Shown: positions 1 through 20,257 of the stretch, one piece after another
Position numbering within the stretch: the first letter of the stretch is position 1
Layout: each line of letters begins with the position of its first letter
Virus record (IMG/VR): IMGVR_UViG_3300010885_041448
Span: 1 to 20,257 of that record
Length of the DNA stretch: 20,257 nucleotides
Direction: 5' to 3' (one strand)
From: a virus
Made by a program: the position numbers and the translations under genes
Notes under the pieces: generated by a model
The model's input: only the letters and a program-made list of their open reading frames with translations
What the model was told of the DNA's origin: nothing
Database searches by the model: none

Positions 1-113
1 GGAATGCCACGGAAATCCTTGCCGTACTTGTCCTTGATGAACTGGCCGCGAGAAGCTTTTTGGCCCTCAAGGTCTTCCAGCAGGAAATCAGTGAATATAT
101 CTAGTAAGCGCAT
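1..113 (-). CDS. Partial unknown protein, N-terminal 37 residues only
   Basis: A leftward reading frame starts with ATG at 113-111 and runs off the left edge. The visible start reads MRLLDIFTDFLLEDLEGQ and continues without a stop. An in-frame TAA lies two codons upstream (119-117), so the start cannot lie further out in this frame. No clear Shine-Dalgarno is seen; the upstream bases are A/T rich (TAAATAAATCC). The family is not recognised. The N-terminus is hydrophobic and acidic and contains LLE, which fits the L-x-E or I-x-E pattern of T4 prohead protease sites, but this is only suggestive. It is divergent from the DnaE-like gene at 249. Confidence 0.55.
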   Translation of the reverse strand, partial: MRLLDIFTDFLLEDLEGQKASRGQFIKDKYGKDFRGI

Positions 114-248
114 GGATTTATTTACCATTCTCACATCCTAAATTTATTTCAGAAAAAATCTGTCGTCATCGATCCCAGCACGGTTAAGTAATTCATGCTC
201 CCTTATCGGCGGCATCATTCACACTTGGCACAAAAGAGGCACATAAAC
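114..248. other. Divergent intergenic region
   Basis: These 135 bases separate the leftward edge gene from the rightward DnaE-like gene. The stretch is A/T rich at 114-160 and includes a small stem CAGA/TCTG at 150-162. No good -35/-10 pair of the TTGACAG family found downstream is present, and no exact TATAAATA octamer. The promoter of the DnaE-like gene is therefore not identified. An in-frame ATG at 195 would extend that gene by 18 residues but has no ribosome binding site. Confidence 0.4.
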
Positions 249-2012
249 ATGACAACCACAGTGAACATACAACGCACTAATTGGATAGAACTAAGCAAGA
301 GATTCGTAAGAGACATACCCGAGGACGAGGCTTACGATCGGAGATTAGCTGAAGAGCTTGAGATAATAAGCGAGCAGAACTTCACCAAGCACTTCATCAG
401 AGTGCTTGACGTCCTTGAACTTACCAGAGACATACCACACATAACCCGAGGCAGCGCAGGCAGCAGCCTGGTCTGTTATCTGCTGGGAATCACTGACGTG
501 GATCCTGTCAAAGAGCGCATACCTCTGGCACGATTCCTCAACCCGTTCAGAGACGATCTACCAGACGTTGACATAGATTTCCCCTACTACTACCACAAGG
601 AAGTCATGGAGCGCATCTACAAGAAGTGGCCGGGCAAGAGCGCACGCCTCAGCAACTACGTGCGATTTCGTGAACGCACGGCACAGAAAGAAAGCCTCAA
701 GCGCATCACTGGCCACAAGGGCAAGATTGGCGGCAGCCAGGACATTGCCAAGCTGGTGCCCAAGCATCAGCAGGAGGAATGGCGCAAGCTCACTGCCAAG
801 CTCATTGGCAAGAAGCGCTGCATCAGCAAGCATCCAGGAGGCATAGTGGTGTTTGATCGCGCACCGCCTGCCAGCTTGATACGGCAGGACAACCAGATAC
901 TGTTGGACAAGCATGAGTGCGAGGACCTAGCATTCCTCAAGATAGACGTGCTCAGCAATCGAGGCTTGGCACAGCTCATTGACATCAGCGGTCGCCATCC
1001 CATGGACTATCCCGAAGAGGATGAGGCCACAGCAGAGCTGCTGTCACGCGGCGACACTCTGGGCGTGTGCCAGGGCGAGAGTCCAGTGATGCGCAGGACC
1101 CTGCGAGCGCTCAAAGTCAAGAACAAGCGTGACCTAACCATAGCCACAGCGCTGATACGTCCTGCGGCCATGACCGGTCGCACCAAGGGCGTGTTCTTCA
1201 GAGATCTCATGAGCAATGATGCGCCCTATGGTGATCTCAAGTATGAGAACGGCTTGATCTTTGATGAGGATGCCATAGACATGATCATGACAGAGCTGGG
1301 CTGCGATGCCTACACAGCTGACATGTATCGCAGAGGCTTCATCAAGGGCAACGAGGAACTGTGCTTGGACTTCCTGCAGAGGATCGGCACCAGTCCACGC
1401 AAGGCACAGATCATGGAGCTGTTTGGCAACATGGGCGGGTTTGGACTGTGCAAGGCACATGCCATCAACCTGGCCAACCTGATCTGGGGCTTGGCCTACG
1501 AGAAGGTGCACAACCCACAGGCGTTCTGGCTGAGCACGCTGGAGAACAACAACAGCATGTACAGGCCCTGGGTGCACATGGAGCAGGCCAAGGCAGTGGG
1601 CTGGCACATCGAAGGCAACAAGCGACCATGGCGAGTGGATGGCAACACCCTGCGCAACAGTGACTGGCAGGTTCCCATATTTGACAGCCACGCTGATCAG
1701 ATGCGTAAGCGAGGCTTTTGGACGCATGACGAGTTCATGCCCGGCTGTTACAGCACGGAACTGGGCAGGACCATCACGTTTTCTGGCTTGGTGGCTGCAC
1801 ATCGCATGTATTGCCGCGGCTGGGTCAAGGGCAAGAAGGACTACATCACCTTCTGCACGCTGGGCACGGATCGTCGAGAGTTCCACGAGCTGATCTTCCC
1901 CTGCGGTGTACCTCTGGGCAGGTTTGACATGGTGGAAGGTGTGGGCGAGATCGACATCAGAGACAACAATCGCACCGTCAGGGTCACTAAATGGAGCTGT
2001 AAGCGACTATAA
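249..2012 (+). CDS. dnaE: DnaE-like family C DNA polymerase, PHP-less, short
   Basis: A 587-residue protein resembling the polymerase core of bacterial DNA polymerase III alpha. Palm motifs are clear: RGSAGSS near 67-73 (nucleotide-binding GS), then LGITDVDP, RFLNPF and PDVDIDF at 105-111, giving the two metal aspartates D108 and D110. The third fits D233 in KIDVL (bacterial KFDFLG). KHPGG near 194 matches KHAGG. A fingers segment KAHAINLANLIWGLAYEKVH matches the bacterial KSHAAAYALISYQTAYLKAH region, and an OB-like stretch starts at TITFSGLVAAHR. The N-terminal PHP domain, a recognisable tandem HhH region and the beta-clamp peptide are missing; bacterial alpha is about 1100-1200 residues. 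The ATG at 249 is chosen because AGAGG lies 9 bases upstream; ATG 195 lacks a site. All three catalytic acids are present, so it may be active. Its role beside a family B polymerase (repair, priming extension or bypass) is unknown. Confidence 0.85.
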   Translation: MTTTVNIQRTNWIELSKRFVRDIPEDEAYDRRLAEELEIISEQNFTKHFIRVLDVLELTRDIPHITRGSAGSSLVCYLLGITDVDPVKERIPLARFLNPFRDDLPDVDIDFPYYYHKEVMERIYKKWPGKSARLSNYVRFRERTAQKESLKRITGHKGKIGGSQDIAKLVPKHQQEEWRKLTAKLIGKKRCISKHPGGIVVFDRAPPASLIRQDNQILLDKHECEDLAFLKIDVLSNRGLAQLIDISGRHPMDYPEEDEATAELLSRGDTLGVCQGESPVMRRTLRALKVKNKRDLTIATALIRPAAMTGRTKGVFFRDLMSNDAPYGDLKYENGLIFDEDAIDMIMTELGCDAYTADMYRRGFIKGNEELCLDFLQRIGTSPRKAQIMELFGNMGGFGLCKAHAINLANLIWGLAYEKVHNPQAFWLSTLENNNSMYRPWVHMEQAKAVGWHIEGNKRPWRVDGNTLRNSDWQVPIFDSHADQMRKRGFWTHDEFMPGCYSTELGRTITFSGLVAAHRMYCRGWVKGKKDYITFCTLGTDRREFHELIFPCGVPLGRFDMVEGVGEIDIRDNNRTVRVTKWSCKRL

Positions 2013-2018
2013 TAGTGG

Positions 2019-2046
2019 TTGACAGGCTGTGCGTCTGTGCTATTGT
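2019..2046 (+). promoter_or_regulatory. Early-type sigma70 promoter P1
   Basis: TTGACA at 2019-2024, 16-base spacer, extended -10 TGCTATTGT with hexamer TATTGT at 2041-2046. It is one of five closely similar promoters on this strand. It lies 6 bases after the DnaE-like stop codon and 33 bases before the next start. The dyad seen in P3 and P4 is only partly kept here (ACAG at 2022-2025, CTGT at 2035-2038). Confidence 0.8.
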
Positions 2047-2079
2047 AAAGCTGAGATAAACAGTAGCACAGGAGCCAGC

Positions 2080-2310
2080 ATGTCAACCAAAGTACACACT
2101 TTCAAAAACACCAGCTTCCAAGAATGGAAAGATATGGTAATGCTGGAGTTCAGCAAGCGCAAGATGCTGCCTCTGGAATTGCACCCCAAGCGCCACCTGC
2201 ATGGTTACGAAGCTGGCGATACTCCATACAGCTGGGTAGACTTCTTGGTGCGGCAGGAAGGATTCAAGAAGCGCACACTGGACATGAAGCGCGACAATCC
2301 GGGCATCTGA
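2080..2310 (+). CDS. Unknown 76-aa protein
   Basis: Starts MSTKVHTFKNTSFQEWKD. ATG 2080 is chosen because AGGAG at 2069-2073 is well spaced and because promoter P1 would start RNA after the upstream in-frame ATG at 2029. The protein is basic (many K, R and H, including KRHLHGYEAG) and contains SFQEWKDMVM and YSWVDFLVRQ. It has no membrane segment or signal peptide. The family is not recognised. It is the first gene behind P1 and is followed after 2 bases by another small gene, as in a short early operon. An early host-takeover role is plausible from position alone. Confidence 0.75.
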   Translation: MSTKVHTFKNTSFQEWKDMVMLEFSKRKMLPLELHPKRHLHGYEAGDTPYSWVDFLVRQEGFKKRTLDMKRDNPGI

Positions 2311-2312
2311 GC

Positions 2313-2507
2313 ATGAGCAAGCCAGATCCCAATCTCTGGAACATCAGCCACAGCTGGACACAGCCTTGGCGCGGCGCACACTGGACTGATGAGCTGGACC
2401 AGATGCAGCTGATCATGATCGCCATGAATCTCATGGAGTGTGATGCCGAAGCCAGCGACTGTGCAGAAGCACAAGAGATGCTGGCTGGCATTGGGATCCG
2501 CTGCTGA
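2313..2507 (+). CDS. Unknown 64-aa protein
   Basis: Starts MSKPDPNLWNISHSW two bases after the previous stop and ends TGA overlapping the next ATG (TGATG). It is Trp rich near the N-terminus (W in NLWN, HSW, QPW, AHW) and continues as an acidic helix with LDQMQLIMIAMNLMECDAEASDCAEAQ. There is no clear Shine-Dalgarno, so translational coupling is likely. A longer frame opening at 2124 exists, but it would overlap the whole preceding gene. The family is not recognised. Confidence 0.6.
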   Translation: MSKPDPNLWNISHSWTQPWRGAHWTDELDQMQLIMIAMNLMECDAEASDCAEAQEMLAGIGIRC

Positions 2508-2719
2508 TGACAGAACGCAACGCTCGCAGGGCAGAGATCACCAGAGATTTTGACAGCATGGAACGTGTGTTCTACTGGGTCAAATGCTGGGATCTCACTG
2601 CGGACGAGCTAGAGCTACAGCGCATGGCTTTTCGCACCCTGGAAGATGCCCGAGAATTCGCAGAATCCTGGCAAAATCGCAGCGAAAATGCCGAGATCTC
2701 CGGCGTAGATATCGGTTGA
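2507..2719 (+). CDS. Unknown 70-aa protein
   Basis: ATG shares its A with the stop of the preceding gene. Starts MTERNARRAEITRDFDSM and contains VFYWVKCWDLTADELELQRMAFRTLEDAREFAESW, which looks like a small alpha/beta fold with an acidic helix. The TGA stop (2717-2719) lies inside the TTGACA box of promoter P2. The family is not recognised. It is probably the last gene of the P1 unit. Confidence 0.65.
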   Translation: MTERNARRAEITRDFDSMERVFYWVKCWDLTADELELQRMAFRTLEDAREFAESWQNRSENAEISGVDIG

Positions 2720-2743
2720 CAGTGCCCGTAGATGTGCTAATGT
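2716..2743 (+). promoter_or_regulatory. Early-type sigma70 promoter P2
   Basis: TTGACA at 2716-2721 overlaps the stop of the previous gene, with a 16-base spacer and extended -10 TGCTAATGT (TAATGT at 2738-2743). It shares the TTGACAG and TGTGCTA blocks with P1. The spacer dyad is mostly lost here (only ACA/TGT remain). Confidence 0.8.
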
Positions 2744-2772
2744 ATGGGTACACACAGAGCTAGGAGCACAGC

Positions 2773-2865
2773 ATGCAAGAGAGCCAAGTAGATCGAGAAA
2801 TCCGTGAATGCCTAGAACGCATTGACGCCCTCCTCAACAAGATCTTGGAGAAGCTCAATGCCTAA
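2773..2865 (+). CDS. Predicted 30-aa micro-protein
   Basis: A short frame starting MQESQVDREIRECLER and ending KLNA then TAA. AGGAG at 2762-2766 sits 6 bases before the ATG, and P2 ends 29 bases upstream, so the transcription and translation signals are both as good as those of neighbouring genes. The peptide is one amphipathic helix with hydrophobic residues at heptad spacing (I, L, I, L, L, I, L). It overlaps the next gene by 8 bases. It may act as a leader for coupled translation of the DUF1281-like gene or as a small early protein; the function is unknown. Confidence 0.55.
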   Translation: MQESQVDREIRECLERIDALLNKILEKLNA

Positions 2866-3454
2866 TTGGTGCGATAATTTTGCTGAATTCCGCCACGAAG
2901 ATCCCACACAGGTGCAACGAGTGCTGGCAGCCTACAAGGCCGGCAAGCTGTTTGGTGAGTTCGCACCGTGCCCTCCAGAGCTGTTGGAGCATGATGCTCC
3001 AGCACGTGGCGGAGATGAGCGTGCGGCTCAGTTCATCGACAAGTATGGTGCCAAGGATTGGTACGATTGGTGCGTGTCCAACTGGGGCACCAAGTGGGAC
3101 ATAGGTGAGCAGGAATGGGATCTGGGAGACCTCGAACCAGACAGCACAATGGTGGGCATCAGCTTCCAGACTGCCTGGGCACCTCCCGTGGAATTCTATC
3201 GCACCATGACTGATGATTTTGGTTTTGACATCACTGCCTATTACCTCGAAGAAGGCATGAGCTTTGCTGGCAAGTACACCAGCGAGCACGACGATGATGC
3301 CCATGAGTTTTCTGATCGTGAAGATCTGGCGAACATACCCGAGGACATCCGTGAACACTGGGACCTCGACAGCATCATGGACAGTCGTGAAGAATGGGAT
3401 GCTGAGAACGCAGAGCCAGAGGAAGACACTGACAGCGAGGAACCACAGGGTTGA
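2858..3454 (+). CDS. DUF1281/YubB-like ferredoxin-fold protein, acidic tail
   Basis: The 198-residue protein opens MPNWCDNFAEF, the hallmark start of the DUF1281/YubB (Api92-like) family found on plasmids and phages. The conserved Trp-rich middle (WYDWCVSNWGTKWDI) and FQTAWAPPVEFYRTM fit the same family. The last 60 or so residues are very acidic (EHDDDAHEFSDRED and a final EEDTDSEEPQG). ATG 2858 follows GGAG at 2846-2849; starting further upstream would replace the family's MPNWC opening. Biochemical function is not known for the family. An early or anti-host role is only inferred from its P2 promoter. Confidence 0.8.
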   Translation: MPNWCDNFAEFRHEDPTQVQRVLAAYKAGKLFGEFAPCPPELLEHDAPARGGDERAAQFIDKYGAKDWYDWCVSNWGTKWDIGEQEWDLGDLEPDSTMVGISFQTAWAPPVEFYRTMTDDFGFDITAYYLEEGMSFAGKYTSEHDDDAHEFSDREDLANIPEDIREHWDLDSIMDSREEWDAENAEPEEDTDSEEPQG

Positions 3455-3478
3455 CAGATTGCCAATCTGTGTTAGTGT
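3451..3478 (+). promoter_or_regulatory. Early-type promoter P3 with perfect spacer dyad
   Basis: TTGACA at 3451-3456 overlaps the stop of the DUF1281-like gene, with a 16-base spacer and TAGTGT at 3473-3478. The 17 bases at 3454-3470 (ACAGATTGCCAATCTGT) are a perfect inverted repeat with 8-bp arms around one central base, running from inside the -35 box to just before the -10 extension. A protein bound there would block RNA polymerase, so it is a candidate operator. Confidence 0.8.
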
Positions 3479-3507
3479 AAGCTATGAAACAGAGCGGAGC
3501 ACAGGTC

Positions 3508-4290
3508 ATGTATGCAGATGTTACCAGCAAACCCATCATCGCTCCCGTATTGGCCACAGAGCTGATCACTGCTGCTTGGCAGCTGTATCGTGCTCAGGGC
3601 TGGGCTGACCGTGCCTATCGCAGCGTGGTCACAGAACCAATCTATGCTGTGCAGAACATCCCTGAGCAGAACGTGCATACAGGTGACATAATCGTGTCCA
3701 GCCTGTACGAGACAGTGCTCAGCAATGCCATAGCTGTGCACCAGTCTACAGCAGACATTCCTCTGGACAATGCCATTGAGCTGGTTGTAACAGATGAGAT
3801 CCGCAGCCAAGCCGCAGCTGATCGCGAAACAGTGATCAATGACAACGTGCTGCGGACCCTGCAGGATGACAAGAACGATTTCCGTGCCAAAGTAGCTGAG
3901 CTGCTGCAGGCTGATCTCATACGCTATCAAGACCTCAAGACTCTGGCCTACATCACCACCATGGCCGACACTGTGCGTGCCAAGGCCGAAAGCGATACAC
4001 TGTTTGACCATGCCCGAGATGCGGTGCTGGCCCCAGTTGATCACACCGTGGATGTCACGGTGCAGATACTCAGCGCTAGATACAACCAGAATTGGAGCAC
4101 CTACAACCACAGTGCTATCACGGACGACGGCTGCGTGGTCAGCTTCTTCCAGAAGACACGACTGGAACCCATGCATCGTGCACGGATCACTGCCAAGGTC
4201 AAGGCGCACGGGCGCGTTTGGAACCGTCCTAACCTGGCAGAAACTCGCCTAAATTACGTGAAAATTGTCAATGATCTCAAACGTAAATGA
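3508..4290 (+). CDS. Unknown 260-aa early protein
   Basis: Starts MYADVTSKPIIAPVLATE. The upstream in-frame ATG at 3484 lies at about the expected transcription start of P3, so ATG 3508, preceded by CGGAG at 3495-3499, is preferred. The middle is helical and charged. The C-terminal 70 residues (ARYNQNWSTYNHSAITDDG, then RARITAKVKAHGRVW, then LNYVKIV) look like a small beta domain. In my recollection, short segments of the form T-x-K-V-K-x-H-G ... L-x-x-V-K-I occur at the ends of various phage proteins, some linked to single-stranded DNA, but this is not firm. No signal peptide or membrane segment. It is the only gene behind P3. Confidence 0.8.
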   Translation: MYADVTSKPIIAPVLATELITAAWQLYRAQGWADRAYRSVVTEPIYAVQNIPEQNVHTGDIIVSSLYETVLSNAIAVHQSTADIPLDNAIELVVTDEIRSQAAADRETVINDNVLRTLQDDKNDFRAKVAELLQADLIRYQDLKTLAYITTMADTVRAKAESDTLFDHARDAVLAPVDHTVDVTVQILSARYNQNWSTYNHSAITDDGCVVSFFQKTRLEPMHRARITAKVKAHGRVWNRPNLAETRLNYVKIVNDLKRK

Positions 4291-4294
4291 GTGG

Positions 4295-4322
4295 TTGACA
4301 GGCTGCTAGCCTGTGCTATGTT
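4295..4322 (+). promoter_or_regulatory. Early-type promoter P4 with perfect spacer dyad
   Basis: TTGACA at 4295-4300, 16-base spacer, TATGTT at 4317-4322 with TG extension. Bases 4298-4314 (ACAGGCTGCTAGCCTGT) form a 7-bp-arm inverted repeat at the same offset from the -35 box as in P3, though the arm sequence differs in the middle. Drives the 65-aa/123-aa pair. Confidence 0.8.
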
Positions 4323-4355
4323 ATAGCTATAAATAACGTCAGAGATGAGGTTAGC

Positions 4356-4553
4356 ATGAAGATCACAGAAGTCACCCAACCCAGCGATCAGCGCTTGTTT
4401 GAAGAGCTAGACAAGGGCAATGACACTGGTTATGCTACCGCTGATCTGGTCAAGGTCGTGCGCCAGCATCAGAGCGGGCAGTGGAGCGAACCCATGACAG
4501 CTGACCAAGTCACAGAACATCTGAGGAAGCTGATCGGTGCAAGTACGGTTTGA
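4356..4553 (+). CDS. Small 65-aa protein, possible partner of the next gene
   Basis: Starts MKITEVTQPSDQRLFEEL with GATGAGG upstream at 4344-4350. The protein is acidic and helical (TADLVKVVRQHQSGQWSEPMTADQVTEHLRKLI). It overlaps the RelE-like 123-aa gene by 17 bases in another frame. This order, a short protein directly overlapping a RelE-like protein behind an operator-bearing promoter, resembles a toxin-antitoxin pair, but no antitoxin DNA-binding domain is recognised. The N-terminal MKITEV also resembles the short acidic starts of other proteins here. Confidence 0.65.
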   Translation: MKITEVTQPSDQRLFEELDKGNDTGYATADLVKVVRQHQSGQWSEPMTADQVTEHLRKLIGASTV

Positions 4554-4908
4554 GATCTGTCCTCTGTTCACCGAGACCTTTGCCAATCATCCTGAAGTGT
4601 TGGACAAGATCACTGCCTTCATGGCAGCCAAGACTCGTGATCCTCTGGCAGCGTTCGGCGGTGGCGACACGCAGTTCAGCAGCAAGGTGCCGCTGGGTAT
4701 AGCGGTTCCCAAGCTAAGGCATGCCAATCTCAGCAATGACATCAGGTTGTTCTATACCATAGGTGGCCGAGATCCCACGGTGTTCAAGCTATACGCAGTG
4801 TATTCGCATGACGAGAGCGGCACTGGCCAGCCTGCCAACATCAAGCGCCAGAAAAGCTTTGGCAAGCAGATGGCCAACCAAGCGTTTGAACCCTTGCACA
4901 AGAAATAA
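4537..4908 (+). CDS. RelE/ParE-fold-like 123-aa protein (tentative)
   Basis: Begins with GTG 4537 (MQVRFEICPLFTETFANHP) and GAGGA at 4523-4527. An N-terminal beta strand, helices (EVLDKITAFMAAKTRD) and then SNDIRLFYTIGG, DPTVFKLYAVYSHDE give the order strand-helix-helix-strands typical of RelE/ParE-type proteins, where LRHxxL...RLxY and a final hydrophobic strand form the core. The usual C-terminal catalytic H/Y of RelE is replaced by SHDESGTGQ followed by a basic tail (NIKRQKSFGKQ). The function is therefore uncertain: mRNA interferase, toxin remnant or unrelated fold. Expressed with the 65-aa gene from P4. Confidence 0.7.
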   Translation: MQVRFEICPLFTETFANHPEVLDKITAFMAAKTRDPLAAFGGGDTQFSSKVPLGIAVPKLRHANLSNDIRLFYTIGGRDPTVFKLYAVYSHDESGTGQPANIKRQKSFGKQMANQAFEPLHKK

Positions 4909-4913
4909 ACCAG

Positions 4914-4942
4914 TTGACAGCGTCCATTTAACATGCTAGTGT
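4914..4942 (+). promoter_or_regulatory. Early-type sigma70 promoter P5
   Basis: TTGACA at 4914-4919, 17-base spacer (one longer than in P1-P4), extended -10 TGCTAGTGT with hexamer TAGTGT at 4937-4942. Lies 5 bases after the previous stop. It lacks the strong dyad of P3 and P4. Drives the HAD gene and the two SDR genes. Confidence 0.8.
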
Positions 4943-4971
4943 AAAGCATGAAAAACACACAGGGACCAAAC

Positions 4972-5562
4972 ATGTCAAACAAGGTAATCGTAACTGACGC
5001 AGATGGCGTCTTGCTCAACTGGGAATGGGCCTTTGAAGTCTGGATGGAAGAGCACGGACACAAGCTGCAGCCAGACCATGCAGGTGCTTATGACATGGGA
5101 CTGCGCTATGGCATCAGCAAGGAAGATACCAAGAAGCTGATCAAGCTATTCAACGAGAGCGCTGCCATCGGATTCCTACCTGCGCTGCGCGATGCTACAT
5201 ACTACGTGAAGATGCTGCACGAAAAGCACGGCTACGTTTTCGATGTAGTGACCAGCCTCAGCACCAATCCCTATGCCCAGAAGCTGCGCAAGAAGAACCT
5301 GCGCAAGCTGTTTGGCGAGACTGCATTTCGCAAGTTCAAGTTCCTGACCACCGGCGGTGACAAGGATGCTGCGCTGCTGCCCTACAAGGACAGTGGTCTT
5401 TGGTGGATCGAGGACAAGATCGAAAATGCCGAGCTGGGACACAGCCTTGGCATGAAGAGCTTGCTAATGGCACATGGTCACAATTACACTTATGCTCATG
5501 ATGACATCCGGGTGGTCAAGGATTGGTCCGAGATCTACGAGATCATCTTAGCGAGCGAGTGA
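4972..5562 (+). CDS. HAD-superfamily hydrolase
   Basis: A 196-residue protein starting MSNKVIVTDADGVLLNWEWA. DADGV (D9, D11) is HAD motif I, with nucleophile and acid/base aspartates. VVTSLS near residue 100 fits motif II (T/S). WWIEDKIENAELG near 150 fits motif IV with acidic residues. A helical cap lies between motifs I and II. The likely reaction is phosphate ester hydrolysis; the substrate could be a nucleotide or a sugar phosphate and cannot be told from the sequence. ATG 4972 is preferred because the in-frame ATG 4948 is at the expected RNA start of P5. The stop overlaps the next ATG (TGATG). Confidence 0.85.
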   Translation: MSNKVIVTDADGVLLNWEWAFEVWMEEHGHKLQPDHAGAYDMGLRYGISKEDTKKLIKLFNESAAIGFLPALRDATYYVKMLHEKHGYVFDVVTSLSTNPYAQKLRKKNLRKLFGETAFRKFKFLTTGGDKDAALLPYKDSGLWWIEDKIENAELGHSLGMKSLLMAHGHNYTYAHDDIRVVKDWSEIYEIILASE

Positions 5563-6113
5563 TGCGAGTTGCCATAACTGGCCATACCAAGGGTATAGGA
5601 GCTGCACTGCACGCTTGGTTGTCATCTCAGGACCACGAAGTCCTTGGATTTAGCCGTGCTACGGGGCATGATATATCAGATGATGCTGTGCAAAAACAGC
5701 TGATAACCTTGGCATCTGGCTGTGATTTGTTCATCAACAATGCGTTTGCTGGATCAGCCCAGAGCAGCCTGCTGTTCAAGTTCTGGCACCAATGGAACCA
5801 ATCAGATCAAGGCAAGATGATCATTAATATAGGCAGCAGAGCCGCAGTTGATTATCGTAAGCGTGTCAAACCCATGCTCTATGACATGCACAAGCTTGGA
5901 CTGCGCGAACTGTCTGGTGATCTAGCCAGCCGTCCTGGTAACGTTCGAGTGTGTCATCTCACCATAGGCTATGTTGATGTCCTGTCCACCAAGCTCAAGG
6001 ACGTTCCCAAGCTAGATATAGATCCCGTGCTGCGCTGTGTGGAATTCATGCTTGCGATGCCTGAGCCTGTGCAGATTAGAGATCTGTTTTGCGAGGTTAA
6101 ATTAAAGATATAG
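5562..6113 (+). CDS. Short-chain dehydrogenase/reductase 1
   Basis: The 183-residue SDR starts MRVAITGHTKGIGAALHAWL. TGHTKGIG is the cofactor-binding TGxxxGIG loop; LFINNAF is the NNAG-type strand; IINIGSRAAV supplies the catalytic serine and YDMHK the Tyr and Lys of YxxxK. It is shorter than classical SDRs (about 250 residues), with reduced substrate-binding regions. An NAD(P)-dependent oxidation or reduction is expected; the substrate is unknown. Start overlaps the HAD stop (TGATG). It is followed after 3 bases by a paralogue, and both are probably read from P5. Confidence 0.88.
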   Translation: MRVAITGHTKGIGAALHAWLSSQDHEVLGFSRATGHDISDDAVQKQLITLASGCDLFINNAFAGSAQSSLLFKFWHQWNQSDQGKMIINIGSRAAVDYRKRVKPMLYDMHKLGLRELSGDLASRPGNVRVCHLTIGYVDVLSTKLKDVPKLDIDPVLRCVEFMLAMPEPVQIRDLFCEVKLKI

Positions 6114-6116
6114 ATC

Positions 6117-6701
6117 ATGATAATAGCATTAACTGGTCATACATCGGGCATAGGGTCTGCATTACACAAGCATCTGTGCTGCTGCCATGACGTGCGCGGA
6201 TTTAGTCGCACTGACATCCAGCCCAATGGATTCAAACGCAGCACTGGCTATGATATTGACACGCCAGATGGCAGATCAAAGATTGTTAATGATGCCAATG
6301 ATGCTGATGTGTTCATCAATAATGCCAGTGGACGTGGCGGGCAGGCTCAGCTCTTGATGCAGATGTGGGATGCTTGGTCAGGAACACCTACACCAAAGAT
6401 GATCATAAACATAGGCAGTAGAGCTGCAGTCAAACCTTCGGTTGTTCCAACCAATTATGACATGAATAAGCAGCTGCTGAGAGATCTGTCGTTGAGCCTG
6501 GCAGATAAGCAGAGCTATATCAGGGTCACGCATCTGATGTTTGGATATGCTGATACAGCCTCAGTGCGACACATACAGCGGCCAAAATTGATGATAGATG
6601 AGATAATCAAATTGGTAGACTGGGTGTTGACCATGCCTGAATCATTGCAAATGAGAGAACTGCATCTTGATCTCAAGATGTACTCACTATCTACTGATTG
6701 A
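6117..6701 (+). CDS. Short-chain dehydrogenase/reductase 2 (tandem paralogue)
   Basis: 194 residues starting MIIALTGHTSGIGSALHKHL. It keeps TGHTSGIG, VFINNASG, MIINIGSRAAV and YDMNK in the same order as the preceding SDR, so the two come from a tandem duplication or paired acquisition. The proteins have clearly diverged: the second has a longer loop after GFSRTD and a different C-terminal half. The gene looks richer in A/T-ending codons than its neighbours. Substrate unknown. It ends one base before the stop of the converging leftward gene. Confidence 0.88.
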   Translation: MIIALTGHTSGIGSALHKHLCCCHDVRGFSRTDIQPNGFKRSTGYDIDTPDGRSKIVNDANDADVFINNASGRGGQAQLLMQMWDAWSGTPTPKMIINIGSRAAVKPSVVPTNYDMNKQLLRDLSLSLADKQSYIRVTHLMFGYADTASVRHIQRPKLMIDEIIKLVDWVLTMPESLQMRELHLDLKMYSLSTD

Positions 6702-6702
6702 T

Positions 6703-7524
6703 TCAGCGCAGTCGCAGAGGTTCTGCCTTGCTACTGGCTAGCTGATCGCTACTGGCATCTGGCCAAGCATAGATGTAACCACCGGCGAAATCTCTGACTA
6801 CCAAGAACTTCATGCCAGGAACCTTGTACACCAATGTCTGTGCGTTGTAGCCAGGGATGGTGTCCCCAAAGTCCATGTCAGCGGAATCAACCTTTTGCGC
6901 ATTGGTCTTGAGCCACTGTGCCACACCGCTGACTTCTCGGTCGCTGTTGGGACCCTGACCGCCCAGATTGGCCACCAGGCTGATCTCTTCGATTGGAGTG
7001 TCAGTGAACGCACCCATGGTAGCACGGCCCATGGCGCGTATGGGACGCTGCATGTAGCCCGGCAGGTTCTTGATCTGGTGCCATTCTGGATTGATGGCAT
7101 TGGGATCGCTGGCTGCTATGGCTTTGTTGATCAGCGCAGGCACTGCTGATGGCGGTGGTGGCTCAGGAACTTCTTCTGCATGGTCCACATCGCCTGGCAT
7201 CTCTGGTTCACTGTCAATGGCATCTGCGGGCACGTTTATGCGGCTCATCATGTCGCGCATGGCATCAGTTGGGTTTATGCGGCCCACTGCACGAGCAGTG
7301 CTGGCTGCTGATGCCTTGTTAAGCGTGGGAGCTTCGGGCGCTGCTTTGAAATCTTCCTTGCCCTTGGGTGGTTCTACAGTGGCCACAGGCTTGTCTTCTG
7401 GCTCGTCTAGGAACGTGCCCCAGTCAATCTCGTCGGCTTCAGGTTCTTTGTATTGAGTTTGAGAAGTCTGGGGTTGATCAGCCTTCTTCTTCTTGGGCTC
7501 ATCAGCCTCTATGATTTCGTTCAT
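6703..7524 (-). CDS. Unknown late protein with disordered N-terminal half
   Basis: Starts MNEIIEADEPKKKK (273 residues) from ATG 7524; ATG 7530 would add two residues. No Shine-Dalgarno is visible. The first 130 residues are Lys, Glu, Pro and Ala rich (ADQPQTSQTQYKEPEADE, EVPEPPPPSAVPAL) and probably unstructured. The C-terminal part (NPEWHQIKNLPGYMQRPIRAMGR ... MKFLVVRDFAGGYIYAWPDA) looks folded. A T4-type late octamer TATAAATA lies just upstream, which suggests a virion or morphogenesis role. NEIIE-A fits the I-x-E cleavage pattern of T4 prohead protease, so it may be an internal or processed protein; this is inference. Not recognised as a known family. Confidence 0.75.
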   Translation of the reverse strand: MNEIIEADEPKKKKADQPQTSQTQYKEPEADEIDWGTFLDEPEDKPVATVEPPKGKEDFKAAPEAPTLNKASAASTARAVGRINPTDAMRDMMSRINVPADAIDSEPEMPGDVDHAEEVPEPPPPSAVPALINKAIAASDPNAINPEWHQIKNLPGYMQRPIRAMGRATMGAFTDTPIEEISLVANLGGQGPNSDREVSGVAQWLKTNAQKVDSADMDFGDTIPGYNAQTLVYKVPGMKFLVVRDFAGGYIYAWPDASSDQLASSKAEPLRLR

Positions 7525-7554
7525 CAGCATCAGTTATTTATAATGCTGATGAAC
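7519..7554 (-). promoter_or_regulatory. Perfect 12-bp hairpin with late promoter in its loop
   Basis: GTTCATCAGCAT (7519-7530) and ATGCTGATGAAC (7543-7554) are perfect inverted copies with a 12-base loop at 7531-7542. On the minus strand the downstream arm contains both possible start codons of the leftward gene, and the loop contains TATAAATA. RNA made by read-through from mazG would fold and hide the start; RNA started at the late promoter would lack the upstream arm. Confidence 0.75.
7535..7542 (-). promoter_or_regulatory. T4-type late promoter octamer TATAAATA
   Basis: Exact match to the T4 late -10 octamer on the minus strand, in the loop of the 12-bp hairpin. With T4 spacing the RNA would start near 7529, so the message would be nearly leaderless and would favour ATG 7524 over 7530. 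Confidence 0.6.
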
Positions 7555-7561
7555 TGTGTTG

Positions 7562-7954
7562 TCAGAGATCCATCGCGCCTTTGATGTCTGGCGGAGTCCA
7601 ACCTGCTGGCTTCAAGACTTTCCCGTCTTCTCTGCGTATGACCTTGCCGTCTACCAGCTTGGCCATGTTTGATCTGTGAACTTCAGCAAACACTCGGTCC
7701 AAGGGTATACCATAGGATACTGCAGTGCCACAGGCGATGTAGATGATGTCAGCTAGCGCATCTGCTACTTCGATGAGATCATTATCACCTTCTGCCTTGA
7801 GATACTCTTCAAACTCCTCACGCAACAGTTTGACTCGCAGCCCACGCTGCGGCAGATCTGGAAACTCCGGATACTCTCCACGAGGCAGTCCAAATGCTTC
7901 GTGGAAAGCATCTACTGCATCGTATGGATGCAGCAGGATATCTGTGTCGTCCAT
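7562..7954 (-). CDS. mazG: MazG-like NTP pyrophosphohydrolase
   Basis: 130 residues; starts MDDTDILLHPYDAVDAFHEA. The core is an all-alpha MazG-like NTP pyrophosphohydrolase: LLREEFEEYLKA carries the ExxE metal ligands, followed by EVADALADIIYIACGTA with the ExxD pattern and then VHRSNMAK, as in short single-domain MazG-like and dUTPase-related proteins. Expected reaction: hydrolysis of a nucleoside triphosphate to NMP and pyrophosphate. Its start overlaps the stop of the sliding clamp gene (TGATG), so it is translated with the clamp and likely serves nucleotide pool cleaning during phage replication. Phage MazG proteins are common in marine T4-like phages. Confidence 0.85.
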   Translation of the reverse strand: MDDTDILLHPYDAVDAFHEAFGLPRGEYPEFPDLPQRGLRVKLLREEFEEYLKAEGDNDLIEVADALADIIYIACGTAVSYGIPLDRVFAEVHRSNMAKLVDGKVIRREDGKVLKPAGWTPPDIKGAMDL

Positions 7955-8691
7955 CAGCGCACCTTGGCAGGGAAGATGTAGCGATAGCTGCCCACACCAG
8001 TGTTCAGAGTGATCTGGATCACGCCCTTGGTGCTGAAGCTCATCTCACAGTCAGCAGTCTCGCTGAGCTTGAGCACAGTCATGATCTGTGCGATCTTCCA
8101 CTTGTGGCTGGCTTCAAACGTTTCTGTGAGATCTGTGGCAAACACCACACCGCCGCGCTGTGATGCTGCATCTTCTTCACCGATGAAGAACTTGAGCACA
8201 CCGTCTTGGATCTTGGGGATGAAGTACTGCTCGTACGCACCCAGACCTGCGCTTGCCCAGCCAAACTGCTGTATATTGCTCTTGCTGGGCTTGATGGTCA
8301 CGTCCCAGGCGGGTTCCATGAACTTGGGCTGATCTGGGATCAGCTGTTTGGCCATGAAGCGATAGTTGATGTAGCTCTTGCTCTTGTTGGTATAGCCCAG
8401 TTCTGTGGGAACCTTCTCACCGTTCTTGGTCTCGTACTTGACCTCCACGGTGCTTTCCTTGCTGTTGAACTCGCTGTCGCTGGCGATGTGACCCAGCAGG
8501 CTGAGGTTGCTGAGACCAAACTCACCATCCATGTCTGCCACAGGAGCAGTGAAGCTGCCCTTGAGCACCACTTCCTTTTCCTTCTCAAGTGCTTCTACCT
8601 TGATTGCCTTGGCATCAGCGGTAATCTTGATCTTGTCAAAGAATCCTGTTGATACCACGTACTTGGTTAGATCCTGGATGTAGTCCTTCAT
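7954..8691 (-). CDS. gp45: Sliding clamp, T4 gp45-like
   Basis: 245 residues starting MKDYIQDLTKYVVSTGFF; T4 gp45 is 228. The pattern of two tandem beta-alpha-beta modules is visible: KIKITADAKAIKVEALEKEKEVVLKG, then LSNLSLLGHIAS, and the second with AHKWKIAQIMTVLKLSETADCEMSFSTKGVIQITLNTGVGSYRYIFPAKV, ending in the basic-hydrophobic strand typical of gp45. The trimeric ring would tether the family B polymerase encoded upstream and, in T4, also activates late transcription. AGGAGG at 8700-8705 precedes the start by 8 bases, and its ATG overlaps the TAA of the 100-aa gene. The call rests on length, fold pattern and context; identity to gp45 is not high. Confidence 0.75.
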   Translation of the reverse strand: MKDYIQDLTKYVVSTGFFDKIKITADAKAIKVEALEKEKEVVLKGSFTAPVADMDGEFGLSNLSLLGHIASDSEFNSKESTVEVKYETKNGEKVPTELGYTNKSKSYINYRFMAKQLIPDQPKFMEPAWDVTIKPSKSNIQQFGWASAGLGAYEQYFIPKIQDGVLKFFIGEEDAASQRGGVVFATDLTETFEASHKWKIAQIMTVLKLSETADCEMSFSTKGVIQITLNTGVGSYRYIFPAKVR

Positions 8692-8993
8692 TACCTGTAG
8701 CCTCCTGTTCGATTGCCTATCTGTGATTGTTGATCTTCTTCTTGCTTGAGCTTGACGTTAAGCTTCATACGGTCTTCGCTCCAGCCACACAGCTCCTGCA
8801 TGATGAAACGCTTGCTCAACCAGCTGGGTGCCATGCCTATGGCTTCCATGAGAGTCCTGAGCTCGTCTGGTGTGTAGCGCGGGCCGTTCGCACCCGTGGT
8901 CGGATGCTGTGTTTGCACTATCGCGCTGTGGCTAGTGAACCTGCCCTGCGTATCCGTACTCATCTTGTCAGTTGTGGTTTTCTTGGTTGCCAT
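8691..8993 (-). CDS. Unknown 100-aa protein upstream of the clamp
   Basis: Starts MATKKTTTDKMSTDTQGRF with GAGG a few bases before ATG 8993. The N-terminal 45 residues are Thr/Ser rich and probably disordered. The C-terminal half (YTPDELRTLMEAIGMAPSW, SKRFIMQELCGWSEDRMKL) is helical, with a charged tail ending IGNRTGGYR. The SKRFIMQ ... WSEDRM part faintly recalls the C-terminal helix region of T4-like portal proteins, but this is not enough to call. TAA overlaps the clamp ATG. It has its own promoter-like sequence upstream, so it may be the first gene of a clamp-mazG unit. Confidence 0.7.
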   Translation of the reverse strand: MATKKTTTDKMSTDTQGRFTSHSAIVQTQHPTTGANGPRYTPDELRTLMEAIGMAPSWLSKRFIMQELCGWSEDRMKLNVKLKQEEDQQSQIGNRTGGYR

Positions 8994-9010
8994 GTGATTT
9001 CCTCTGTGAT

Positions 9011-9040
9011 ATTATACTCTTGACCTCGGGTTAGAGTCAA
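9011..9040 (-). promoter_or_regulatory. Sigma70-type promoter for the clamp unit
   Basis: On the minus strand: TTGACT (9040-9035), 18-base spacer, perfect TATAAT (9016-9011), 17 bases before the 100-aa start. It overlaps the end of the sulfotransferase-like gene. An imperfect inverted repeat (TTGAC / GTCAA) spans the spacer. It differs from the five rightward early promoters in lacking the TGTGCTA block. Confidence 0.6.
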
Positions 9041-9851
9041 GCCTGCTCCATTGCAACGATAGGTATTGGTCCATGAATGCAGCGACTGCTGGCATAGCGG
9101 TATCAATGCCCAGTCTCTCACAGGTTTGCTTCCATTCACTAGCCCAGTTATGCACATCCCAGATAGCAGCGGCATCTATATGTACTGCAGATTCCCTGCT
9201 GTCTTGCAGTGAAAACTCAATATCATACTTTAGCTGATGCCGCAATGCTTGCTTCTTGTCCTGACGTGTACCAAACCGACCATTGGATTGCAGCAGCTGA
9301 AGATCCAACTGTGTAGGCCCTATCAACTGGTTGTCAAGGTCAAGGTCTAGCAGCGTCTTGTGGTATTTGATCAATGCCTTGGGCCAGAGGCCGAGACTGC
9401 TGCCCAACCATTTCTGATATTGATCACGAAACCACGCATAGCTGTCCCAGTGCATGGACACAAATGTAGCATTAGGCCAAATCTGCCTAAGGCGCTGTAT
9501 GGGAGGATGCTGTGCTAGGCATATCCATCGACCTTGTGCAGCCTGCATGACGTGGTCAACATCTATGCTTTCCCATAGCTCTCGTCGTAGATCATCTATG
9601 ACATCTTCAGTGATAGCCCTGTCCAGATACAACGAACTGATATCGTGCCAATCTATCCACGATCTACCATGCTGGTCTCGCAGTTCATGATAGTGGTCAT
9701 GAGAGGATCCGTCAGGCATCACTCCCAGCGTGTCTTTATCATAATGATAAACGTCCTGGCTGAACGACAGCATGCGATGCAGTGCACTGCCTCGTTGACC
9801 TGCACGATAGCTGATTATCAGTATGCGATCGCTGAGGAAGAACTGCTCCAT
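9012..9851 (-). CDS. Sulfotransferase-like protein (tentative)
   Basis: 279 residues starting MEQFFLSDRILIISYRAG from ATG 9851, one base after the polymerase stop (TGACATG), so translation is coupled. The longer frame to 9920 would lie inside the polymerase gene. ILIISYRAGQRGSALHRML resembles the N-terminal PAPS-binding strand-loop-helix of sulfotransferases (hhhxSxxRSGSTLL). FVSMHWDSYAWFRDQYQKW and the C-terminal HIDAAAIWDVHNWASEWKQTCERLGI resemble the later helices (I-D...D-x-x-x-x-x-x-x-x-C-x-x-L-G-I) of that fold. Sequence match is weak, so a different transferase is possible. If correct, it would add sulfate to a glycan or a small molecule, fitting other glycan genes in the window. Confidence 0.65.
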   Translation of the reverse strand: MEQFFLSDRILIISYRAGQRGSALHRMLSFSQDVYHYDKDTLGVMPDGSSHDHYHELRDQHGRSWIDWHDISSLYLDRAITEDVIDDLRRELWESIDVDHVMQAAQGRWICLAQHPPIQRLRQIWPNATFVSMHWDSYAWFRDQYQKWLGSSLGLWPKALIKYHKTLLDLDLDNQLIGPTQLDLQLLQSNGRFGTRQDKKQALRHQLKYDIEFSLQDSRESAVHIDAAAIWDVHNWASEWKQTCERLGIDTAMPAVAAFMDQYLSLQWSRLDSNPRSRV

Positions 9852-9852
9852 G

Positions 9853-12612
9853 TCAGAAGCTGAACAGATCTTCAAAGCTGCTGTTGATCTTGTGCTCATT
9901 GATGTTCCACTTGAGCACACCCAGCAAGTTGTCCAGCTTCTTGTCTATGAGCGCAGCTTCCATGGCATCATGATCGAATGGCAGTTCCTTGAACCATGTT
10001 GGCAGCTTGAGCTCGTCTGTGGGATAGGCCACTGATGTCATGCCACTGGGATTGGGCAGCAGCTTGCACACGATCACCTTCTGTCCATCCTGGATGGGCA
10101 TGCTGTAGTTGTCGTTGTAGATGCGCTTGAGCTTGTTGTAGTTCAGCGACGCTAGCACATGTCCTGGTATCATTATCTTCTTGCCATTGCTGCGTCCTAT
10201 GGTAGCACGCTCCATCTGCTCTTGGTTCTTGGCATGGTTGGTGATGTTGTTGGCACGCTTGGGGCTACCCTTCTCCCAGCCTGGCCAGCTGCGGAACTCG
10301 CGCCTGAATGCGCTGATGCGTTCCAAGCTCTCTTCGCGCCCGCTGCCTGTGAGCACACCAACCAGCACGTCCTGCAGGAAGTCCTGCACAGTCTTGGGCG
10401 TGTCCGATCGCTTGAGATCCAAGCCCATGGCCTTGATCTCACCGGGCTTGCCATTGGTATCTCGGCGCTTGCCTTCCTTGTCATAGATGAGGATAGCATA
10501 CCGTTTCTTTGTTATGAATAAACCCTTTGTGCCGCATAGTTCACGTGCTGCCTTGATGATCTTGCCGTTTTCTTCTGGAGCATGGAACGCGGCATACATG
10601 AAGTCTGGGAAGCTGGCATTGGTCATGTCAGCGATGCCGTCATAGAGCTTGATCACATTCTCCTTGGTCCATTCATAGTCTGCATACTCTGCCTTGTCCT
10701 TCATCACGGGATATGCACTAAACACACCCGAATCGGTGTCACCATAGATTATGCTTTCGCCGACATGGTTGTATGATCCGGTTATGATCTCGTTGATCTT
10801 GCTCTGCATGTGCTTGACGATGCAGCGACCGCTCAGCGTGGTGCTCTGTGCCACTCGCGGATCATACCAGCGCGATCCAGGGTTGCCAACTGCACCATAG
10901 AGTGAGTTTAGCAAGATTTTGGCTATTAACTGACGTTGATCATAGAACACTGCCTGCCGCTTGGCTTCGGTCTTCTCATCAGGATCAGTGGCTTCATCTG
11001 CTAGCTTGGCCCACTTGCGATACTCTGCCTGCAGCTCCTTGCGTTCAGCAAACCATCTGGTGAGCACGCCTGGTATCAGTCCCTGCTTGCCATAATCAAA
11101 GATGGTGCCGTTGGCACTCAGTGTGAGCTGCTTGCCGCTGTTCCATACCAGATCGTACACTTCCTTGGCAGTGACCACCACTTCGTTACCATCTTCAAAC
11201 TGTATGGTCACCGGCGTGTTGTTCTGTTCCATCACTGCCTGATATTCCAGCGTGCCAAACACGCTGTTCCATGCGTCAGCAAAGCTTTTCTTCTGTGCTA
11301 TCTGTGCTTTCACGAACTGATCTGTGGCTTCTGGCTTGATCTGTCCCACGATGGTCTCTGTGCTCATGTTCAGCGCACGGATCACTGATGGATACAGTGA
11401 ATTGATGTCCACACCGCCGATCCAGTCGTGCATGCCTGGCTTGGGATCTGCCACATAAGCACCCACCACTGAGCCACCCATCTCTGCTTCTTCGTCCCAG
11501 CGTGCCTGCTTTTCTTCTTCGGTCTCACGTATCCTTGCTGGTACCATGAGATCCATGTCATGCGCTGCGTTCACGATGGCTTGGTCAATCAGCGTCACAG
11601 CACCCATGGTTGTCTGCAGCAGCACGCAGTTGGTGTGTGCGATGTTGTTGGCCAGCTCGATGAAACGGAGCTTGGCGTCGATCTTGACCAGCAGCTGCAC
11701 GTCCTGCCTGCTGTACTCAATGAACTTCTTGAAGTCATTGTTGTATAGCTGATCCAGCGTGCCTTCATATGGCACCTTGCGATCTCCCACCTCATACTCG
11801 CCGATGGCATCCAGGCGATATGAATGCATCTCATGATAGGTATGTTTGCGATACAGCTGCAGATAATCTAGATGGCAGCGACCAACCAGGTCATAGGTCA
11901 CTGTCTCGCGGCCATAGCTCTCATATTCTCTCTTCTTGGGATACTTGTTCCATAAGCACAGTCGTGCTGTCTCGGATTTGCCAAGGACCTGCACGATGCG
12001 ATTGTAGATGTAGGGAATATCATAGCTCTCTGAATTCCAACCCGTGAGGATGTCACAGTCTTCGATCAGCGTGAGGAATATGTCCAGCAGTTCTTTCTCG
12101 TTGGCACACAGCATGGTGTCTGAGAATTCTGCACAGATGTCTTCAGCCACCTGCTGGCTCATCTTGCGTGGTTTCAGCACCAGCGTGATGTTGCGCTCCA
12201 TCCAGTTGAGATAGAGGCTGATGGCAGTGATCTGGCTGAAAGCATCCTCAGGCGTGCTGAATCCACGCAGGGGATCGAAGTCAGTCTCAATGTCGAAGAA
12301 GCCCACGCGCAGCTGCGGTGCTGGTGCATCGCGATAGTTGTCATAGAGACAGCGGAAGATGGGATTGATGTCGCTCTCGTGCAGCTTGCCCTTGGGCAGC
12401 ACTCCCAGCTCGCGCTTGAATTCCTTGTCCTTGTTGGTCTGGAACTTATCCAGCTTGGTGCCAAAGATGCTGGTGTACTTGCCTCGCTCTGAGGGCCAAT
12501 ACACCACGTATCTGGTTGGATGTTCTGTGAGCACTCGCCTGCCATCTGGCAAGCGTTCTGCTACATAGATTGTGTTCTTCTCACGGTCGATTATCGCATC
12601 GACGTAACTCAT
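9853..12612 (-). CDS. gp43: Replicative DNA polymerase, family B, T4 gp43-like
   Basis: 919 residues (T4 gp43 is 898), 3'-5' exonuclease then polymerase. Exo I FFDIET (D107, E109), Exo II GWNSESYDIP (N193, D198), Exo III YSRQD (Y300, D304). Polymerase motif A DINSLYPS (D402), motif B KILLNSLYG (565-573), motif C YGDTDS (D625, D627) and the KKRY motif TKKRYAI. The C-terminal end SSFEDLFSF resembles the clamp-binding peptide of gp43-type polymerases (LFDMF in RB69), consistent with the gp45-like clamp nearby. ATG 12612 follows AAGGAGG (12624-12618) at 5 bases. A 4-bp stem with 8-base loop abuts that site, as in the autogenous operator of T4 gp43. All catalytic residues seem intact. This is the main replicase. 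Confidence 0.96.
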   Translation of the reverse strand: MSYVDAIIDREKNTIYVAERLPDGRRVLTEHPTRYVVYWPSERGKYTSIFGTKLDKFQTNKDKEFKRELGVLPKGKLHESDINPIFRCLYDNYRDAPAPQLRVGFFDIETDFDPLRGFSTPEDAFSQITAISLYLNWMERNITLVLKPRKMSQQVAEDICAEFSDTMLCANEKELLDIFLTLIEDCDILTGWNSESYDIPYIYNRIVQVLGKSETARLCLWNKYPKKREYESYGRETVTYDLVGRCHLDYLQLYRKHTYHEMHSYRLDAIGEYEVGDRKVPYEGTLDQLYNNDFKKFIEYSRQDVQLLVKIDAKLRFIELANNIAHTNCVLLQTTMGAVTLIDQAIVNAAHDMDLMVPARIRETEEEKQARWDEEAEMGGSVVGAYVADPKPGMHDWIGGVDINSLYPSVIRALNMSTETIVGQIKPEATDQFVKAQIAQKKSFADAWNSVFGTLEYQAVMEQNNTPVTIQFEDGNEVVVTAKEVYDLVWNSGKQLTLSANGTIFDYGKQGLIPGVLTRWFAERKELQAEYRKWAKLADEATDPDEKTEAKRQAVFYDQRQLIAKILLNSLYGAVGNPGSRWYDPRVAQSTTLSGRCIVKHMQSKINEIITGSYNHVGESIIYGDTDSGVFSAYPVMKDKAEYADYEWTKENVIKLYDGIADMTNASFPDFMYAAFHAPEENGKIIKAARELCGTKGLFITKKRYAILIYDKEGKRRDTNGKPGEIKAMGLDLKRSDTPKTVQDFLQDVLVGVLTGSGREESLERISAFRREFRSWPGWEKGSPKRANNITNHAKNQEQMERATIGRSNGKKIMIPGHVLASLNYNKLKRIYNDNYSMPIQDGQKVIVCKLLPNPSGMTSVAYPTDELKLPTWFKELPFDHDAMEAALIDKKLDNLLGVLKWNINEHKINSSFEDLFSF

Positions 12613-12624
12613 GTATACCTCCTT

Positions 12625-12640
12625 GCCGCTTGTGGCCGGC
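12625..12640 (-). promoter_or_regulatory. Candidate gp43 translational operator hairpin
   Basis: On the minus strand GCCG, 8-base loop, CGGC, ending exactly where the AAGGAGG Shine-Dalgarno begins. T4 gp43 represses its own translation through a hairpin with an 8-base loop next to its ribosome binding site. The geometry matches; the loop sequence (GCCACAAG) does not copy T4. Confidence 0.4.
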
Positions 12641-12655
12641 GAACCTTGCTGTGTG

Positions 12656-12672
12656 CTGACTTGCCCAGTCAG
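12656..12672 (-). other. Stem-loop at the end of galE
   Basis: CTGACT / AGTCAG with a 5-base loop overlapping the galE stop codon. There is no T-run after it on the minus strand, so it is not a standard terminator; it may protect or separate the galE and polymerase parts of the message. Confidence 0.35.
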
Positions 12673-13652
12673 ACCAGGGTCTTGTATGTGTCACTATTAT
12701 ACCAAGCAGCGGCATCAGACACAATGTCTCTGAGATTTTTTATTGGCTGCCAGCGTAGGTCTCGTTGTATTAAGTCTGTGTTGGCCAGGGTGAACGCAGG
12801 GTCGCCTGGGCGCCGAGGACTGATCTCATAGTCCACAGGCTTACCAGTCATGATCTCCACTGTCTTCAACACTTCCAGCACTGAGTAACCCTGACCGCTG
12901 CCTATGTTGTAGGCCCAAAATCCAGGATTGCTCAGCAGCCATGCCATGCCCATGACATGTGCACGAGCTATGTCGCTCACATGCACATAGTCCCTGACAC
13001 AGGTGCCGTCGGCAGTGACGTAGTCACCACCATACACATGGAATTTCTCACCTCTGAGTTGGCTTTCCATGATGCGTGCTATGATGTGCGTGGCACCAGG
13101 TTCCTGCCCAAGATTGGCCTTGGGATCAGCACCCACTGCGTTGAAGTAGCGGAAGGCCACTGCGTTGAGACCGTAGGCCGTGCAGTAATCTCTGAGAATC
13201 ATCTCACCAACCAGCTTGGTACGACCATAGGGATTGACAGGATTGAGAATGCTGTTCTCACGAGCAGCATCCTGCCCGTCACTGTACACAGAACTGCTGC
13301 TGCTGAAGATCACGTTGTTGATCTTGTGCTTGCGCATGTGATCCAGCAGCGTGAGCATGCCTGCCACGTTGGTACCATAATAGCGTGCAGGATCTGTCAC
13401 GCTGGGCCCAACCAAACTGGCAGCTGCACAGTGTATCACTGCCTTGGGTCTCACGCTGGATATGGCATGCAGAGCTTCGCCGCTGTCATAGCTGTTGTGT
13501 ATGACATCGTCAGCCCATTGATGTGTGTGCGTGAGTGCTCGAGCACGATTGTCAATCAGCAACACCTTGGTCTTGGTGGTGCGCTTGATCTCAGCAGCTA
13601 TGTGGCTGCCCACATAGCCGCATCCACCAGTTATGGCGATCCAATTGGCCAT
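12669..13652 (-). CDS. galE: UDP-glucose 4-epimerase (GalE-like)
   Basis: 327 residues, an extended SDR. N-terminal ITGGCGYVGSH is the NAD-binding GxxGxxG; SSSSVYSDG holds the catalytic serine; YGRTKLVGE is the YxxxK pair; RYFNAVGAD and TCVRDYVHVSDIARAH are signature blocks of GalE. Expected reaction: UDP-glucose to UDP-galactose (or the GlcNAc/GalNAc forms). Full length for the family (about 330-340). It shares the A of its start codon with the dsbA stop (TGATG), so it belongs to the same leftward unit. It would feed nucleotide sugars to phage or host glycan synthesis. Confidence 0.92.
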   Translation of the reverse strand: MANWIAITGGCGYVGSHIAAEIKRTTKTKVLLIDNRARALTHTHQWADDVIHNSYDSGEALHAISSVRPKAVIHCAAASLVGPSVTDPARYYGTNVAGMLTLLDHMRKHKINNVIFSSSSSVYSDGQDAARENSILNPVNPYGRTKLVGEMILRDYCTAYGLNAVAFRYFNAVGADPKANLGQEPGATHIIARIMESQLRGEKFHVYGGDYVTADGTCVRDYVHVSDIARAHVMGMAWLLSNPGFWAYNIGSGQGYSVLEVLKTVEIMTGKPVDYEISPRRPGDPAFTLANTDLIQRDLRWQPIKNLRDIVSDAAAWYNSDTYKTLV

Positions 13653-13924
13653 CAGTTGCGATTGGCGATCAAGAGGATCTCTTCGATCTCGTCCAGTTCC
13701 TCGCGTCCATCTGCCAACGCATCGCGATTTTCCTGCATCTTGTAGGCCACACGTATGGCCTTGTTCAGCACTGCTTTCTTGATCTCAAGCTCGCCTGCGA
13801 TAGCATCCACGGTCTCCTTGAGACCTTCTCGCAGTGTCTCAACGTCGCGTGTGATGGCTACACCTTGGTTGATCAGTTCTTTTACCTTGGCCTTGTCGCT
13901 CTCGCTGAGGCTTCCGATGCTCAT
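13652..13924 (-). CDS. dsbA: DsbA-like double-stranded DNA-binding protein
   Basis: 90 residues, starts MSIGSLSESDKAKVKELI. ATG 13924 has TTGGAG at 13936-13931, just upstream; the in-frame TTG at 13936 is part of that site. The block LKETVDAIAGELEIKKAVLNKAIRVAYKMQENRDAL, then EELDEIEEIL, matches the layout of T4 DsbA (IKDIRIRAKDELGV ... FNRLLALYHKDNRDVFE ... VVELYDTV), a small helical protein that binds double-stranded DNA near late promoters. Here it likely supports late transcription; T4-type late octamers occur in this window. The match is by eye. Confidence 0.7.
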   Translation of the reverse strand: MSIGSLSESDKAKVKELINQGVAITRDVETLREGLKETVDAIAGELEIKKAVLNKAIRVAYKMQENRDALADGREELDEIEEILLIANRN

Positions 13925-13958
13925 GTGAATCTCCAAAAAAATTGTAATCAGTCTTATC

Positions 13959-13987
13959 AGTTTAAGATTGGGCTAGTAGTTTGTCAA
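13959..13987 (-). promoter_or_regulatory. Possible promoter for dsbA-galE-polymerase
   Basis: Minus strand TTGACA (13987-13982) overlapping the stop of the propeller-like gene, 17-base spacer, weak -10 TAAACT (13964-13959), 34 bases before ATG 13924. An imperfect repeat (AATCTTA / TAAGACT) lies at the -10 region. Only the -35 box is strong. Confidence 0.35.
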
Positions 13988-15306
13988 CTACGCCTAGCAA
14001 AGCTGCTGCTCAAAGGTATGATATTGCGTTGGCTGCTCTGTAGCGCATTGCGACCTGAACCAAGTGCTGCTGATAGGCTAAGCCTATACGGAGAATGCTG
14101 TGCTTCTCCCAGCTGCATGGTAACCGTGGTAGTGCTGTTACCACCTCCCATGTTAACGCTGGTGTAGGTGCTGGCTGCATACATGCCATACATCTGCACC
14201 ATGTTATTGCGAGGTATCCAAGTCACGCCATTGGTGCTGGTGAAATAGGTGTACTGCGTGAGATCGCTATAGGATCCAACCACCCAATGGTCCTGGAACC
14301 ACATGGCTGATCTGAAATAGTAGCCATTGAGGCTGTACTGTGACCAACCAGTGCGATCATTGCTGCTGATCAACAGCCTGCTGCTGGTAGCTACCAACTG
14401 TCCTTCTGGGCTGGCTGCGATGCTGACAAAATCAACCAATGGCGAAGACGTGACCGCACCACCAAGGTTCATGTTTACTGTGCTGGTGCTGCTGGGCGGC
14501 GTGCGAGCTGTGACAGTGGTGCTGCGCACCGTGCAGAAGAATGGACTGCTGTTCCATGTGGGATCACCGAGGTCAGTGGTATTGATGATCACACCTCGCC
14601 CACTGAAGTACAGGGTACCTTGGTATTCTGCAACATCATACAGTGGCCTATTGCCGTAGCTCGCAGGAATGACCACCTGCACCCAGGTGTTGGGATCTGG
14701 CACGTTGCCACCGCCTACCCAGTTGATGTTCTCTGTGTACCAGATGTCAGGCTGCCCGCTGGCATGACCCACAGCTACCCAGGCACTGGTGCTGACGCCA
14801 TTGACGGTGATGTTATCAAAATAACGCACATTGTGGAACCAGCTATTGGTGCAGGGGTGCGTGAACGCCTGATCCCAGGTGTAGGGGCTGCCGCTCTCGT
14901 TGATGAGGATCTGTGCGATCTGGTCACCTAGCTCATATTCGCCTGGCAGCGTGTTATCATCATTATAGATGCGAGATCCTGCAACAGCAAACAGCGGCCT
15001 AGCACCATCGCCATTCCTGCCCCAACTGATGCCCAGCGCGGTGAAATTATTGTCTAAGAGACGTGTGTTGGTCCATGTGCCCAGATCGTAGCTGGTGCTG
15101 GCCCAACCGCTGTCACTGATGGCTACAAACACGTTACCTGTGGCCGTGGTTGCTATGCCCTGTGCACGCATGCCAGGTGGGAATGGCTGTGCTATCTCAG
15201 ACGAGTTGCTCCAAAGGTAGCCATCCGTGCTGACGGTCACACCACCAACGCCTATGACGCGATCATAGCGTTGGCCTGCACCAATGAGGATGCTTGAATT
15301 GCTCAT
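13984..15306 (-). CDS. Propeller-like virion or tail protein
   Basis: 440 residues, starts MSNSSILIGAGQRYDRVIGV. It contains several S-x-D/N-G-x-x-W type blocks at irregular intervals (STDGYLWSN, STSYDLGTW, SSNDRTGWSQ, STNGVTW), each followed by a hydrophobic strand with Ala/Val/Gly (FVAISDSG, LFAVAGSR, TLYFSGRG, LVATSSR, HWVVGSYS). This is the pattern of BNR/sialidase-like beta-propellers common in phage tail-associated and adhesin proteins. Ser/Thr-rich linkers (TARTPPSSTSTVNMN, YTSVNMGGGNSTTT) occur twice. No catalytic residues are recognised. AGGGAGC (15317-15311) and a late-type octamer CATAAATA at 15332-15325 precede ATG 15306, so it is expected late. It could bind a glycan receptor. 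Confidence 0.75.
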   Translation of the reverse strand: MSNSSILIGAGQRYDRVIGVGGVTVSTDGYLWSNSSEIAQPFPPGMRAQGIATTATGNVFVAISDSGWASTSYDLGTWTNTRLLDNNFTALGISWGRNGDGARPLFAVAGSRIYNDDNTLPGEYELGDQIAQILINESGSPYTWDQAFTHPCTNSWFHNVRYFDNITVNGVSTSAWVAVGHASGQPDIWYTENINWVGGGNVPDPNTWVQVVIPASYGNRPLYDVAEYQGTLYFSGRGVIINTTDLGDPTWNSSPFFCTVRSTTVTARTPPSSTSTVNMNLGGAVTSSPLVDFVSIAASPEGQLVATSSRLLISSNDRTGWSQYSLNGYYFRSAMWFQDHWVVGSYSDLTQYTYFTSTNGVTWIPRNNMVQMYGMYAASTYTSVNMGGGNSTTTVTMQLGEAQHSPYRLSLSAALGSGRNALQSSQRNIIPLSSSFARRS

Positions 15307-15324
15307 CTCTGCTCCCTGACCTGA

Positions 15325-15332
15325 TATTTATG
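15325..15332 (-). promoter_or_regulatory. Late promoter octamer CATAAATA
   Basis: Seven of eight bases match TATAAATA on the minus strand; RNA would start near 15319, just before the AGGGAGC ribosome site of the propeller-like gene. Position and target gene type both fit a late promoter. Confidence 0.55.
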
Positions 15333-15334
15333 GG

Positions 15335-15913
15335 TCACTTGATGCCAATCTTCATCCAGCGCACATAGTGATCGTCAGGATCACGCAGCGGTATGCCGCC
15401 GAGGAACAGCGTCTCTGCTAGCGGATATTGCTCATCAAACTCAGCTAGGTTGTTCACCGTGTTGAAACGATTCTGCGGTTCATTGCTGCGTCCCTGTAGA
15501 GCTACCCAGGTACCCCTGGGTATGCGATCAAGCCAGCCGGCATTGCGCATGTTGTTGGTGCTGTTGTTGATAACCAAGCTGGGATCTTGCACATCGTAGT
15601 TTAATCTGTTGGCATCACCTGCTATGCTGATCAATCGGCCCTGCTTGTACAAACGGGGCATCAATCTCTTGCTGGCTGCCAGAAATTCTGGATTGAGATC
15701 CACATCCACCATGGTGTGGAACGGAACCTGCTTGATCAGCATGAACAGTGCCATGTTACCATACCAGCTGCCCAGTGAATATACCTTATTGAATTGCTTG
15801 ATGTTTTCTTCCTGCATTAGGCGTTTTAACACGCTGCACATCCATAGCTTGCTGAGCTGCAGGCTTGGTGTGAAGCTGCCTTCTAGCGTTTCTGGGGCGG
15901 ATTCCGTGATCAT
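15335..15913 (-). CDS. SAM-dependent methyltransferase-like protein
   Basis: 192 residues, starts MITESAPETLEGSFTPSL. VYSLGSWYGNMALFML fits motif I (GxxxG-like) of class I methyltransferases, VDVDLNPEFLAASKRL the acidic post-I strand (ribose-binding D), and SIAGDANRLNY the motif II GD. SLVINNSTNNM, then IPRGTWVALQGRS matches a block seen in phage methyltransferase-like proteins, where NTSCEHM is more usual; here the Cys is missing. Target unknown (protein, nucleic acid or sugar). No Shine-Dalgarno is seen before ATG 15913. It lies directly after the pstS terminator, so it needs its own promoter, perhaps the weak octamer CTTAAATA at 15925-15918. Confidence 0.7.
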   Translation of the reverse strand: MITESAPETLEGSFTPSLQLSKLWMCSVLKRLMQEENIKQFNKVYSLGSWYGNMALFMLIKQVPFHTMVDVDLNPEFLAASKRLMPRLYKQGRLISIAGDANRLNYDVQDPSLVINNSTNNMRNAGWLDRIPRGTWVALQGRSNEPQNRFNTVNNLAEFDEQYPLAETLFLGGIPLRDPDDHYVRWMKIGIK

Positions 15914-15917
15914 GTTG

Positions 15918-15925
15918 TATTTAAG
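15918..15925 (-). promoter_or_regulatory. Weak late-type octamer CTTAAATA
   Basis: Six of eight bases match TATAAATA. It lies between the pstS terminator and the methyltransferase-like start, the only place for a promoter of that gene. RNA would begin at or inside the start codon, so the message would be leaderless. Tentative. Confidence 0.25.
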
Positions 15926-15928
15926 GTC

Positions 15929-15953
15929 AAAAGGAAGGGGCGCACCGCGCCCC
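15929..15953 (-). terminator. Rho-independent terminator after pstS
   Basis: GGGGCGC, loop GGT, GCGCCCC (15953-15937 on the minus strand), followed by TTCCTTTT. A 7-bp stem of G:C pairs 29 bases after the pstS stop. The T tract is interrupted by CC. Together with the Pho promoter it makes pstS a self-contained unit. Confidence 0.8.
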
Positions 15954-15982
15954 TGTCCACACCAATCTGCGCAATCTGGCAG

Positions 15983-16918
15983 TTACTTGGTGGTTATCTG
16001 TGCGAACGTCTTCTTGACTTCTGCTTTCTGAGCAGCTGTGAGAGGCACGTAGTCCAGAGCTTGTGCTTCCTTGTCGTGTGCAAAAGCATACTCAAAGAAC
16101 TTGATAGCGTCTGCTGCAGCTTTCTTGTCGTCTGGAGCTTTGTACATGACGATGTAGCTGGTTGCTATCATTGGCCACGTGCCCTGGAAGCTCTTGAGAT
16201 TTGGCTCAACTGCCTTGCCATCGCTGCCCAACATCTTTACCCAGCTGAGATTATTGCTCTTGGCAAACGCATATTCTACGTAACCGATGCTGCCGTTGGT
16301 CTGCAGCACATTGTTGGCCACACCGTCGTTGCCCTTGGCACCGATCGCACCGCCGACCCACTCCACAGTCTGACCGAAACCATAGGTCTTCTTCCAGTCA
16401 GCATTGGCTTCTGCCAGAAAACGTGTGAAGTTCCAAGTGGTACCCGAGCCGTCTGAACGGCGGATCTTGATGATCGGAAGGTCTGGTAGCTTGATTGCAG
16501 GATTGAGCGCAGCTATTTCTTTGTCGTTCCAGCGCTTGATCTTTTCCATGTAGATCTTGGCCATTATGTCAGTGTTGAGCACTAACTTGCCTGCTTCTAC
16601 TTCCTTGAGGTTTACTACTGGCACGATACCGCCAATGATCATTGGAAACTGTACCTGGCCCTTCTTGTCCAGATCAGCAGCACTTACTGGGATGTCTGTG
16701 GCACCAAACGTCACTGTCTTGGCGTCAATCTGCTTCATGCCTGCGCCAGAACCAATGCTCTGATAGTTTAGCTGGTCGCCGCTGACCTTCTTGTAATCAT
16801 CAGCCCACTTGCTGTAGATAGGGAATGGGAATGTCGCGCCTGCACCTGTGATGTCACCGGCCCATGCTGATGTAGCCACCACTGCAGCTACCACTGATAA
16901 TGCGATTTTCTTTAGCAT
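15983..16918 (-). CDS. pstS: Phosphate-binding periplasmic protein PstS
   Basis: 311 residues. A signal peptide (MLKKIALSVVAAVVATSAWA, cleavage after A20) directs it to the periplasm. The mature part begins GDITGAGATFPFPIYSKWAD, and the phosphate-binding blocks GSGAG, FGATDIP, RRSDGSGTTWNF and GKGNDG are all present. KFFEYAF and a basic end follow. E. coli PstS is 346; here the stretch before the WPMIATSYIVMYK strand is about 20 residues shorter than in E. coli. Its role is high-affinity phosphate capture for the host PstCAB transporter; no pstCAB genes are in the window. AGGAGAGG upstream of ATG 16918. Expression from a Pho box suggests control by host PhoB. Strong likeness to beta/gammaproteobacterial PstS suggests acquisition from a host. 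Confidence 0.97.
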   Translation of the reverse strand: MLKKIALSVVAAVVATSAWAGDITGAGATFPFPIYSKWADDYKKVSGDQLNYQSIGSGAGMKQIDAKTVTFGATDIPVSAADLDKKGQVQFPMIIGGIVPVVNLKEVEAGKLVLNTDIMAKIYMEKIKRWNDKEIAALNPAIKLPDLPIIKIRRSDGSGTTWNFTRFLAEANADWKKTYGFGQTVEWVGGAIGAKGNDGVANNVLQTNGSIGYVEYAFAKSNNLSWVKMLGSDGKAVEPNLKSFQGTWPMIATSYIVMYKAPDDKKAAADAIKFFEYAFAHDKEAQALDYVPLTAAQKAEVKKTFAQITTK

Positions 16919-16951
16919 CTAGGTTGTCCTCTCCTGTTGGTATTCCGAGGA

Positions 16952-16997
16952 TATTTAAGAACCCTAAGATGACAATACGATTACAATATGATGACAA
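16952..16997 (-). promoter_or_regulatory. Pho box promoter of pstS
   Basis: On the minus strand three half-sites TTGTCAT, TTGTAAT, TTGTCAT start at 16997, 16986 and 16975, each followed by 4 bases, so the spacing is exactly 11. This is the PhoB direct-repeat pattern (CTGTCAT-N4 repeated). Eleven bases after the last half-site lies TAAATA (16957-16952) as a -10 box, the usual distance for PhoB-activated promoters that lack a -35 box. The start codon is 34 bases further. Confidence 0.85.
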
Positions 16998-17003
16998 ACG
17001 GTG

Positions 17004-17840
17004 TCATAGTTGCCTGATGTAGGATCTTATTGGATCATCCATGCGGCGAGCGATGCGCTTCACAGAGAATATGCCATCTGTGCTCACTGGGGCCCACTGA
17101 TACACGAAGTTATGAGGCTGCCAGAATGTCAGTGCGCTGTTGCTGCGCACAGCATCTATGAATTCTGTGTGCATGATGTCGTGGCTGTTGTGATTGAATG
17201 CGCAGTAGGGGGTAAGGAACGGTGATCGACCAGAGAGATGATAGGCTAGCGTGGGAAAGTAACATTCTTCTGCAGCCCAATCAAACCATAGCTGATCATA
17301 GCTGTAGTTGGCCATGCTCCAATCCACGATTTCTTGGAACAGCTCCCTGCTCCACCAGCTGCCTTCGATGAGATTGCCCAGATAGTTGTGGAGGTCGCTG
17401 CCGTCAAACAGATCCTTGAACAGCCGATCCCGATAGGCATTGCGCAGTGCAGGCCATGCCATCTCATGCGGTTGACTATCTGGACCAAACCACAGCGCAT
17501 AATCTGACTGCGTGATGCGATCGGTCAGACCTTGGCGCACGAACAGCTCGTTGGTGTGCATCACCGCAAAGTAGTCAAACTCTAGCTTGTTGGCCACTGC
17601 TACTTGGAAATTCATGATGTGATGCACGATGTGTGCATTACCATGCTTGCTGGTTATCCTATGCGGATTCAACCACACACCAGGAGTCTTCAGCTGAGCT
17701 GGATCAAAATCCGACCATGTGGCGTTGGCCATGATGATGAACTGATGATGCTCGCCGTTCCACTTGCGGGCATTGGCTATAGCATCATCCAGCACTGCTT
17801 GGTTCTCGTGTGCAGGAATGCTGAAAAGTATGGTCTTCAT
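17004..17840 (-). CDS. Glycosyltransferase-like protein (tentative)
   Basis: 278 residues starting MKTILFSIPAHENQAVLDDA. The start strand-helix, HHQFIIMANATWSDFD, then VHHIMNFQVAVANKLEFDYFAVMHTNELFVRQGL resemble the N-terminal half of GT-A type and core-2/I-branching glycosyltransferases, where a strand ending in a D/N/E motif precedes an acceptor region. SWWSRELFQEIVDW and WAAEECYFPTLAYHL fit the later W/E-rich region of such enzymes (E-E-x-x-F-P). No classical DxD is clear. The start overlaps the nucleotidyltransferase-HAD stop by 4 bases (ATGA). The product, if a glycosyltransferase, could use the activated sugar made by the two upstream genes. Confidence 0.65.
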   Translation of the reverse strand: MKTILFSIPAHENQAVLDDAIANARKWNGEHHQFIIMANATWSDFDPAQLKTPGVWLNPHRITSKHGNAHIVHHIMNFQVAVANKLEFDYFAVMHTNELFVRQGLTDRITQSDYALWFGPDSQPHEMAWPALRNAYRDRLFKDLFDGSDLHNYLGNLIEGSWWSRELFQEIVDWSMANYSYDQLWFDWAAEECYFPTLAYHLSGRSPFLTPYCAFNHNSHDIMHTEFIDAVRSNSALTFWQPHNFVYQWAPVSTDGIFSVKRIARRMDDPIRSYIRQL

Positions 17841-18877
17841 CGTAGTTCCAGCAGCTGATCCAAGCAGTCATCATCGCGCCGAATGTTTATGGCCACTGCG
17901 CTAGGATAGGGATTGGTTGGTGCGAAATCATTGATCACTATGCGGCGGGCATGATGCAGTCCCATGATCAGGCCGCAGCCATCAAAGCCCAGATCATCCA
18001 GCATCCGCCTTGTAACAGGTTCCAGTGCTGCTTGGCGCGCAGTGGTGAATATGATCTGGCAGCCCCGCGACTTTGCAGCCAGCAGCGCGTTCACGTTATT
18101 GGTCAGAGGTTCGAACACAGTACCATAGGCCTGAGGACCGTGCGCGGCTTGATTGCGTATCAGCGTGCCATCAATGTCACAGAATATGGTAGGCTTGTCG
18201 TTGAATCTCTGCCAATCTGCCTTGGTACCCAGATCCACATAGCTGCTTACGCGGCTAACTGGAAACACGTGATCCTTGCTGATCAGATGATCGATCACGC
18301 TGCTGATGTAGATCTCATCCAATCTGCTGTGCTTGATGTCATCATAGGCAGTGACAAAAGCATGTGCGCTCACGAACTGATAACCACCAACACAGAACAG
18401 ATCGCTGATGATCTTCTTCTCCATGATGTTGGTCACCATGTCCCAGCCATTGACTTCTACGTAGCTCTTGTTGGCAGGGGTGCGGAGATCTGGATGGTTG
18501 ACCAAGCAGTCAACGAACAGCCTGTTACCTGGTAGCAGAGGTTCGTGCACAAACAGGCTGTCGCAGTCCCTGACGAGGAAGCTGCCTGTTATGCCAGCCT
18601 GGTTCAGTGTTTGGTATATGGTCTCAGCAGGTCCACTGGTAGTTTCTGGCAGGATCACTATGTTGATGGCATCGCCAAGCATGCTGCGCAGCTGTGCAGC
18701 AGCGCCGTGCTGCTGATCGTGTTGCTGCAGTATCACCACATGCACGCGATGATCATGGGCGTAGGCCTTGGCTACCAGCTCTATCATGCCCCTGCCCAGA
18801 TAGTCAGTGAGCAGATATTTGGGTCGCATGTTAGGGAAGCGTGTGCTTAGTCCAGCACAGGGTATTATGATGTCCAT
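17837..18877 (-). CDS. Nucleotidyltransferase-HAD phosphatase fusion
   Basis: 346 residues with two domains. Residues 1 to about 225: sugar-nucleotide or phospho-compound nucleotidyltransferase, with IIIPCAGLSTRFPNMRPKYLL (NTP-binding G-x-x-TR ... PK), TTSGPAETIY near 80-88 and RDCDSLF near 103-109 (metal Asp). Residues 228-346: HAD phosphatase, with FCDIDGTLI (D234, D236), IIFTTARQAAL (motif II) and IVINDFAPTNPYPSA (motif IV). Such fusions usually make and proofread a nucleotide-activated building block for surface glycans, in the style of LicC or capsule cytidylyltransferases. AAGGAG is 11 bases upstream. It overlaps the kinase gene by 13 bases. The actual substrate is not known. Confidence 0.85.
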   Translation of the reverse strand: MDIIIPCAGLSTRFPNMRPKYLLTDYLGRGMIELVAKAYAHDHRVHVVILQQHDQQHGAAAQLRSMLGDAINIVILPETTSGPAETIYQTLNQAGITGSFLVRDCDSLFVHEPLLPGNRLFVDCLVNHPDLRTPANKSYVEVNGWDMVTNIMEKKIISDLFCVGGYQFVSAHAFVTAYDDIKHSRLDEIYISSVIDHLISKDHVFPVSRVSSYVDLGTKADWQRFNDKPTIFCDIDGTLIRNQAAHGPQAYGTVFEPLTNNVNALLAAKSRGCQIIFTTARQAALEPVTRRMLDDLGFDGCGLIMGLHHARRIVINDFAPTNPYPSAVAINIRRDDDCLDQLLELR

Positions 18878-19620
18878 AGCCTGGCTATCTCCTTGCGTAT
18901 CCAGTCAGTGTCTTGTGCATTGCGAGCATAAGGCAGAACACGCAGCAACATCAAGATAATGAGATGTGGATCAGCTGCCTGTGGATATAGATCTGATATC
19001 TCTTTGCGCAGCATCCACAGCTTGCCCTGCAAGCGTTCCGTCCTGTTGCGCATGAACCAACCACATTCCAAGTCCTGCATCAGCTTGGCTATGTCAAATA
19101 TCCAGCTGTCATACTCTGTGGTTATGGGATCAATGAGATAGAACCTACCATCGCTGCCATACAGTATGTTGTCCATGGTGAAGTCGCCGTGATAGTTGCT
19201 GCTTTTGAGCTGGCAGGGCAAGCGTGCTAGGAGCTGTTCTGGAGCAAATCCCAGTGCAGCCCACTGCGTTTCCAGCGCGGGATTGCCGAGCTTCTGCACA
19301 TACACGTCATAATAGTCTTTGCTGACCGAATCAGCATCTAACATGCCTATCACATCTGATATCCAATGCAGTAAACTGTCACAGGGATTGTGCAGCAGCC
19401 AACTGACCATGTCTGTGTGCCTGATGTAGCTCATGTCATAGTGATCAGGGCCTTGCGCCAGAAGCTCGGGCATGGCAATGCCCGTGTTGGCCAATCCATG
19501 ATGACGCTCTAGATTGCGTGCGATGTTACCAGATTTACGCACAAACCTGCGATCACCGTCCGTGATCAACAGCACTTGGCTGCCACTATAACCCTGTAAT
19601 ATCTCAACGATGTCTGACAC
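18865..19620 (-). CDS. APH/choline-kinase-family phosphotransferase
   Basis: 251 residues from GTG 19620 (the TTG at 19623 would add one residue). The Brenner motif NYHGDFTMDNILY is near 142-154 (catalytic D146, N151), with the metal motif LIDPITTEYDSWIFDIAKLMQDLE near 162-184, as in aminoglycoside, choline and sugar kinases. An N-terminal beta lobe (VLLITDGDRRFVRKSGNIAR) has the ATP-binding Lys. It probably phosphorylates a sugar, choline, ethanolamine or amino-acid-like alcohol; together with the following nucleotidyltransferase this gives kinase then NTP transfer, as in LicA-LicC. Antibiotic resistance is unlikely in this context. The start lacks a clear Shine-Dalgarno. Confidence 0.8.
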   Translation of the reverse strand: MSDIVEILQGYSGSQVLLITDGDRRFVRKSGNIARNLERHHGLANTGIAMPELLAQGPDHYDMSYIRHTDMVSWLLHNPCDSLLHWISDVIGMLDADSVSKDYYDVYVQKLGNPALETQWAALGFAPEQLLARLPCQLKSSNYHGDFTMDNILYGSDGRFYLIDPITTEYDSWIFDIAKLMQDLECGWFMRNRTERLQGKLWMLRKEISDLYPQAADPHLIILMLLRVLPYARNAQDTDWIRKEIARLWTS

Positions 19621-19651
19621 CAACGTGTTTAGTGCCTAGCTGAACCTGCTG

Positions 19652-20251
19652 TCAATCTTCCTTCTCTAGGTCCTTGAGAAAGCTGTTGATGTCCGCCTCG
19701 CTGTATCCCAGCAATCTACCCAGCTCTCTGTGATAGTCTACCGTGGGGTTCTGGCCATTCTTGTTCATGTCATAGATCAGCTGACCTATGCGCTTGACCC
19801 TGGCTTCCTGACCAGGTTGTCCTATCACATAGTAGTTCACGTCCATGTTGGGCAAGCGCCATTTCTGCTTGATCCAATCATAATGCTCCATGTTAGGTTC
19901 GTACATCTCTTCGTACTGCCCCATGTCGAGGAAGGTCACAGCTGGCTTGGTGCGTGCCTTCATCATGGCCAGCTCGTTCTCAGGCGTGCCATGTGGTGGA
20001 CCACCGCCTTCTTCCAGTGGATTCTTGGTCACCATGTAGTACATCTTGGTGTTGGGCGGAAACTCAAAGTGTGATTCTCCCTTGACCCTGGCCTGGGCCA
20101 TGGCAGCCTTGAAGTGGCTCTCCCACCACTTGCGATTGCGATAGTCTTTGATGCCCAGATAGCTGCGAGGATCTTCCTTGCGCAGAGCCTGCCATTGATC
20201 AGCAGTCATTGGTTCTTCAGACTCGTGTGCCTTGGCACGACCACGGCGCAT
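19652..20251 (-). CDS. Unknown 199-aa or longer protein
   Basis: Reads MRRGRAKAHESEEPMTADQWQ and ends FLKDLEKED. The ATG at 20251 is only 6 bases from the window edge and the frame upstream (TTA AAC) has no stop, so the gene may start outside. Highly charged, with an aromatic-rich middle (MYYMVTKNP, YDWIKQKWRLPNMDVNYYVIG) and a helical end (VKRIGQLIYDMNKNGQNPTVDYHRELGRLLGYSEADI). No membrane segment. The family is not recognised. Its TGA overlaps a TTGACA on the minus strand at 19655-19650, but no convincing -10 for the kinase follows. Confidence 0.7.
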   Translation of the reverse strand: MRRGRAKAHESEEPMTADQWQALRKEDPRSYLGIKDYRNRKWWESHFKAAMAQARVKGESHFEFPPNTKMYYMVTKNPLEEGGGPPHGTPENELAMMKARTKPAVTFLDMGQYEEMYEPNMEHYDWIKQKWRLPNMDVNYYVIGQPGQEARVKRIGQLIYDMNKNGQNPTVDYHRELGRLLGYSEADINSFLKDLEKED

Positions 20252-20257
20252 GTTTAA

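Follow-up and report, generated by a model that had tools for sequence, protein, structure and literature searches.

Repression of gene e in bacteriophage T4 amounts to roughly 100-fold. The late promoter box of this gene lies in the stretch that encodes the 5' strand of an RNA helix burying the start, and RNA made from the late promoter lacks that strand (PMC3014915). T4 soc, 49, I-TevI, I-TevII and segB, along with mobE of phage Aeh1, are also late genes carried on early or middle RNA, with a start region that is freed only by transcription from the late promoter (PMC3014915, PMC2988022). Within this group of inhibitory structures, the Shine-Dalgarno sequence and/or the AUG may be sequestered, and a Shine-Dalgarno sequence is not a defining component. 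Leaderless mRNAs, a separate class, are read by ribosomes from a 5'-terminal AUG.

The locus described here resembles gene e in that the loop of a helix, immediately past the 5' arm, contains a late box, and this helix is predicted to bury the AUG in the long RNA. Unlike gene e, which has a Shine-Dalgarno sequence and a 13-nt gap between box and AUG, this gene has a 4-nt gap and no Shine-Dalgarno sequence, and its late message is predicted to be leaderless. Whereas the hairpins of the homing endonuclease genes sequester a ribosome binding site, this one sequesters AUGs only. The gene e logic is already known, and the AUG-only leaderless form is a variant of it, so called because a Shine-Dalgarno sequence, sought on the late RNA of this gene, is absent. 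As in leaderless mRNAs, one class of late genes in this phage group has a predicted 5' end at the AUG, and AUG is almost exclusive; what distinguishes this class is that a T4-type late box defines it and that the gene studied here adds a hairpin in the read-through RNA. We regard it as likely that promoter choice sets an RNA switch at this locus, in which the hairpin would lock the AUGs in read-through RNA and a late start would free a leaderless message.

Genomic context

The window, meaning the whole stretch of DNA analyzed, is a virus record of 20,257 bases. The nearest named phages to its family B DNA polymerase are Sinorhizobium phage Phosso (49%) and Agrobacterium phage Atu_ph07 (47%), both jumbo phages of the T4 superfamily. 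Uncultured relatives, on contigs of up to 518 kb, share the gene order polB, small open reading frame (ORF), clamp, mazG, late gene. The features of the locus, all on the minus strand, are as follows.

9011-9040, minus strand: strong sigma70-like promoter, TTGACT-18-TATAAT (11 of 12 positions), at the head of the operon of the 100-aa gene, clamp and mazG
8691-8993, minus strand: 100-aa ORF, first gene of the operon, with Shine-Dalgarno sequence AGAGGAAATCACATG
7954-8691, minus strand: sliding clamp homologue, 245 aa (phrog_12062, 4e-42; homologues annotated as sliding clamp or PCNA)
7562-7954, minus strand: MazG-like nucleotide pyrophosphohydrolase, 130 aa (phrog_671, 6e-44; Pfam PRA-PH match)
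7543-7554, minus strand: 5' arm of the hairpin, non-coding, 7 nt past the mazG stop
7535-7542, minus strand: T4-type late promoter box TATAAATA, in the hairpin loop at the Shine-Dalgarno position
7528-7530, minus strand: ATG1, preferred start codon, with the late transcription start predicted at 7530-7528 from T4 box geometry (PMC1524935)
7522-7524, minus strand: ATG2, in-frame alternative start, lost in orthologous locus L010
7519-7530, minus strand: 3' arm of the hairpin, forming the first four codons
6703-7530, minus strand: putative late gene, 275 aa, function not assigned, member of a conserved family (13 sequences)

Elsewhere in this 20-kb phage fragment, a Pol III alpha-like ORF (195-2012) occurs together with the family B polymerase (9853-12612). 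In two related loci, L011 and L012, polB appears by eye to carry an intein- or homing-endonuclease-like interruption after YGDTDS or YGDS. Two neighboring ORFs of 196 and 194 aa at 5523-6701 on the plus strand look alike, and one has a weak short-chain dehydrogenase match. A 311-aa ORF on the minus strand (15983-16918) has, by eye, the look of a PstS-type periplasmic phosphate-binding protein; such proteins are common in aquatic phages.

The inverted repeat and the start of the late gene

The original prediction described a perfect 12-bp inverted repeat that brackets a late promoter and holds both ATGs of the downstream gene in one arm. The observation is real: the arms (7519-7530 and 7543-7554) are perfect over 12 nt and 12 nt apart, the box (7542-7535) is in the loop, and ATG1 (7530-7528) and ATG2 (7524-7522), which share a frame, both fall inside the 3' arm. 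The window has no other perfect 12-bp repeat with a loop of 3-30 nt, and dinucleotide-shuffled windows contain a mean of 0.04, with at least one present in 7 of 200. Exact matches to TATAAATA number two in the window, against 0.10 expected, this box on the minus strand being one of them. RNA from 7564 to 7500 folds at -20.9 kcal/mol versus -8.4 for shuffled sequence (z -5.2; 0 of 200 shuffles as good). A search of the whole window against Rfam gave no match at the gathering threshold. A repeat cassette was considered and rejected: single arm-like matches with up to two mismatches number 13 versus 4.6 by chance, but there is no second paired copy in the window.

The gene lacks a Shine-Dalgarno sequence before ATG1 because the late box occupies its position. 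With only 4 nt separating the end of the box from AUG1, a leaderless late message is to be expected; as its predicted start falls on the opening bases of the 3' arm, late RNA should lack the whole 5' arm. The gene had been placed at 6703-7524; the ORF, however, begins at 7530, and ATG2 survives as an in-frame alternative. The true start is probably ATG1, because L010 has ATA in place of ATG2 and because, in predicted folds of the late RNA of the window, AUG2 is mostly paired and AUG1 open.

Predicted folds of read-through and late RNA

It had been proposed that RNA reading through from clamp and mazG would sequester the start, while RNA from the late promoter, beginning inside the hairpin, would stay open. 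Folding of both transcripts agrees. In read-through RNA the predicted probability that AUG1 is open is 0.00 in the window and in its four close relatives (L005, L002, L006 and L010), whereas in RNA beginning at the predicted late start it is 0.85-0.98. The cost of opening the start region in the same five sequences is 8.2-17.5 kcal/mol for read-through RNA versus 0.4-3.3 kcal/mol for late RNA. In the window the result is stable to flank length and to a shift of the start site by 2 nt either way; late RNAs beginning within 2 nt of ATG1, as T4 box geometry implies, are predicted to be open at 0.86-0.94. The same pipeline applied to T4 gene e, whose logic the original prediction had invoked, gives a like result (15.8 for read-through versus 1.2 for late RNA). 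A gene e-like mechanism is well supported at the level of sequence.

More distant orthologues vary. L009 has the same gene order and box and an unrelated hairpin (AATATCTCAC / GTGAGATATT) whose 3' arm carries a Shine-Dalgarno-like GTGAG; a late start removes most of the 5' arm, and the opening cost is 23.9 versus 2.9 kcal/mol. In L013 the box is kept, but the hairpin is upstream and the AUG is not gated (6.3 versus 5.8), and L023 shows little difference between the two RNAs. Gating by a hairpin is therefore not universal among the orthologues, as L013 and L023 do not show it. In L013 (6140-6170, in genome G010), an 11-bp perfect hairpin (TGCCGTGTAAG/CTTACACGGCA) ends at the late box and is not followed by a T run.

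Expected read-through and the end of mazG

A promoter match of 10-11 of 12 positions is present at the equivalent place in L005, L006, L010, L009 and L013, making six orthologous loci with the window. From the promoter at 9040-9011 to the late gene, the terminator scan lists no minus-strand site, and the sites that it does list across the whole region are no more numerous than in shuffled sequence. Because of this conserved upstream promoter and the lack of a convincing terminator, transcription of the operon is expected to read into the late gene. Ribosomes finishing mazG could mask the outer 5' arm, but the inner pairs, in which AUG1 is held, should lie beyond their reach. The mazG stop of L010 is inside the late box, so ribosomes terminating there could open the hairpin.

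It may be instead that the hairpin mainly ends or processes the mazG message, as a terminator, an RNase site or a 3' stabilizer, and that its overlap with the start codon is secondary. Its location 7 nt past the mazG stop would fit, as would L025 and L026, which lack a gating hairpin and instead carry, immediately ahead of the box, a hairpin that resembles an intrinsic terminator, T run included, although this is also the pattern to be expected if the gating hairpin serves against read-through. The window hairpin does not have the form of an intrinsic terminator, as its 3' arm is followed by GAAATC and not a T run, and it is absent from the terminator scan list. Moreover, in five sequences its position is tied to the box and ATG, at a spacing of 4 nt, and not to the mazG stop, which in L010 falls within the box. 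We consider a role at the end of mazG quite unlikely.

Conservation among relatives

If the start codon is gated by RNA pairing, the arms should be conserved as a pair, and in the four close relatives they are, with both G.U and two-sided changes. In the alignment of the arms, a sample of only five sequences for covariation, 89% of cells are paired, falling to 22-62% when the partner is slid by 1-3 columns. Two pairs have changed on both sides (U-A to G-C and C-G to U-A), both in L010 only; L005 has two internal mismatches. The 5' arm, non-coding in four of the five sequences, is kept while the flank on the mazG side diverges. The box occurs as [CT]ATAAATA at the equivalent position in the four relatives, and the box-to-ATG spacing is 4 nt in all five sequences. 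When viral contigs were scanned for the box-arm motif by pattern, 27 stretches were found, of which L002, L036 and L043 are the same gene in relatives already known; the remaining stretches have no comparable hairpin around the box.

The perfect dyad spans a promoter, and the repeat could thus be a DNA operator, at which a dimeric protein on two half-sites represses or autoregulates late transcription; I-TevI, which represses at its own late promoter, is a precedent (PMC2988022). However, G.U changes at three pairs (five cells, in L002, L006 and L010) leave the sense RNA paired, while the antisense would have A.C; they break the DNA dyad and so favor the RNA reading over DNA binding. The hairpin of L009 is unrelated in sequence and has the same effect on RNA, and the paired site has no other copy in the window. 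An operator is accordingly very unlikely. That the palindrome is a functionless product of chance kept by common descent is highly improbable: perfect repeats of at least 10 bp are frequent in the 518-kb relative (215 counted) and the close sequences number only five, but 0.04 would be expected per window at 12 bp, and this repeat coincides with box and start codon and keeps its 5' arm where the flank has diverged.

A proposed switch set by promoter choice

The start site, read-through, timing, repression and leaderless translation that we infer for this locus would combine as follows. Early in infection, RNA from the sigma70-like promoter (about 9011) would run through clamp and mazG into the 275-aa gene and fold a hairpin of 12-14 bp that buries both AUGs. 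Given the hairpin and the missing Shine-Dalgarno sequence, early translation of the gene is proposed to be poor. Late in infection, a gp55-like sigma factor would start transcription from the box in the loop, at or within 2 nt of ATG1, and the resulting RNA, devoid of the 5' arm, would offer a 5'-terminal AUG that ribosomes could use as a leaderless message. It is the late box that marks the gene as a putative late gene. A gp55-like sigma factor is encoded in the relatives G010 and G011, and none was found in the shorter contigs of the group, including that of the close relative G003.

Apparently leaderless late genes in the group

The original prediction also called the message nearly leaderless; this holds as a prediction from the 4-nt gap between box and AUG1, and the class extends across the group. 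The survey covered 239 boxes from nine genomes or fragments of the group and recorded downstream ATGs that open at least 60 codons. The distances are 4 nt in 25 cases, 5 nt in 21, 6 nt in none, 7-8 nt in 11 and 12-14 nt in none, and then mostly 16-30 nt, while ATGs that open no ORF are roughly flat over distance. Starts at 4-5 nt comprise 46 ATG (some of them mutual orthologues), 2 GTG and no TTG. The distribution is bimodal with a sharp peak at 4-5 nt in G010, G005, G003, G012, G011, G013 and HTVC008M. No ORF-opening ATG lies at 4-5 nt in T4 (65 boxes) or Atu_ph07 (125 boxes).

T4 late boxes are at -13 to -6 (PMC1524935), and an ATG 5 nt past the box is therefore at +1. In Pelagibacter phage HTVC008M, which is cultured, nine ORF-opening ATGs lie exactly 5 nt past a box, and S-PM2 has one. 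Independently annotated genes of HTVC008M begin at these positions, among them those for the tail tube cap (19456), baseplate wedge (31132 and 49760), DNA end protector (18916) and tape measure (16007) proteins. Because the box takes the Shine-Dalgarno position, read-through RNA would present an internal AUG with no Shine-Dalgarno sequence, and late RNA a 5'-terminal AUG. Over 52 genes with a gap of at most 9 nt, the mean probability that the AUG is open is 0.31 in read-through and 0.77 in late RNA, a difference that is partly a mere effect of the shorter RNA. It seems reasonably probable that the window phage, its jumbo relatives and HTVC008M make many late proteins from leaderless messages in which the box replaces the Shine-Dalgarno sequence, so that the gene would be poorly initiated on read-through RNA, and that some of these genes have a hairpin as a second lock. 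The literature searched offered no description of such a class, which does not prove its absence.

Other late promoters within hairpins

Pairing between upstream and start regions at late promoters was compared, by minimum free energies, with that after 200 shuffles of the upstream 30 nt. Excess upstream pairing (p<0.05) was found for 31 of 149 late promoters in the group of the window, against about 7.5 expected, although the 149 include orthologous promoters of related contigs and are not all independent. The same test gives 6 of 28 in T4, among them gene e at -67018 and, at -45638, a gene of 258 aa that is presumably I-TevII, and 8 of 58 in Atu_ph07. Across the T4 superfamily, then, a minority of late genes use the hairpin logic. 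One promoter in G010 (-497825, locus L087) matches the architecture of the window, with GTGTGCCATG / CATGGCACAC around TATAAATA, an ATG in the 3' arm and a 5-nt gap.

Two further late promoters, G010 -53611 (L065) and G005 -1286 (L089), lie in strong hairpins that cover the start region, and the N-termini of their genes are alike. At 4288-4360 on the plus strand of the window, a sigma70-like TTGACA element with a small hairpin, ACAGGCTGCTAGCCTGT, leads into TATAAATA, and the ATG at 4356 follows 20 nt later. This element resembles a combined early and late promoter, and a similar one is present in the relative G001.

The product of the putative late gene

Neither Pfam nor, at E 0.001, a fold search of the PDB gave a match to the 275-aa protein, and its family has no match in PHROG beyond a weak one (E 0.042) in an extra part of the L010 protein. 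The AlphaFold model has low confidence (mean pLDDT 56). The one strong structural match, aligned along the query at 31% identity, is to a 1182-residue phage protein named GH19 glycoside hydrolase, which we treat as a lead only. In L027 and L028, the family is embedded in proteins of 817 and 730 aa.

Several orthologues have an N-terminal IIE-A, LTE-A or LKE-A motif (7507-7530 in the window), and we take this [IL]xE-A pattern to resemble the T4 prohead protease site. Prohead-protease-like motifs are enriched at apparently leaderless late genes, occurring in 12 of 52 versus 64 of 1407 other genes, with orthologues counted. The motif suggests that the 275-aa product may be a virion protein.

Implications

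The locus would extend a textbook T4 control to uncultured jumbo phages, at a gene that has no Shine-Dalgarno sequence. The leaderless class can be tested in cultured HTVC008M, where it could be asked whether promoter position alone decides if an AUG is read, and whether ribosomes late in infection favor leaderless messages. If the reading is true, the transcription start used would decide the route that the ribosome takes.

Follow-up and report, generated by a model that had tools for sequence, protein, structure and literature searches.

Control of a phage pstS gene by the PhoBR system of the host is established for the cyanophage P-SSM2 in Prochlorococcus (Zeng and Chisholm, 2012, as cited in PMC10976474), and in cyanophages the starvation sensor of the host has already been shown to control phage nutrient genes. 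In the cyanophages examined, pstS follows a DUF680 gene after a gap of 9-41 nt, and the upstream promoter carries cyanobacterial CTTA-type boxes; a study covering pstS/DUF680 clusters saw no single regulatory solution for pstS among nine cyanophages (PMC3037559). The same 2010 comparison of T4-like genomes lists pstS among the genes missing from all non-cyanophages, and a 2024 survey that lists pstS from freshwater and marine phages says nothing in its text on promoters or Pho boxes (PMC10987575). In the literature searched, mostly outside subscription journals, no phage pstS is described as lying behind a Pho box of the E. coli type, which is weak evidence of absence. Bacterial pstS promoters of the E. 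coli type consist of tandem 11-bp half-sites that replace the -35 element, and of a weak -10 about 10-11 nt downstream.

The window analysed here, a stretch of 20,257 nucleotides of viral DNA, resembles the cyanophage case in that a lone phage pstS is preceded by predicted boxes for the PhoB of the host and would boost phosphate uptake of a starved host. Unlike in cyanophages, an E. coli-type tandem box stands directly before pstS, an arrangement that recurs at most of the phage pstS loci found, while the DUF680 neighbour and the CTTA-type boxes of the cyanophage clusters are not present at this locus and neighbouring genes encode other domains or none. The pstS gene (15983..16918, minus strand) is an intact reading frame for a periplasmic phosphate-binding protein of 311 aa with a signal-peptide-like N-terminus. 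Its product matches PF12849 (E 7e-34) and the phosphate transporter family phrog_5385, and in alignments to PstS proteins of solved structure, among them PDB 2z22, the conserved phosphate-site residues are retained (GATF, GS, D, and RRxDGSGT in the case of 2z22); PBP fold family, homology, ligand residues, and signal peptide all agree with its assignment to PstS. The nearest cultured relatives of the phage, judged by its polymerase, are jumbo phages of Sinorhizobium and Agrobacterium (47-49%), and a DNA search for close cultured phages found none. The co-directional upstream gene (17004..17840, minus strand) belongs to no known family and shares only about 44% identity with its counterparts in relatives where the flanking genes are 75-98% identical, suggesting fast evolution or exchange.

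Three half-sites, TTGTCAT (16991..16997), TTGTAAT (16980..16986), and TTGTCAT (16969..16975), stand on the minus strand in exact 11-bp register (16997-16969), the first beginning 6 nt after the end of the upstream gene and the third being nearest to the -10. Exactly 11 bases lie between half-site 3 and the first base of TAAATA (16957-16952), which forms part of the -10 element TTAAATA (16952..16958, minus strand). Read on the minus strand, the region runs ...CAACTATGA (stop of the upstream gene) CACCGT TTGTCAT CATA TTGTAAT CGTA TTGTCAT CTTAGGGTTCT TAAATA and continues with TCCTCGGAATACCAAC AGGAGAGG ACAACCTAG to the ATG of pstS, AGGAGAGG being a Shine-Dalgarno-like element (16928..16935, minus strand) 9 nt 5' of this ATG. 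Where a Pho box is defined by at least two direct repeats similar to TTGTCAT or CTGTCAT at 11 bp and by a -10 about 10-11 nt past the last of them, the window thus offers three exact units and TAAATA after 11 nt. The first-pass annotation had described the half-sites, their 11-base spacing, and the -10 box 11 bases on, and each of these proves exact. It had also pointed to an inverted TGTCATA (17002..17008, plus strand); this sequence is present and overlaps the stop of the upstream gene (17004-17006) as described, but nothing indicates a function for it as a fourth half-site. It is not a direct PhoB half-site, it is changed in the related locus L004 (TATGACG), and its letters are accounted for by the final codon and stop of that upstream gene, so that we judge it incidental.

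The matrix used for scoring PhoB half-sites draws on seven Pho-regulon promoters of E. coli K-12; the host of the window phage may have other PhoB and sigma preferences. The two-unit, 22-bp score of 16.2 is not significant alone, as 152 of 1000 dinucleotide shuffles across the full 20 kb reach it, whereas the three-unit score of 25.6 is reached in 2 of 1000 such shuffles and in none of 5000 restricted to the promoter region. Three copies of TTGTNAT at 11-bp spacing do not occur in any of 1000 whole-window shuffles, and taken singly, TTGTNAT occurs 13 times in the window against 11.4 expected, which is no enrichment. An earlier 22-bp matrix built from eight E. coli sites, some of them mis-set, gave no significant result over the 20 kb.

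In IMG/VR, 30 proteins related to this PstS provided as many upstream regions, and a profile search added further loci; clustering at 90% DNA identity left 64 nonredundant phage pstS genes, and a site was counted when it scored at least 9 within 130 nt upstream. By this measure a Pho site precedes pstS in 51 of the 64 clusters and is lacking in 13, the background for the same score being 337 of 12800 random 130-nt windows from the same loci (2.6%). The Fisher value for this comparison (9e-67) is indicative only, because the loci share descent to varying degrees and p values of this kind overstate their independence. In most of the original 30 loci the site upstream of pstS is the best-scoring position of the whole locus. 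A strict two-unit pattern occurs nine times in 18 larger contigs of pstS phages (about 2 Mb), eight times directly 5' and once directly 3' of pstS. Within the window lineage (the window, L003, and L004) the 7-mers are kept and most of the 4-nt spacers differ; half-site 1 is also kept in L161, half-site 2 is TTGTAAT in L003 and L004 and ATTTCAT in L161, and half-site 3 is invariant in all four, so that L161 keeps two of the three. Of 31 bacterial pstS genes, 25 are preceded by a site that the same E. coli matrix recognises. The record of Campylobacter phage A11a (MG065691.1 27075-33980, L123) also includes a pstS of E. coli type together with the Pho box of E. coli pstS; this entry, marked UNVERIFIED, was taken as probable contamination and left out.

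The shuffle statistics and the conservation across many phages strongly support the proposal of the first-pass annotation that a PhoB-type promoter precedes pstS, and the scan with a PhoB matrix that it had called for gives, for three units, a score above background. Its remark that control of a phage pstS by host PhoB is known from cyanophages agrees with the work on P-SSM2 as cited, and its assignment to a general proteobacterial rather than cyanobacterial type is in line with recognition of the site by the E. coli matrix, cyanophage pstS promoters reading differently. From its sequence, we regard the site in the window as real and almost certainly a PhoB promoter, to which PhoB would be expected to bind.

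This promoter is part of a cassette with pstS and a terminator. A terminator-like GC hairpin (AGGGGCGCGGTGCGCCCCT, then TCCTTTT; 15936..15954, minus strand) closes the pstS cassette and is recognisable in L003, L004, and L161. In L003 and L004 the upstream gene is succeeded by the Pho promoter, pstS, the GC hairpin, a small ORF, and the next gene; the small ORF is missing from the window. In L158, a close relative with 94% identity in the polymerase, the small ORF comes immediately after the upstream gene, and this locus has neither Pho box nor pstS. Such an own promoter and terminator between phage genes, together with sporadic presence among close relatives, are the features of moron cassettes, which have been described generally for other phages. 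Here, however, the promoter is predicted to answer to starvation of the host, and it survives a swap of the gene that it drives. In L161 the neighbouring genes are mostly about 82-97% identical, yet PstS is only 53% identical, and in the PstS tree the window clade is supported with 100/100, while L161 falls in another clade together with L058 (99/88). The pstS promoter of L161 nevertheless reads TTGTCAT-N4-ATTTCAT-N4-TTGTCAT-N11-TAAATA. The same array and -10 in front of a different PstS lineage indicate that the promoter outlived the replacement of its gene, unless PstS has diverged to an extreme degree.

The -10 of this promoter is at the same time what looks like the promoter motif of the phage family itself. 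TAAATA has only six copies in the 20-kb window, all of them intergenic and five situated 4-33 nt 5' of an ORF. With pstS excluded, its density in the window, L003, and L004 is 1.81 per kb in intergenic and 0.05 per kb in genic DNA, and for eleven loci belonging to this polymerase lineage the values are 1.51 and 0.14. Because intergenic DNA is AT-rich, strand was used as a control: upstream of genes in the window lineage, Pho promoters excluded, 28 copies are sense and 6 antisense, and the motif of the lineage can be written as (A/T)TAAATA. A genome-wide count of TATAAATAY against its reversed pattern was discarded, as TATAAATAT is the same when read backwards, and the sense/antisense count was used instead. 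T4 late promoters have the sequence TATAAATA and those of cyanophage S-PM2 NATAAATA (PMC2984593). The motif of the window lineage shares with T4-type late promoters the TAAATA core and its intergenic, strand-specific position just 5' of ORFs, and four large pstS contigs, as well as a 518-kb relative of the window phage, encode a late sigma factor of the gp55 family, the window itself comprising only 20 kb. The pstS copy differs from T4 TATAAATA in that the upstream TA is CT (6 of 8 positions match) and in that a Pho box stands before it. Among 51 phage pstS promoters, 23 have TAAATA exactly at offset 11 past the Pho box; among 25 bacterial ones, none does. Considering these figures, the intergenic and strand bias of TAAATA, and the gp55 genes of relatives, we interpret the window promoter as a combination of a Pho box with a -10 of the phage itself; one or two polymerases might use it. 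Overlapping early and late promoters in phages RB49 and S-PM2 (PMC2984593) likewise place host sigma70 and phage late machinery at one gene start, the difference being that a host nutrient regulator would here control the host-type half. Copies of TAAATA also stand 4-5 nt before conserved start codons (window 7535-7540 and 15918-15923, L003:7112, L004:7183, L158, and L161); the one at 15918..15923 (minus strand), for example, lies 4 nt 5' of the ATG of the gene following pstS (15913). At this distance a transcript would start at or beside the AUG, so that some phage mRNAs may be leaderless.

The reading that we favour, with a probability of roughly 0.88, is that a T4-like and probably jumbo phage carries a self-contained cassette of promoter, pstS, and terminator, driven by the PhoB of the host. 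In a host short of phosphate, PhoR would phosphorylate PhoB, and the phosphorylated PhoB would bind the tandem 11-bp half-sites and bring the sigma70 RNA polymerase of the host to the weak -10 eleven nucleotides downstream. Phage PstS would then be made, exported, and supply phosphate to the PstCAB transporter of the host for phage DNA synthesis, presumably to the benefit of the phage. As TTAAATA also appears to be a promoter element of the phage family, the start region would probably be usable by a phage-modified polymerase (late, gp55-type) at any phosphate level. Searches of 17 contigs of pstS phages detected neither an OmpR/PhoB-type DNA-binding domain (Trans_reg_C, PF00486) nor an ABC permease (BPD_transp_1, PF00528), while controls were detected, and no match to PstC was seen near any pstS in the phage loci examined. 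The phage pstS thus stands without a pstCAB partner, as expected of an auxiliary gene and unlike the bacterial counterpart, the window being a 20-kb fragment; regulator and remaining transporter are most likely those of the host, PhoB and PstCAB.

A closely related explanation is that of a plain PhoB/sigma70 promoter in which TTAAAT serves as a weak host -10 and pstS is silent in phosphate-replete hosts. We consider this quite possible, if at somewhat less than even odds. TTAAAT, at 10 nt, agrees with the -10 consensus at 4 of 6 positions, bacterial pstS promoters being equally weak (mean 3.4 matches), for which reason an initial idea that TTAAATA is barred as a sigma70 -10 was abandoned; also, in related clades the same Pho boxes are followed by other -10s (TATATA or TAAATT). 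Against it stand the offset-11 preference for TAAATA, peculiar to the phage promoters, the identity of TAAATA with the window phage's own promoter motif, and the possibility of read-through from upstream. No terminator is seen before the window pstS, and its leader holds no terminator-like or Shine-Dalgarno-sequestering hairpin, so that read-through RNA from the co-directional upstream gene can also reach pstS; a CCTC...GAGG pairing in the leader was dismissed, as it is not kept in L004. The suggestion of the first-pass annotation that the phage could boost uptake only in starved hosts is therefore not borne out by the locus: a -10 that is the phage's own motif, together with the unshielded upstream side, makes expression outside starvation likely possible. 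A phosphate-gated promoter overlapping a phage promoter fits better than starvation-only expression, and expression of pstS is probably not limited to starved hosts.

That the late-type TTAAATA is the sole driver of pstS, with the Pho-like repeats present as a relic or by chance, appears improbable. TAAATA is indeed a real promoter-like motif of the window lineage, but the half-sites are conserved between diverging spacers, survive the exchange of pstS, and stand before pstS in the great majority of clusters, among them clades without TAAATA. As a rule, regulators of the OmpR family bind tandem repeats with a period of about 10-11 bp, and the array might by this token be bound by another member of the family, from host or phage. 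We regard this as even less probable than a purely late promoter, since the E. coli PhoB matrix, which also finds sites before most bacterial pstS genes, recognises the half-sites, the driven gene is pstS, and 17 related contigs gave no match to Trans_reg_C.

Returning to the cassette presumed to be driven by host PhoB, a second design of its promoter exists in the clade of L007, L013, L015-L016, L018-L027, L031, and L056, where the -10 is TATATA or a near variant and is directly followed by a terminator-like hairpin with a U-run that overlaps the predicted start (e.g., L015:95-145). A hairpin between Pho box and ATG is found in 7 of 53 representative loci, with 0.7 expected, and its stem usually starts 13-21 nt past the last half-site, stem sequences being varied. 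A start 6-7 nt past the TATATA -10 would fall inside the 5' arm of the hairpin. RNA coming from the upstream gene may thus be terminated, while RNA started under PhoB would lack the arm and escape. Tentatively, and with less than even confidence, we propose a class of hybrid promoters in which a host Pho box stands at a fixed distance from a phage late-type -10, allowing two modes of pstS expression, phosphate-gated early via PhoB/sigma70 and unconditional late via the phage sigma factor, with a TATATA -10 and a start-site terminator taking their place in sister clades. With the cassette, the gene swap, the late-type -10, and the overlapping terminator, it becomes testable whether phosphate gating in phages evolves to be strict or leaky; these features also link the fitness of phages to how far phosphate is limiting in lakes and seas. 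If the favoured reading is true, the logic known from cyanophages would be general, as most phage pstS genes found here would be wired to host PhoB in phages that, by sequence type, are expected in proteobacteria; the wiring would also be specific, as the strict box occurs in large contigs only at pstS or right beside it.

Several neighbouring genes deserve mention. In the AT-rich clade, a gene for a secreted, probably β-barrel outer-membrane protein (weak matches to OMP_b-brl, Opacity, and KdgM) is situated just 5' of pstS (L016:4872-5513, L025:5236-5874, L013:5204-5842), and its product might, judging from sequence, act as a porin partner. A calcineurin-like phosphoesterase is encoded near pstS, often followed by a GT4 glycosyltransferase, in L087 (4135-6066) and L072 (4072-4914) and likewise in L064, L078, L088, L095, L096, L098, L107, and L114; the phosphoesterase gene of L087 has a Pho box of its own. 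The phosphoesterase-GT4 pair is present in 8 of 12 bacterial homologue loci and resembles plcP-agt, the lipid-renovation genes of phosphorus-starved bacteria (PMC4796936). A phage-driven salvage of membrane phosphate by this pair is possible. An ammonium transporter gene of the marine subtype adjoins pstS in L071 (4493-5713), as do TerC-like and fatty-acid desaturase genes in L075 (4149-5102 and 5852-6556). Elsewhere in the window, 195-2012 encodes a 605-aa protein similar to bacterial DNA polymerase III alpha (PF07733, PF17657), in addition to a family B polymerase (9853-12612), and two adjacent, similar ORFs with a resemblance to short-chain dehydrogenases (5523-6113 and 6117-6701, with one weak adh_short match) represent a tandem duplication.
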